Below are positions 1 through 64,000 of a stretch of 64,000 bases of DNA, one piece after another. The notes under the pieces were generated by a model, which made no database searches, had not been told where the DNA came from, and worked only from the letters and a program-made list of their open reading frames with translations. Source of the stretch: Leuconostoc carnosum (GTDB lineage: Bacteria; Bacillota; Bacilli; Lactobacillales; Lactobacillaceae); assembly GCF_014207505.1 (NCBI RefSeq), contig NZ_JACHGL010000003.1:186001-250000 (forward strand), given 5' to 3'. Numbering within the stretch: the first letter of the stretch is position 1; each line of letters opens with the position of its first letter. The position numbers and the translations under genes were made by a program.

Positions 1-1166
1 TGGGCAGCGTCCGCTAAAGCACGGATAATTGGAGAATTACCAGACACACGATATAACACCATTTTAATTGCCAAGACATCATCGTCACATGCAGCAGTTT
101 GAATAAATGTCACTACCGGTTTAAACGTGTCATAGGGGTGATGCAATAAGTAATCTTGCTGTTTAATACTAACAAACATATTATCCGGAGATAATTCAGA
201 ACTTTCATAGCCCTTAAACTTTGAAAACTCCAAATACGGTGCATCAATTAATTTTAACCATGCACTTAAAAATGTTAAATCAATGGCGCCGTTTACTTCA
301 TAAACACGTTCATCAGAAACATCCAGTGCTTTTATGATTTTTGACATTAACGTTTTGCTCGTATTGGTATTAACAATGACACGAATAACACGACCACGCT
401 CACGTTCTTGTAACTTACTTTGTACTTCCTGTAAGATGTTTGGTGTATCTTCATCATCAGCCACATCTAGCTCCATATCACGTAAAATATGAAAGACTGT
501 CGTTTCCTTAATATCATAACCTGGGAAAACAGCATCTAAAAAGATCTGCACCACTTCTTCAACAAGAATCACTTGGTTTTTTTCAGGTAAGGCAATGACC
601 CTACCTGAAGTTGTTGGTACTTGTAACACTGCAGTATATTTTTCTGATTTGTCAGTTTCATGTTTCAAACGTACACCAATATTAAGGGTATCATTTGCCA
701 AAAATGGGAATGGTCGTGTACTATCAATTGCCATTGGTGTCAAAATGGGTAACAATTCTTCCTCAAAAAACCGTTTTAAAAATGCATATTGACTATCTGC
801 CAAATTATCAGCGTGTTTCAACTCAAAACCTTGCTTTTTTAACGCAGGAATAATACTACGATTTAAAACTTGATACTGATTTTTTATTTGTTCTCTAGCA
901 GCGGCAGATATCATACTCAGTTGATCATTTGGTAATAAGCCTGATGCATCTGGGTTATTATGACCAACCAAAACTTGTTGTTGGAGACTAGCAACGCGAA
1001 CCATAAACCACTCATCCATATTTTTTTGTGTAATAGCTAAAAATTTTGCGCGTTCTAGTAGCGGATTTTGAGTGTCTCTAGCTTCTTCTAACACGCGATC
1101 ATTGAAAGCCAACCAACTCAACTCACGATTCACATAATACTTAGGTTGTTTCAGTTCATTTGTCAT
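1..1166 (-). CDS. ppk: Polyphosphate kinase PPK1, N-terminal part (runs off the window)
   Basis: PPK1 polymerises the gamma phosphate of ATP into polyphosphate. Only the first 388 codons are inside the window; the C-terminal half, with the autophosphorylated histidine, lies beyond base 1. The reading frame, worked out by translating the minus strand, opens with residues resembling the PPK1 N-terminal domain (NRELSWLAFNDRVLEEA near residue 13) and ends with the conserved VLYRVSG..SPIIRAL stretch near the edge. The ATG at 1166 shares its A with the stop codon of the upstream ppx-like gene (TGATG), so the two are translationally coupled. The family is clear; completeness cannot be judged. Confidence 0.93.
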   Translation of the reverse strand, partial: MTNELKQPKYYVNRELSWLAFNDRVLEEARDTQNPLLERAKFLAITQKNMDEWFMVRVASLQQQVLVGHNNPDASGLLPNDQLSMISAAAREQIKNQYQVLNRSIIPALKKQGFELKHADNLADSQYAFLKRFFEEELLPILTPMAIDSTRPFPFLANDTLNIGVRLKHETDKSEKYTAVLQVPTTSGRVIALPEKNQVILVEEVVQIFLDAVFPGYDIKETTVFHILRDMELDVADDEDTPNILQEVQSKLQERERGRVIRVIVNTNTSKTLMSKIIKALDVSDERVYEVNGAIDLTFLSAWLKLIDAPYLEFSKFKGYESSELSPDNMFVSIKQQDYLLHHPYDTFKPVVTFIQTAACDDDVLAIKMVLYRVSGNSPIIRALADAA

Positions 1167-2650
1167 CACGCATTGCTCCTTTTCTCTTGTCTTTTTAGTA
1201 CAATGGGTAAGCCAAACACTGCTTCAAAAAAATATGCTTTTTGAGAAAAAATATAAATTTCCAATTGTAAATCCAATGCTGTATGCCCGATAACCGTAAT
1301 ATGATCATTTTGAATCGATACTGTTAGTTTTTCTATCTTTTGCAGACGACTATCATCCAAGGCATCAGCCAATCGCAATAACGATGCCATTTTAGCAATA
1401 CGAATACGTTGCTTTGGTGAAAATTCTTGAATGGCTCGTAACGCATTGTCTGGTGTTTCAGCACTATGATATCGTGCGATGGCCGCAATCATATGTTGTT
1501 CGGTCGTGGATAGCCCATGAAAATCAATCCCTTCCAAAATTTCTTCTGAATATTGGTAATGACGTTGAGAATTGATAAAACTACCAACATCATGGGTCAA
1601 GGCTGCTACGCCCAATAGCAATCGATCACGCGTATCCAAACGATGAATCTTTTTTAAACGGTCAAATAAACGCCAAGCATATTCTAAAACAATCTCACGA
1701 TGCTTTTCTTCGACCATATATCGATCCGCAATGCCTCGTGCAGCTGTAATAATATCCTCTTGCGCTGTAGTATCTTTAGTAACTAAGCCATCTATAACCG
1801 TCAAATCACTAATCTGTATATATTCTGACCCAATGTGTGACATAATTTCTAAGACCAAGACGGCTTCCATATAAATCATCCAAATATCTTTAGTGTCCAA
1901 ATCATACTTATCTGAAATTTCTTGATCATTCATATAATTAAAATCAGTCACTAGAACTTGGAGATTTTTTTTATCGACGACCGTTGTTTTTTTAGCATCA
2001 TTAAACACAGTATTTAACATGCTTGTGCCAAGAACAACCAAAGTTTCAACCTGTTTGAAAGGTGGCAGCATGTGCCAAAAATCATCTAATTTACTATTGA
2101 TAAATTCTGAAGCAAAAGTTAATAATTGCGTAATACCTGAAGTCATTTCAAGTATAGATTGCGTTAAACGTACGGGTCCGATTGATGCATGTTGAGAAAA
2201 CTTAAATTGTTGTTGTTCAAAATATGACAAATCAATTCGTGTCGAGCTAACACCTAAAACAAATGTATTCGCTTTATTTAAAAATTTTTGATTATGAACG
2301 CGTAAAGCTAGTTGGCGGTAATAATTTTCCTGATTGGCATTCAACCAGCGTAAATCTAGCCCAGTAACATTTTCAACTTGATCAACAAAATAAACCGCAT
2401 TAGGCATTTTAGAAAGACTTTCACTACCAAACAGGCGGACATCTTTAACGCCATAATCACGTAATAATTGTTGAAAACGTTGTAATTGTGCTAATGCGCG
2501 TTGCATGACCTCAGTAGAAAATTTGGATAATTCAAAATCATTATCACTATATTCACGCCTTACGGATTCAATCTTATGGCCGCCATGATCAACAATCTGT
2601 AATTCAGCAACACCCGAATTCAACAAAATGATTCCTTCTAATTTTGCCAT
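1166..2650 (-). CDS. ppx: Ppx/GppA-type exopolyphosphatase-like protein with C-terminal HD domain
   Basis: 494 aa, the usual length for long Ppx/GppA proteins, placed directly upstream of and overlapping ppk. The C-terminal half resembles the Ppx HD domain (LLLGVAALTHDVGSFIN near residue 345, then a later YHS motif). The N-terminal ASKHA half is poorly conserved: the phosphate loop normally written as D-L-G-S-N-S reads GIILLNSGVAELQ, and the second glycine-rich loop (usually GGGS.E) reads LGVSSTRIDL. It may therefore be a regulator or HD hydrolase rather than a classic exopolyphosphatase. The start has an AGAGGGG ribosome binding site. The family call is firm; the enzymatic role is uncertain. 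Confidence 0.8.
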   Translation of the reverse strand: MAKLEGIILLNSGVAELQIVDHGGHKIESVRREYSDNDFELSKFSTEVMQRALAQLQRFQQLLRDYGVKDVRLFGSESLSKMPNAVYFVDQVENVTGLDLRWLNANQENYYRQLALRVHNQKFLNKANTFVLGVSSTRIDLSYFEQQQFKFSQHASIGPVRLTQSILEMTSGITQLLTFASEFINSKLDDFWHMLPPFKQVETLVVLGTSMLNTVFNDAKKTTVVDKKNLQVLVTDFNYMNDQEISDKYDLDTKDIWMIYMEAVLVLEIMSHIGSEYIQISDLTVIDGLVTKDTTAQEDIITAARGIADRYMVEEKHREIVLEYAWRLFDRLKKIHRLDTRDRLLLGVAALTHDVGSFINSQRHYQYSEEILEGIDFHGLSTTEQHMIAAIARYHSAETPDNALRAIQEFSPKQRIRIAKMASLLRLADALDDSRLQKIEKLTVSIQNDHITVIGHTALDLQLEIYIFSQKAYFFEAVFGLPIVLKRQEKRSNA

Positions 2651-2705
2651 AAATACATCCCCTCTTTATCATATTCTATTTAACAGTCAATACTTGTCCT
2701 TCTTG

Positions 2706-3332
2706 TCAGTTTAATGCATCATTATCTGGGTTAAAATCACAGTGTTGCTCATGGTCGTTGATCACACCCATAGCTTGTAAAAAAGAATATATTGTCACTG
2801 GACCTGTAAACTTAAAGCCTCGTTGTTTCATATCTTTAGCGACTTTTTTTGAATGATCATCTTGTGCTAATACATCACTAGCATGCTGGACGTGGTGATT
2901 AATGACACGATTATCTGTAAATGACCACAGATACTGCGAAAAGCTACCAAATGTTTGCTGAACACGTTTTATAGCCTGCGCATTATTAATCGTTGCGGCA
3001 ATCTTTAAACTATTGCGAATAATGCGTGTATCTTGTTTCAACCTGATAATATCATCATCCATCATTTGAGTAACTTGGTCAATATCAAATTTATAAAACA
3101 CAGCATTTAAGCCTGATCGTTTTTTTAGTGAAATTTCCCAACTTAAACCTGCTTGAAAAATTTCTAATGTTAATAATTCAAATAATTTGACATCATCATG
3201 AACTGGGAACCCCCACTCCGTATCATGATAAATAATCATCATATCTGAAGTATGAGTTGAACTTACCCACTCACAGCGTCTTAATGTACGGTCAACTCCT
3301 GTTGCGTTATTCTCAGAAACAATACTGTCCAT
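2706..3332 (-). CDS. tag: DNA-3-methyladenine glycosylase I
   Basis: 208 aa. Tag excises N3-methyladenine from alkylated DNA. Recognised by RCEWV near residue 19, IYHDTEWGFPVHDD, LFELLTLEIFQAGLSWEISLKKR and the C-terminal NDHEQHC; the Cys and His residues at both ends are the structural zinc ligands of this family. An AAGGAAG ribosome binding site seven bases before the ATG supports this start, although family members usually begin close to the first Cys, so about 17 extra residues precede it. It lies between the enolase terminator and ppx with no strong promoter of its own, suggesting read-through from eno or a weak promoter. Confidence 0.93.
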   Translation of the reverse strand: MDSIVSENNATGVDRTLRRCEWVSSTHTSDMMIIYHDTEWGFPVHDDVKLFELLTLEIFQAGLSWEISLKKRSGLNAVFYKFDIDQVTQMMDDDIIRLKQDTRIIRNSLKIAATINNAQAIKRVQQTFGSFSQYLWSFTDNRVINHHVQHASDVLAQDDHSKKVAKDMKQRGFKFTGPVTIYSFLQAMGVINDHEQHCDFNPDNDALN

Positions 3333-3358
3333 GGCTATACTTCCTTATTTTATGTACT

Positions 3359-3390
3359 AAAAAATCACCTCTAATTAGGAGATGATTTTT
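3359..3390 (-). terminator. Terminator-like inverted repeat after enolase
   Basis: An eight-base arm (AAAAATCA / TGATTTTT) flanks a partly self-complementary centre immediately after the enolase stop codon and ends in a T-run on the minus strand. The stem is AT-rich and probably leaky, which would allow some read-through into tag. Confidence 0.6.
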
Positions 3391-3398
3391 AAATGATA

Positions 3399-4774
<1,376 letters not shown>

Positions 4775-4819
4775 CAGAGTGGTAAGCGAAACACAATTTG
4801 TCGACTAAAAAAATGATTA

Positions 4820-5374
4820 TCATGTGGTTATTGCTGATTGCATTGCTTTTTTAAAACGATATTGCATTTGTTCAAAACGCCGTGAGGTTATCACTGGTTG
4901 TGTATCACTAACACCCAAAAGTTGTAAAACAACTTCTCTAAACTCTGGTGAATTCGCAATCTGTGTTGTTTTAAGCATATCACGTAAAACATAAATATGC
5001 TCTGGGTTATAAGTATCTGTTCCACTATTAAATAAATTACCAGTCTCATCGTTAGCTTCCGACACCATACTTTTTTCAAAATTTGCTTTTGCAGTGTAAT
5101 ATGACCGGACTAAATCAATTGCGTGGTTGGACAATGCAGTAATAAAGTAAGTCGAAAATTTGGCTCGCGGTGTTACTGTATCAAATTTATCAACACATTT
5201 CGTTAATACTGTCAACGCATCTGAGTACCAATCATCTGCAGTCATTCGACTACTAACTTTTCGTCGATGCACATCAAAAATTGCTCCGCGTAAATGGTGA
5301 ACTAAGACATTATAAGCAATGTCATGTCCATTTTGTGCAGCACGTACTACTGCAACTAATCTATCTTTTCTCAC
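4820..5374 (-). CDS. Sigma-70 family factor, SigH/ComX-like
   Basis: 184 aa. The stretch KFDTVTPRAKFSTYFITALSNHAIDLVRSYY (residues about 63-93) looks like sigma region 2, with the F.TY....L.N.A.D..R pattern, and the C-terminus could be a small region 4. Identification leans on context: mrnC-rlmB-sigH is a conserved Firmicutes order, and here the gene follows rlmB in the same direction. In lactic acid bacteria such factors are linked to competence genes, and a comC prepilin peptidase lies in this window. It starts with GTG, preceded by GGAG at eight bases; the ATG overlapping it is out of frame. Confidence 0.75.
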   Translation of the reverse strand: MRKDRLVAVVRAAQNGHDIAYNVLVHHLRGAIFDVHRRKVSSRMTADDWYSDALTVLTKCVDKFDTVTPRAKFSTYFITALSNHAIDLVRSYYTAKANFEKSMVSEANDETGNLFNSGTDTYNPEHIYVLRDMLKTTQIANSPEFREVVLQLLGVSDTQPVITSRRFEQMQYRFKKAMQSAITT

Positions 5375-5443
5375 ATTTATTCTCCGTTATAAATATGCTT
5401 AGCCATAGTCAAAGTGCAACAAAACTATCACCAAACACTATTC

Positions 5444-6205
5444 TTATAATGGATGACGTGAACTAAATCCTTGATATATCAACAAACTCGCTGCCACACT
5501 AGCATTTAAACTTTGGACATGACCAACCATTGGAATGGTCAACATACCATCAACTTTCTTTTTTAATAAAGGTGACAGGCCCTTACCCTCGTTACCAATG
5601 ACAAGTGCCGTTGCGCCTTTGGCATCTAACCGTCGATAATCTTCTCCAGCTACATCGGTACCAAAAACCCAAACACCTCGATCCTTCAACTCACTGACTG
5701 TGTTTACTAAATTAGTAACACGGACTACCGGTACATGTTCAATTGCACCAGTGGAAATTTTCGCTACTGTTGCGGTCAATTGTACAGCCCGACGTTTTGG
5801 AATAATAATACCATGAACACCAGCTGCATCTGCGGTACGTATTATAGATCCTAAATTATGTGGATCTTCAATACCATCCAAAATTAAGAAAAATGGTTCC
5901 TCATTATGACGCTTTGCATTATCAAATAGATCGTCGATACTGGCGTATTCAAACGCTGCGACACTTAAAACAACACCTTGATGATTACCACCATCGGTGA
6001 GCTCATCAAGTTTCGATTTAGGTGCTTGTTGAATGACCAATCCCTTTTTCTTAGCTAGTTGTGTCACTTCATTCCGTATTTTATCCTGTAGCCCGGTCTG
6101 TAACCAGACTTTGTTAATTTCCTGGGTACCCTTTAGTGTTTCAACACTAGCATAGTGACCAAAGACAAATTCTGTTTGGTTGGGTTTATTCTGTTCCTGT
6201 TTCAT
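5444..6205 (-). CDS. rlmB: 23S rRNA 2'-O-methyltransferase RlmB (TrmH/SpoU family)
   Basis: 253 aa SPOUT methyltransferase. The N-terminal substrate-binding domain (FVFGHYASVETLKG) is followed by the three knotted-domain motifs: DPHNLGSIIRTADAAGVHGIIIPKRRA, ALVIGNEGKGLSPLLKK and IPMVGHVQSLNASVAASLLIYQ. The protein methylates a conserved guanosine in the 23S peptidyl-transferase region in E. coli; the exact target here is inferred. The start ATG overlaps the mrnC stop codon (ATGA). Confidence 0.92.
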   Translation of the reverse strand: MKQEQNKPNQTEFVFGHYASVETLKGTQEINKVWLQTGLQDKIRNEVTQLAKKKGLVIQQAPKSKLDELTDGGNHQGVVLSVAAFEYASIDDLFDNAKRHNEEPFFLILDGIEDPHNLGSIIRTADAAGVHGIIIPKRRAVQLTATVAKISTGAIEHVPVVRVTNLVNTVSELKDRGVWVFGTDVAGEDYRRLDAKGATALVIGNEGKGLSPLLKKKVDGMLTIPMVGHVQSLNASVAASLLIYQGFSSRHPL

Positions 6206-6654
6206 TCACTTGTTCTCCCTGATTCCACCTGATTAAATATCCAAGTCATTAATTCGCTGACACGTTCTTGTTGCTGTGATAGATACAAAAAACCAAACAA
6301 CGCTTCTACGCCTGTAGATATGCGATATGTAATCACATCCGTATTTTTTGCTTTCGTATGTGATTTTGCATTGCGTCCACGTTTAAAATAAATTAATTCC
6401 GTTTCAGTTAATACATCATCTATTCCCATTAATTCAAACAACGCAGCATGAGCTTTAGCCGAAACATAATGCTTGCTTCGCTTTTGTAATTCGTTCACCT
6501 TGGTTAATCCTAGTGAAATCAAGTGTTGACGTACTTCGAGTTCGTAGATTGCATCGCCGATATAAGCTAACGATAATCCATTCATTTGTTCGTATTGTAA
6601 TTTATGCATAGTTCCATTATACGCGAGAATTTGAACGCGTGTATAATTTTCCAT
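6202..6654 (-). CDS. mrnC: Mini-ribonuclease 3 (MrnC)
   Basis: RNase III catalytic domain without a dsRNA-binding domain, which matures 23S rRNA ends in Firmicutes. Seen: NGLSLAYIGDAIYELEVRQHL, HYVSAKAHAAL, and a late E..FGFLYLSQQ helix. The open frame gives 150 aa from 6654, but the ATG at 6609 (MHKLQYEQMNG, 135 aa) matches the usual family N-terminus better, and a TATAAT sits at 6616-6621 inside the extra 15 codons. I consider 6609 at least as likely as 6654; neither start has a convincing ribosome binding site. Confidence 0.88.
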   Translation of the reverse strand: MENYTRVQILAYNGTMHKLQYEQMNGLSLAYIGDAIYELEVRQHLISLGLTKVNELQKRSKHYVSAKAHAALFELMGIDDVLTETELIYFKRGRNAKSHTKAKNTDVITYRISTGVEALFGFLYLSQQQERVSELMTWIFNQVESGRTSE

Positions 6655-6686
6655 ACTTGTTCTGCAGAACTATTTTAGTATAAATT

Positions 6687-6731
6687 AAAAGACCAATTAT
6701 GCCTATAAATTTGGCATAATTGGTCTTTTTT
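6687..6731. terminator. Perfect 17-bp inverted repeat, probable terminator
   Basis: Arms AAAAGACCAATTATGCC (6687-6703) and its exact complement (6713-6729) with a nine-base loop, followed by T's on plus and preceded by A's that become T's on minus. It lies between mrnC and rpoC. A third copy of the arm core, GGCATAATTGGT, follows at 6733-6744 without a partner. Confidence 0.75.
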
Positions 6732-6765
6732 TGGCATAATTGGTTTCTAAAGTAATAATTTCATA

Positions 6766-6806
6766 TAAAAATGTCAGTTGTGTTTGGTATCAAACACAAC
6801 TGACAT
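6766..6806 (-). terminator. rpoC terminator
   Basis: A perfect 16-bp stem (6771-6786 with 6791-6806, loop of four) followed on the minus strand by TTTTTATAT, about 50 bases after the rpoC stop codon. Confidence 0.88.
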
Positions 6807-6856
6807 CTCATCATATATTAAACGATAGTTTAATAAAATCTATTTTACTAACATTA

Positions 6857-9800
6857 TTATTCTTCAAATGTTTTAACAACATCATCCAATTTTGGAATAT
6901 CTGGTGTAGGTTCTGTTTCATTTTCAAGTTGTGAAATAACATCCCCAACTACCTTAGTCTTAATCTTACGATATTCGGCCATACCAGTTCCAGCAGGAAT
7001 AATCTTACCAATAATAACGTTCTCTTTCAATCCAACTAATGGATCGTTCTTGCCACGAATAGCAGCATCAGTCAAGACACGTGTTGTTTCTTGGAATGAC
7101 GCAGCTGACAAGAATGAATTTGTTTCCAGAGCCGCCTTTGTAATACCAAGTAATACAGGACGTGCTGTAGCTGGTACAAGACCATCAAACAAAGCTGTTT
7201 CATTTGCTCGTTTGAAGTCAGCAATATCCATCAACATACCTGGCAAAAGACTCGTGTCACCTGGATCCATTACGCGAATCTTACGCAACATTTGACGAAT
7301 CATAACTTCGATATGCTTATCAGACACTTCAATACCTTGCAATCGATAAACCTTTTGTATTTCGGTCAACATATATGATTCAGTTGTCAACGTATCTGTG
7401 ACAGACAATAGCTCCTTAGGATCAACAGGTCCTTCGTTAATTGCCTCACCACGTTGAATGTCATCACCTTCGGCAAATCTCATACGCGCTACTAATGGTA
7501 GAGTATATGTTCGTGTATCTGTTTCACCTTCAATTGTGATAGCCTTCGTACGTTCAGCTGGATTTTCCTCAATTGAAGTAACAGTTCCCGTCACTTCAGA
7601 AATTTCAGCACGTCCTTTAGGAATACGTGCTTCAACAATTTCTTGCACACGTGGCAAACCTTGTGTAATATCATTACCACCGGCAACACCACCTGTGTGG
7701 AAGTTACGCATGGTCAACTGAGTACCTGGTTCACCAATCGATTGTGCAGCAACTGTTCCAACTGCTTCACCGACTTCAACTTCTTCTCCAGTAGCCAAGT
7801 TACGACCATAGTCAAGCACTGAAACACCATGCTCAGTCGTTGAAGTAAAGACAGAACGAATAGTTACCTTCTCGATACCTGCAGCAACAATCTGCTTGGC
7901 AATATCTTCATCTATCATTTCGTTACGTGACACAATTTTCTCACCTGTTTCTGGATCAAAAACAGATTTCATTGCATAACGTCCCAAAATACGATCATAA
8001 AGTGGTTCAACAACTGATGTACCATCCATAATTGCTTGAACCGGCACACCACGGTCAGCATCATTGTCCCATTCACGAACAATAACATCTTGCGCAACAT
8101 CAACCAATCGACGAGTCAAGTAACCAGAATTGGCAGTCTTCAAAGCCGTATCGGACATCCCTTTACGAGCACCGTGAGTAGAAATAAACATTTCCATCAC
8201 TGTCAATCCTTCACGGAAGTTAGCTGTAACTGGCAATTCGATAATCTTACCACCAGGTCCAGCCATCAATCCACGCATACCAGCTAGCTGAACGAAGTTA
8301 GAGATGTTTCCTCGAGCACCTGAATCCTGCATCATAAAGATAGGGTTCGTTGGTTCAAAGGATTCAATCAACTTATCTTGAATAATATCCTTAGCTTTAG
8401 TCCAAATCTCAGTTACACGTTGATAACGTTCAGTATCTGTAATCAGTCCACGACGGAATTGTTTTGTCACTGTAGCAACTTGCTTATGTGCATCTTCCAA
8501 AATAGCAGGCTTTTCAGTTAACTCAGTCACATCGTTCATTGAAACTGTTAGACCTGATTCGGTTGACTTGTCGTAACCCAAATCTTTCATACGGTCAAGT
8601 AACAAAGATGTCTCTGTTACCTTATAACGCTTATAAACTTCAGCAATAACGTCTGACAAGAATCCTTTTTTGAATGCGCCAATAATTGGTGCATCTGACA
8701 AAAATTCATTAATGTCTTCACCTGGTGCCATGAAGAATTGATCATCAATACCCTTGAAATTTTCTTCTGAAGGTTCATTAATATATGGAAAATCAACCGG
8801 TAAAATCTCATTAAAGATCAACTTACCAACTGATGTTACCAATATTTTTTCACGCTGTTCAGAAGTGAATGGCTTTGCTGAAGGGAATGCTGACGTTTGA
8901 ATGCCGACACGTGTATGATAATGTACGACTTTACTTGCAAAGGCAATTTTAGCTTCTTCAACTGAAGAAAAAATCATTCCTTCACCTTCACGACCAACTT
9001 CTTCTGTCGTTAAGTAATAGTTTCCAATAACCATATCCTGTGATGGGGCAACAATTGGTTTACCATCTTTTGGTGCCAAAATATGTCCCGCCGCAAGCAT
9101 TAACAAACGTGCTTCTGCTTGTGCTTCATCTGACAAAGGTACGTGGATGGCCATCTGATCACCATCGAAATCAGCGTTATAGGCTTCAGTAACCAATGGA
9201 TGTAGACGCATTGCTTTTCCTGATACAAGAACAGGTTCGAAAGCTTGAATTCCCAAACGGTGAAGCGTAGGTGCACGGTTCAAAAGAACTGGATGTTCTT
9301 TGATAACATCTTCCAATACATCCATAACATCTTCATCAGCCTTGTCAATCTTACGCTTAGCAGATTTGACATTTCCAGCTAACTTTCGTGTTGTTAATTC
9401 TTTCATGATAAATGGACGGAATAATTCAATTGCCATTGGACGTGGCAATCCCATTTGGTTCATCTTCAAGAAAGGACCAACATCGATAACTGAACGTCCT
9501 GAATAATCAACACGCTTACCCAACAAGTTTTGACGGAAGCGACCTTGCTTACCCTTCAACATGTGAGAAAGTGACTTTAGTGGGCGGTTACCAGGACCAG
9601 CCACTGGACGACCACGACGACCGTTATCAATCAATGCATCAACAGCTTCTTGCAACATACGCTTTTCATTTTGCACGATAATGCCAGGAGCATTTAAGTC
9701 AAGCAAACGCTTTAAACGATTATTACGGTTGATCACACGACGATACAAATCATTTAAATCAGAAGTGGCAAAACGACCACCTTCCAATTGCACCATAGGG

Positions 9801-10519
9801 CGTAAATCTGGTGGAATAACTGGAACAACGTCCATAACCATCCACTGTGGTTTATTATCTGATTGTAAGAAAGCTTCAATGATATCCAAACGACGTACTG
9901 CACGTACACGTTTTTGACCCGTTGCTTCTTGTAATTCACGCTTTAGTTGATCTGCTTCACCAGCCAAATCAACATTGGCTAACAAATCTTTAATCGCTTC
10001 AGCACCCATGCCAGCTTTAAAACTAGCACCAAATTCGCGCTTCAATTCACGATATTCACGTTCTGTGAGTAATTGTTTCTTTTCTACAGGCGCGTCACCT
10101 GGTTCAATGACAACGTATGAAGCAAAGTAAATAATTTCTTCAAGTGAACGGGGTGACATGTCTAAGACAAGACCCATACGTGATGGAATACCCTTGAAGT
10201 ACCAAATGTGTGTAACAGGTGCAGCTAATTCGATGTGCCCCATACGTTCACGACGAACTTTTGATGATGTCACTTCAACACCACAACGGTCACAAACAAT
10301 CCCCTTATAACGGATTCGCTTATACTTACCGCAGGCACATTCATAATCTTTTGTAGGTCCGAAGATGCGTTCATCGAACAAGCCATCTTTTTCTGGCTTA
10401 AGTGTTCGATAGTTAATCGTTTCTGGCTTCTTTACTTCACCATAAGACCATGAACGAATCTTATCAGGAGAAGCCAAACCGATTTGCATACTTTCGAACT
10501 TATTAACATCGATTGCCAT
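6857..10519 (-). CDS. rpoC: RNA polymerase beta-prime subunit
   Basis: 1220 aa. Catalytic [10 protein letters not shown] motif, zipper/N-terminal zinc site (CACGKYKR...CDRCG) and [33 protein letters not shown] (bridge and trigger-loop region) are all present. Unusual: the second beta-prime zinc site, normally four Cys (one in EEDCG and three in a TC......GVC..CYG cluster), reads EWDND and [15 protein letters not shown], so all four Cys are gone. It is preceded by a 148-base spacer from rpoB containing a strong hairpin. The ribosome binding site is AAAGG, with a longish spacer to ATG. Confidence 0.99.
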
Positions 10520-10572
10520 CTATTTGCTGTTACCTTTCATTATTTATTAATATAACGGTTGTATATTTTATC

Positions 10573-10640
10573 CACTGCACGTCTGCTATAAGCCATTCTC
10601 AATCAATCGATTGACAACATCTTATAACAAACGTGCAGTG
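10573..10640 (-). promoter_or_regulatory. Structured RNA element between rpoB and rpoC
   Basis: The minus-strand transcript of 10640-10573 can form a 20-bp continuous helix (10640-10621 with 10592-10573) closing a 28-base loop that itself contains the palindrome TCAATCGATTGA. Two of the pairs are G-U, which on the plus strand would be A-C mismatches, so the helix is tailored to the rpoBC transcript. No U-tract follows, so it is not an ordinary terminator; an RNase processing site or RNA-stability element is plausible. Confidence 0.75.
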
Positions 10641-10667
10641 ATTTACACGACACGTTTTATTGTTTCA

Positions 10668-13600
10668 TTACAATTCGTTATTTACTTCAGATTTGTCTTG
10701 GGTTTCAACCTTCGAAAATGCTGCAGCAACTTCTTCATCTTCTTTATTTAACAAGTCAGGATTTGTACGTGCTAACTTTTCAAGTGCATCAACAGGTAAT
10801 ATAGAGTCATCTTCGTCCATTTGACGAAGTTCAACTTCACTACCAGCACCATCTAATACTTGCATATCCAATCCAAGTGCTTGTAATTCTTTAACCAACA
10901 CACGGAAAGATTCTGGTACACCAGGACGTGGAATTGGTTCACCCTTAATAATTGATTCATAAACCTTCACACGACCAGCAACATCATCTGACTTATAAGT
11001 CAGAATTTCTTGCAATGTATATGCTGCACCATAAGCTTCAAGTGCCCAAACTTCCATTTCACCGAAACGCTGTCCACCGAATTGTGCTTTACCACCCAAA
11101 GGCTGTTGTGTAACAAGTGAGTAAGGTCCGATTGAACGTGCATGAATTTTATCGTCAACCATGTGAGCTAACTTCATATAATGCATGACACCCACACCAA
11201 CGCGCTTATCAAATGCTTCACCGGTGCGACCATCATAGACAACAGACTTACCATCTTGTGGCAAACCAGCTTCACGCAAAGCTGCTTCAATCTCATCATC
11301 AGATGCACCATCAAAGACAGGTGATGCAACATGAATGCCAAGTTTTTTAGCGGCAAAACCTAGGTGTAATTCAAGTACTTGACCAATATTCATACGTGAA
11401 GGCACACCCATGGGTGACAACAAGATATCAATTGGTGTACCATCAGGCATATATGGCATATCTTCTTCAGGAACAACAACGGAAACAGTTCCCTTGTTAC
11501 CATGACGACCAGCCATTTTATCACCAACTTGAATCTTACGCTTTTGTGCAATATAAACACGGACCATCATATTCACGCCTGGTGCAAGTTCATCACCATT
11601 TTCAGGTGTATAAATACGAACATTCTGAACTACACCGCCGCCGCCATGAGGTACACGTAGTGACGTATCACGTACTTCACGTGCTTTTTCACCAAAGATA
11701 GCATGTAACAAACGTTCTTCAGCTGATAATTCTGTCACACCCTTTGGTGTTACCTTACCAACCAAAATGTCGCCATCATGAACTTCGGCTCCGATGCGGA
11801 TAATCCCATCAGCATCCAAATCCTTCAACTGATCTTCACCAGTATTAGGAATTTCACGTGTCATTTCTTCCGGTCCAAGTTTTGTATCTCGAGCTTCTGA
11901 ATCGTATTCTTCTATGTGAATTGACGTATAAACATCTTCACGAACCAAACGTTCATTCAAAACAATGGCATCTTCGAAGTTATAACCCTGCCATGTCATA
12001 AAGGCAATTAATGGGTTTTGTCCCAAGGCTAATTCACCTTGTTCCATTGAAGGACCATCTGCCAAAACTTCATCAGCTTCAATATGTTCACCTTCATGAA
12101 CAATTGGCTTTTGGTTATAGTTTTTACCACCGTTCGAACGACGGAATTTCATCAATTCATATGTATCTAATTGACCATCTTCACGACGAACACGAATTTG
12201 ATGACCATCAACATATTCAACCATACCGGCTGCACGTGATATCATAGCAACACCCGAATCATGGGCTGCTTTATATTCAATACCAGTACCAACAAGTGGT
12301 GCATGTGGATCAAGCAGTGGAACAGCTTGACGTTGCATGTTGGCACCCATTAACGCACGGTTCGAATCATCGTTTTCCAAGAAAGGAATTGCAGCAGTAC
12401 CAACTGAAACAACCTGCTTTGGCGAAACGTCCATGTAGTCAATACGGTCAATTGGTGTCTCGATGTTTTCTTCACCGAAACGAGCCATAACTGTCTCGTG
12501 AACAAAGCTACCATCATCATTTAAGGGTGAGTTAGCTTGTGCAACAATGAAGTTATCTTCCTCATCAGCAGTCAAATAATCAATTTTTTCGGTAACTTTA
12601 TGCGTTGTCCAATCAACACGTCGGTATGGCGTTTCGATAAAGCCATACTTGTTGATACGACCATATGTTGCCAAGGAGTTAATTAACCCGATGTTTGGAC
12701 CTTCTGGCGTCTCAATTGGGTCAATACGACCATAATGTGTATAGTGAACATCTCGAACTTCAACGCCGGCACGATCACGCGTAAGACCACCCGGTCCAAG
12801 AGCTGACAAACGGCGCTTGTGGTTCATTTCACCCAATGGGTTAGTTTGATCCATGAACTGTGACAATTGTGATGAACCAAAGAATTCCTTAACAGCAGCA
12901 ACAACTGGACGAATGTTAATTAATTGTTGTGGTGTCACCGTGTTGGCATCTTGAATTGACATACGTTCACGAACAACACGTTCCATACGTGTTAATCCGA
13001 TACGGAATTGATTTTGTAATAATTCCCCAACAGAACGGATACGACGATTACCTAAATGATCGATATCATCAACGTTACCGATACCTTCTTGTAAGTTCAA
13101 GAAGTAGTTCATACCTGCCAAAATATCTGCAGGACGTACTGTACGGTCATCAGCATCAATATGACCATTGCCAATCAATACTAATGTCTTTTCTGGGTTT
13201 GCAGGTGATTCAATCTTGATTTTCTGAAGTGTTACAGGTTCTTCAAGAACTGCATCACCAGATGGTGTATATGTTGTTGTCTTGAAATCTTCACGATCCA
13301 AGAATGGTGATAGTTTTGACATCACTGTCTTATCTACCAACGTTCCCTTTTCAACAATAACTTCACCTGAATCTGGATCAGCTAATGTTTCAGCTAATGT
13401 TTGATTCAATAAGCGTGTCTTTAACGACAACTTTTTGTTAACTTTATAACGACCAACAGATGCCAAATCATAACGTTTTGGATCAAAGAACCTTGCGACT
13501 AACAACGCACGTGATGAATCGGCTGTCTTAGGTTCGCCCGGACGCAAACGTTCGTAAACATCCTTTAAAGCCTCTTCGACACGAGAATCAGACATGTCTT

Positions 13601-14282
13601 TATGCACATCTTTTTCCAAAGTCATGTTCAAAGCATCATATTGATCTGAAAAAATATCAATAATATCTGAATCTGAACCAAAACCAAGTGCACGCACTAA
13701 TTCAGTCATCAACAACTTACGTGTGCGGTCAATACGTACATTGGCGATACCTTTGGCATCGGTTTCGTATTCTAACCATGCACCACGGTTAGGAATAACC
13801 GTAGTACCGTAACGTGGTCGTCCGTTTTTATCATTTTCTTGATTATAATAAATACCAGGGGAACGCACTAACTGTGAAACAATAACACGTTCTGCACCAT
13901 TAATGATGAAAGTTCCCTGTTCAGTCATCAATGGAAAATCGCCAAAGAATACGTCTTGCGACTTGATTTCACCGGTTTCATGGTTTGTCAAACGCAAAGT
14001 TACGTGTAATGGCGCTGAATAGTTGGCATCGTGTTCACGTGCCTCATCAATATTATATTTTGGTTCCATCAATTGATAATCGACATATTCCAAAGACAAA
14101 GTCCCTTGAAAGTCATCGATTGGCATGATATCACCAAACATTTCCTTAATACCATCGTCTAAGAACCATTGATATGACGCCGTTTGAATTTCAATCAAAT
14201 TTGGCACATCAAGAACTTCTTTGATGCTAGCATATGAACGACGGGTACGATGTTTACCATACTTTACTAAATGTCCTGCCAC
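10668..14282 (-). CDS. rpoB: RNA polymerase beta subunit
   Basis: 1204 aa from the preferred start. Typical beta blocks: rifampicin-region [49 protein letters not shown], and GRHGNKG with the C-terminal clamp contacts. The frame extends upstream to a GTG at 14291, but that GTG overlaps the Shine-Dalgarno GAGGTG; the second GTG at 14282 lies at the right distance and gives the normal N-terminus [12 protein letters not shown]. It is expressed from a long leader holding an upstream ORF and a terminator-like hairpin. Confidence 0.98.
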
Positions 14283-14357
14283 ACTTATCACCTCGTTTGT
14301 TTTTCGCTGTGTTTTGTTTGTTACAGTTTGATTACAAATTCAAATATTCTAGTGAAT

Positions 14358-14408
14358 TTATCCTCGTATAGGCACAAAAAAAGCAATCGCCGCTGTTTCC
14401 GCAGACAA
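14358..14408 (-). CDS. Putative rpoB leader peptide (16 codons)
   Basis: TTG start six bases after a GGAG ribosome binding site, encoding MSAETAAIAFFVPIRG and ending TAA. The ORF covers the whole 3' half of the leader hairpin, and its Phe-Phe codons are the U-tract itself. A ribosome translating it would block hairpin formation. Too short to prove coding; the call rests on the ribosome binding site and the overlap. Confidence 0.45.
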   Translation of the reverse strand: MSAETAAIAFFVPIRG

Positions 14409-14416
14409 CGTTTGCT
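14376..14416 (-). terminator. Terminator-like attenuator in the rpoB leader
   Basis: On the minus strand AGCAA and UUGCU close an inner CGUUGU/ACAGCG stem with an eight-base loop, followed immediately by seven T's. It lies between the rpoB promoter and rpoB, so it should cut transcription unless disrupted. An upstream TCCGCA can pair with TGCGGA in the loop, giving a possible alternative fold. Confidence 0.65.
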
Positions 14417-14484
14417 CCAATATAAAGGTATTGCGGACAATATTTCGCAAAATTCCGTATTTATTCACAGTATTACTATATTTA

Positions 14485-14512
14485 ATTATACGCTTTTGAT
14501 ATATATTTGCAA
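14485..14512 (-). promoter_or_regulatory. rpoB promoter
   Basis: TTGCAA (14512-14507), 16-base spacer, TATAAT (14490-14485) on the minus strand. The start would be near 14478, giving a leader of about 195 bases. Confidence 0.75.
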
Positions 14513-14575
14513 GTAACCATCTAAATAATCACAATGCTCTCTCAACAAGCTATTTCTTAATTTAATCACTTAATT

Positions 14576-15388
14576 TTAAACATTTTCAGTGTCAAAAGTT
14601 GGTACATTTGGGTCTCGTGCTATTTCAACTAACTGTAGGAACTTTTTAGGGTCTAAAGCAGCCGTACCAACTAATACACCATCAATATCTGCTTGCGACA
14701 TAATTTCGCGCGCATTTTCTGGTGTCACTGATCCACCATACAATACACGAACTTGCTCAGCAATAACTGGTGAATACAGTTTGGCTAAAGTTTGACGGAT
14801 AAGATGTGCTGCTTTTTGCGCTTGATCAGCTGTAGCTGCCTCCCCTGATCCAATCGCCCATGTTGGTTCATAAGCAATTGTAACGTTTCGAATCTGATCA
14901 ACGGATACGCCAGCTAAAGCAGCCGCTACTTGAGCAACAGAAGGATCAGCATCCATGAATTGCGCATAAGTTCTCATATCTTCATCAACATCAATAATAG
15001 GACGTAAACCGTTACGTAAAGCTGCCGTCACCTTAAGATTAACAGTCGAATCCGTTTCATTAAAGAATTTACGGCGTTCAAAGTGTCCAATTAAAACGTA
15101 CTCTGCACCAATATCTTTAAGTGCCTTAGGCGAAGTTTCGCCTGTATAGGCACCACTATCTTCCCAATGTACATTTTCAGCGACAACATGAATCGGTGAG
15201 TCAACAGTGTCACGCACCATATTAGCTAAAAACAAGTCCTGTGCTGCAATGCCTGTTTCAACGATTTTCTGATCCGGCACTTCACTATTAACTTGCTTTA
15301 AGAAATCGGCAACATCTGCCTGCAATTTATTAATTTTCCAATTTGCTACAACAAACGGCACACGATGTTCTTTATGAATTCTTACCAT
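14576..15388 (-). CDS. tpiA: Triosephosphate isomerase, divergent
   Basis: 270 aa TIM barrel interconverting DHAP and glyceraldehyde 3-phosphate. The catalytic Lys (ANWKINK), His102 (IGHFERR) and Glu in AYEPTWAIGSG are present, as is the phosphate-binding YGGSV. However, the nearly invariant Ser after the catalytic His is Phe (codon at 15080-15082), GNWKMN reads ANWKIN, and the usual C-V/I-G-E strand reads IDVDED. The protein also carries about ten extra N-terminal residues. Heterofermenters need little TPI flux, which may relax constraint. It starts three bases after the upstream gene and shares its promoter. Confidence 0.9.
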   Translation of the reverse strand: MVRIHKEHRVPFVVANWKINKLQADVADFLKQVNSEVPDQKIVETGIAAQDLFLANMVRDTVDSPIHVVAENVHWEDSGAYTGETSPKALKDIGAEYVLIGHFERRKFFNETDSTVNLKVTAALRNGLRPIIDVDEDMRTYAQFMDADPSVAQVAAALAGVSVDQIRNVTIAYEPTWAIGSGEAATADQAQKAAHLIRQTLAKLYSPVIAEQVRVLYGGSVTPENAREIMSQADIDGVLVGTAALDPKKFLQLVEIARDPNVPTFDTENV

Positions 15389-15390
15389 AA

Positions 15391-15735
15391 TTATTTATCA
15401 TCTCCTCGTAACATCATAAACATAAATGCTGCTTCAATCAAAAGAAAAATTGCAGTATAACGCGAGTCTTCATTAATAAGATTTAATATGCCATAACTAA
15501 TAACCAATACACCCAAGCCCATGCTTGTTTTAATCAATGAACGTTGATATTTACTGCGTGTCAATTGCTCAGTTAAGCGTTGATTTTCTGCCGTTAGCTC
15601 AGAAACATCAAGTTTCAAAGCCTCAATCTTATCCAGTAAGTCGTCATTTTCTTGCTGTATCGTTTCAATTGCTGTTTGCGATACTGTCTCTTCTACCTCT
15701 TTCGAAGCATGCTGTTTTCGTTTGAAAAGTAACAT
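15391..15735 (-). CDS. Small membrane protein with N-terminal coiled coil
   Basis: 114 aa, family not recognised. Residues about 25-62 are a heptad-rich coiled coil (ENDDLLDKIEALKLDVSEL), followed by two hydrophobic segments at about 70-88 and 93-110, with a short charged tail. It is the first gene of a two-gene unit with tpiA; the tpiA ribosome binding site GAGGAG sits at its 3' end. No function can be assigned. Confidence 0.75.
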   Translation of the reverse strand: MLLFKRKQHASKEVEETVSQTAIETIQQENDDLLDKIEALKLDVSELTAENQRLTEQLTRSKYQRSLIKTSMGLGVLVISYGILNLINEDSRYTAIFLLIEAAFMFMMLRGDDK

Positions 15736-15755
15736 ATTTGTTCTCCAATGCTTCT

Positions 15756-15764
15756 ATTTTACCA
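15756..15764 (-). promoter_or_regulatory. Extended -10 promoter for the membrane protein-tpiA unit
   Basis: TG-G-TAAAAT on the minus strand, about 20 bases before the start codon of the 114-aa protein; the -35 region is weak. Confidence 0.5.
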
Positions 15765-15856
15765 CAAAACCCTAACACACTAAAATAACAAAGGATATTA
15801 TGGTAGAAAAACAATTAATTTGTTGATTATTTCTTCCCGAGTCTATCATTAACAAT

Positions 15857-15896
15857 AAAAAAACTGAGTTACTAACAATCCATGTTAGTAACCCAG
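15857..15896 (-). terminator. Terminator of tRNA-Leu
   Basis: Stem of CTGGGTTACTAACA with TGTTAGTAACTCAG (one G-U pair), short loop, then seven T's on the minus strand, directly downstream of the tRNA. Confidence 0.88.
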
Positions 15897-15902
15897 CTGA
15901 AA

Positions 15903-15987
15903 TGCAGCTAGCGGGAGTCGAACCCGCACGCCCTAAACGGGCACAGGATCCTTAATCCTGCGCGTCTGCCAATTCCGCCACAGCTGC
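15903..15987 (-). tRNA. tRNA-Leu (anticodon TAA)
   Basis: Cloverleaf with acceptor GCAGCTG/TAGCTGC, anticodon stem CAGGA with loop containing TAA, the long variable arm of class II tRNAs (TGCCCGTTTAGGGCG) and T-arm GCGGGTTCGACTCCCGC. Discriminator A at 15903; CCA is not encoded. Own promoter and terminator. Confidence 0.95.
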
Positions 15988-16011
15988 ATATGTCATATTG
16001 ACAACCCAATA

Positions 16012-16040
16012 ATTATAGCGTAAATCCAATAAGTCGTCAA
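16012..16040 (-). promoter_or_regulatory. tRNA-Leu promoter
   Basis: TTGACG, 17-base spacer, TATAAT on the minus strand, ending about 24 bases before the tRNA. Confidence 0.85.
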
Positions 16041-16172
16041 GGTACCAGTAGTCATTCCATGAGTTACCACCTAAATATTGAGAACCATCATCATTTTCTA
16101 TAAAATAGTCATAGAGGGCTATTCTCTGTAATAGTTAATAAACAGCATTTTTTCGGTATTTTGTTTTTTCCC
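16041..16172. other. Intergenic spacer without a recognised gene
   Basis: Part of the 331-base gap between tRNA-Leu and csp. It is AT-rich, and I see no ORF with a ribosome binding site nor a strong repeat; the functional parts of the gap are the tRNA promoter on the left and the csp promoter and leader on the right. Confidence 0.6.
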
Positions 16173-16200
16173 TTGCTTCTTCTCTCAGATGTGTTATACT
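16173..16200 (+). promoter_or_regulatory. csp promoter
   Basis: TTGCTT, 16-base spacer and TATACT preceded by an extended TG-T element. Transcription would begin near 16207. Confidence 0.75.
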
Positions 16201-16206
16201 AAATGA

Positions 16207-16318
16207 GTAATAAAAGTTTTTGATTTTGATTTGTTTTTCTAGGAAGGCGCTCAAGTACCAATTATTTAAGTTACAAACAAAAAATTATTGGTGAGCACAC
16301 CAAAAGGAGAAACATATC
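16207..16318 (+). promoter_or_regulatory. Structured csp 5' leader
   Basis: About 110 bases, typical of cold shock mRNAs. GCTC plus ACCAAT (16249-16262) can pair with ATTGGT plus GAGC (16287-16296), giving a ten-pair helix with a bulge just before the AAAAGGAG ribosome binding site. A cold-responsive refolding leader is inferred from family knowledge. Confidence 0.55.
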
Positions 16319-16519
16319 ATGGAAAAAGGCACAGTAAAGTGGTTTAACGGCGAAAAGGGTTACGGTTTCGTAACTCGCGAAAATGGTGAAGATGTCTTCG
16401 CACATTTCTCAGCTATTCAAGGTGACGGCTTCAAGACTCTTGAAGAAGGTCAAGCTGTTGAATTCGAAGTTGAATCATCAGATCGTGGTTTGCAAGCTGC
16501 AAACATCACAAAGTTGTAA
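16319..16519 (+). CDS. Cold shock protein (CspA/CspB family)
   Basis: 66 aa single cold-shock domain binding single-stranded RNA/DNA. Both RNA-binding motifs are visible: [15 protein letters not shown] (RNP1) and DVFAHFSAI (RNP2). Acts as an RNA chaperone in the cytoplasm. Strong ribosome binding site AAAAGGAG, monocistronic, with its own promoter and terminator. Which csp paralogue it is cannot be told. Confidence 0.96.
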
Positions 16520-16540
16520 GATTAAGTTCTAAAACTTTCA

Positions 16541-16564
16541 AAACTCGCTTCGGCGAGTTTTTTT
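16541..16564 (+). terminator. csp terminator
   Basis: AAACTCGC-TTCG-GCGAGTTT followed by T's; UUCG tetraloop. Confidence 0.92.
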
Positions 16565-16578
16565 GTGTCCACTATTCG

Positions 16579-16587
16579 TGGTATAAT
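16579..16587 (+). promoter_or_regulatory. Extended -10 promoter for gpmA
   Basis: TG-G-TATAAT about 42 bases before the gpmA ATG. The -35 position falls on the T-tract of the csp terminator. Confidence 0.7.
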
Positions 16588-16628
16588 AGAATCGTTAAAT
16601 TAAACACAAACTAAGGAGTTTATCACAC

Positions 16629-17342
16629 ATGTCTAAGTTAGTATTAATCCGTCACGGTCAAAGTGAATGGAATGCATTGAACTTGTTCAACGGTTGGATT
16701 GACACAAAATTATCTGATAAGGGTGTCGCCCAAGCTAAAGAAGCTGGTCAATTGTTGGCAGCTGAAGATATTCAATTCGATCAAGCATATACATCTGTTT
16801 TGACACGTGCAATCACAACATTGCATTATGCACTTGAAGAAGCTGGTCAGTTGTTCATTCCTGAAGCTAAATCATGGCGTTTAAATGAACGTCACTATGG
16901 TGCATTGCAAGGTCAAAATAAAGCAGAAGCTGCTGAAAAATGGGGCGATGAACAAGTACACATCTGGCGTCGTTCGTATGACGTTTTGCCTCCACTACTA
17001 GATAGCTATGATAAAGAAGTTGAAGTACAAGGTAACACTTACCCTGCTTTCGATCGTCGTTACGCTGATGTTCCTGAAGGTGAATTACCATTAGGCGAAA
17101 ACTTGAAGATTACTTTGGAACGTGTGTTACCTTTCTGGGAATCAGATATCTCAAAGGATTTGAAAGCTGGTAAAAATGTTGTTATCGCGGCACATGGTAA
17201 CTCATTGCGCGCTTTGGCAAAACATCTCGAGCATATCTCGGATGATGACATCTTAAACCTTGAAATCGCTAATGGACAACCACTAGTTTATGATTTGGAT
17301 GATAATTTAGAAGTTATCTCTAAGAAGACATTGAGTAAGTAA
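16629..17342 (+). CDS. gpmA: 2,3-bisphosphoglycerate-dependent phosphoglycerate mutase
   Basis: 237 aa. Interconverts 3- and 2-phosphoglycerate. Catalytic RHGQSEWN near the N-terminus (phosphohistidine), [23 protein letters not shown] and C-terminal [15 protein letters not shown] with the second active-site His. TAAGGAGTTT ribosome binding site. It completes lower glycolysis with the enolase encoded in this window. Highly expressed codon use. Confidence 0.97.
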
Positions 17343-17349
17343 TCTCAAT

Positions 17350-17401
17350 CCAAATAAAAATACCGTTACTAACTAATTGTAGTAACGGTATTTTTATTTG
17401 G
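17350..17401. terminator. Bidirectional terminator between gpmA and tRNA-Gln
   Basis: A perfect 22-bp inverted repeat (17350-17371 with 17380-17401) with an eight-base loop and T-runs in both directions; it serves gpmA on plus and the tRNA pair on minus. Confidence 0.92.
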
Positions 17402-17448
17402 TTACGTGTATAAATAAAAAAGGATGCACATTAGCATCCTCTTAATTA

Positions 17449-17520
17449 TTGCCCCTGCTGGATTCGAACCAGCGCATAGCGGTACCAAAAACCACTGCCT
17501 TACCACTTGGCGAAGGGGCA
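17449..17520 (-). tRNA. tRNA-Gln (anticodon TTG)
   Basis: Acceptor TGCCCCT/AGGGGCA, anticodon arm GTGGT-TTTTGGT-ACCGC giving TTG at positions 34-36, T-arm GCTGGTTCGAATCCAGC. CCA not encoded. Co-transcribed with tRNA-Tyr. Confidence 0.94.
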
Positions 17521-17559
17521 ATAGTTAATTTATTTAGCCGTTAACTATTATATCGGCTA

Positions 17560-17642
17560 TGGGAGCGGTAGGATTCGAACCTACGAACCCGAAGGAACGG
17601 AGTTACAGTCCGTCGCGTTTAGCCAGACTTCGCTACACTCCC
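17560..17642 (-). tRNA. tRNA-Tyr (anticodon GTA)
   Basis: Acceptor GGGAGTG pairing with CGCTCCC (one G-U), anticodon loop CTGTAAC giving GTA, class II variable arm, T-arm with GGTTCGAATCC. CCA not encoded. First gene of the tRNA-Tyr-Gln unit. Confidence 0.94.
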
Positions 17643-17662
17643 ATATCTCAAACAACTATACT

Positions 17663-17691
17663 ATCATATCAAATTTACGATACTCTGGCAA
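17663..17691 (-). promoter_or_regulatory. Promoter of tRNA-Tyr-Gln
   Basis: TTGCCA, 17-base spacer, TATGAT on the minus strand, about 20 bases before the tRNA-Tyr 5' end. Confidence 0.82.
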
Positions 17692-17764
17692 CCCCTTCTT
17701 TTATTAAAATATCACCATTACCACTATGAAATTGTGATATACTAATATTTTTATACCAATAACC

Positions 17765-17793
17765 TTGTTTATATGACCAGCATTCATTATACT
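17765..17793 (+). promoter_or_regulatory. Promoter of the PAP2 gene
   Basis: TTGTTT, 17-base spacer, TATACT, roughly 37 bases before the start codon. Confidence 0.7.
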
Positions 17794-17830
17794 AGAATAA
17801 GGTTAAAATCCGAATTTGGAGTAGAATATC

Positions 17831-18499
17831 ATGATTATAGCCACTAAAAATAAACAGCGTCGCTACGCAATAATTAGCTTTATCATCGCTATATTACTGG
17901 CCGCTCTTGTTAAATTAAATTTTGTGCTGCCTGTTGCACTTGATAATGCCATTCACAATTTGTTTAATCAGTTCCAAACACCCTTTGGAGATGTCATGAT
18001 GAGTATTGCCGCTTTTCTGGGAAATCCTATCGTTGATATTGTTTACGCACTCATTCTGGCCGGTGTGCTTATTATCGCAGAATTACGTATCCCAGCGATT
18101 TGGACTGTGTTGACACTGTTATTTGGTAATCTATTCACTACGATCATAAAAATAATAGTTAACAGAGACAGGCCAATCGGGCACCTACTTGCTGATAACG
18201 GACCATCTTTCCCTAGCAACCATGTATTTAGTTTATTCGTTGTCATTTTTATTGTCGTGATATTAGTCATTCCTAATATTAATTCACCGTTGACACAATT
18301 AATTAGTCGTTGGCTGATAGTTGTGATTGGCCTAATGACAATTATGAGCCGCATATATTTCAACGCCAATTTTTTGAGTGATACTTTTGCAGCTGTTTTG
18401 TTAGCTTACGCTTGGGTTATATTATCTGCCTCACTATACCCAAAGCTAGCAACTTTTTTAAAATCCAACATCACACTCTTCAAACACGATGAAATCTAA
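17831..18499 (+). CDS. PAP2-family membrane protein with altered catalytic motif
   Basis: 222 aa with about six hydrophobic segments. PAP2 phosphatases remove phosphate from lipids such as undecaprenyl diphosphate. Motif 1 is kept (KIIVNRDRP), motif 2 reads PSNH instead of PSGH, and motif 3 reads SRIYFNANFLSD where SR.....H...D is expected: the nucleophilic His is Asn (codon 18368-18370, a single-base change from CAT). This predicts loss or change of phosphatase chemistry. Ribosome binding site GGAG at 17819. Monocistronic. Confidence 0.85.
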   Translation: MIIATKNKQRRYAIISFIIAILLAALVKLNFVLPVALDNAIHNLFNQFQTPFGDVMMSIAAFLGNPIVDIVYALILAGVLIIAELRIPAIWTVLTLLFGNLFTTIIKIIVNRDRPIGHLLADNGPSFPSNHVFSLFVVIFIVVILVIPNINSPLTQLISRWLIVVIGLMTIMSRIYFNANFLSDTFAAVLLAYAWVILSASLYPKLATFLKSNITLFKHDEI

Positions 18500-18522
18500 T
18501 AACGCAACTCATAGTTATACTA

Positions 18523-18570
18523 TAAAATAAAGGCTTGATTCCAAATTTAATGGAATCAAGCCTTTATTTT
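18523..18570. terminator. Bidirectional terminator between PAP2 gene and nrdF
   Basis: Near-perfect stem AAAATAAAGGCTTGATTCCA with its complement, flanked by A's and T's, between two convergent genes. Confidence 0.92.
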
Positions 18571-18611
18571 TAGCATAATAATTAACATGTTACTGTTAAA
18601 TTCTAATACAA

Positions 18612-19601
18612 TTACTCGTCTTTTTTGTCTAATCCAATTGTATAATCGTCTGCTTCCATGGCTTCAACGGCCCCAAGCAAATAACCATTTCCTACACCAG
18701 AAAAGAAATCATGATTAGCCGTGGATGTTGAGATTCCATTCATAACAATTGGGTTGACATCTTCTGCCCCATCCGGAAACATTGGTTCTTGGCCTAAGTT
18801 CATCAATGCCTTGTTAGCATTGTAACGCAGGAAAGTTAGGACTTGTTCAGTCCATCCCAAATCATCATAAAGTTCGTGTGTATACTTTTCTTCATTATCA
18901 TACAATTCATAAAGCAGATCATACATCCATGTTTGTAACGAATCGCGTTCGGCTTCAGGTAGTCGATTAAAACCAATTTGAAATTTATAACCAATATATG
19001 TGCCGTGCACTGACTCATCGCGAATGATCAATTTAATAATCTCTGCCACGTTCAACATTTTGTTGTGACCTAAGAAATACAATGGCGTGTAAAAGCCAGA
19101 ATAAAACAAAAAAGTTTCCAAAAATACTGAAGCAATTTTCTTTTGTAAAGGTGAACCTGTCTGATAAATATCGTTAATACGATTAGCTTTGTATTGTAGA
19201 AATTCATTAGTATCAGCCCAATCAAAGATAGCTTCAATTTCAGATTTTTGGTTTAATGTTTCAAAAATTGATGAATATGATTTTGCATGAACGGATTCCA
19301 TAAATTGAATATTGTTCAAAACAGCTTCTTCTTTTTGATTGACAGCATCTAATTTCAACTGTGACATACCATCTTGTGACTGCAACGTATCTAATGTTGT
19401 CAATCCACCAAACACCAAGTTCATCGTTTGACGTTCTTGTGGCGACATGTTTCCACGCCAAATGCGTAAATCATTTGAAATAGGAATACGTGTATCTAGC
19501 CAAAATTGTTGTGTCAACTTTTCCCAAGTTGCCTTGTCTAGTTCATCTTCAATATTATTCCAGTTAATTGCTGTATATGAGTTGTTTTTTGAATGTTCCA
19601 C
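18612..19601 (-). CDS. nrdF: Class Ib ribonucleotide reductase beta subunit
   Basis: 329 aa. Carries the Mn/Fe-tyrosyl cofactor needed by NrdE. Metal ligands seen: Asp in GLTTLDTLQ, E and H in FMESVHAKSYSS, Glu in FLETFLFYSGFY, E and H in IIRDESVHGTYIG; the radical Tyr is in VHAKSYSS. Last gene of nrdH-nrdE-nrdI-nrdF, two bases after the nrdI stop codon. Note the order: nrdI follows nrdE, rather than the more common H-I-E-F. Confidence 0.97.
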   Translation of the reverse strand: MEHSKNNSYTAINWNNIEDELDKATWEKLTQQFWLDTRIPISNDLRIWRGNMSPQERQTMNLVFGGLTTLDTLQSQDGMSQLKLDAVNQKEEAVLNNIQFMESVHAKSYSSIFETLNQKSEIEAIFDWADTNEFLQYKANRINDIYQTGSPLQKKIASVFLETFLFYSGFYTPLYFLGHNKMLNVAEIIKLIIRDESVHGTYIGYKFQIGFNRLPEAERDSLQTWMYDLLYELYDNEEKYTHELYDDLGWTEQVLTFLRYNANKALMNLGQEPMFPDGAEDVNPIVMNGISTSTANHDFFSGVGNGYLLGAVEAMEADDYTIGLDKKDE

Positions 19602-19603
19602 AG

Positions 19604-20044
19604 TTATTCTCCAAATAAGGGTTTTATGATATTATATACTTTTTCCGCATCAAATTGGCTACCACGTAACTCATAAGCAAATAACATAGGTACCCCAAAT
19701 TTTTGGGCATATCGTAATCCGGTTAAATTAAATTGTACGTTGAAATTGCGATTCCCAGAACCAACTATCCCTTTTAGATAAGCGCTATTACGGCCAAAAG
19801 AAATATAGTCACCTAAAGCGTTGGTAAATATTTCGGTTACTTCAGGTCCTGTGCCCGTTCCACCATTGAGATAAGTTGGTACAATCGCTATATATGGCTC
19901 TGTCTCGTTAGCATAATCCGTTTCATCGCCAATAAGACGTGAACTAAACTCATCCCCATTAGCTTCTGTAATACTTTTGAGCTTTTCTACAAAGGATATT
20001 GTGTTCCCCTCTGTAGAAGCATACAAGACATTAATTTTTGTCAT
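19604..20044 (-). CDS. nrdI: Flavodoxin-like NrdI
   Basis: 146 aa. NrdI provides oxidant for assembly of the NrdF dimanganese-tyrosyl cofactor. FMN-binding loops: YASTEGNTISFVEKL near the N-terminus, PTYLNGGTG, and GSGNRNFN. It is preceded by a 105-base gap with an extended -10 element, so nrdIF may have additional transcription. Confidence 0.94.
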   Translation of the reverse strand: MTKINVLYASTEGNTISFVEKLKSITEANGDEFSSRLIGDETDYANETEPYIAIVPTYLNGGTGTGPEVTEIFTNALGDYISFGRNSAYLKGIVGSGNRNFNVQFNLTGLRYAQKFGVPMLFAYELRGSQFDAEKVYNIIKPLFGE

Positions 20045-20073
20045 TAATACGATGTCCTTTGTTTAATTATCCA

Positions 20074-20082
20074 ATCATATCA
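20074..20082 (-). promoter_or_regulatory. Possible internal promoter before nrdI
   Basis: TG-A-TATGAT on the minus strand inside the nrdE-nrdI gap, with no good -35. An imperfect inverted repeat (AAGTATGAAAA ... TTTTCATATTTACTT, about 20100-20143) lies just upstream. Confidence 0.4.
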
Positions 20083-20149
20083 CACAATTGTCACAAATAA
20101 GTATGAAAATCTCCAATAAACTGTATGTTTTCATATTTACTTTTCAAAA

Positions 20150-22321
20150 CTAAATTGAGCAACTCTCACACTCGTTAACACCTGACTCTTGGTTATCATC
20201 AGTAAATGTGCGGACATAATACAATGACTTAATATCCTTGTGAAACGCATAGTTACGTAAGATAGTTAGATCACGGGTTGTCATTTTATCAGTTCGACCA
20301 TTTTTCCATTCATACAAACCGCTTGGTAATGTCGAACGCATAAATAGCGTCAGCGACATCCCCTGATCTACATGCGCCTGAGCAGTGGCATAAACATCAA
20401 TGACCTTTCGCATATCAGTATCATAAGCTGATACATAATATGGCATCGTTTCATTACTCAATCCTGGTGCTGGATAATAAACCTTTCCAATCATACCTTC
20501 TTGACGTTCTTCAATTTTATTAACAATAGGCAATAGTGTCGCAGTTGTATCGTTAACATAAGATATCGAACCTGTCGGTGCTACGGCATGACGATAAGCG
20601 TGATACATACCATATGTCATCACATCATTTTTTAATTCAAGCCAGTCACTTTTTGTTGGCACATGATGTTGACCAAATTCTCGAATCACCTTAGTAGTCT
20701 TTGGTATCCAATCTTTAGCTAAATATTTATCAAAATATGATCCGTCCGCGTAGGCTGATTTATCAAATTCAAAGAAAGTTTCATGACGCTCTTTGGCAAT
20801 CCTTACTGATGCTTTGATGGAATAATAATTCAGTGTCATGAAAAATGTTGATGTGAAATCTAATGCTTCTTCATCACCATAATACATCTGATGTTGTGCA
20901 AAATATGCTGCCAGTCCCATAGCACCCAAACCAATGGCATGCTTTTCATGATTACCTTTAGCAATTGATGGTACAACATCCAACTTTGATGTATCTGAAA
21001 CGTAGGTCAGCGCACGTACCATAGCATCAACTGATTGATCAAAATTATCAGTATGCATCATATTCACGATATTTACTGAACCTAAGTTACAACTAACATC
21101 TGAGCCTAAGCGTGTATAATGCTGATCATCATCAATGTCTGATGGTGCCTGTACCTGCAAAATTTCCGAACATAAATTCGACGACACAATCTTACCAGAA
21201 ATAGGGTTGGCACGATTGGTCGTATCGATATTAATAATATAAGGATAACCCGACTCTTGTTGTAATTTCGAAATTTCTTCTTCTAGTGAACGGGCGTCCA
21301 ACTCATACTTGCGAATTTTATCATTGGCCACCATTTTGTCATATTCAGCAGTGATATCAACATAATTAAATGGCTGTCCATAGACATCTTCAACATCTGC
21401 TGGACTGAAAAGATACATCTTTTCATTATTTTTAACAAGTTCATAGAACTTATCTGGCACTGTTAAACCAAGAGAAAGTGTCTTGACACGTATTTTTTCA
21501 TCAGCATTCTCTTTCTTTGTTGACAAAAAAGGCATAATATCAGGATGGAATATTGATAAATAAGCCACACCAGCGCCTTGACGTGCCCCAACTTGTGATG
21601 AAAATGTAAATGAATCTTCTAATAATTTCATAATTGGCACAACGCCACCAGCGGCGTTGTCAATTCCCATCACAGGTGCGCCACCTTCACGAACGTTGCT
21701 CAGCGTGATACCAACTCCCCCACCCATCTTTGACAATTGTAAAGCAGAGTTAATTGTACGTCCGATTGAATTCATATCGTCTGAAGTTTGAATAATGAAA
21801 CAAGACACCAGTTCACCACGACGTGCCCGGCCAGCATTCAAAAAACTAGGTGTGGCTGGTTGATAACGTTGGTGAATCATTTCATCAGCTATACGTAAAG
21901 CAACTACTTCATCACCGTCAGCATAGTACAATGCATTCATAGCGACACGATCCACGTACGTTTCAATGTAGTATTGACCGTCATTAGTTTTCAATGCGTA
22001 CTGATTATAAAACTTGAATGCCGCCATAAAAGACTTAAACTTAAAGTTTTCGCCGTTTAAATAAGCATAGAGTTTCTCAATAAACTCTAAATTATACTTT
22101 TTTATAAATTCACGTTCCAAAAAATCATTCTCGAATAACCATTCGAAACGTTCTGACAATGAGTCAAACTTCATGACATTTGGTCGAACATTCTCTCTCA
22201 AAAAAGCATCAAGTGCTTCTTGATCTTTTTCAAGTTGGATTTGGCCATTTTTAGGAATATTGATTTGATTATTCAAATCAAAATAAGTCACTTCATTTAG
22301 GTTCAGGTCTTTTAATGACAT
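20150..22321 (-). CDS. nrdE: Class Ib ribonucleotide reductase alpha subunit
   Basis: 723 aa. Reduces ribonucleoside diphosphates. Seen: ATPSFLNAGRARRGELVSCF with the active-site Cys, GGGVGITLSNVREGGAP, NLCSEILQ (radical-site region), MHAYRHAVAPTGS and the redox C-terminus NECESCSI (CxxC shuttle). No extra N-terminal ATP cone of class Ia. Separated from nrdH by a hairpin with T-run. GAGG ribosome binding site. Confidence 0.97.
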   Translation of the reverse strand: MSLKDLNLNEVTYFDLNNQINIPKNGQIQLEKDQEALDAFLRENVRPNVMKFDSLSERFEWLFENDFLEREFIKKYNLEFIEKLYAYLNGENFKFKSFMAAFKFYNQYALKTNDGQYYIETYVDRVAMNALYYADGDEVVALRIADEMIHQRYQPATPSFLNAGRARRGELVSCFIIQTSDDMNSIGRTINSALQLSKMGGGVGITLSNVREGGAPVMGIDNAAGGVVPIMKLLEDSFTFSSQVGARQGAGVAYLSIFHPDIMPFLSTKKENADEKIRVKTLSLGLTVPDKFYELVKNNEKMYLFSPADVEDVYGQPFNYVDITAEYDKMVANDKIRKYELDARSLEEEISKLQQESGYPYIINIDTTNRANPISGKIVSSNLCSEILQVQAPSDIDDDQHYTRLGSDVSCNLGSVNIVNMMHTDNFDQSVDAMVRALTYVSDTSKLDVVPSIAKGNHEKHAIGLGAMGLAAYFAQHQMYYGDEEALDFTSTFFMTLNYYSIKASVRIAKERHETFFEFDKSAYADGSYFDKYLAKDWIPKTTKVIREFGQHHVPTKSDWLELKNDVMTYGMYHAYRHAVAPTGSISYVNDTTATLLPIVNKIEERQEGMIGKVYYPAPGLSNETMPYYVSAYDTDMRKVIDVYATAQAHVDQGMSLTLFMRSTLPSGLYEWKNGRTDKMTTRDLTILRNYAFHKDIKSLYYVRTFTDDNQESGVNECESCSI

Positions 22322-22364
22322 AATTTTCGTCCTCTATCTCTTTATAGATACTGTATCGTGTGAA

Positions 22365-22403
22365 AATAAAAAAATATCGCCTGCATACCGCACGATATTT
22401 TTT
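22365..22403 (-). terminator. Terminator-like hairpin between nrdH and nrdE
   Basis: AAAAAATATCG and CGATATTTTTTT form an 11-bp stem with a GC-containing loop and end in a T-run on the minus strand. Because nrdE follows without a clear promoter, it probably attenuates rather than ends the operon, making NrdH mRNA more abundant than nrdEIF. Confidence 0.6.
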
Positions 22404-22412
22404 GGCTTCAGT

Positions 22413-22643
22413 TTATGCTGAAATCTTTTTTAATACATCCGGACGGAAACCAGAAAACTTTGGCATGCCTTCAATTGAGACTACAGGTGTCTGACGGAAC
22501 CCATCAGCTTTTAACTCATCAACATATTTTATTTCTTCTTCAATATTGATTTCTTTAAATGCAATGCCTTGTGATTCTAAAAACTTTTTAGTCATTTTGC
22601 ACTGTACACAGTCGTATTTCGTATATACTATCACTTTTTCCAT
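22413..22643 (-). CDS. nrdH: Glutaredoxin-like NrdH
   Basis: 76 aa thioredoxin-fold hydrogen donor for NrdE. Active site YDCVQCKMTK, cis-Pro in RQTPVV and the family signature FSGFRPD near the C-terminus (usually WSGFRPD). First gene of the nrd operon, with a long leader of about 240 bases. Confidence 0.95.
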   Translation of the reverse strand: MEKVIVYTKYDCVQCKMTKKFLESQGIAFKEINIEEEIKYVDELKADGFRQTPVVSIEGMPKFSGFRPDVLKKISA

Positions 22644-22890
22644 GCTACTACCTCTATATTTATGTTGCTTATTTATTTTTTGATTTACTATCTATTAGTT
22701 TACCTATTTTTCAGAATTAAACAAGGACAATATCAGTCTTTACAAACAATTGTTCCCACGATACGCGGAAAGTCGGCGTTTAATAAAAAAATTAATATAA
22801 AATATTTTGAATCTACGATACGAACTTTAAAAACACTGTTATACCAATGTTTTATATCTTGTATCATTTATTTCTATTTGTGGCCACTTT

Positions 22891-22918
22891 ATTATAAAAC
22901 TCGTTAAAATGTTGTCAG
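22891..22918 (-). promoter_or_regulatory. Candidate nrdH promoter
   Basis: CTGACA, 16-base spacer, TATAAT on the minus strand, leaving a leader of roughly 240 bases. A weaker match (TTGTTT-16-TAAACT) lies closer to the gene. No clear NrdR palindrome was seen. Confidence 0.55.
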
Positions 22919-23068
22919 TGTTCGTTTTATTATTATAGACATATTTATTCAATTCTTTTTATAGCGAAATTGCGTTCGCTTTTTTTCTTCTTTAATATTT
23001 CAAAATTTAAAAATGTTCGCTTTTTAAAAGTTATAATTTTATTATGGTTTATCTTTTATCTCATTTTC
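22919..23068 (+). other. Divergent intergenic region with an orphan plus-strand terminator
   Basis: Part of the 472-base gap between nrdH and the CNNM gene. At 22963-22987 AGCGAA-ATTGCG-TTCGCT followed by seven T's looks like a plus-strand terminator with no gene upstream, and GTTCGCTTTTT recurs at 23014-23024. The rest is very AT-rich. A small plus-strand transcript is possible. Confidence 0.4.
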
Positions 23069-23077
23069 TGGTATAAT
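23069..23077 (+). promoter_or_regulatory. Extended -10 promoter for the CNNM gene
   Basis: TG-G-TATAAT about 40 bases before the start codon; no good -35. Confidence 0.65.
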
Positions 23078-23115
23078 ACCCAATAGTATACATATTAGAA
23101 AAGAGGTTTACGATT

Positions 23116-24528
23116 TTGGATTCTGGTCCGTCTATGCTCTTCAACTTTTTCATTATTGTTGTCGTGCTGTTACTTGCTATTTTGTTTACTTTAACAGAAT
23201 ATGCCTTGGTTAAAGTTCGTCTTAGTGCTTTACGTGCATTAAAAGATACACGTGACAAACCCTCACGTAATATTGATAATGCCATTCACATGGTCACACA
23301 TTTAACCGAATACCTGTCAACCGCACAAGTCGGAATTACATTGACAAGTTTGATTTTAGGTTGGGTTGGTGAAGAAACAGTCGCTCAAATCATTCTTGGT
23401 TCTAACATTCTCCCCGCAGAATATGCACGCGCAGTTTCATCGGTTGCGGCAATGATTATCTTCACTGTGGTTCACGCTGTATTCACCGATTTAGTACCAA
23501 AAAACATTGCTATTGAATCACCTGTTAAGGTACTACTTATTATTGTTCGTCCCGTTCGTTTTTTCCATATTACCCTATTTCCATTGATTTGGACGTTAGA
23601 TCATTTGTCTAACTTTATTACACACTTACTTGGATTTCGAACAGACGGTGAAGAAGATATTTACTCACAGACTGAAATATTATCCTTATCTAAGAATGCA
23701 GCAGCCGCTGGTGAATTAGATGAAGAAGATTTAACCTTTATGCAACGTGCTTTTGCCATGAATGATAAGGTAGCTGTTGATATTATGATTGATCGGACAT
23801 CAATGACTGCTGTTGATGTTAAAACACCAATATCTGACGCCTTAAATTTATATCTGCAAGAACGCTATTCAAGATTCCCAGTCATTGCTGATAATGATAA
23901 AGATAAGGTATTAGGCTACGTTTTCAACTATGATTTGGTTCGCCAAGCACGAATCAATGATCATGATCCTGTTTCTAAGATCATGCGTGATATTCCAGCC
24001 GTACCTGAAAATATGGATTTACACGATGTCATGGATGAAATGATTATTAAACGCTCTCCGATTGCTATTGTGGTCGACGAATATGGTGGTACCAGTGGTT
24101 TAATTACAGATAAAGATATCTATGAAGAATTATTCGGTACTGTTCGTGATGAAATTGATGATGTGTCCGATGACTATATCGAAAAGCTCGGTGATCACCG
24201 TTATAAAGTATCTGGTAAAATGACGCTTTATGATTTTGAACGATACTTTAATCAAAATGTTAAAGAATTAGAAGACGATGATGCTGTAACATTGACAGGT
24301 TATATCTTAAATCAAGATCCTGAATTTAGAGCCGGAAACATGATGAAAGTTGCTAATTTTGAAATAACAGCTTTAGATTACGATAATGCCTACATTTCTG
24401 AATTCATTGTGCAAGTGTTACCGACACCACGAGAAGATCTTAACAGTAATGGTGTCTTTGACGATGACGAAATTACAAATGTCACTGATCATAATACAAA
24501 GGATTTGTCTCAAAACACGTCAAGATAA
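23116..24528 (+). CDS. CNNM/CorC-like membrane protein (DUF21-CBS-CBS-CorC_HlyC)
   Basis: 470 aa. An N-terminal DUF21/CNNM region with about four membrane segments (residues 8-150), then a CBS pair (VDIMIDRTSMTAVD...RFPVIADNDKDKVLGYVF and SKIMRDIPAVPEN...IAIVVDEYGGTSGLIT) and a C-terminal CorC/HlyC domain (residues about 350-435). Often annotated hemolysin; the family is linked to Mg export, not proven here. It starts with TTG, supported by AGAGG nine bases upstream; the next ATG is six codons in and too far from the ribosome binding site. Confidence 0.9.
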   Translation: MDSGPSMLFNFFIIVVVLLLAILFTLTEYALVKVRLSALRALKDTRDKPSRNIDNAIHMVTHLTEYLSTAQVGITLTSLILGWVGEETVAQIILGSNILPAEYARAVSSVAAMIIFTVVHAVFTDLVPKNIAIESPVKVLLIIVRPVRFFHITLFPLIWTLDHLSNFITHLLGFRTDGEEDIYSQTEILSLSKNAAAAGELDEEDLTFMQRAFAMNDKVAVDIMIDRTSMTAVDVKTPISDALNLYLQERYSRFPVIADNDKDKVLGYVFNYDLVRQARINDHDPVSKIMRDIPAVPENMDLHDVMDEMIIKRSPIAIVVDEYGGTSGLITDKDIYEELFGTVRDEIDDVSDDYIEKLGDHRYKVSGKMTLYDFERYFNQNVKELEDDDAVTLTGYILNQDPEFRAGNMMKVANFEITALDYDNAYISEFIVQVLPTPREDLNSNGVFDDDEITNVTDHNTKDLSQNTSR

Positions 24529-24532
24529 TCAA

Positions 24533-24551
24533 TCGCTTCGGCGGTTTTTTT
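24533..24551 (+). terminator. Terminator of the CNNM gene
   Basis: AATCGC-TTCG-GCGGTT (one G-U pair) followed by T's. Confidence 0.8.
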
Positions 24552-24587
24552 ATTTAGTTGTCTTTTCAAGAAATTAACACCATTAAA

Positions 24588-24596
24588 TGTTAAAAT
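24588..24596 (+). promoter_or_regulatory. Extended -10 promoter upstream of the phosphatase leader
   Basis: TG-T-TAAAAT; transcription would start near 24603, giving a leader of about 105 bases that contains an orphan AGGAGG. Confidence 0.5.
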
Positions 24597-24620
24597 GGAA
24601 TTAATAAATTTTAGGAGGAA

Positions 24621-24689
24621 ATGTGTTGCAATAACCTTGAGCTACTAATCACTTATAATTTGCGACATAGTGATTTTAACCAAGTATAA
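24621..24689 (+). other. Possible leader ORF behind an orphan AGGAGG
   Basis: AGGAGG at 24613-24618 is followed by three overlapping tiny ORFs: ATG at 24621 (22 codons, MCCNNLELLITYNLRHSDF...), GTG at 24623 (M-L-Q-stop) and TTG at 24626 (M-Q-stop). The TTG has the best spacing (seven bases). None continues into the phosphatase frame. Confidence 0.35.
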
Positions 24690-24708
24690 TTTGGAGCACG
24701 CCAGTAAT

Positions 24709-25374
24709 ATGTCTATTAACCTCTATATCGTTCGCCATGGCGAAACATATTTTAATTTTCTACACCGCTTTCAAGGCTGGTCTGACGCCCCTTTAACAGA
24801 GCGTGGTATTCAACACGGCTTGGATGCAGGTTTGCGGTTGGCAAACCTCCACTTTGACGGTGCTTATTCATCCGATTTAACTCGCGCTGTCCATACTGCA
24901 CGATACATTTTACAAAATAACACAGTAGATTCACCTCTAGAGCCAACTCAATTACCTGATTTCCGTGAACAATTTTTCGGATCATTTGAAGGTATTGATA
25001 GCGAGGTAGTATCAACAACCCTCAATGCTTTTAAAAGTGAGCCGTTTGAATCTTATTCTGAATTAATTAAGAACTATGGCATGCCTGATGCTATGGATAC
25101 ACTCCATCTAGCTGATCCATTTAGCTTTGCTGAAACCGATGACAAATGGACACAACGTGTGCAACATGGGTTTGCTGACATTAGAGACCGTCATAACGAT
25201 GGTGATAATGTCTTAATTGTATCGCACGGTACAACAATTCGCGGAATCGCTGAAAAACTAGGACACCACGATTTTGCCAGTACACCGGTCACTAATGGTG
25301 CGGTTATGCAGATAGAACTAACACCTGATAGTACAACACTAACGAACTTCAACGACAATACAACAATTTTTTAA
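24709..25374 (+). CDS. Histidine phosphatase family protein
   Basis: 222 aa phosphoglycerate mutase-like phosphatase. RHGETYFNFLHRFQGWSDAPLTERG carries the phosphohistidine motif, with SSDLTRAVHTA, REQFFGSFEG and SHGTTIRGIAEKLG supplying the second His. Substrate unknown. The frame is open from a GTG at 24670, but that start has no ribosome binding site; ATG 24709 gives the normal family N-terminus (MSINLYIVRHGE). Adjacent to hflX, which has its own promoter. Confidence 0.85.
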   Translation: MSINLYIVRHGETYFNFLHRFQGWSDAPLTERGIQHGLDAGLRLANLHFDGAYSSDLTRAVHTARYILQNNTVDSPLEPTQLPDFREQFFGSFEGIDSEVVSTTLNAFKSEPFESYSELIKNYGMPDAMDTLHLADPFSFAETDDKWTQRVQHGFADIRDRHNDGDNVLIVSHGTTIRGIAEKLGHHDFASTPVTNGAVMQIELTPDSTTLTNFNDNTTIF

Positions 25375-25403
25375 TAGACAATGTTTCAAAAAACTGTTAC
25401 ACT
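25375..25403 (+). promoter_or_regulatory. hflX promoter
   Basis: TAGACA, 17-base spacer, TACACT with an extended TG-T element, starting immediately after the phosphatase stop codon. Start near 25410; leader about 167 bases. Confidence 0.75.
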
Positions 25404-25441
25404 AACAATAATCTAATAAAGGAAGTACAGTAACTTGTTGA

Positions 25442-25477
25442 ATGAATTTTAAGATCCCGTATGATAAAAATAACTGA
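25442..25477 (+). other. Candidate leader peptide in the hflX leader
   Basis: An 11-codon ORF (MNFKIPYDKNN) whose TGA stop is exactly the three-base loop of the hairpin at 25466-25486. An alternative five-codon ORF, TTG at 25435 (M-L-N-E-F), is better spaced from GGAAG at 25421-25425. Either could carry a ribosome into the hairpin region. Confidence 0.45.
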
Positions 25478-25486
25478 GTTATTTTT
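25466..25486 (+). promoter_or_regulatory. AT-only hairpin in the hflX leader
   Basis: AAAAATAAC-TGA-GTTATTTTT, perfect nine-bp stem ending in T's. Weak as a terminator because it has a single G-C pair; overlaps the leader ORF stop codon. Confidence 0.5.
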
Positions 25487-25540
25487 GTGTACATTTTCTT
25501 GAGATTGGTTCGGAATTAGCTGTCTTTGACGCGTAAAATG

Positions 25541-25574
25541 CCCCCAGTCTCGTAATTTACTGGAGGTATTTTTT
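25541..25574 (+). terminator. Terminator/SD-sequestering hairpin before hflX
   Basis: CCCCCAGT (25541-25548) pairs with ACTGGAGG (25559-25566, one mismatch) and is followed by TATTTTTT. The 3' arm contains the hflX ribosome binding site GGAGG. Upstream GAGATTGG (25501-25508) can pair over eight bases with CCAGTCTC (25544-25551), which would disrupt it, so two exclusive folds exist. Confidence 0.65.
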
Positions 25575-25576
25575 AT

Positions 25577-26875
25577 ATGACAGAGCAACATTCAACGACA
25601 GAAGCCCCACGCCAAGTATTCTTGGTGGGTCTAACAACAAATAACGGTAGTTTTAACTACGAAATAGAAGAATTAGGCAATCTAGCGAAAGCAAATAATC
25701 TAGAACCAGTTGAAACTTTTACACAAAAGCTTGAACGCCCTAATCCGGCATTGTATTTTGGTAAAGGTAAAGTTGAAGAATTGGCTGAAGCAGTTAAAAC
25801 ATACGATGTAGATATGATTATCGCCAACGATGAATTATCCCCCTCACAAATTCGTAACTTAGAAAAAGAGACCAATGTGACAGTCGTTGACCGTACTGGG
25901 TTAATTTTAGATATTTTTGCACAACGTGCACAAACTAAAGAAGCTAAATTACAGGTACAATTAGCACGCTTACAATACCAATTACCACGTTTACGCACAA
26001 GCATGTCGGTTAGTCTCGATCAACAAACAGGTGCTGGTGGTGGTGGCTTTACATCACGTGGTGCTGGTGAAACAAAGTTGGAAGAATCTCGTCGCCGTAT
26101 TACCGCACAAATGGTTCATATTCGCCAAGACCTGGCTTCACTCACAAAAAGTGACACAACACGCACTGTACGTCGTAATAGCAATGACCTAGCTAACGTC
26201 GCCTTAGTAGGCTACACAAATGCCGGCAAGTCGACATTAATGAACCGTTTGCTCAAACGTTTTGGCGTTGGCGCCGATACTGACACCAGCAAACAAGTGT
26301 TTGAAAAAAATATGCTCTTTGCTACGCTGAACACAACCGTACGTCAACTTACATTACCAGATAAAAAGCAGTTCTTATTAAGTGATACGGTTGGCTTCGT
26401 TTCTAAATTACCCCATAACTTAGTCGCTGCCTTTAAATCAACACTGCAAGAAGCAGCCAGCGCTGATCTACTACTACAAGTTGTCGACGTGTCAGATGAC
26501 CATTATAAAGAGATGATGGCTACTACTGAAGCAACCTTGGCTGAAGTTGGTATTCATGACATCCCAATGATCACTATCTATAATAAAGCAGACCGAACCG
26601 AACTCACTTATCCTGAATTATCGGGTGAAAATGCAATTACTATTTCAGCATTAGATACTGCCTCACAAGATGCACTGATCACATTGATTAAGCAACAAAT
26701 ATTTAAAGATGTTACAACAGTCAAACTCCATGTACCTTTTGATAAGGGTGGTATTTCAGCAAAGTTAGCAGCAAATCACACTTTTATAACAGAAGATTAT
26801 GATGAACATGGTAGCTTAATCACGGTTGAATTATCGCAGTTAGAACGCGAGCTATTTAAAGAATATATTATTTAA
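25577..26875 (+). CDS. hflX: Ribosome-associated GTPase HflX
   Basis: 432 aa. HflX binds the 50S subunit and splits stalled or hibernating 70S ribosomes. N-terminal HflX domain (NPALYFGKGKVEELAE; ANDELSPSQIRNLE), glycine-rich GAGGGGFTSRGAGETKLEESRRRI linker, then the G domain: GYTNAGKSTLMNRL (G1), SDTVGFVSKLPHNL (G3), YNKAD (G4). GGAGG ribosome binding site ten bases before ATG, buried in a leader hairpin. Controlled, I infer, by attenuation. Confidence 0.96.
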   Translation: MTEQHSTTEAPRQVFLVGLTTNNGSFNYEIEELGNLAKANNLEPVETFTQKLERPNPALYFGKGKVEELAEAVKTYDVDMIIANDELSPSQIRNLEKETNVTVVDRTGLILDIFAQRAQTKEAKLQVQLARLQYQLPRLRTSMSVSLDQQTGAGGGGFTSRGAGETKLEESRRRITAQMVHIRQDLASLTKSDTTRTVRRNSNDLANVALVGYTNAGKSTLMNRLLKRFGVGADTDTSKQVFEKNMLFATLNTTVRQLTLPDKKQFLLSDTVGFVSKLPHNLVAAFKSTLQEAASADLLLQVVDVSDDHYKEMMATTEATLAEVGIHDIPMITIYNKADRTELTYPELSGENAITISALDTASQDALITLIKQQIFKDVTTVKLHVPFDKGGISAKLAANHTFITEDYDEHGSLITVELSQLERELFKEYII

Positions 26876-26895
26876 CCAAGAATGGATTATCTATA

Positions 26896-26922
26896 GAAAA
26901 AGAACGCCTAGGCGTTCTTTTT
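26896..26922. terminator. Bidirectional terminator between hflX and the exporter
   Basis: AAAAAGAACGCC-TA-GGCGTTCTTTTT, perfect palindrome with T-runs both ways; it overlaps the 3' end of the exporter gene. Confidence 0.92.
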
Positions 26923-28257
26923 GCTTGCATTAAAATATAACATAATTAACCCTAAAATCAGAATAGCTATGATAATTGATAAGTAACCAAAAATTTGAAA
27001 GCCATGCAGTCCACCCAGTTTTGCTTGTAACAAAGCACCAACTGTTGTTCCTAAAGCCCCCATGAACATCTGTAACGTTTGTATGATTGCTGTTGCGTCA
27101 GACTTTTCTGAGGCTGGTACATCAACTAGAGCTGCAGTTTGTGCCCCAGTAAAAGCCATATTTCGACCAATGATAAACACGATATACAACATAATAATCG
27201 AAATAAGTGCCAAATGTTGCGTCCAAATAGCCATAATTAATACAACAATTGTGAAAATCCAATTGCCTACGTACAAGGGTAGTTTAGCACCCTTTAAATC
27301 ATATACTCGACCAAATATAGGGTTTAAAAAAGCACCAATCAGTGAACCAGGTAATAAAGAAAAACCTGCCAAAAAACTAGATGTATGCAAAACTTCCTGT
27401 AAGAAAGTTGGAATAATTAAATTCAGTCCCAACATAACAAACATATATAATGAAATTGGCAATAATAAAGCAACAAATTTCACTTCAGTAAATAACTTTA
27501 AATCTAAAAAACTTTGTTTTGAGTGTCGCCCACGCCAGATAAAAGCGACTAGTGTGACAATAATAATGCTAACTAATAGCCAGTTGACACGCCCCTGTTC
27601 TAATTGGTTCACAACTAGTAAAGTAACTATCAAAAATATAGATAACAAGGAAAATGCTAACGCGTCAAATTTTTGTTTCACAGGATAACGTTCGATAGCT
27701 ACAACAGTTCGCCAGCCTAAAATAAGTGACAATATGGGTGCAATTAGTAAAATAAAGAAGATGGATCGCCAGCCTAATGTGTCTACTAATACCCCCCCAT
27801 AAGTAGGCCCAAATGATGGTGCCAAACTAACAACTAATGCGGCTAACCCCATCCAAACACCAATTTTGGCATGTGGCACAGTCGCCACAACAACGTTAAA
27901 CACTAGTGGCATAGCAATACCAGCAGAAATACCTTCTAAAATACGTCCCAATAATAACACCGGAATATTGTTGGCCAACCCAGCAATTAATGTGCCGATG
28001 ATAAAAATAAACACACTAACCAACCATAACATTCGTCTGCTAAACCGCTTGGTCAAGTAGGCACTTGTAGTCACCATAACCGTTACTGCAAGTAGATAAG
28101 CTGTTGTTACCCATTGAATGAGATTTAAATTTGTATTAAAAACTTTTGTTAACACTGGAAACGTCACATTCATTGCTGTTTCCGCCATGATACCTGAAAA
28201 AGCGACCAATGCGACTGATACAATGCCAAGTGCTGTTTTTAAAGATACTTTTTCCAT
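26908..28257 (-). CDS. DHA2-family MFS multidrug exporter
   Basis: 449 aa from the preferred start, about 14 membrane segments, as in EmrB/QacA proton-drug antiporters. Antiporter motif C is visible (SFGPTYGGVLVDTLGWRSIFF), and motif A-like TKRFSRRMLW. Substrate unknown. The frame reaches an ATG at 28302, but that codon sits inside a leader hairpin with no ribosome binding site; ATG 28257 (MEKVSLKTALG) follows GAGAGG and gives a normal N-terminus. Divergent from an XRE regulator with shared 13-base repeats between the promoters. Confidence 0.88.
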   Translation of the reverse strand: MEKVSLKTALGIVSVALVAFSGIMAETAMNVTFPVLTKVFNTNLNLIQWVTTAYLLAVTVMVTTSAYLTKRFSRRMLWLVSVFIFIIGTLIAGLANNIPVLLLGRILEGISAGIAMPLVFNVVVATVPHAKIGVWMGLAALVVSLAPSFGPTYGGVLVDTLGWRSIFFILLIAPILSLILGWRTVVAIERYPVKQKFDALAFSLLSIFLIVTLLVVNQLEQGRVNWLLVSIIIVTLVAFIWRGRHSKQSFLDLKLFTEVKFVALLLPISLYMFVMLGLNLIIPTFLQEVLHTSSFLAGFSLLPGSLIGAFLNPIFGRVYDLKGAKLPLYVGNWIFTIVVLIMAIWTQHLALISIIMLYIVFIIGRNMAFTGAQTAALVDVPASEKSDATAIIQTLQMFMGALGTTVGALLQAKLGGLHGFQIFGYLSIIIAILILGLIMLYFNASKKNA

Positions 28258-28285
28258 AATGCTTGCTTTACCTCTCCACATAAAG

Positions 28286-28321
28286 AAAAGCTGAACAGCC
28301 ATAAATGGCAGATCAGCTTTT
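28286..28321 (-). terminator. Terminator-like hairpin in the exporter leader
   Basis: AAAAGCTGA..TGCCA pairs with TGGCTG..TCAGCTTTT on the minus strand, followed by TTTTCTTTA, between promoter and gene. Candidate attenuator; the T-tract is interrupted. Confidence 0.55.
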
Positions 28322-28336
28322 ATACTCGCTAGATTG

Positions 28337-28349
28337 AGTTAATCGTATA
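28337..28349. repeat. 13-base repeat AGTTAATCGTATA, copy 1
   Basis: Direct repeat overlapping the predicted transcription start of the exporter. The identical copy lies at 28419-28431. Likely operator sites. Confidence 0.6.
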
Positions 28350-28353
28350 GTTA

Positions 28354-28382
28354 AGTCTATCCGAATTTACCAAGGGTGTCAA
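28354..28382 (-). promoter_or_regulatory. Exporter promoter
   Basis: TTGACA, 17-base spacer, TAGACT on the minus strand. A very good match; start near 28347 inside repeat copy 1. Confidence 0.85.
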
Positions 28383-28418
28383 CTCAATACAGAAATTTAA
28401 AATATAACATGAAATCGA

Positions 28419-28431
28419 AGTTAATCGTATA
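28419..28431. repeat. 13-base repeat AGTTAATCGTATA, copy 2
   Basis: Identical to 28337-28349, 82 bases away, upstream of the divergent regulator gene, where the next bases complete GTATAATAA (possible -10 on plus). Confidence 0.6.
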
Positions 28432-28507
28432 ATAAGCGAAGTTGACTACACTTATTATACTATGATAAACTAGTTATGAAGTTTATTTCACATTAGGGAT
28501 GATAACT

Positions 28508-28726
28508 ATGTTCATTATAAATATTGTACAGCAGCAGCGTAAAGCGTGCGCTTTCACACAAGAAGAGTTAGCTAAAAAAATTGGTGTCTCACGTCGTACG
28601 ATTATATCTCTAGAAAAAGGTAACTACACACCTTCTTTACTGCTAGCCTTTCAACTTTCAGAAGCATTAGACACACCAATTGATAAATTATTTCAATTGG
28701 ACAAGGAGAAGGAAATTCAATCATGA
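28508..28726 (+). CDS. Small XRE-family transcriptional regulator
   Basis: 72 aa, essentially one helix-turn-helix: FTQEELAKKIGVSRRTIISLEKGNYTPSLLLAFQLSEALDTPIDKLF. The frame starts at ATG 28499, but AGGG at 28495-28498 is better placed for the ATG at 28508. Its stop codon overlaps the ATG of the membrane protein gene (ATGA), a common small XRE-membrane protein pair. It may bind the 13-base repeats shared with the exporter promoter (inference). Confidence 0.85.
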   Translation: MFIINIVQQQRKACAFTQEELAKKIGVSRRTIISLEKGNYTPSLLLAFQLSEALDTPIDKLFQLDKEKEIQS

Positions 28727-29196
28727 AAAAAATAATTTTTGAGCAAGTTGGTAATATTATTACTACAATTTTGTTAACCCTCGCTCTTATCGAAATAATT
28801 AATTTATCGCCAAAACCCCTAGCTGGGTCATCACAAATTAACGCAGGGAGCTTATTTTTTATCTTCTTAATATGGTCTAGTGTTTTTGGTCTGCTACGTT
28901 TTGCTTATCAAAAATATGGACACGATGGCTATAATACAAAAAAAAGGGAAATGAGTAGTTTCGACGAACGAGAAAAACATCTGAGCCATTTTGCTGCAGC
29001 TAAAACCTACCGCTTATTCATAGCCCTAATACCATCTGTTTCCAGTATCGTTATTTTTGTTCAACTAGTTATCCCAATGACTAAGAATCAAAGTCAGATT
29101 ATAATGCTAATTAGTTTTAGTGTTGTCACTTGCATTGGATTTATAAATTATTTATTTTGCTGGGTGCTTGCAGACCGGAAAAATTTAGAAATATAG
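28723..29196 (+). CDS. Four-TM membrane protein coupled to the XRE regulator
   Basis: 157 aa, hydrophobic segments at about 10-28, 41-62, 99-120 and 128-150 with a charged cytoplasmic loop (KKREMSSFDEREKHLSHFAAAK). The E-R-E pattern in the loop resembles small DUF2178-like proteins found next to XRE regulators; the exact family is uncertain. Ribosome binding site AAGGAGAAGG inside the regulator gene. Possibly an anti-regulator or sensor (inference). Confidence 0.75.
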   Translation: MKKIIFEQVGNIITTILLTLALIEIINLSPKPLAGSSQINAGSLFFIFLIWSSVFGLLRFAYQKYGHDGYNTKKREMSSFDEREKHLSHFAAAKTYRLFIALIPSVSSIVIFVQLVIPMTKNQSQIIMLISFSVVTCIGFINYLFCWVLADRKNLEI

Positions 29197-29262
29197 TAAC
29201 TACAATATAGATCACTTCTCAACCTAATCAATAAACATTAACCCTTTGCTATTCGAATTATT

Positions 29263-29296
29263 TAAAAAAAGCCCAATCCGAAGATTGGGCTTTTTG
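29263..29296. terminator. Bidirectional terminator after rpsI
   Basis: AAAAAGCCCAATC-CGAA-GATTGGGCTTTTT, perfect stem with T-runs on both strands, between convergent units. Confidence 0.93.
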
Positions 29297-29335
29297 AATA
29301 ACGTTGTGATTGCCACAAAACGTGAATAATTATTA

Positions 29336-29731
29336 TTAACGCTTTGAGAATTGAGAAGCTTTACGAGCCTTCTTCAAACCTGGCTTCTTACGTTCCTTCA
29401 TACGTGAGTCACGAGTCAACAAACCTGCTGCCTTCAAGACTGCACGGAAATCAGGATCTACTGTCAACAATGCACGAGCGATACCGTGACGTGTTGCACC
29501 AGCTTGACCAGAATAACCACCACCAATAACATTTACTAATACATCATAGTTACCTAATGTATCAGTAGCATTGAATGGTTGCAAAACAACTTCACGCAAG
29601 TTAGCGAAAGGAATGTATTCTTCGATTGACTTGCCGTTCATTGTGATTTGGCCATTACCTGGAACCAAACGCACACGAGCAACTGAGTTCTTACGACGAC
29701 CTGTGCCGGCATATTGTACTGCTGTAGTCAT
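29336..29731 (-). CDS. rpsI: 30S ribosomal protein S9 (uS9)
   Basis: 131 aa. Full-length uS9 with [16 protein letters not shown] at the start, [20 protein letters not shown], and the basic tail ending KASQFSKR that reaches the P-site tRNA. Second gene of rplM-rpsI, 18 bases after rplM. Confidence 0.98.
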
Positions 29732-29749
29732 AATTTAGATTCTCCTTTC

Positions 29750-30193
29750 TTAAACCAACTTGTTGATGTCAAGTGCTTCGGGCTTTTGTGCAGCATTTGC
29801 ATGTTCTGCACCTGCGTATACATGCAAGTTCAATCCTTGCTTACGACCCAAAGTGTTCTTTGGTAACATACCATGAATTGATAATTCAACCAACTTTTCA
29901 GGGTTGAATTCACGATAGTTTCCAGCTGTGCGAGCCTTCAATCCACCTGGGTGGTTTGAGTGATGGTAATAAATCTTATCAGTAGCTTTCTTACCTGTCA
30001 ATTTAACTTCGCTTGCATTAATGATGATCACATGATCACCCATGTCAACGTTTGGTGTAAACGTTGGCTTGTTCTTACCACGCAAAATTGAAGCAACTAC
30101 TGTTGACAAACGTCCCAAAACGACGTCCTTGGCATCAATAATATACCACTTCTTTTCGATTTCACCTGGTTTTGCTAAAAATGTTGTACGCAT
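29750..30193 (-). CDS. rplM: 50S ribosomal protein L13 (uL13)
   Basis: 147 aa. Recognised by [59 protein letters not shown] and [10 protein letters not shown]. First gene of rplM-rpsI, with its own promoter and a structured leader. Confidence 0.98.
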
Positions 30194-30290
30194 GTTTGCG
30201 CTCCTTTGATTAGTTGTTTACAAGTATAGCCGTTCCTTGCCATACATTTACAATAAGTTTCCGGGGCTTATCGTGAGGTAAACAATACCG
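30194..30290 (-). promoter_or_regulatory. L13-type mRNA leader
   Basis: TTGTTTAC and GTAAACAA (plus 30278-30285 and 30214-30221) can pair on the minus-strand RNA and enclose about 55 bases with further short helices, ending at the AAAGGAG ribosome binding site. Bacillus and relatives carry an L13 leader proposed to autoregulate rplM; assignment to that family is inferred, not tested. Confidence 0.6.
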
Positions 30291-30296
30291 TCTACT

Positions 30297-30325
30297 ATCT
30301 TAACTAAAAAAACGTATATTGTCAA
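30297..30325 (-). promoter_or_regulatory. rplM promoter
   Basis: TTGACA, 17-base spacer, TAAGAT on the minus strand, separating rplM-rpsI from truA. Confidence 0.85.
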
Positions 30326-30396
30326 TGGGTTTAAGCAAATTTAATTGATTATCTCACTAGTATTAACACCCTTTATTATTAGAGTGAATCCTGTTT

Positions 30397-31164
30397 TTAA
30401 TCATAATATATTTCATCTAAATATAAGCCACTAGCCGGTGCGGTAAATCTCGCTTGTTCACGATCTTTCACAGCAATTAAACGGACAATATCATGAATAT
30501 CACGACGACCATTACCAATTTCTAATAAGACCCCAACCATAATGCGAATCTGATTATATAAAAATGCATTACCTTCAAAAGTAAACACTAATTCTTGATC
30601 ACTTTCTTTAATTTCAACATCAGCACGTGTAATTGTGCGAATTGTTGTTGCTGTTTGATTCCCAGACGCAGCAAAACTGGCAAAATCGTGTTCACCGATC
30701 AAATCAGGTAATGCTAATTGTATACGTTTTGTATCTAATTGCCACTGAAAGTGACCCGTATATTTGCGTTTGAAAGGATCAGTATAATCTTGTGTGGATA
30801 CCCGATAAATATAACGCTTTGCATGTGTATTAAAACGCGCATGAAAATTATCAGATACTTTTTCAACATGTTGAATCAATATATCTCGTGGTAATAAAGT
30901 ATTTAGACCTTTACGAACACCAATTTCATGAATATTAAAAGGCAAATCAAAATGCACGACTTGTCCGAAAGCATGCACACCAGTATCAGTTCGTGATGCA
31001 CCAACCACTTTAATCGGTTCAATTGGATTCTTGGCCATTTGATTAACTGCTTTATTCAATTCACCCTGAACAGTACGCTGACACTCAACACCATGTTTTG
31101 TTTGTACTTGAAAACCAAAAAAATCTGATCCATCATAGGATACGGTCGCTTTATATCTTGGCAT
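30397..31164 (-). CDS. truA: tRNA pseudouridine synthase A
   Basis: 255 aa. Makes pseudouridine at positions 38-40 of tRNAs. Catalytic Asp in GASRTDTGVHAFGQVVHF; also FHARFNTHAKRYIYRV and the C-terminal NQIRIMVGVLLEIGNGRR. Downstream of ecfT with a 62-base gap; same order as in Bacillus (ecfA1-ecfA2-ecfT-truA-rplM-rpsI). Confidence 0.96.
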   Translation of the reverse strand: MPRYKATVSYDGSDFFGFQVQTKHGVECQRTVQGELNKAVNQMAKNPIEPIKVVGASRTDTGVHAFGQVVHFDLPFNIHEIGVRKGLNTLLPRDILIQHVEKVSDNFHARFNTHAKRYIYRVSTQDYTDPFKRKYTGHFQWQLDTKRIQLALPDLIGEHDFASFAASGNQTATTIRTITRADVEIKESDQELVFTFEGNAFLYNQIRIMVGVLLEIGNGRRDIHDIVRLIAVKDREQARFTAPASGLYLDEIYYD

Positions 31165-31226
31165 AGTCTTTAAATATCAAATAGCCAAAGGCCATCCGTT
31201 CCCCTTATTAATTAATATCAATCATT

Positions 31227-32033
31227 TTAAATATGAAATATGAACTTAATCACAAAAAAAATAGCTACGAAACTTCCTAAACCCAAAAAAGCTATTCTAT
31301 CAACTTGCTGATAATGCAAAATACGGTATTTTGTTCGCTGTGTCGCGTCTTTAAAACCACGTACCTCCATCGCATTAGCTAAATCTAATGCACGTTGCAA
31401 TGCCCCCACAAACAAAGGAATTAATAATGGGATAATAGCTTTAGCTCGTTTGATCGGTCCACCATTTGAAAAACTCATACCACGAGATTTCTGTGCATTC
31501 ATAATTTTTTGAGTCTCATCCATTAATAAAGGAACAAAACGTAGCGCAATCGACAACATCAATGCTAACTCAGCCACTGGCACCCGTAATTTTTTTAATG
31601 GTCCCAACAGTGATTCTAGCGCATTAGCAATGCTTGTTGGTGGTGTTGTTAAGGTTAAAATTGTGGACATTAGGATAATTAACACAAAACGAACAATCAC
31701 ATAACCAGCGTTAATAATACCAGGCAAAGTGACAATGATAGGCCCAGCTTTAAATAATACTGGTTCACCTGGTGTAAATAAAATCTGTAAAAATACTGTA
31801 AACAAGATTAACCAAAATATTGGTTTTAATCCACTCCAGTAAAGGCTGAAAGGTTGCTGTGTTAGTTTGATGAGCAAAATTAAAAATGCTGCTGACCAAG
31901 CATATGTCTGCCAGCTATTTGACCACAACATCACCAAAATATAAATAAATGTTGCTATCATTTTAGTTCTGGGATCCAATCGATGCACCCAAGAATCTCC
32001 AGGAATAAAACGGCCAATCATAATATTATTCAT
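31227..32033 (-). CDS. ecfT: ECF transporter transmembrane component EcfT
   Basis: 268 aa with about five to six membrane helices. The two coupling-helix Ala-Arg-Gly-type motifs are visible as QKSRGMSF and AMEVRGF, contacting the EcfA ATPases. Forms the energising module for vitamin-binding S components encoded elsewhere. Its ATG overlaps the ecfA2 stop codon. Confidence 0.94.
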
Positions 32034-32884
32034 GACTGTACCTCCTTATTAATAAGCTGAGATAACTCGACTAATGTTAAAGGCCGGTATGGTAATAGCA
32101 TACCTTGCATGCGTAACTTTTCAGCAAACTGACCTGCTTTTGGCAAACTAAGCTTCATCGTATTAAACCAAGATAATTCACGATTAAAAAGCAACTTTGG
32201 TGACTCCTGCGCAGCAATTTCGCCTTCATGCATGACAACCACATGATCTGCAACTGCCACAACATGATCCATTTGATGCGAAATAAAAACAACGGTTTTG
32301 CCCATTTCTTTTAATTCTCGTACTAAATCTAACAAATCATTTTGCCCTTTAGGATCCAACCCAGCAGCTGGCTCGTCCATTACTACAATACTTGGATTAC
32401 TTGCTAGCGTACCAGCTAATGCGACGCGACGCATTTGACCACCTGATAATTCAAAAGGAGATTTCGCCCACAAAGCTTCGTTAACATTTACTCGTGTTAA
32501 AGCCTGTTGTGCCGCTAATTGGGCGTCTTGTTTACTCACACCAAAATTCATTGGTGCATACATCACATCTTCTAAGACAGTATTAGCAAATAATTGATTT
32601 TCTGGAAATTGAAACACCATGCCTACTTTTTGTCGCAGGCTTATCAATTGCTTTTCTTTCGTATTATGAGATAATTCAAATCCATCGACAATCACACGAC
32701 CACTGGTCGGCTTAAGCAAGCCGTTAATATGTTGAATTAAAGTTGACTTTCCCGATCCAGTTTGTCCAACAATGGCAGTAATTTGTCCAGTCGGCATTTC
32801 AATTGTAATATCATGTAAAATACTAGTCGCTAAGCTAGTGCCAGCGCCATAACTAAAATTTACTTTTTCAAATGTGATAGCCAT
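32030..32884 (-). CDS. ecfA2: ECF transporter ATPase EcfA2
   Basis: 284 aa ABC ATPase. Walker [11 protein letters not shown]-loop [12 protein letters not shown], signature [13 protein letters not shown], Walker [15 protein letters not shown], switch His in ISHQMD. The start lies 25 bases inside the end of ecfA1, so translation is coupled. Confidence 0.95.
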
Positions 32885-33681
32885 TGTACTAATTCTCTTT
32901 CATCTAAATAGCTATTAGGTCGTTTATCTAACTTTGCCAACAACTCACCGGCAAAAGGTAACTCTAACCCATTACTGTGCATAATGTCTCGTTCGCTAAA
33001 AACGGTAGCTGGCTCACCGTCAAGGATTAATTTACCATCGTTAATCACAACGACACGATCTGCTAAACTCGCTTCATCCATGTCATGCGTAATCGTAATT
33101 AGCGTGAGCTCCGAACCAAATCGCGCTTTCAATTTTTGTAACGTCTGCATGACCATGTCTCTTCCTTCTGGATCTAACATGGCAGTTGCTTCATCTAATA
33201 TGATTATTTTAGGATTCAAAGCCAGCACGCTAGCTAGAGCTACACGTTGTTTTTGGCCACCAGACAACATATGTGGTTCACGATTCTTAAACGCCTGCAT
33301 ACCAACAATTTCTAAGGCTTCATCAATTAGTTTTGGCATCTCGCTACTTGGTTTTTGCATATTTTCCAAACCAAAAGCCACATCATCAGCTACTGTAGCA
33401 CCAACAAATTGATTATCTGGGTTCTGGAAAACCATGCCAATTTGTGCTCTCACATGATTAACTGTTGCCACACTCAATCTTTCACCAAAAACATCAATAT
33501 CCCCTGAATTGGCAACAATGAGCCCTAAAATTAGTTTCGCCAATGTCGATTTCCCTGAACCATTGTGACCAACTAACGCAACCCATTGTCCAACTTGAAT
33601 GGTTAAATTGAAATCATCAAATAATTGTTGGCTACCTTGATAGCTATATTTTAAATTGTTTATCTTAATTGCTTCAATCAT
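32860..33681 (-). CDS. ecfA1: ECF transporter ATPase EcfA1
   Basis: 273 aa ABC ATPase. Walker A GHNGSGKST, Q-loop GMVFQNPDNQFV, signature LSGGQKQRVALAS, Walker B IIILDEATAMLDPEG, switch His in ITHDMDEA. First gene of ecfA1-ecfA2-ecfT. In most Firmicutes it follows rplQ directly; here two opposite-strand respiratory genes lie between. Confidence 0.95.
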   Translation of the reverse strand: MIEAIKINNLKYSYQGSQQLFDDFNLTIQVGQWVALVGHNGSGKSTLAKLILGLIVANSGDIDVFGERLSVATVNHVRAQIGMVFQNPDNQFVGATVADDVAFGLENMQKPSSEMPKLIDEALEIVGMQAFKNREPHMLSGGQKQRVALASVLALNPKIIILDEATAMLDPEGRDMVMQTLQKLKARFGSELTLITITHDMDEASLADRVVVINDGKLILDGEPATVFSERDIMHSNGLELPFAGELLAKLDKRPNSYLDERELVQWLSHLKK

Positions 33682-33797
33682 TATTCCTTATTTTATCATA
33701 GGTTCGGTAATTTAGCTCATATTTAGTTAACGCCCTATTCTGATTATTTCACAAACAACTTTTATCATAAACCCTTTTAAATTACAGATAATTGGGC

Positions 33798-33803
33798 TAT
33801 AAT
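33798..33803 (+). promoter_or_regulatory. -10 element of the ndh promoter
   Basis: TATAAT about 55 bases before the ndh start; no convincing -35. Confidence 0.45.
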
Positions 33804-33857
33804 TGAATAGATATTTCACAATAATATTAAATGATTCACAAAAGGAAGAAGATAGTC

Positions 33858-35528
33858 ATGGCAGAAAAAAATATTGTCATTGTTGGCGCCGGCTTCGGTG
33901 GCGTCTTTGCAGCAAAGAGTTTGTCAAAAAAATTAAAATCACACAAAGAATACAATATTATCTTAATTGATAAACATTCTTATTTTACATATATGACAGA
34001 GCTACATGAGGTTGCATCTCAACGTGTGAAACCAAAACACGTACAAGAAGACTTGGAACATCTCTTCTACCACGACCGGAATGTTAAACTACTAACAGCC
34101 GAAGTGAACGGTATTGACCGTGATGCAAAAATTGTTAAAACAACCCACGGCGACATTGACTATGAAAAGTTACTCTTATCTGTTGGTGGACAATCTAATG
34201 ATTTTGGTACCCCAGGCGTAAAAGAACATGGTTTTGAATTATGGTCAATGGAAGAATCTTTGGAGATCCGTAACCATATTGAAAATATCATTGGTCAAGG
34301 TGCTGCTGAATTAAACCCCGAAAAACGTGAGCAGTTGTTAACAATTGCTGTCGTTGGATCAGGGTTTACTGGTGCAGAATTGATGGGCGAATTTATTGAA
34401 CAACGTAAAGTTATGGCACAAACTTATAAGCTTGACGAAAGTGAAATTAAACTTATTTTACTTGAAGCCGGTCCACAAATTCTGAACATGTTAAAAGACC
34501 GTAAGTTAGCCGATAAAGCTTTCAAATATATGGAAAATAATGGCGTCGACATTCGCTTGAATTCTAGGGTTACTGGGGTAACTGAAGATGGTGTTATTTT
34601 TAAAGATGGTTCAACATTACCCACTAAATCATTGATCTGGACTGCTGGTGTAAAGGCTAAATCATTCATTTCTGACTGGGGCTTCAAATACGGCCGTGGT
34701 GGTCGTATTGAAGCTGATGATTATATGCGTGCAACTTTAGAAGATGATACACCATCTGAAGATATTTACGTTGCTGGTGATACACTGTCATATGTTGATG
34801 AAAAAACAGGCCCCGTACCACAGACTGTAGAAGGTGCTGAAAGTTCTGCCCGCGCTGCATCATACAACATCTTAGCTGACCTAGGTTTCGGTAAACATAA
34901 AACTTTTGCTGAAGCTGTAAAATACCATGGTTTTGCCGTATCAATTGGCTCACACTACACTGTAGCTAGTTTGATGGGTATGAACTTCTCTGGATTTTTT
35001 GCAAGTTTAGCTAAACATGGTATCAATCTTTTCTTCTACTCACAAATCCGTTCAATGTATTCCATTTTCAATTATATGATGGATGAATTCTTCCGAACAG
35101 ATAATGGTCGTAATCCATTCTGGGGTGCAGTCTCTCGACTAGGCAATGTACTATGGACAACACCACTACGTATATTCTTAGGCCTATTTTGGATTTTGGC
35201 TGCCCTAGGTAACCTCGGCGGTCTTAATGACTTGTTCTGGCAACATGGGCTAGCAAGTTTTATTGAAATTATTACTGGCGCCGGTCTGTTGCTTGGTTTG
35301 CTAACCTGGCCATTGGCAGCAGTTTCAATTATGCTAACCATTGTTGCTTGGGCAACACATGGCTTTGATATGACACATTGGTTCTTGATTCTATCAAGTG
35401 TAGCTCTTATGAACGGCTCTGGTCGTGGTTTTGGCTTAGATTTCTATCTTGTCCCACTACTACAAAGAACATTTGGTGGTTTCTGGTACGGTAAAGCAAA
35501 GTCGGTCTACGATGAACTAGATAAATAA
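33858..35528 (+). CDS. ndh: Type II NADH dehydrogenase with C-terminal DoxX-like membrane domain
   Basis: 556 aa. Non-proton-pumping NADH:quinone oxidoreductase at the membrane. FAD fold NIVIVGAGFGGVFAA, the NADH-binding IAVVGSGFTGAELMGE and the second FAD contact DIYVAGDTLS are clear within residues 1-400. The extra roughly 140 residues after 415 contain four hydrophobic segments (TPLRIFLGLFWILAALGNL, then IIEIITGAGLLLGLLTW-type helices) resembling DoxX. Start: ATG 33858 behind AAGGAAGAAG; the frame opens earlier at 33831 without a ribosome binding site. Neighbour of a quinone side-chain synthase. Confidence 0.92.
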   Translation: MAEKNIVIVGAGFGGVFAAKSLSKKLKSHKEYNIILIDKHSYFTYMTELHEVASQRVKPKHVQEDLEHLFYHDRNVKLLTAEVNGIDRDAKIVKTTHGDIDYEKLLLSVGGQSNDFGTPGVKEHGFELWSMEESLEIRNHIENIIGQGAAELNPEKREQLLTIAVVGSGFTGAELMGEFIEQRKVMAQTYKLDESEIKLILLEAGPQILNMLKDRKLADKAFKYMENNGVDIRLNSRVTGVTEDGVIFKDGSTLPTKSLIWTAGVKAKSFISDWGFKYGRGGRIEADDYMRATLEDDTPSEDIYVAGDTLSYVDEKTGPVPQTVEGAESSARAASYNILADLGFGKHKTFAEAVKYHGFAVSIGSHYTVASLMGMNFSGFFASLAKHGINLFFYSQIRSMYSIFNYMMDEFFRTDNGRNPFWGAVSRLGNVLWTTPLRIFLGLFWILAALGNLGGLNDLFWQHGLASFIEIITGAGLLLGLLTWPLAAVSIMLTIVAWATHGFDMTHWFLILSSVALMNGSGRGFGLDFYLVPLLQRTFGGFWYGKAKSVYDELDK

Positions 35529-35542
35529 GTTATAATATAATA

Positions 35543-35575
35543 ATAAAGTGCGAAAACGTTAATTCTCGCACTTTG
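35543..35575 (+). terminator. Weak hairpin after ndh
   Basis: AAAGTGCGA and TCGCACTTT pair with a 12-base loop just after ndh, but only a short T-run follows. Partial terminator at best. Confidence 0.45.
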
Positions 35576-35630
35576 TACATAAATACGTATACATGAATAA
35601 TTATACGCAAAGGAAACAGAGAAAATTAAC

Positions 35631-36629
35631 ATGTCAACCCCTACCTTACCTAATATTTGGAAAACATTTCCTGAATTAAAAGAACCCTTACAAGCTGTTT
35701 TAGTTGAAATGTCTTCTAGCTGGCATCTCGGATTTACTGAGATTGACGATGCTATTCGCTTACAATTAAATGCTGGTAAACTTGTCCGTCCCGCCCTGAC
35801 ATTGTTGTTTTCAGAACTAACAAACCAACCATACAATGCTCGCGCAGTATCACTTGGAGCCAGCGTTGAACTTCTCCACTTGGCAACCTTAATACATGAT
35901 GACATTATTGATGATTCTAAACTCCGTCGTGGTCATGAAAGCATCCAAAGCCAGTTTGGTAAGGACACCGCTGTATATGCTGGAGATTACTTGCTCACCG
36001 GTATGTTTTCATTGCTAAATAATGCTGATAATACAAAAGCTAACCAGTTATCATTAGCTGCCTTAAAAGAGATTCTCTTTGGTGAACTGGTTCAGAAGCA
36101 AAATCGTTATGACGTCAATACCAATTTCACTTCCTACTTATCACAAATCCAGGGTAAGACGGCCGCACTTTTTAGACTGAGTGTCAGCTTTGGTGCAATT
36201 AGTGAGAATACTTACACTGACGACATGCTAAGCATTGTCAGCCAACTTGGTGAAAATATGGGAGTAACTTTTCAACTATTAGATGACTATCTTGATTTTG
36301 AATCTATCACAGAACATTTATCATTAGGAAAACCCATTGGACAAGATATTCGTAATGGCATTTATACCGCTCCCGTATTATTTGCTTTAGAAGATGAAGA
36401 AATTAACACTGAAGTTAAAGCACTTCTAACTAAACGTGATGACATCACCAATGAAGAGATGATTATATTACACGATCTCATTAATAATAGTCAAGCTATG
36501 TCAAAATTATCATTATTATTATCTGACTACAGTCAATCATTAGATACTTTGATTAAGCAACTACCTAATCCAAAATTACAAGACCAGCTTCAACACGTTA
36601 GTCAGTTATTGTTAAATCGCGACAAATAA
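35631..36629 (+). CDS. Polyprenyl diphosphate synthase (long-chain, probably for menaquinone)
   Basis: 332 aa trans-prenyltransferase. First Asp-rich motif LIHDDIIDDSKLRRG, second QLLDDYLDF, plus GKLVRPAL and GKTAALFRLS. Two small residues (H-L) before the first motif favour a long product, as in HepT/IspB. Adjacent to a type II NADH dehydrogenase, suggesting supply of the menaquinone tail for a respiratory chain (inference from context). Ribosome binding site AAAGGAAA. Confidence 0.9.
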   Translation: MSTPTLPNIWKTFPELKEPLQAVLVEMSSSWHLGFTEIDDAIRLQLNAGKLVRPALTLLFSELTNQPYNARAVSLGASVELLHLATLIHDDIIDDSKLRRGHESIQSQFGKDTAVYAGDYLLTGMFSLLNNADNTKANQLSLAALKEILFGELVQKQNRYDVNTNFTSYLSQIQGKTAALFRLSVSFGAISENTYTDDMLSIVSQLGENMGVTFQLLDDYLDFESITEHLSLGKPIGQDIRNGIYTAPVLFALEDEEINTEVKALLTKRDDITNEEMIILHDLINNSQAMSKLSLLLSDYSQSLDTLIKQLPNPKLQDQLQHVSQLLLNRDK

Positions 36630-36660
36630 AAACCCTTTGGTATATTTCCAAAGGGTTTTT
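36627..36660. terminator. Bidirectional terminator between the prenyl synthase gene and rplQ
   Basis: AAAAACCCTTTGG-TATATT-TCCAAAGGGTTTTT, near-perfect stem with T-runs both ways, serving the plus-strand gene and the end of the alpha operon. Confidence 0.93.
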
Positions 36661-36685
36661 GAATTATCATATTTAGATGTAATAA

Positions 36686-37069
36686 TTAATCAACAAGTTC
36701 CAAGATGACCAATTGAGCGGCGTCGCCACGACGTTGGACAGTCTTGAGAATTCGTGTATAACCACCATTACGTTCGGCAAAACGAGGTGCAACGTCATCA
36801 AACAACTTTTGCAAAGCTGATTGAACTTTCACGTTGTCGCCGTCTTCAATAACGTCAGCAACTTCATTGCGGACAAAACCGGCAGCTTGACGGCGAGCAG
36901 CCAAGTCACCACGCTTACCTAATGTAATCATCTTATCTGTAGTCTTACGAACTTCTTTAGCGCGCGCTTCAGTTGTTGTAACACGACCATTGATCAAAAG
37001 ATCAGTAGTCAAATCACGCAATAAAGCTTTACGTTGTGAAGATGTACGACCCAACTTACGATATGGCAT
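36686..37069 (-). CDS. rplQ: 50S ribosomal protein L17 (bL17)
   Basis: 127 aa. [22 protein letters not shown] at the N-terminus and [26 protein letters not shown] at the end. Last gene of the alpha operon, followed by a terminator rather than ecfA1. Confidence 0.98.
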
Positions 37070-37106
37070 TGGTGAATCCTCCTTTTTAGTAGTTTAAAGA
37101 CATGTG

Positions 37107-38051
37107 TTAATCTTCCTTGCGGAATCCTAAGTTCATTTCTGTGAGCTTTTCTTGGATTTCATCAAGTGATTTCCGACCGAGATTACGCACCTTCATCATG
37201 TCAGCTTCGGTGCGATCCGTCAACTCTACAATAGTGTTGATACCGGCCCGTTTGAGACAATTATATGAACGAACAGATAAGTCTAAATCTTCAATTGGTG
37301 CAGAATCTGATGCACTTACTGCAACAGGTTCTGCTTCAACCATAACATTGGCTTCAGCTGCAACTGGAGAAATATCCATAAATAAGTTCAAATGTTCTGC
37401 CAAGATTTTAGAACCAAGGCTCAAAGCATCGCTAGGTTTAATTGAACCATTAGTCCAAATATCAAAAGTCAGCTTATCATAATCATCACGTGAACCAACA
37501 CGTGTATTTTCTACATGGTAGTTTACACGTTCGATGGGTGTGTAAATTGAATCAACTGCCAAAACGCCAATAGGCATTTCCTCACGCAATTGCTTGTTTT
37601 CGTCTGCTGATGAATAGCCACGACCTTTAACTGCCGTAACTGTCATATGCAAAGACTTTCCTGCTGCCACAGTAGCGATATGCAAATCAGGATTCAAAAC
37701 TTCTACATCCGCACCTGCTTGTAAATCAGCTGCAGTAACTTCTGATGGTCCTTGAACATCAATTTCAAGAACACGTTCCTCATCTGAATCAATCGCCAAC
37801 ACAACTTTTTTCAAATTCAAAATTATTTGTGTGACATCTTCGACAACGCCATCCACTGTTGAAAATTCGTGGACAACGCCATCAATTTGCACCGTATTAA
37901 CGGCTGCGCCTGGAAGCGATGATAACAAAATACGACGCAATGAGTTACCTAGCGTTGTACCGTAACCACGCTCAAGAGGCTCTACAACAAATTTGCCATA
38001 GCGGGCATCCTCTTCGATGTTATGAATATTTGGCTTTTCAAATTCAATCAT
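37107..38051 (-). CDS. rpoA: RNA polymerase alpha subunit
   Basis: 314 aa. N-terminal dimerisation/assembly domain ([28 protein letters not shown]) and C-terminal domain ([34 protein letters not shown]) that contacts UP elements and regulators. Between rpsK and rplQ in the standard alpha operon order. Confidence 0.99.
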
Positions 38052-38097
38052 CTGTAATTCTTACCCCTTCTTTCACAGCAAGAGCAATGAAAATCAA

Positions 38098-38484
38098 TTA
38101 AACACGACGACGCTTTGGTGGGCGTGATCCGTTGTGGGGAACTGGTGTAACATCTTTAATTGATGTTACTTCCAAGCCAGCTGCGGCCAAAGCACGGATA
38201 GCTGATTCACGACCAGAACCTGGTCCTTTAACAGTAACCGCAACAGTGCGCATGTTCATTTCCATGGCACCTTTTGCTGCTGCTTCTGCTGCCATTTGAG
38301 CAGCGAATGGTGTTGACTTACGGCTTCCCTTGAAGCCAAGTGCACCAGCCGATGACCAAGCAACAGCGTTACCTTGTACATCAGTAATCATGACGATAGT
38401 GTTGTTAAATGTTGCGTGAATATGAGCTACACCAGCTTCGATATTCTTCTTCACACGACGCTTACGCGTTGTACGACCTGCCAT
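38098..38484 (-). CDS. rpsK: 30S ribosomal protein S11 (uS11)
   Basis: 128 aa. [42 protein letters not shown] and the C-terminal [14 protein letters not shown] 123-base gap with two small hairpins separates it from rpsM, longer than other gaps in the operon. Confidence 0.98.
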
Positions 38485-38607
38485 AAAATTGGCCTCCTAT
38501 TCAATACTTTTCGTATAATTTCTCGGGTTAATTAAATTAACCAACATTACGCAACTATGGTTGCGATAATCATGTGCCGTACCGATTAGGATACAACAAG
38601 AGAAAGA

Positions 38608-38979
38608 TTACTTTCTCTTACCAGTAATTGCCTTAGCTGGGCCTTTACGTGTACGGGCGTTGTTCTTCGTGTTTTGTCCACGAACGGGCAAGCCCTTACG
38701 ATGACGAATGCCACGGTATGAAGCAATTTCTTGCAACGATTTAATATCCAAGGATATCTTACGACGCAAGTCACCTTCAAGTTGCAAGTTTAACTTGTCA
38801 ACTGTTGCACGGATAGCATCTTCTTGATCTGCTGAGAGATCACGAACACGAACCTCTTCAGACACACCAGCTTCAGCTAAAATATTTTGTGCAGTAGTAT
38901 TACCGATTCCGTAGATGTATGTTAAGCCGATGACAATACGCTTGTCACGTGGCAAATCAATACCTGCAATACGAGCCAT
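38608..38979 (-). CDS. rpsM: 30S ribosomal protein S13 (uS13)
   Basis: 123 aa. [24 protein letters not shown] at the start, [26 protein letters not shown] near the end and a basic tail. Lies between rpmJ and rpsK as in other Firmicutes. Confidence 0.98.
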
Positions 38980-39066
38980 AACAATGTACCTCCTATTTAT
39001 ATTTTGAAAACGACAATTATGTCTATTTACAATCTTAATTTAAATCCATACTTGCTTTAGAAATTA

Positions 39067-39186
39067 TTACTTTCCAGCGCGTTGCTTATGCTTAGGGTTA
39101 GCTGAGCATATAATCATCGTGCGACCATTACGCTTGATAACGCGGCAAGCATCACACATCTTTTTAACTGATGGGCGTACTTTCAT
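39067..39186 (-). CDS. rpmJ: 50S ribosomal protein L36 (bL36)
   Basis: 39 aa. Begins [20 protein letters not shown] and keeps the zinc ribbon (C-x2-C-x12-C-x4-H), so it is the zinc-binding C+ form. AGGAGG ribosome binding site; in the expected slot between infA and rpsM. Confidence 0.97.
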
Positions 39187-39231
39187 AATCCATTCCTCCT
39201 ATTCGGTTAACTGATTATTCCAAATCACTTC

Positions 39232-39447
39232 TTAACGGAAACGATAAGTAATACGACCCTTTGTTAAGTCGTATGGTGACATTTCTACTGTGACACGATC
39301 CCCTGGCAATATTCGGATAAAGTTCTTACGAATCTTACCTGAAACATGTGCCAAAATAACCGCACCATTCTCGAGTTCTACTTGGAACATCGCATTTGGT
39401 AAAGTTTCTTTCACTTTACCTTCAATTTCGATGACATCATTGGCCAT
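39232..39447 (-). CDS. infA: Translation initiation factor IF-1
   Basis: 71 aa single OB fold blocking the A site during initiation. [23 protein letters not shown] and [17 protein letters not shown] are typical. First gene after a strong internal promoter. Confidence 0.98.
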
Positions 39448-39506
39448 GCACTTAACCTCCTGTGCTAATAATGTTCAACATTGTCGATAAGCGCCTAGCC
39501 TATCAA

Positions 39507-39535
39507 ATTATATCAAATATATTGATACTTCTCAA
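39507..39535 (-). promoter_or_regulatory. Internal promoter before infA
   Basis: TTGAGA, 17-base spacer, TATAAT with TG-A extension on the minus strand, in the adk-infA gap. It gives infA-rpmJ-rpsM-rpsK-rpoA-rplQ a start independent of the spc genes. Confidence 0.8.
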
Positions 39536-39552
39536 TGTGATTTTAGAAACTT

Positions 39553-40116
39553 TTATAAGTTATCCAAAACGCCTTTCACATCACGATACACTTCAGCCAG
39601 TTCACGTCCGCCATCTATCGTGTGCAACACGCCTGCTTTTTTGTAATAGTCTACTAATGGCAAGTTAGCTGCTTTATTGACTTCCAAACGGTTATCAATA
39701 ACTTCGGGTGTATCATCTGCACGACCTCGCCCCAAAAGACGTTCGCGCAATAACGAATCAGTAACTTCAAAGTAAAGCGTAGCTGAAACTGAATTGCTTT
39801 TTTTATCTAAATAGTTATCCAAAAACTCGGCTTGTGCCTCATTACGTGGGTAACCATCTAACATGAAACCATTCTCTTCAACGTCTGCTTGACTTAGACG
39901 ATCAGCAACCATCGCGTTTGTAATTTCATCAGGAACTAAGTTTCCAGCATCCATATATTCACGTGCCTTCTTACCTAGTTCTGTATCATTAGATAAGTTT
40001 GCACGGAAAATATCTCCGGTAGAGATATGTACGTTTGGATAATCTTTCACGATGAAGTCTGCTTGTGTGCCTTTACCAGCACCAGGCAAACCTAATAAAA
40101 TCAAATTTTTAGCCAT
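39553..40116 (-). CDS. adk: Adenylate kinase, short-lid form
   Basis: 187 aa. P-loop [42 protein letters not shown]. The lid is short ([20 protein letters not shown]), lacking the roughly 25-residue zinc-binding insertion present in Bacillus-type enzymes of about 215 aa. The start overlaps the secY end by eight bases, with its GGGAGG ribosome binding site inside secY. Confidence 0.97.
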
Positions 40117-41443
40117 TAGTTGCCTCCCGATTTACTAACTGATCCTTGGTTATAAACCCAATATAATTTCTCTTTTGCATCAAACCATCAATCTGACGAA
40201 TTAAGTCCAACGCAACACCAATTGCAATTAACAAACTAGTGCCACCTAAACCAATTTTTTCATTTAAGCCCCAAATATCTGATGCGATTAGTGGTACTAA
40301 TGCTACAAAACCTAAGAATATTGAACCAACAAAGCTTAAATTCAATAGTAATTTTGAAACAAAAGATTTCGTCTCATCACCAGGTCTAACACCAACGATA
40401 TAGGCGCCTTGCTTTTGCAGATTTTCCGCTAATTTCTCAGGGTTAACTTGCACAAAAGCGTAGAAATACGTAAAGACGATGATTAATATAGTATAGAGAA
40501 TTGCACCAGGTAGTGTTGTCATACTAAATATTTGTTGCATGACTTGATACCATTGAGCCGATGCATATTTATCTTGAAATGCTAACATAATTGTTTGTGG
40601 CGTACTAATAAATGATGAAGCAAAAATTACTGGGATAACACCTGACACATTAACCTTTAGTGGTAAATATGCTTCACTACCATATGAAGTTGCAGAACGC
40701 GTATATTGCATTTGCAACCGACGTGTAGCTTCATAAAACCAAGTAGTAATTGCTACAACTAATATCATTGCGGCAATCAAAACAACCATGAAAACAATAC
40801 CATTTGTTAAATCACTTGCACCTGCTTGTAAAATATTTTCTTTGAAAATTTCATACAAACCTTCAGGTGCTTGAGCGATGATTCCAGCAAAAATAATCAT
40901 AGAAACACCGTTTCCTAGACCTTTTTCAGTAATCATTTCTCCCAGCCACATTGCAAAAAATGTTCCAATTGTCATGACCGAACCGATCACGGCAAATGAC
41001 ATGACATTATTTGTTTCACTGACTAATCCGTAGGCAGACAAGGAATTAAATCCAGCTGTAATACCCACAGACTGTACAAAAGCAAGCACAAGTGTTAGCC
41101 AACGCGTGGCGTTGTTCAACTTTCGCCGACCAACTTCACCCTGCTTACTCCATTCAACAAAGCGAGGCACGATATCTAATTGCAAAAGTTGCACAACAAT
41201 TTGTGCCGTCACGTACGGTGAAACACCCATTGCAAACAATGAGTAATTCATCAGACCGCCACCCGAAAAGATATTCAGAATGTTCATCAATCCGGAGTTA
41301 GCCATATTCGTCATAGCTGCTGGATCAACACCTGGCACAGTAATATGTGTTCCAATTCTGTAAATAAACAAAATTAAAAAAGTCCATCCAAGCTTTTTAC
41401 GAATATCTTTTTCACGTACTGCATTAAATAACGTGCTTAGCAT
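40109..41443 (-). CDS. secY: Preprotein translocase subunit SecY
   Basis: 444 aa with ten predicted membrane helices, forming the Sec channel. Early [14 protein letters not shown], cytoplasmic loops with [15 protein letters not shown] and [14 protein letters not shown], and [16 protein letters not shown] for SecA/ribosome contact. Its ATG overlaps the last base of rplO. Confidence 0.98.
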
Positions 41444-41877
41444 TAAATTACCTCAGTTGATCCACCAGCTTGTTCAATAGCAGATTTTGCAGCGCCTGAG
41501 AACTTATGTGCCTTGATATTTAACTTCTTATCAAGTTGACCAACGGCCAAGATTTTAATTCCTGACTTTTGATTCTTAACAATACCATTTTCAATCAAAA
41601 GTGCTGGTGTTACTTCTGTGCCATCTGCAAATGTATTCAACTTGTCCAAGTTGACAACAGCGAATTCCTTACGTGAAATATTTGTAAATCCACGTTTTGG
41701 AATACGACGGTACAAAGGCATTTGACCACCTTCAAAGCCCAAACGTACTTTGCCACGAGCCTTTTGACCCTTTTGACCACGTCCAGACGTTTTACCGTTT
41801 CCTGATGACGTACCGCGACCTACACGGTTACGCAACTTGCGTGAACCTTCAGCAGTTTGTAATTCGTTTAAATTCAT
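41443..41877 (-). CDS. rplO: 50S ribosomal protein L15 (uL15)
   Basis: 144 aa. [26 protein letters not shown] at the start and [18 protein letters not shown]. In the spc operon between rpmD and secY. Confidence 0.98.
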
Positions 41878-41906
41878 CTTTCGGTACCTCCTTATTTATA
41901 TAGTTA

Positions 41907-42089
41907 TTACTTTACTTCTTCAACGTTTACAAGATGGGCAATATGAAAAATTGCACCACGAGTAGCTTCGTTATTAGGCTTCACCACTGAGCTAGACACG
42001 CGTCCAAGTCCAAGAGACTTAACAATTGCGCGCTGCTTTGGTAAGCGATGAGCCGCACTCTTAATCAAAGTGATTTTTAAATCAGCCAT
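41907..42089 (-). CDS. rpmD: 50S ribosomal protein L30 (uL30)
   Basis: 60 aa. [32 protein letters not shown] matches uL30. Between rpsE and rplO. Confidence 0.97.
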
Positions 42090-42100
42090 TTTATCGCTCC

Positions 42101-42607
42101 TTATTCAGCTAAGTGTTCCAATGAAACACCACGCAAAGCTGCTACTTTTTCAGCATCTTTCAAACTAGTCAAAGCATCAAAAGTTGCGCGGATAACGTTA
42201 ACAGGTGTAGCTGAGCCAAGTGACTTCGCAGTCACGTCAGCAATACCTGCTAGTTCCATAACAGAACGAGCGGCACCACCAGCAGCAACACCAGAACCTT
42301 CTTCGGCTGGCTTAATCAAAATTTTACCGCCGCCCCATACGCCAAGAACGTCATGAGGAATAGTTGTAACAACTGTAGGAACAGTAATCAATTTACGCTT
42401 AGCATCTTCAACAGCTTTACGAATAGCTTCAGGCACTTCTTGTGCCTTACCAGTACCAAAACCAACATGTCCTTGCTTATCACCAACGACAACCAACGCT
42501 GCGAAACGCAAACGACGACCACCTTTGACAACCTTTGTGACACGGTTAATAGAAACAACGTTTTCTTCTAATTCACCAAGTGACTTAGGGTTAACGAATT
42601 CAACCAT
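42101..42607 (-). CDS. rpsE: 30S ribosomal protein S5 (uS5)
   Basis: 168 aa. [22 protein letters not shown] (spectinomycin-site loop), [36 protein letters not shown]. Eleven bases before rpmD. Confidence 0.98.
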
Positions 42608-42625
42608 TTTATATTCCTCCTTTCC

Positions 42626-42979
42626 TTAGAACTTCAAACCGTTTTCACGGGCTGATTCTGCTAATGCTTGAACACGACCGTGGTACAAGTAGCCACCACG
42701 ATCAAAGATAACATCTTCGAGTCCTGCAGCTTTTCCACGTGTAGCGATCAATTCACCAACTTTAGTAGCTTGTTGCGTTTTTGTACCTGATACTTCTGTA
42801 TCATGGCTTGAGGCACTTGCTAGCGTTACACCCTCTACGTCATCAATTAATTGCGCGTAGATGTTTGCATTAGAACGAAATACGTTCAAACGTGGGCGAG
42901 CAGCAGTACCAGAAATCTTTCCACGAACACGCTTGTGGCGCTTTACGCGGAGCTTATTTTTATCTGGTTTTGAAATCAT
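42626..42979 (-). CDS. rplR: 50S ribosomal protein L18 (uL18)
   Basis: 117 aa. [25 protein letters not shown] and the C-terminal [27 protein letters not shown] 97-base gap separates it from rplF. Confidence 0.98.
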
Positions 42980-43076
42980 AGCTGTGCTTTCCTTTTCTGA
43001 TGGCTTTCACCATTTTAATATATTTATTAGTTTTACAAGTTAATAACACTGTCTAAATAAGAACCTAAATAGGTTT

Positions 43077-43613
43077 TTACTTTCCAGTCTTACCTTCCTT
43101 ACGACGAACAACTTCACCTTCGTAACGAATACCTTTACCTTTATAAGGTTCTGGTGAACGAACAGCACGAATTTCAGCTGCTAAATCTCCAACTTTTTGC
43201 TTTGAAATACCTGAAATTTTGATAGTCAATGCATCTGGCACTTCAACTGTCAACTCTTCGCGATCTTCAAAGACAACTGGGTGTGAGTACCCAACTGACA
43301 AAGTCAACTTTGATCCTGACTTTGCAGCACGGTATCCAACACCAACAAGCTTCAATGTCTTAGTGAATCCTTCAGATACACCTTCAACCATGTTAGCAAC
43401 GTTTGCACGCGTTGTACCATGCAAAGCTCTTGTCTTACTGTCGTCACTAGCACGTGAAAATGCAACCTCAGTGCCTTCGATAGACATCGAAATTTGTGAT
43501 GCTATTTCACGTGATAATGTTCCCTTAGGGCCTTTAACAGTGACAGTGTTATCTTCATGTGATACTTCAACACCTGCTGGTAATGTAATTACTTTATTTC
43601 CAATACGGCTCAT
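43077..43613 (-). CDS. rplF: 50S ribosomal protein L6 (uL6)
   Basis: 178 aa. [16 protein letters not shown] at the start, VTVKGPKG, and [25 protein letters not shown] at the end. A short AAAACCTATTTAGGTT hairpin follows the stop codon. Confidence 0.98.
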
Positions 43614-43637
43614 GGTAAGTCTCCTTTCTTAGATATA

Positions 43638-44036
43638 TTACCAAACGTAAGCGAGAACTTCGCCACCAACTTGCTTTGAACGTGCTTCTTTATCAGTGAT
43701 AACACCTGCAGAAGTTGAGATAATAGCAATTCCCAAACCATTCAAAACCTTTGGTAGTGCGTCAGCCTTAGTATACTTACGTAAACCTGGCTTTGAAACA
43801 CGCTTAATTCCTGTAATCACGCGGTTACGGTCTTCACCGTACTTAAGAAATACACGGATAACACCTTGCTTGTTATCTTCAATGTATTCCACATCGCGGA
43901 TGAAACCTTCTGATTTCAGAATTTCAGCAATGCTCTTTTTAATTTTTGATGCTGGAATTTCAACGATTTCGTGATGTGCCAAATTGGCATTACGAATACG
44001 TGTCAATAAATCAGCAATTGGATCAGTCATAGACAT
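43638..44036 (-). CDS. rpsH: 30S ribosomal protein S8 (uS8)
   Basis: 132 aa. [16 protein letters not shown] at the start and [27 protein letters not shown] at the end. AGGAGG ribosome binding site ten bases before the first ATG. The rpsN gene, normally just upstream, is missing; instead a terminator and hairpin precede rpsH. Confidence 0.98.
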
Positions 44037-44091
44037 CTATCGATATCCTCCTTTTATTTTTGAACGAGACATAGTTAAATGACACGCTCTT

Positions 44092-44124
44092 AACTATTAT
44101 AGACTATTTTCGTCAATAACAGTT
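44092..44124 (-). promoter_or_regulatory. Hairpin in the rpsH leader
   Basis: On the minus strand AACTGTTATTGAC pairs with GTCTATAATAGTT (one mismatch, one G-U), loop of seven. It overlaps a TATAAT and TTGACG whose spacing (nine bases) is too short for a normal promoter. Possible site of autoregulation or a weak promoter. Confidence 0.45.
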
Positions 44125-44168
44125 AAAAACGCGTCACTCTTTTTTAATTAAGAGTAACAAGCGTTTTT
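44125..44168 (-). terminator. Terminator between rplE and rpsH
   Basis: AAAAACGC..ACTCTT pairs with AAGAGT..GCGTTTTT on the minus strand, ending in a T-run right after the rplE stop codon. Unusual inside a ribosomal protein operon. Confidence 0.7.
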
Positions 44169-44178
44169 TAACGACTAA

Positions 44179-44721
44179 TTACTTGGCAAATGGTAGACCC
44201 AAAAGTGCCAATAATTCGCGACCTTCTTCATCGCTTTGGGCAGTTGTTACAACAACAATGTCCAAGCCACGTACGCGGTTTACTTTGTCGAAATCGATTT
44301 CTGGGAAAATCAATTGTTCACGAATACCTAAAGTGTAATTACCACGACCATCAAAGGCCTTTGATGATACACCACGGAAATCACGAACACGAGGCAATGA
44401 AACATTGATCAACTTGTCTAAGAATTCATACATACGTTCGCCACGTAATGTAACCTTAGTTCCAATTGCCATACCTTCACGCAATCGGAAACCAGCGATT
44501 GACTTCTTTGCCTTTGTAATTACTGGCTGTTGACCAGCAATCAACTTCAATTCTTCAACCGCTTCATCCAAGTTCTTTGAGTTTGAAACTGCATCACCAA
44601 CACCCATATTAAGAACAATCTTCTCAATTTTTGGTGCTTGCATTGATGATTTAAAGTTAAACTTTTCGATCAAAGCAGGTTGAACTTCATTAACATATTT
44701 TTCTTTTAATGCGTTAGCCAT
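44179..44721 (-). CDS. rplE: 50S ribosomal protein L5 (uL5)
   Basis: 180 aa. [58 protein letters not shown]. The frame can be extended to a TTG at 44742, but the AAAGGTGA ribosome binding site lies inside that extension, so ATG 44721 is the start. Confidence 0.98.
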
Positions 44722-44744
44722 GAAAATGATTTCACCTTTCAATA

Positions 44745-45053
44745 TTAGCCTAGTACGTTACCAGACTTTTTAGATACGCGAACTTTCTTGCCATCTTCAA
44801 TTTTGAACGCAACTTTAGTTGGTTCATTTGTTGAAGGGTCAAGCAGTTGCACGTTTGATACGTGGATTGGTGCTTCGATATCGATAACACCACCCTGTGG
44901 GTATTCGTTAGAAGGCTTTTGATGCTTTTTAACGATGTTCACGTTTTCGACAATGACACGTTCTGTTCCAGCAACAGTCTTAGTGATTGTGCCTTCTTTT
45001 CCCTTATCTTTGCCGGCAATGACGCGAACCTTATCACCTGTTTTTACAAACAT
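44745..45053 (-). CDS. rplX: 50S ribosomal protein L24 (uL24)
   Basis: 102 aa. KOW motif [18 protein letters not shown], then [28 protein letters not shown]. Between rplN and rplE. Confidence 0.98.
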
Positions 45054-45076
45054 GATTTGGCTCCTCCTTGTCAGTA

Positions 45077-45445
45077 TTAGAGCACTTCTGGTGCCAATGA
45101 AACGATACGCATATAGTTGCTGTCACGCAATTCACGTGCAACAGGGCCAAAAATACGTGTACCAACTGGTGACTTGTCGTCCTTAACGATAACAGCGGCA
45201 TTTTCATCAAAGTTGATGTATGAACCATCTGTACGACGAACGTCAGAAACAGTACGAACGATAACAGCCTTAACGACGTCACCCTTCTTTACGTTACCAC
45301 CAGGGATAGCTTGCTTAACTGTAGCAACAATAACGTCCCCTACACCAGCAAACTTACGGCCTGAACCACCGAGCACTTTAATCGTCAAGATTTCACGTGC
45401 GCCAGAGTTGTCAGCCACTTTTAAACGACTCTCTTGTTGAATCAT
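45077..45445 (-). CDS. rplN: 50S ribosomal protein L14 (uL14)
   Basis: 122 aa. [37 protein letters not shown] and [26 protein letters not shown]. Confidence 0.98.
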
Positions 45446-45497
45446 GGTTCTTCCTCCTTAGTTAGCAATTAATTACGACGATTTAGTATCGAACGAA

Positions 45498-45764
45498 TTA
45501 GAGAATAACTGCCTCTTCAACGATCTTAACCAAACGGAAGTGCTTAGTTGCAGACAAAGGACGTGTTTCCATGATTTGAACAATATCGTTATCCTTAGCG
45601 CTATTGTTTTCATCATGGGCTTTAAACTTCTTTGTGTACTTAACACGCTTACCATAAACAGGATGAGTCACATAAGTATCAACAGCAACAGTAATTGTTT
45701 TGTCCATCTTATCTGATACAACACGGCCTTGGTAAACCTTACGAGCATTACGTTCTTCACTCAT
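45498..45764 (-). CDS. rpsQ: 30S ribosomal protein S17 (uS17)
   Basis: 88 aa. [34 protein letters not shown] and the [18 protein letters not shown] block. Confidence 0.97.
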
Positions 45765-45786
45765 TTTTCAGCTTCTTCCTTTCGTC

Positions 45787-45993
45787 TTATTTATTGGCAT
45801 TTGCCAATTCTTGTGCACGGATAATTGTCTTAACTCGTGCAATGTCCTTACGAACTTGTGCAATACGTGCCGTGTTTTCAAGTTGACCAGTAGCCAATTG
45901 AAAACGTAGGTTGAATAATTCTTCCTTGAATTCGGCTTCGTGCTTTTGCAAATCCGCAAGTGACAATTCTTTTAACTCACTTGCTTTAGCCAT
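45787..45993 (-). CDS. rpmC: 50S ribosomal protein L29 (uL29)
   Basis: 68 aa, two-helix protein at the tunnel exit: [38 protein letters not shown]. The start overlaps the rplP stop codon by one base. Confidence 0.97.
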
Positions 45994-46406
45994 TATTCAG
46001 CCTCCCGAGCAATAATCTTTGTACGTACAGGCAACTTGTGTTGTGCTAAACGTAATGCTTCACGCGCAGTTGCTTCAGGAACACCTGCGACTTCAAACAT
46101 TACCTTACCACGTTTAACTGGTTCAACCCAACCTTCAGGTGCACCTTTTCCGTTACCCATTCGAACACCGACACCTTTAGATGTATATGATTTGTGAGGG
46201 AAGATTTTAATCCAAACCTTACCACCACGTTTCATATAACGTGTCATTGCAGTACGGGCAGCTTCAATTTGACGGTTAGTAATCCAACTTGAAGTTGTTG
46301 CTTGCAAGCCATATTCACCGAATGATACCGTCTTGCCACCTTTTGCTTCGCCACGCATGTGACCACGGTGTACACGACGGAATTTAACACGCTTTGGTAC
46401 TAACAT
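45993..46406 (-). CDS. rplP: 50S ribosomal protein L16 (uL16)
   Basis: 137 aa. [72 protein letters not shown]. Confidence 0.98.
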
Positions 46407-46420
46407 GTTTGCTTCCCTCC

Positions 46421-47092
46421 TTACTTACTGTTCTTTTTTTGTGGTAAAATGTCACCACGATAAATCCAAGTTTTGATACCCAAGTTACCGTAAGCAGTCA
46501 TTGCTTCGTCCCATGAATAATCAATATCTGCGCGTAAAGTATGCAAAGGCACGGTTCCTTCAGTATATTGTTCAATACGAGCAATATCTGCGCCGTTCAA
46601 ACGACCAGAAACCATTACTTTGATACCCTTAGCACCTGAACGTGTTGTGCGTTGAATAGCACCACGCATTGCGCGACGGAAAGCAACACGGCGTTCCAAA
46701 TCACCAGCAATTTGTTGTCCAACTAAATGAGCAGACAAATCAGGTTTCTTGATTTCAACAATATTGATAAAGACACGTTTTGAACGTCCCTTTTCATCAA
46801 CATCAGTCAATTTGGCAAGTTGTGTACGAAGCTTTTCAACCTCGGAACCACCTTTACCAATAACCATGCCCGGCTTAGCTGTGTGAACAGAAACGTCAAC
46901 ACGAGATTTTGTGCTACGTTCAATTTCGATGCGATCAACTGCGGCGTCCGCTAAATTCTTTTCGATATACTTACGAATACGCAAGTCTTCGTGAAGTTGG
47001 TTAGCATAATCAGCCTTGTCAGCAAACCACTTTGCATCCCAGTCGCGAATAACGCCAACACGGAATCCAGTAGGGTTAATCTTTTGACCCAT
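46421..47092 (-). CDS. rpsC: 30S ribosomal protein S3 (uS3)
   Basis: 223 aa. [21 protein letters not shown], the KH domain [15 protein letters not shown], and the C-terminal [30 protein letters not shown]. The start overlaps the rplV end by one base. Confidence 0.98.
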
Positions 47093-47448
47093 TACTTTGC
47101 CTCCTTCTCAGCAACCACAATTGTAATGTGGCTTGTACGCTTATTGATAGGTGAAGCAGAACCCTTGGCACGAGGACGGAAACGCTTAAGCGTAGGTCCT
47201 TCGTTAGCAAAGGCTTCCTTCACAATAAGATCTTCTCGGTCTAATGAGAAGTTATTTTCAGCATTAGCAACTGCTGAGTTCAAAACCTTGTAAATATCTT
47301 CAGTAGAAGTGTTAGGTAGGAACTTCAAAATTGCGTATGCTTCGTTAACGCTCTTACGACGAATTGTGTCAAGAACCAAGCGTGCCTTACGAGGGGCAAC
47401 GCGAACGATCTTGGCTGTCGCACGAGCTGAAGTAACTTGTTCAGCCAT
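47092..47448 (-). CDS. rplV: 50S ribosomal protein L22 (uL22)
   Basis: 118 aa. [25 protein letters not shown] and the tunnel hairpin [29 protein letters not shown]. Confidence 0.98.
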
Positions 47449-47464
47449 TTTTCAATTTCCTCCT

Positions 47465-47746
47465 TTATTTTTTACCAGTCTTTTTATCATCAGCCTTGTG
47501 ACCTTTGAATGTACGAGTTGGAACAAATTCGCCCAACTTGTGCCCAACCATGTCTTCTTGGACATAAACTGGGACATGCTTGCGACCATCATAAACGGCA
47601 ATTGTGAAACCGATAAAGCTTGGGAAGATTGTTGAACGACGTGACCAAGTCTTGATTACAGATTTCTTTTCAGAATCAACTTGCGCCTCAATCTTCTTAA
47701 GCAAGTGTGGGTCCGCAAATGGTCCCTTTTTTAAACTACGAGCCAT
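47465..47746 (-). CDS. rpsS: 30S ribosomal protein S19 (uS19)
   Basis: 93 aa. [64 protein letters not shown]. Confidence 0.98.
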
Positions 47747-47763
47747 TAGTTATCTCCTTTCCC

Positions 47764-48597
47764 TTACTTACTCTTACGACCGCGAACGATAAGCTTTGTT
47801 GACGCCTTCTTATTATCGCGAGTCTTCTTACCAGCGGTCTTCTTACCCCATGGTGACATAGGACTTGGACGACCAACTGGTGCTTTACCTTCACCACCAC
47901 CATGCGGATGATCGTTAGGGTTCATTACTGATCCACGAACATGTGGACGCTTTCCACGCCAACGGTTACGTCCAGCTTTACCCCAGTTAATCAATGAATG
48001 TTCAGCATTACCGACTTCACCAATTGTTGCACGGTTAGTCGCTAGGACCAAACGAACTTCACCTGATGTAAGACGTACAATGACATATTTTCCATCTTTA
48101 CCTAAGATTTGTGCTGACGTTCCAGCTGAGCGAGCCAATTGACCACCTTTACCAGGCTTTAATTCAATATTATGAATCAAAGTACCTTCAGGAATGATAC
48201 CTAATGGCAAGGCATTGCCGATCTTAATGTCGGCATCAGGACCAGATTGTACTTTATCGTTAACCTTAAGTCCTTTTGGCGCCAAGATATATGACTTAAT
48301 ACCATCTTCATACACAACCAAAGCAATATTGGCAGTACGATTTGGATCATATTCGATAGCTTTAACAGTAGCTGTCTTGTTATCTTTAATACGCTTGAAA
48401 TCTACCACACGGTAGGCTTGCTTGTGCCCACCAGCATGGTGACGCACTGTCATACGACCAGAATTATTACGAGCTCCAGTCTTTGACTTTTTTGCCAACA
48501 AACTCTTTTCGGGCGTTGATTTTGTAACTTCAGAAAAATCTGAAGTCGTCATATTACGACGTCCGTTAGAGGTTGGCTTATACTTCTTGATAGCCAA
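47764..48597 (-). CDS. rplB: 50S ribosomal protein L2 (uL2)
   Basis: 277 aa. [24 protein letters not shown], the peptidyl-transferase-proximal [30 protein letters not shown] with the key His. Confidence 0.99.
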
Positions 48598-48619
48598 TGT
48601 CTTATCCTCCTATTTAGAA

Positions 48620-48907
48620 TTAACCTTCGTTAAAAATTTGAATATCTTTTGAATTTTTTGACAACGTTACCGTTGCCTTTTTCAACTTACGTGTGTAACC
48701 AACATAACGGCCCTGACGCTTTTTCTTACCACGGACATTTGCTGTGTTCAAGCCAGAAACTTGAACGTCAAAAATTTCTTCAATAGCCTTCTTGATTTGA
48801 GGCTTTGTAGCGCGGACATCAACTTCGAAGACATAGCGCTTACGTTCAGTTTGCGCCATTGATGCTTCAGTGATGATAGGGCGACGGATAATATCGCGTG
48901 CATCCAT
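48620..48907 (-). CDS. rplW: 50S ribosomal protein L23 (uL23)
   Basis: 95 aa. [57 protein letters not shown]. The start overlaps the rplD stop codon by one base. Confidence 0.98.
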
Positions 48908-49530
48908 TAGGCAAGACCTCCTTGGATTTCTTCGATTGATGATTGAACAATCACCAGCTTATCTGCATTAACAACATCAAGTACGTTAATACCCTTTGTT
49001 GTCATAACTTGAACATTAGCCAAATTACGTGCTGACAAGATTGCATTTTCGTTATCTTCATCAACAACTACTAATGTTTTTGTGCTAGCTGACAAGTTTG
49101 TCAAAACTTTTTTAAAGTCTTGTGTCTTAGGTGCCTCAAATGACAAAGCATCGACAACAACTAACTTTCCATCAGAAACCTTTTGTGACAAAACTGACTT
49201 CAAAGCCAATTGGTATGCTTTACGGTTAATGCGGTATGCATATGAGCGAGGTGTAGGTCCGAAGACAATACCACCGCCACGGAATTGCGGTTCGCGAATT
49301 GAACCGGCACGTGCACGACCAGTACCCTTTTGTTTCCAAGGCTTACGTCCACCACCAGAAACCGCTGAACGATTTTTAACAGAATGTGTACCTTGACGCA
49401 TTGATGCACGTTGCATCAAAACGGCGTCTGTAATAACGGCGTTATTAGGTTCGATAGCAAAAACTGTATCGTTTAATTCGATTTCAGTGGCTTGACTACC
49501 ATCTTGCTTTAATACAGCAACTTTAGTCAT
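48907..49530 (-). CDS. rplD: 50S ribosomal protein L4 (uL4)
   Basis: 207 aa. [45 protein letters not shown] is the tunnel-lining loop. In enterobacteria L4 autoregulates the S10 operon; whether it does so here is unknown. Confidence 0.98.
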
Positions 49531-49562
49531 GATTGATTGTTCTCCTTTCTATATAAATTATA

Positions 49563-50249
49563 TTAAGCTTCTTCAGTTGCAACAGCAGATGCAGAGGCAC
49601 CAGCCATCTTAACTTCAGGATGCTTTGCATTAACTTTAACAGTTGACTTAACTGTCAAAAGTGACTTGTTTGCACCAGGGACGTTACCCTTCAACAACAA
49701 CAAGTTATTTTCAACGTCAACATGAACGATAGCAACATTTTGCATTGTGCGCTTGTTGTTACCCATGCGTCCAGGTAATAGCTTACCCTTAAATACACGG
49801 TTGATAACAGCACCCATTGAACCTGGGCGACGGTGGTAACGAGAACCGTGAGCCATAGGTCCACGAGACTGACCATCTTTCTTGATGTTACCTTGGAAGC
49901 CATGTCCCTTCGTGATTCCGGTTACGTCGACGTAATCACCAGCTGCGAATGTATCAACCTTGATCTCATCCCCTGCGTTAAATTCGCCTTCCGCATTGCG
50001 GATTTCACGAACGTAGCGCTTAGGGGTCGTGTTTGCTTTAGAAGCGTGACCTTGTTCAGGTTTGTTTGACAAAACTGCGCGCTTATCTTGGTAACCAAGT
50101 TGTAATGCATTATACCCATCTGTTTCTGCATTTTTAACTTGCAAAACAGTGTTAGGTGTAGCTTCAACAACAGTTACGGCGATCAATTCACCAGTTTCAG
50201 TGAAAACCTGAGTCATACCGACTTTACGGCCTAAGATACCTTTAGTCAT
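49563..50249 (-). CDS. rplC: 50S ribosomal protein L3 (uL3)
   Basis: 228 aa. [53 protein letters not shown] short alanine-rich C-terminal tail. Confidence 0.98.
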
Positions 50250-50313
50250 GACTAATCTCCTTAATTATTTTCTTAATTTTGCCTCAGTGAGGTCTGAAAT
50301 GTATCCGTTAAGA

Positions 50314-50622
50314 TTATAACTTGATTTCAATTGCAACACCTGATGGCAATTCAAGTTTACGCAATGCGTCAACTGTCTTGTCAGTAGGGTTCACAATATC
50401 GATCAAACGCTTGTGCGTGCGCATTTCAAATTGTTCACGGCTATCCTTGTGCTTATGTGGTGAACGTAGAACTGTATACAATGTACGTTCAGTTGGCAAT
50501 GGGATAGGGCCAGCAATTCCTGCGCCCGTACGCTTAGCTGTTTCAACAATTTTTTCTGCTGATTGATCTAAGATACGGTGTTCGTATGCCTTCAAACGGA
50601 TACGGATCTTCTTTTGTGCCAT
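50314..50622 (-). CDS. rpsJ: 30S ribosomal protein S10 (uS10)
   Basis: 102 aa. [39 protein letters not shown] and [19 protein letters not shown]. First gene of the S10 operon, GGAGG ribosome binding site, with a leader of about 185 bases. Confidence 0.98.
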
Positions 50623-50805
50623 TATTTCGTGCCTCCTCGTTGATTTTGTAAATCAGCTAACTCCGATTAAAAACCGACAACACTGCTTGTGTTTTGCGCG
50701 CCCTCGGCAACGCGGCCGCGCGTGTCGCAACCTTAACCATCATCGCTAAATATTGATACACCAGTATTTTGAGCGGTTTATGTAATGACCTTCTCAAAAG
50801 CGTAC
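50623..50805 (-). promoter_or_regulatory. S10 operon leader RNA with a GC-rich core
   Basis: The 334-base gap upstream of rpsJ holds this leader, the promoter and the pot terminator; no ORF is supported. Bases 50696-50728 are 28/33 G+C in an otherwise AT-rich region and self-complementary (GCGCG ... CGCGC), next to an AACAC/GTGTT hairpin. Probably folds stably; regulator unknown. Confidence 0.6.
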
Positions 50806-50811
50806 TTAAAT

Positions 50812-50840
50812 ATAATACCAAAAAAGCAATCACAATGCAA
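50812..50840 (-). promoter_or_regulatory. S10 operon promoter
   Basis: TTGCAT, 17-base spacer, TATTAT with extended TG-G on the minus strand. The stretch GGTATTATATTTAA is shared exactly with the rpsL promoter. Confidence 0.82.
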
Positions 50841-50922
50841 GGCTTTTAGCACGATTTAATTCGACTTTTTATGATCACCGCTTATGCCCATATTTCTAAT
50901 CAATTTTAAAAGTTGTATCAAA

Positions 50923-50946
50923 TAAAAAACAACGTTAGCGTTGTCT
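50923..50946 (-). terminator. Terminator of the pot operon
   Basis: ACAACG-CTAA-CGTTGT followed by TTTTTTAT on the minus strand, just after the potD stop codon. Confidence 0.85.
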
Positions 50947-50956
50947 ATTTTATTTA

Positions 50957-52036
50957 TTAGCGTTGTGTCATCTTAAATTCTAAGAAAGCATCATTATACT
51001 TCTCAGTCCATTTTCGTCCCAAATCATCATACACTTGCAGGCGCTCAACAACCTTAGCGTTTGGATAAAATTGTTGATCTGTACGAATTGCTTTTGGTAA
51101 CATTTGGAAAGCTTTTTTATTAGGTGTCGCATAACCAATGTATTCAGCATTTTGCGCTGCATTTTTTGGATCGTTCATAAAATTCAAAAAGGCATAGGCC
51201 GCATCCTTGTGTTTAGCTGTTCTTGGCATGACAATATTATCAAACCATAAGTTAGAGCCCTCGCTAGGCACAAGATAATGCAAATGACTATTATTCGACA
51301 TGGCTTCAGCAGCTTCACCCGAATATGTGATGGCAATTGCCGCCTCTTCTTGAGCCATGTACATTTTAATTTCATCGGCCACAATAGCTTTAACATTAGG
51401 CATTAATGTCGTTAGTTTTCCCTGTGCCGCAGCCAAGTCAGCAGCTGAACGTGTATTGACAGATTTATTTTGTGTCATCAAAGTAAATCCCAAAACATCT
51501 CTGGCAGAATCAATCAGCATAATTTTATTTCTAAATTTTGTCGACCACAAATCATCCCAATGTTTAATATCTTTAGCATTTACAAATTTATCATTATACA
51601 GAATACCCAATGTTCCCCAGAAATATGGTAAAGAATATTTGTTACCTCGATCAAAAATTTGATTGAGAAAGCGATCATCATAATTTTTTAAACCAGTTAA
51701 TCGACTGTGGTCTAGAGGTAGTAACAAATTTTCTTTCTTCATTTTTTCTAGCATATATTCGGAAGGAATGGTTAGGTCATAAGAAGTGCCACCCTGTTTG
51801 ATTTTGGTATACATCGCTTCATTAGAATCAAATGTTTCGTAACTTACCTTATAACCTGTTTCGCGCGTAAACTTTTTAAGTAACGCTGGATCAATGTAAT
51901 CTCCCCAATTATAAAGATTCAACACCTTCCCTGATGATACACCAGAACCTGTTTGTGTAGAAAAATAATTTTTTAAGCCAAACAACATCATAAGCAACAC
52001 AAACAATGATAAAACACTAACAAGTATTTTCTTCAT
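50957..52036 (-). CDS. potD: Spermidine/putrescine ABC transporter substrate-binding protein
   Basis: 359 aa. N-terminal hydrophobic segment (residues 4-25), then LNLYNWGDYIDPALLKKFTRETGYKV, YDLTIPSEYMLEKM, IVADEIKMYMAQEEAAIAITYSGEA and WFDNIVMPRTAKHKDAAYAFLNF, typical of PotD. There is no Cys lipobox, so it is probably held by an uncleaved N-terminal anchor. Two bases after potC. Confidence 0.94.
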   Translation of the reverse strand: MKKILVSVLSLFVLLMMLFGLKNYFSTQTGSGVSSGKVLNLYNWGDYIDPALLKKFTRETGYKVSYETFDSNEAMYTKIKQGGTSYDLTIPSEYMLEKMKKENLLLPLDHSRLTGLKNYDDRFLNQIFDRGNKYSLPYFWGTLGILYNDKFVNAKDIKHWDDLWSTKFRNKIMLIDSARDVLGFTLMTQNKSVNTRSAADLAAAQGKLTTLMPNVKAIVADEIKMYMAQEEAAIAITYSGEAAEAMSNNSHLHYLVPSEGSNLWFDNIVMPRTAKHKDAAYAFLNFMNDPKNAAQNAEYIGYATPNKKAFQMLPKAIRTDQQFYPNAKVVERLQVYDDLGRKWTEKYNDAFLEFKMTQR

Positions 52037-52038
52037 GA

Positions 52039-52866
52039 TTATAAGCCCTCCGATGCAGGTAAGACGAGGCGTGTTCCACGTTTCTTACTTTTTGCAAAAC
52101 GTGTCGAGATGACATAATATATGAACACCAATGCTAACGATACCAAAAACATCATCGCAGACAAGGCGTTAATTTCCAGGCTCACACCTTGTCGTGCACG
52201 AGAGTAAATTTCTACTGATAACGTTGAGAAACCATTACCTGTCACGAAAAATGTCACAGCGAAGTCATCTAATGAGTAAGTCAAAGCCATAAAAAATCCT
52301 GCTAATATGCCTGGTGAGATGACCGGTAAAATAACGCGCGAAAGCATTTGCCAATTACCAGCACCTAAATCTTTTGCAGCGATTACTAATGACTGGTTCA
52401 TTTCTTGCAGTCGTGGCAAGACCATCAATACTACAATAGGAATACTAAAGGCAATATGTGCCAATAATACTGAAACAAAACCAAGCGAAAATCCTACTAC
52501 CGTAAATAAAATTAAGAAAGAAGCACCAATAATAACATCCGGCGATACCAATAAGATATTATTTAATGACAGAAAAATATTTTTCGTCAGCGCGTTTGTT
52601 TGATTATATATATACAATGCACCAGCTGTGCCAATAACCGTTGCCAAAAGTGATGACAACAAAGCAATCAAAAAGGTGTTAACAATAATTTCTAATATGC
52701 GGGTATCAGCAAATAATTCATTATAATGCTTAAGTGAAAAGCCATCCCATCCTTGCATGACATCCCCTGCGTTGAAAGAATAGACAACCAGAAAGAAAAT
52801 AGGTAAATATAACAATATAAAGACGAATAACAAATATAAGTAAGACCATTTAATTTTTTTATACAT
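52039..52866 (-). CDS. potC: Spermidine/putrescine ABC transporter permease PotC
   Basis: 275 aa, six membrane helices with the ABC permease EAA-type loop AAKDLGAGNWQMLSRVILPVISPGI. The frame extends to 52908, but ATG 52866 (MYKKIKWSY), four bases after the potB stop codon with GAGG upstream, gives the normal N-terminus. Confidence 0.94.
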   Translation of the reverse strand: MYKKIKWSYLYLLFVFILLYLPIFFLVVYSFNAGDVMQGWDGFSLKHYNELFADTRILEIIVNTFLIALLSSLLATVIGTAGALYIYNQTNALTKNIFLSLNNILLVSPDVIIGASFLILFTVVGFSLGFVSVLLAHIAFSIPIVVLMVLPRLQEMNQSLVIAAKDLGAGNWQMLSRVILPVISPGILAGFFMALTYSLDDFAVTFFVTGNGFSTLSVEIYSRARQGVSLEINALSAMMFLVSLALVFIYYVISTRFAKSKKRGTRLVLPASEGL

Positions 52867-52870
52867 TATC

Positions 52871-53707
52871 TCAGCCTCGCTTTCGTGAATGCTTACGGAC
52901 GCGATCACGAGTAATACTCATCGTAATGACCATCGCAATAATCAAAATAACACCAATCGTTGAACCTAAGTGCCAATTTTGCGTGACCAAAAAGTGTTCT
53001 TCAATGGCTGTACCCAAGGTAATGACACGGTTACCACCGATTAAACGTGTGATCATAAATAATGACAAACTCGGGATAAAGACTGCTTGAATCCCAGCTT
53101 TGACACCTGTCATAGATAGCGGCACAGTTACATACCGTAACGTCTGCCATTTATTTGCACCTAAATCACGACTAGCTTGCTCTAATCGTGGGTTGATTTC
53201 AGCTAATGAATTAAAAATAGGTAAAATCATAAAGGGGATTTCAATATAGGCCGCAACTAAGAGAAAACTCCAATCAGAAAACAATAACTGTTTAGGCGCG
53301 ATTCCCCACAAATTCAAGAAAGTATTTACTGATCCTGTTTTCGATAATAAACCAATAAATGCATACGTCTTTAATAACAAATTAATCCAAGTAGGTAAAA
53401 TAATTAAAAGTAACCAGAATTGTTTTTGCTTTAATTGATTCAAAAAATAAGCCGTAGGATAACTGATAATTAAGGTGATAATTGTAATTAAAAAAGCAAA
53501 CCAAACTGAGTTAAATGTCATCCGTAAATACGTACCACTGGAAAAATATATAGCATAGTTATTCAGCGTAAAATGCCCGTTTTGAGTCATTAAAGATTGA
53601 ACAACAAGTAGGCACAGCGGTACAATTACGAATAACAGCAGCCACGCACCATATGGCACTAGATAGAATAATTGACGTTGTTTCTTACTCCGCGGCATCA
53701 TCATCAT
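52871..53707 (-). CDS. potB: Spermidine/putrescine ABC transporter permease PotB
   Basis: 278 aa, six membrane helices, EAA loop [24 protein letters not shown]. Four consecutive ATG codons (53707 to 53696) follow a GGAG ribosome binding site; the longer frame from 53779 is unlikely. Overlaps the potA end by 23 bases, so translation is coupled. Confidence 0.93.
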
Positions 53708-54791
53708 AACTCTCCAAGCGTGCATCAAAGTCATCCTCAGATTCATTAAATCGCATAATATGAATATCTTCGGGATCAAACGTTAAGCCTAGCCGCGAGC
53801 CCACGGTTGCTTTATTAGTAGCTTGTACTTGCCATTCATTACCATCATCATCAATAGCGGTGATTTCATAATAATCCCCTCGAAATGACTGGTCTTCAAT
53901 TGTTACAATTAACTTAGCCTGATCTACTGTCGTCAAATCCAAATCTTCTGGACGTAAAACAACCTCAACACGTTCGTTTGGTCGCATACCAGCATCAACA
54001 TTTTCAAAATCTTTACCTACGAAATGCACCAAATAATCGGCTTTCATAATACCATCTAAGATATTTGATTCGCCAATAAAATCAGCAACAAAATGGTTAA
54101 TCGGCTCGTCATAAATATCTTCCGGTGAACCATTTTGTTGTATGACACCATCGTTCATGACGAAAATCCAATCCGACATAGCCAAGGCTTCTTCTTGATC
54201 ATGTGTTACGAAAACAAAAGTAATCCCCAAACGCTGTTGAATTTCGCGTAATTCAGACTGCATATCCTTACGTAACTTATAATCTAATGCCGATAATGGC
54301 TCATCTAACAATAATATCTCTGGATCATTTGCTAAAGCACGTGCGATTGCTACACGTTGACGCTGACCACCGGACAATTCATTAATTTCTCGATCAGCAA
54401 ACTGACTTAATTTCACTAAATCAAGCATTTCTGTGACTTTTGTCTTAATCGTGGCTTTATTCATACCTTTAATACTTGGTCCGAAAGCCACATTGTCATA
54501 AACATTCATATTTGGAAACAATCCGTAATCTTGAAAAACCGTATTCATATTACGTTTTTCAACAGGCACATCATTAATAACATTGCCTTCAAACAATATA
54601 TTGCCGTGTGTTGCAGTTAACTGACCGGAAATCAAATTTAAGATAGTCGTTTTTCCTGAACCTGAAGGTCCTAATAACGTATAAAATTTACCTGCTTCAA
54701 GTTCCAAATCAATATTCTTCAAAACTTCATTATCATCATATGATAAACTAATGTTTTTAAACTCAATAATTGGTGTTGATGTATTAGTCAA
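53685..54791 (-). CDS. potA: Spermidine/putrescine ABC transporter ATPase PotA
   Basis: 368 aa. Walker [12 protein letters not shown]-loop [11 protein letters not shown], signature [15 protein letters not shown], Walker [12 protein letters not shown], switch His [12 protein letters not shown], and a C-terminal TOBE-type regulatory domain ([10 protein letters not shown]). The frame extends to an ATG at 54851, but that codon is the loop of the preceding gene's terminator; TTG 54791, eight bases after GAGG, is the likely start. Confidence 0.94.
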
Positions 54792-54832
54792 TGCCCAATC
54801 CTCACTTTTAGTCAATAAGTACATTGTAACAA

Positions 54833-54867
54833 GAAAAGCATGCAACTTCATCCGTTACATGCTTTTT
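54833..54867 (-). terminator. Terminator between the MFS gene and potA
   Basis: AAAAAGCATGTAAC pairs with GTTGCATGCTTTT on the minus strand (one bulge), overlapping the MFS stop codon. An extended -10 (TG-T-TACAAT, about 54822-54830) follows for the pot operon. Confidence 0.75.
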
Positions 54868-56060
54868 CACTTTAATATTTTATCTTGTTTTTCCACCAAA
54901 ATAATTACGATAGTCATTATAATAAACAGCACGGTTATTACTATAATCTGCGGTTTCCAGCTGTTAAACCAAATAAAACCATAACCAAATAAAGCAGGTC
55001 CACATGCTGCAATTAAATAACCGCCACTTTGTGCCATACCAGAGAGTTGTGCTGTTTGACTTGGTGTACTAGTTTTTAAACCAAATGTTGCCATCACATA
55101 AGGAAAAAGCGATGCAGTGCTAACACCGATAAATAAATTAATGGTCAGCCAGTAACCAAAAGTATCTTGTGGTACCAATAATAAGACATAGCCAATGATA
55201 CCAATCGTCGAGAAACTTGCCACAAATATCTGCCGCTGTCTACTATTGAAATGCGCTATAATTGTTGGTACTATCAAAGCAAATGGTAAGCCAATTAAGG
55301 CATTAATTCCGACAAACAGACCAGCAACTGTAGCTGATAAGCCGCTTTGTATGGCCATGGTTGGTCCCCAAGCCATTATCACATAGAACATAGCTGATTG
55401 CATACCACTAAAAAACAACAACATCCAAGCATACTTATTCTGCCAAACGCGCGTACTTGTTAATGGTAACGTACTACTTTTTAATGTCGCACGTTTAGCC
55501 TTATTTTTATTTGAAAAAACAACATTTGGCAACCAAACGAGTAATGCTAAGCCTAACAGTAATGTCAAAATAATCACGAAAACATGCCAATTCGTGGCAT
55601 GCGTAATAGGTGCCGCCAAACTTGATCCGACTGCAGTTGCCAAACCCATACTAAAAACAAATATTGATGTTACTGGTCCAATTCTACTCGGAAAATAAGT
55701 TCGTACAACACTTGGTAATAAAACATTCATATGCGCAATGCCAATACCAATCAACAACGTACCAAAATACAAGAAAGGTGTATTAACAATACGCATTAAT
55801 GATCCAATAGTCATCAACAGCAACATCAATGCAAAAGCACGTTCTAATCCCAATTTTTCTGCTATTTTCGGTACAATTGACGAAAATACTGCAAAGGCAA
55901 TCAATGGCACTGTTGTCAAAATACCCAATTGTTCCACCGACACATGTTGTGATTTAGCAATATCACTAATAATCGGCGGTATCGAAGTAAATGGTAAACG
56001 CAAGACCATGCCAACCACTATAATGCCGGGTATCAGGAATTTACTGTATTGTCTATTCAT
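54867..56060 (-). CDS. MFS transporter, CynX/NimT-like
   Basis: 397 aa, about 12 membrane segments. LRLPFTSIPPIISDIAKSQHVS at the start and GIGIAHMNVLLPSVVRTYFPSRIGPVTSIF, GGYLIAACGPALFGYGF are characteristic of the CynX/NimT (cyanate/2-nitroimidazole) branch, whose substrates are mostly unknown. Between fusA and the pot operon, with terminators on both sides. Confidence 0.88.
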   Translation of the reverse strand: MNRQYSKFLIPGIIVVGMVLRLPFTSIPPIISDIAKSQHVSVEQLGILTTVPLIAFAVFSSIVPKIAEKLGLERAFALMLLLMTIGSLMRIVNTPFLYFGTLLIGIGIAHMNVLLPSVVRTYFPSRIGPVTSIFVFSMGLATAVGSSLAAPITHATNWHVFVIILTLLLGLALLVWLPNVVFSNKNKAKRATLKSSTLPLTSTRVWQNKYAWMLLFFSGMQSAMFYVIMAWGPTMAIQSGLSATVAGLFVGINALIGLPFALIVPTIIAHFNSRQRQIFVASFSTIGIIGYVLLLVPQDTFGYWLTINLFIGVSTASLFPYVMATFGLKTSTPSQTAQLSGMAQSGGYLIAACGPALFGYGFIWFNSWKPQIIVITVLFIIMTIVIILVEKQDKILK

Positions 56061-56084
56061 AATTTCTCCAAAAATATTTAAATT

Positions 56085-56117
56085 AAAACGGTGTCACTCA
56101 TAAGAGTGACACCGTTT
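56085..56117. terminator. Terminator after fusA
   Basis: Perfect 14-bp stem AAACGGTGTCACTC / GAGTGACACCGTTT with loop of four, then TTAATTT on the minus strand. The T-run is modest. Confidence 0.8.
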
Positions 56118-56213
56118 ATACTGAACCATCAGTCAGTTTAAAATTAATTTTATTGTCTGTTAGTATCCTTGATTATATGTCATCAAACAGATAGCCAACA
56201 AATCAAACTTTAA

Positions 56214-58325
56214 TTATTTCTCTTCACCACTGTTCTTGATGATTTCTTCTTGAATGTTCTTAGGAACGGCTTCATAGTGATCGAATACCATTTGGAAAGT
56301 ACCACGACCTTGTGTAGCTGAACGCAAAGTAGTTGCATAGCCAAACATTTCTGACAAAGGCACCTTAGCTTTAACAGCCAAAACAGGTCCACGTGATTCT
56401 TGTCCTTCAATCATACCACGGCGTGCTGAAACGTGTCCCATAACATCACCAAGGTTGTCTTCAGGCGCAACAATATCAACAGCCATGATTGGTTCAAGGA
56501 TAACAGCACCAGCAGTCTTAGCAGCTTCCTTCAATGCCAAAGATGCAGCAATCTTAAAGGCAGCTTCAGAAGAATCGACATCGTGATATGAACCATCGTA
56601 CAACTTAGCCTTCAAATCAACCAATGGGAATCCAGCCAAAGGACCTGCATTCAATGCATCCTTCAAACCAGCTTCAACAGATGGAATATATTCACGAGGA
56701 ACTACACCACCAACGATAGCGTCATCGAATTCGAATCCTGCACCTTCTTCATTTGGGGAGAATTCAATATAAACATCACCATATTGACCTTTACCACCAG
56801 ATTGACGCTTGAAGAATCCACGTGCTTGAACTGTCTTTGTGAAAGCTTCACGGTAAGCAACTTGTGGTGCACCAACAGTTGCTTCAACGTTAAACTCACG
56901 ACGCATACGGTCAACCATAATATCCAACTGCAACTCACCCATACCAGCGATCAAAGTATCACCAGTTTCTTGGTTTGTAGTTGCACGGAATGATGGATCT
57001 TCTTCCGCTAACTTTTGGATAGCATTTGACAACTTATCTTGATCAGCCTTAGTCTTTGGTTCGATAGCTAATTCAATCACAGGTTCTGGGAATTCCATTG
57101 ATTCAAGTACCAATTGATGATCAACAGATGTCAAAGAATCACCAGTTGTTGTGTTTTTCAAACCAATAGCTGCGGCAATATCACCTGAAAATACTTCTTC
57201 AATTTCAGTACGTGATGTCGCATGCATTTGTAGCAAACGACCAACACGTTCACGTGAATCAGATGATGTATTTTGTACATATGATCCTGATTTCAAAGTA
57301 CCTGTATAAACACGCATAAATGTTAGACGGCCAACGAATGGATCTGTCATGATCTTGAAAGCCAAGGCAGCAAACGACTTGTCATCATCAGCAATCAAAT
57401 CAACTTCTTCACCAGTTTTTGGATCATTAGCAATATATGGTTTAACATCCAAAGGTCCTGGTAGGTAATCAACAACAGCATCCAACATCATTTGAACACC
57501 CTTATCCTTGTAGGCAGAACCTGCAAGAACTGGGTAGAACTGTAATGCCAAAGTCGCGCGACGGATTGCAGCTTTCAATTCATCAACTGAAATCTCTTCA
57601 CCTTCAAGATACTTTTCCATCAATTCATCATCAACATCAGCAACTGCTTCAATCAATGTATTATGCTTCTCGTCTGCTAAATCTTTCAATTCTGCAGGAA
57701 TTTCACGTGGTTCCCACTTTTCACCCAAGTCATCGACTGGATAATAAGCTTCTTCTGTGATTAAATCAATAACAGCTTCGAAGTCATCTTCTGCACCAAT
57801 AGGCCATTGAATAGCTTCCGCATTGACTTGCAAACGTTCGTGGATTGAGTCAACTGACATTTGGAAATCAGCGCCCATCTTATCCATCTTGTTAACAAAC
57901 ACGATACGTGGTACGTCATATGTTGTTGCTTGACGCCAAACAGTTTCGGTCTGAGGTTCAACACCAGCAGCACCATCAAGTACGGCTACGGCACCATCAA
58001 GCACACGCAGAGCACGTTCAACTTCGATAGTGAAGTCCACGTGACCTGGTGTATCGATAATATTAACACGGTAAGGTGTCTTAGCGAATTGATCAAAGAA
58101 ACCATGCCAAACAGCTGTTGTTGCGGCTGATTGAATCGTGATTCCACGTTCTTTTTCTTGTTCCATGAAATCCATTTGTGAAGCACCATCATGTGTTTCA
58201 CCAATTTTGTGAATTTTACCGGTATAGTACAAGATACGTTCCGTAGTGGTCGTCTTACCCGCATCAATGTGGGCCATGATACCAATATTACGTGTACGAT
58301 CTAGTGGGTATTCACGTTTTGCCAT
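56214..58325 (-). CDS. fusA: Elongation factor G
   Basis: 703 aa translocation GTPase. G1 [16 protein letters not shown]2 region [10 protein letters not shown]3 [10 protein letters not shown]4 NKMDKMGAD; domain [27 protein letters not shown] and C-terminal domain [26 protein letters not shown] ribosome binding site. Preceded by a 169-base gap with a terminator-like hairpin; tuf does not follow. Confidence 0.99.
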
Positions 58326-58349
58326 TGTGAGTTATCTCCTGGTTTTGTT

Positions 58350-58430
58350 CTATATGCAACAAAAAGCGACACAGAATTGTGTTCGCTTTTTGACGGTAAA
58401 CGCTGGCAGCGTCGTACCATCTACTGTCAT
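58350..58430 (-). other. 26-codon ORF across the fusA leader hairpin
   Basis: ATG at 58430 to TAG at 58350 (starts MTVDGTTLPAF, ends FCCI). It spans the whole terminator-like hairpin of the fusA leader. No Shine-Dalgarno is visible, so translation is doubtful. Confidence 0.25.
58361..58391 (-). terminator. Terminator-like hairpin in the rpsG-fusA gap
   Basis: AAAAAGCGAACACA-ATTC-TGTGTCGCTTTTT on the minus strand, one bulge, ending in five T's, 36 bases before the fusA ATG. Candidate attenuator. Confidence 0.65.
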
Positions 58431-58494
58431 TTTACACTATTATTGCATGGTAGGAATAAACAACTATCACAGCCAGTAAGCTGTGTTGTTTATA

Positions 58495-58965
58495 TTACCA
58501 ACGATAGTGAGCAAATGCACGGTTAGCTTCAGCCATCTTGTGTGTATCTTCGCGCTTCTTAACAGATGCGCCAGTGTCATTAGCGGCGTCCATGATTTCC
58601 TTAGCTAAACGTTCGTCCATTGTGTGTTCGTTACGCAAACGTGAATAGTTTACCAACCAACGCAATCCCAATGTTGTACGACGGTCAGGGCGCACTTCGA
58701 TTGGCACTTGGTAGTTAGATCCACCAACACGGCGAGCTTTAACTTCCAATACTGGCATGATATTTTCCATGGCTTGTTCGAAAACTTCCAATGGTTCATT
58801 ACCAGTAGCTTCCTTGATATGATCAAAAGCATCATATAGGATTGTTGAAGCAGTTCCGCGCTTACCATCAAGCATCAACTTGTTGATCAAACGTGAAACG
58901 AGTTTTGAATTGTAAATAGGGTCAGGCAAAACTTCCTGACGCTTAGTATAACCTTTACGTGGCAT
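58495..58965 (-). CDS. rpsG: 30S ribosomal protein S7 (uS7)
   Basis: 156 aa. [52 protein letters not shown] and the C-terminal [18 protein letters not shown]. Fifteen bases after rpsL. Confidence 0.98.
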
Positions 58966-58980
58966 TAGTCAGTCTCCTTC

Positions 58981-59394
58981 TTACTTCTTTGGCGCCTTTG
59001 TGCCGTACTTTGAGCGTGATGTCATACGACCATCAACACCCGCAGTATCCAATGCACCGCGGATAACGTGGTAACGTACACCAGGCAAATCCTTAACACG
59101 TCCACCACGAATCAAAACAACAGAGTGTTCTTGCAAGTTGTGGCCGATACCTGGGATATAAGCTGTCACTTCATATAAGTTTGAAAGACGCACACGGGCG
59201 TACTTACGCAAAGCTGAGTTAGGCTTCTTTGGTGTCATTGTTCCGACACGAGTTGCTACCCCACGCTTTTGTGGTGCAACGTTATTTGTTGCTTTCTTCT
59301 TCATTGAGTTATAGCCGAAGTTCAAAGCTGGTGACTTTGACTTAGTCAACTGTGACTTGCGGGGCTTACGAACCAATTGATTAATTGTAGGCAT
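58981..59394 (-). CDS. rpsL: 30S ribosomal protein S12 (uS12)
   Basis: 137 aa. [36 protein letters not shown] (decoding-site loop with the Lys linked to streptomycin response), [30 protein letters not shown]. First gene of the str operon; AAGGAG ribosome binding site. Confidence 0.98.
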
Positions 59395-59551
59395 GCTACA
59401 TTCTCCTTAAATTTTTACTAGTTTCACAGTTCCAGGTGTGTCATAAATGTCTTTAAACAAAAATGCTCACTCGAAATCTGTTGGTAGTTACCTTTATAAC
59501 GCCGTTCAGCACGTTGTGATGTGATCACAGAACAGATTACTTAAAAGCACG
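59395..59551 (-). promoter_or_regulatory. str operon leader RNA
   Basis: AATCTGTT (59538-59531) can pair with AACAGATT (59482-59475) on the minus-strand RNA, closing a domain with an inner AACG/CGTT helix and a GTGATCAC palindrome. No terminator T-run is present. Confidence 0.55.
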
Positions 59552-59557
59552 TTAAAT

Positions 59558-59585
59558 ATAATACCAGAATCAGAATAAAAGTCAA
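59558..59585 (-). promoter_or_regulatory. str operon promoter
   Basis: TTGACT, 16-base spacer, TATTAT with TG-G extension on the minus strand; GGTATTATATTTAA is identical to the S10 promoter. Confidence 0.82.
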
Positions 59586-59666
59586 TAGAGAGTTAATTGT
59601 CTAATTTAAATAGGAATTTAGTGATGCACTTTGTGTATTTTTCTTACAGTCATCGTATCATGCTTT

Positions 59667-60338
59667 ATGACTATTTCATTGATTTTTATTTTAAATGCAA
59701 CACTTATTTCGACAATTATGTGCTTAGCCGATCGCATCAACCACCATATCAGTCTCTTGCACAAGAGATCATTTTGTTTACATTGTGGTCATATGCTATT
59801 ATGGTACGACACTATACCCATTATTTCGGTAATCATGCTCAAAGGCAAATGTCGATACTGTCAGCAATATTTTGGCTGCCATATTGCGATATTTGAATGC
59901 TTAGGTACGATTATAGGCACTCTACTTTTTAGCAATCCGCCACTTTGGATCACCGGCTTATTTTTACTATTTTTTTCACTAGAAGATTGGCATGACAAAA
60001 GTATTCATGCCTACCTTCTTATCCCTTGGCTAGTGTATCTCATCATACACGTACACGATAAACAACATCTTCTGATGACTTTTAGTATCCTATCAATCAG
60101 CCTATGGCTCGTCTTTATTCGACGTGCGATGGGATCAGGTGATATTCCAGTACTGCTTAACTTAGCTTTGATTAATGATCTCAATGGATTTGCGCTAACT
60201 TTGTTTGTAACGTCTATACTTGCTTTAATTTATCTGACAATCAAACGCACACACGAGCTGCCATTTGTCCCCTTTCTGTTCATTGGTTGGCTTATCGTTA
60301 TTTTATCACAAAAGGCAATCATCCTCATATCAGGGTGA
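59667..60338 (+). CDS. comC: Type IV prepilin peptidase (ComC-like)
   Basis: 223 aa membrane aspartyl protease that processes competence pseudopilins. Two CxxC pairs (FCLHCGHMLLWYDTIPIIS and GKCRYCQQYF), first catalytic Asp in LEDWHDKSIHAYLLIP and the second in AMGSGDIPVLL (GxGD). Several membrane helices. The frame opens at a TTG (59631) without a good ribosome binding site; ATG 59667 gives the usual short N-terminus, so the start is uncertain. Divergent from the str operon. Confidence 0.86.
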   Translation: MTISLIFILNATLISTIMCLADRINHHISLLHKRSFCLHCGHMLLWYDTIPIISVIMLKGKCRYCQQYFGCHIAIFECLGTIIGTLLFSNPPLWITGLFLLFFSLEDWHDKSIHAYLLIPWLVYLIIHVHDKQHLLMTFSILSISLWLVFIRRAMGSGDIPVLLNLALINDLNGFALTLFVTSILALIYLTIKRTHELPFVPFLFIGWLIVILSQKAIILISG

Positions 60339-60347
60339 TTGCCTTTT
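60309..60347. terminator. Bidirectional terminator between comC and clpC
   Basis: AAAAGGCAATCA..CCT pairs with AGGG.TGATTGCCTTTT, T-runs both ways, overlapping the comC stop codon. Confidence 0.92.
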
Positions 60348-60349
60348 AA

Positions 60350-62830
60350 TTATGATTTTGCAGATGCCTTTTTAACGGGCTTAATAGTAACTTTAATTTC
60401 ACCATTTCTAGCGCCAATAGTGACTGCACTTTCCGTAGTAATATTACCTTGCAATAATTCTTCACTCAATACATCTTCGATTTTTGTCTGTAACGCACGA
60501 CGAATTGGACGCGCACCATACTCCGGATCGAATCCTGCACTCGCAACAACATCAATTGCTGCCGGTGTAATTTTCACTGAAATCCCTTGTTCTGCCACAC
60601 GTTGTAATACCGAACGACTCATCAACTTCACAATTTCATGTAATTCTTCTTTGGTTAATGATTTAAACACAATTGTTTCGTCTAACCGGTTAATAAATTC
60701 TGGTCTGAATGTTTCTTTTAATGTTTCACGAATCTTTTCAGCAACTGCTTCACTATCATTTTTTAAATCAACAGCCCCAAATCCAACAGATTTTTCATCA
60801 CGCAAGCGTGTTGCACCTAAGTTAGAAGTCATAATAATGATTGTATTTCTAAAATCAACTTTTCTCCCCTTAGAATCTGTCAAATAGCCATCATCAAATA
60901 CTTGTAACATGAGATTAAAGATATCTTGATGCGCTTTTTCCGCTTCATCTAACAAAATAACAGAATATGGGTGATTACGTACCTGTTCAGTCAATTGTCC
61001 ACCCTCATCATAACCAACATAACCAGGTGCCGAACCAATTAAACGTGAAGATGACCAACGCTCTTGATATTCTGACATATCAATGCGGACCATATTATCC
61101 TCACTACCAAACATTGCCTCAGCTAGCGCCTTAGCTAATTCTGTTTTACCAACCCCAGTTGGTCCTAAAAACATAAATGTTCCAATAGGTCGATTGGGAT
61201 CTTTTAAGCCAGAACGCGCACGACGAATGGCACGTGCCACGGCTGAAACTGCCTCTTTTTGACCAACAACTCGACGTCCTAAAACATCCTCTAGATTAAC
61301 TAGTCGTTGTTGCTCATTTTTTTCAAGCTGCGTCAACGGAACGCCTGTTTGTTGTGAGATTACCTCAGCAATATCTTCCTCGGTAACATGTAAGCTGTAT
61401 TGTGGTTGATCTGAATTAGCATCGTTTGCAGCCTTTTTTGCCTCTGCTCGAGCAATTTGAGTTTGCAACTTGCCTTCTTGCTTTCTCAAACGTGCCGCCT
61501 CTTCAAAATCAAGCGCTGCAATAGCAGCATCTTTAGCAGCCGAAATTCCTTCTAAATGCGCTACCTTTTTATTGATAGGTTTGGGCTGATCAGAGGCATC
61601 AATACGAACTTTAGCCCCAGCTTCATCAATCAAATCAATCGCTTTATCCGGCAAAAAACGATCTGTGATGTAACGAGATGACAATTTAACAGCAGCTTTA
61701 ACCGCTTCATCATCAATTTGAACTTGATGATGTGCTTCAAATTTTGGCCGAATCCCAGTTAAAATAGCAATAGCATCTTCTTGTGAAGGTTCTTCAACTG
61801 TCACTGAAGCAAATCGCCTTTCTAATGCAGCATCTGACTCAATATACTTTTGATACTCATCAAAAGTTGTCGCACCTAATGTTTGTAATTCTCCACGTGC
61901 CAAAGCAGGCTTTAGTATATTTGACGCATCAATAGCGCCTTCAGCACCACCAGCACCAATTAAAGTGTGTAATTCATCAATAAATAAAATAACTTTTCCA
62001 TCATTATATATTTCTTCAATGATTTTTTTCAAACGATCTTCAAACTCACCACGATACTTCGTACCAGCTACTAATGATCCCATGTCTAATGCCATTACTC
62101 GCTTACCTTGTAGAGCACTAGGTACCTCACCAGCTATAATTTTTTGTGCCAATCCTTCGGCAATCGCTGTTTTACCGACACCAGGTTCTCCAATTAACAC
62201 TGGATTATTTTTGGTGCGGCGTGATAAAATTTGAATCACTCGACGTACTTCTTTTGCACGTCCAATAATCGGATCCATATTGCCTTCGCTAGCTATTTGT
62301 GTCAGGTCACGCGCTAACCCATCTAAAGTCGGTGTTCCTTGAGTCTGTTGCTGTTTCGTACGTTGTTTCATCTGCTTGCGGACGTCCGTAATACCTAATT
62401 TACGTAAAACAGCACGTCGCATATCTTGTAAATTAGCATCCAACGCTAATAAAATTCGTGATGACAAAATACTTTCGTCTTGTAGTAAAGCGAGCAAAAT
62501 ATGTTCTGTCCCGACTGTTGGTTGTGCCAAAGCCTGTGACTCTTCACCTGCTTGTCGTAAAATATCTGCTGCCTTAGGTGAGTAAGGTAAGTAACTATTT
62601 TTATCATAGCGTGAAGTCATGCCATAGCCCGTAAAGTGCTCAATTTCTTCACGTATGTCATCATCTGCAATATTGAACTGTCCTAATATTTTGCTAGCAA
62701 TCCCTTCTTTTTCGATTGCTAAGGCAAGTAATAGGTGTTCTGTCCCAACTGCTTGATGCTTAAAGTACTTTGCTTGTTCCTGAGCCAAAACTAATACATT
62801 TTGTGCACTTGCTGTATAATTGTTATCCAT
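60350..62830 (-). CDS. clpC: ATP-dependent Clp protease ATPase subunit ClpC
   Basis: 826 aa HSP100 unfoldase. Two N-terminal Clp repeats (residues 1-145), AAA1 with Walker [16 protein letters not shown], a UVR motif [17 protein letters not shown] in the middle domain, AAA2 with [16 protein letters not shown], and a GFGAVDLK loop for ClpP contact. The UVR motif separates ClpC from ClpB. No ctsR-mcsAB partners adjacent and no clear CtsR site upstream; GGAGG ribosome binding site. Confidence 0.95.
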
Positions 62831-62923
62831 GTTGTGCCCTCCAGTTTGGCAATTGATGTCTAATGTTGACTTATATTATAACCCATTAGACCATGATTAG
62901 GAAATAATTTGTTTTATGATACA

Positions 62924-62951
62924 AAAAGTCGAAACGCATTGTTTCGACTTT
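62924..62951 (-). terminator. prfB terminator
   Basis: AAAGTCGAAAC-AATGC-GTTTCGACTTT followed by T's on the minus strand, a few bases after the prfB stop codon. Confidence 0.92.
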
Positions 62952-62956
62952 ACAAG

Positions 62957-64000
62957 TTAATTTGGATTTTTCAAACTGAGTTGCCACTGTAAGTAGGCAT
63001 TAATAAATGGATCTAAATCACCATCAAGTACTTGTTGAGGTTGGTTGGTTTCATAATTTGTTCGATGATCTTTAACCATCTGATAAGGATGCAACACATA
63101 TGAACGAATTTGCGATCCCCAACCGTTTTCCATCTTTTCACCAGTTAAGGCAGCACGCTCGGCTTCCTGTTTCTCTAGTTCCAATTGATATAATTTCCCT
63201 TTCAACAAACGCATTGCATAATCACGGTTACCATATTGTGTTCTTTCAACAGTTGATGAAACAACAATACCTGTCGGTTCGTGAGTCAACCGTACGCCGG
63301 TTGATACTTTGTTGACGTTTTGACCACCTGCTCCACCAGAACGGAAGACATCCATTTTGATATCATCGTCACGAACTTCGACTTCAATCGTGTCATCTAA
63401 TTCTGGCATGACATCAACACTCACGAAGCTGGTATGACGGCGTCCTGCTGAATCAAATGGTGAAATGCGAACAAAGCGATGTACACCTTTCTCACTCCGC
63501 AAAAACCCAAAAGCATTATGCCCAGTAATTTTAATGGTCGCACTATCAATGCCAGCCTCATCACCGGCATGATAATCTAACACTTCCACTTGAAAATCAT
63601 GTTGTTGTGCCCAACGTGTATACATACGATACAAGTTAGCACCCCAATCCGTCGACTCAGTCCCACCAGATCCTGGATGAACTTCTAAGATAGCATTATT
63701 GGCGTCATAAGGTTCGGTCAATAATTGTTCTAAATTATAAGCTTCAACATCTTTTTGAGCCTTAACAACACTATCTTCCAATTCGGCTGCCATATCGCTA
63801 TCTTCTGGGTCTTCAGAAATCATTTCAATCAAAACTTCAATTTCTTCTGCTTGAGTAGTCAAATTCAAAAAAGAATCACGTCGATTTTTTAACACATTAT
63901 TTTCTTCAATTATTTTTTGAGCTTTAACATTGTCATCCCAGAATCCAGACTCTGTCATTTGATTTTCAAAATCAGCAATTTCTTCCGTCAACGCCTCTAA
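62957..64000 (-). CDS. prfB: Peptide chain release factor 2, C-terminal 348 codons (runs off the window)
   Basis: RF2 releases peptides at UGA and UAA. Tripeptide anticodon SPF in [15 protein letters not shown] and catalytic GGQ in [22 protein letters not shown]. The frame is open to base 64000; the TTG at 63991 is not the start, because family members have about 25 more residues upstream, where the programmed +1 frameshift normally lies. That part is outside the window. Confidence 0.96.

Follow-up and report, generated by a model that had tools for sequence, protein, structure and literature searches.

What controls hflX in Leuconostoc, and what is the purpose of the 202 nt that separate it from the phosphatase-like gene upstream? 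In the window (the whole 64-kb stretch of DNA that we analysed) this interval lies directly 3' of the phosphatase gene and contains a promoter, a Shine-Dalgarno sequence, several pairings and a terminator. It is a genuine regulatory leader, conserved and clearly defined. In our opinion it is likely to act as a transcription attenuator which senses translation arrest and which, together with a translational lock, controls the gene of an HflXr-type GTPase.

The gene itself (hflX, 25577-26875, on the plus strand, as are all leader features below) encodes a ribosome-splitting GTPase. It matches TIGR03156 with 406.9 bits and is the sole full-length HflX match in the genome; the window's nearest relative in the same genus group, a record named L. 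miyukkimchii, is 87% identical in HflX. Judged by comparison of protein sequences, it belongs to the HflXr clade and not to the other HflX clade of Bacilli. An HflXr-type query gives the window protein 392 bits, while members of the other clade reach at most 328, and in the tree the window protein and the other Lactobacillaceae HflX proteins join PDB 8a57 at 99 support. We take PDB 8a57 to be Listeria HflXr; among the 399 Bacilli there was no Listeria genome against which this could be checked, the best match being 60%. Elsewhere in the window, at 30211-30289 on the minus strand, a ribosomal protein L13 leader (RF00555, 58.8 bits) precedes rplM and is an ordinary autoregulatory leader.

Does the leader have a transcript of its own? 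The initial annotation spoke of a good promoter, and indeed a sigma-70-type promoter, TAGACA-17-TACACT with TG before the -10 element, stands at 25375-25403. Its position and 17-nt spacer are constant in an alignment of 18 Leuconostoc leaders, the window's included, from which the copy of a 19th genome was omitted as near-identical to one already present. Transcription would start near 25410. A second promoter-like site at 25438-25465 was rejected, as it is not kept in the genus alignment. The promoter bears on one alternative, namely that the leader merely terminates transcription of the upstream gene, ahead of hflX. It does follow the phosphatase gene directly in the window, and Fructobacillus-like relatives have small terminator-like hairpins at that place. 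However, the leader has its own promoter in all species, it remains next to hflX in the L012/L014-L018 group, whose upstream sequence is another, and a plain terminator needs neither a conserved upstream open reading frame (uORF) nor a covarying 5' structure. We give this alternative next to no credence.

Which reading frame, then, would a ribosome translate? The sole ORF common to all 18 leaders is a five-codon uORF at 25435-25452, TTG TTG AAT GAA TTT TAA (MLNEF stop), which is the predicted ribosome sensor. Its Shine-Dalgarno sequence, AAGGAAGT (25419-25426), can pair with the anti-Shine-Dalgarno in all species; the letters are either AAGGAAGT or AAAGAGGT in two species groups, with the register unchanged and the distance of 8 nt to the UUG constant. 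Every aligned leader has the same layout, TTG, three variable codons, TTT and TAA (M-x-x-x-F-stop). Length, start codon and register are thus identical in 18 of 18, and codons 2-4 vary freely in amino acid (MLNEF, MSNEF, MLTKF, MLNNF, MVNKF and others across the genus). An Arg-Leu-Arg peptide is absent from the uORF in these 18 leaders; R-x-R ORFs flagged in three of them (L004, L010 and L013) were rejected, since their starts are not conserved in the genus. The UUG start is a point that we count against an attenuator. An invariant weak start of this kind would hold occupancy, and hence leakiness, low.

The initial annotation had placed the sensor elsewhere, in an 11-codon ORF (ATG at 25442, MNFKIPYDKNN, stop at 25475-25477) whose TGA lies in the loop of a nine-bp hairpin. 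Both the ORF and the hairpin, AAAAATAAC-TGA-GTTATTTTT at 25466-25486, exist in the window, and a ribosome starting at 25442 would likewise cover the pairing arm at the uORF end described below. But the ORF occurs in 0 of the 17 other aligned leaders, and the Shine-Dalgarno sequence is about 15 nt from its ATG, against 8 nt from the UUG. The proposed logic of a stop codon in the loop also fails in the model: with a ribosome at the end of this ORF in this species (the last codon is at about +37 from the UUG) the antiterminator stays off, its probability being 0.01 at +36 and 0.00 at +42. It is very improbable that the 11-codon peptide is the sensor.

How is the five-codon uORF connected with the RNA structure? 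Its last codon and stop fall inside the 5' arm of an anti-antiterminator, AATTTTAAGA (25445-25454; helix 2, 99.5% of cells paired), whose 3' arm is TCTTGAGATT (25497-25506). This OFF pairing of AAUUUUAAGA with UCUUGAGAUU, which couples translation to the switch, was missing from the initial annotation. Around it stands the closing helix P0 (helix 1), formed by ACAG at 25427-25430 and CTGT at 25520-25523, in which 4 of 4 pairs are changed on both sides. In the OFF state this helix engages the region where the uORF begins, and it would prevent late re-initiation. The apical hairpin is variable in sequence, with compensatory changes in helices 3-4. The leader as a whole folds at -46.5 kcal/mol against -29.6 for shuffled sequences (z -5.0, 0 of 200), and 95.4% of cells are paired in the OFF structure of the 18-leader alignment, against 42-47% when it is slid. 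Ten pairs of the OFF fold are changed on both sides, and 0 of 500 shuffles reached its covariation score.

Because the OFF fold is stable without a ribosome and the invariant TTTTAA sits within a helix, one could argue that the leader is a ribosome-independent riboswitch, a thermosensor or a protein-bound element, and that conserved pairing has produced the five-codon ORF incidentally. We consider this improbable. The TTG columns are invariant and the Shine-Dalgarno register is kept although the TTG takes part in no pair of the consensus OFF fold or of the antiterminator and the spacer right beside it is 64% conserved. Further, a conserved core of the ligand-like kind is lacking, with conservation in the apical part at 58%, and a search of Rfam gave no match for the leader.

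The alternative fold had been proposed at the outset as an eight-base pairing, and it holds: GAGATTGG (25501-25508) is the 5' arm and CCAGTCTC (25544-25551) the 3' arm of an antiterminator, each with 100% of cells paired. In the RNA the ON pairing is that of GAGAUUGG with CCAGUCUC, and the strand common to both folds is GAGAUU (GAGATT in the DNA, shared with the 3' arm of the anti-antiterminator). The proposed terminator that hides the ribosome binding site of hflX was also borne out, CCCCCAGT/ACTGGAGG being part of a longer stem. This stem pairs AAAATGCCCCCAGT (25535-25548; helix 5, 97% of cells paired) with ACTGGAGGTATTTT, which with its T run occupies 25559-25574. It has 14 positions (25535-25572) with one C.A mismatch, and the hflX Shine-Dalgarno GGAGG (25562-25566) lies inside it. 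Antiterminator and terminator overlap at CCAGT and are mutually exclusive, and both are kept in 18 of 18 leaders. We do count against our reading that the two central helices, anti-antiterminator and antiterminator, scarcely vary within Leuconostoc and hence show little covariation; the antiterminator, fully paired as it is, receives no support from covariation of its own. The OFF helix also has two U.G wobbles that are likewise invariant, as expected if the strand must also fit the antiterminator. As to the mismatch, 25543 opposite 25564 (the A of the Shine-Dalgarno) at the centre of the terminator stem, most species retain it although one substitution suffices to repair it, as L002 shows; it may serve to adjust how strong the terminator is.

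Given these elements, the mechanism that we propose is the following. RNA starting at about 25410 would expose the Shine-Dalgarno sequence and the five-codon UUG uORF. In normal growth a ribosome would complete the uORF and depart, whereupon the last codon and stop would pair with UCUUGAGAUU; with the antiterminator strand sequestered, the terminator would form immediately upstream of the hflX start codon and conceal the Shine-Dalgarno of that gene. If a ribosome were instead arrested at any of the five codons, it would block the anti-antiterminator arm and leave GAGAUUGG to pair with CCAGUCUC; once this antiterminator is formed the terminator would come too late, and hflX would be transcribed and translated.

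This proposal can be examined in a thermodynamic model in which the bases under a ribosome footprint are barred from pairing and the RNA ends where CCAGUCUC has just emerged. In 18 of 18 species the modelled probability of the antiterminator, 0.00-0.37 in free RNA, reaches 0.98-1.00 once a ribosome sits on the start codon of the uORF. A footprint anywhere on the five codons frees the antiterminator (means 0.95-0.99), whereas one placed far 5' of them, or one on the apical hairpin, mostly fails to do so. Three results of the modelling count against us. The probability in free RNA is already 0.05-0.37 in three species. When everything but the antiterminator arms is shuffled, 12% of the resulting sequences likewise have a starting value under 0.05, which means that the OFF state alone is not rare. 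Finally, the full-length RNA of several species is predicted to refold into the terminator even with the ribosome bound, so that the switch would have to be kinetic and timing would matter. On the whole, occupancy of the uORF is predicted to decide the fold, given the conserved ORF and Shine-Dalgarno sequence and the dependence seen in the model.

What would arrest the ribosome? The brevity of the uORF and the free variation of its codons 2-4 point to arrest at initiation or at the first peptide bonds as the probable trigger, as with lincosamides, pleuromutilins and streptogramin A, and not to macrolide arrest on a special peptide. It is also possible, though in our opinion doubtful, that the attenuator responds to a general signal, that is slow initiation, elongation or termination, whatever the cause, and that HflX clears the stalled ribosome and thereby represses its own gene. 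In the model, stalling at any point of the uORF is effective, codons 2-4 are not conserved, the HflX is the only one in the genome, and sensing of several classes of arrest by one uORF is known from E. coli toiL (PMC12121999). On the other hand, the precedent set by hflXr, vmlR and cplR is drug sensing. More speculative still is our suggestion that HflX controls itself by clearing leader ribosomes and that the minimal, peptide-independent uORF is a general detector of early arrest serving the sole HflX of a genome, with an origin in Leuconostoc separate from that of the Arg-Leu-Arg leaders before other HflXr genes.

Is such a leader found elsewhere? A covariance model was searched against 19 Leuconostoc and 379 other Lactobacillaceae genomes. 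In 19 of 19 Leuconostoc there is a single copy of the leader, directly 5' of hflX, and the 379 others have no credible match; weak matches in two genomes of a neighbouring genus and a few in Leuconostoc were rejected, being either ordinary terminators or the leader read on its opposite strand. Where neighbouring genera were examined, hflX lies close behind the phosphatase-like gene without this leader. The simplest reading would be that the leader had a separate origin inside the Leuconostoc lineage.

In L. fallax the leader is diverged (L028 2374-2480, 22 bits), and we take it as a relative and not as a member. There GCAAGAUUGG faces CCAACCUUGC in place of GAGAUUGG facing CCAGUCUC, a difference which, in this one genome only, suggests compensatory change. 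The same leader has CUCCAA/UUGGAG plus T6 and is traversed by an ATG ORF (MINKCLQDWMTSFKRFFSNLASLIGVFYGK) which overlaps the start of hflX; this leader may operate on another principle.

Other Lactobacillaceae have short ORFs of other kinds before hflX. Arg-Leu-Arg uORFs are seen in Lapidilactobacillus (MRLRIAPK...) and Lacticaseibacillus (MRIRLRNAQD). Short R-[LI]-R ORFs with a good Shine-Dalgarno sequence, such as MRLRIAPKQLNSNTTK, MRIRLRNAQD and MWIEIRLRSTQSNK, among others, lie about 100-310 nt upstream of hflX in these two genera and other relatives (L054, L055, L059, L069, L122, L126 and L128). They are apparently Arg-Leu-Arg hflXr leaders outside Bacillales. In Lactobacillus (L067, L084, L070 and L079) hflX is preceded by different short ORFs with Shine-Dalgarno sequences (a TTG start with MIFQKRWIVL, an ATG start with MMIF), perhaps another separate leader type.

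How does the Leuconostoc leader compare with known systems? In Listeria monocytogenes hflXr is regulated by attenuation through the rli80 leader (PMC6310831), which is alike in gene subfamily, in its order of uORF, anti-antiterminator, antiterminator and terminator, and in the predicted logic of a stalled ribosome. The differences are that the Listeria uORF has 14 codons with Arg-Leu-Arg, the Leuconostoc uORF five codons with UUG and without the motif, and that the Leuconostoc gene is the only HflX in its genome. The initial annotation had supposed an attenuator that responds to ribosome stalling and is independent of the Listeria version; with exclusive folds and a uORF conserved in one genus and no Arg-Leu-Arg, this is well supported.

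With regard to the sensor, the experimentally tested leaders of vmlR and cplR are closer. Their uORFs have 3 codons each, MIN (PMC9226507) and MRI (PMC10201436), and the vmlR variants MDN, MDK and MRK still permit lincomycin induction (PMC9226507). As in Leuconostoc, a very short uORF that is not strictly conserved in sequence lies at the base of the anti-antiterminator hairpin, followed by an antiterminator and an intrinsic terminator, with the main Shine-Dalgarno masked. However, their targets are antibiotic-resistance ABC-F genes and not hflX, and the Leuconostoc uORF differs in its five codons and UUG start. The uORFC-6-1 family (PMC8632094), which we compared by its description, is also a structured uORF leader 5' of hflX in Firmicutes, but it belongs to Bacillales, has a conserved Arg-Leu-Arg and keeps its structure wholly downstream of the uORF start, whereas the Leuconostoc structure also includes the Shine-Dalgarno region. 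We found no paper on the Leuconostoc hflX leader in the searchable literature, outside which most subscription journals lie. Hence the kind of regulation is known, while the sensor, its pairing with hflX and the restriction to one genus are new as far as Rfam and the searchable literature show.

Taken in this context, the leader suggests that ribosome rescue of the hflX type came under stall-sensing control more than once and with different sensors, a drug-specific peptide elsewhere and a five-codon, near-universal sensor in Leuconostoc. It predicts that these food-fermentation bacteria would have an inducible intrinsic tolerance to early-arrest antibiotics, and so compact a leader is well suited to asking whether HflX regulates itself.
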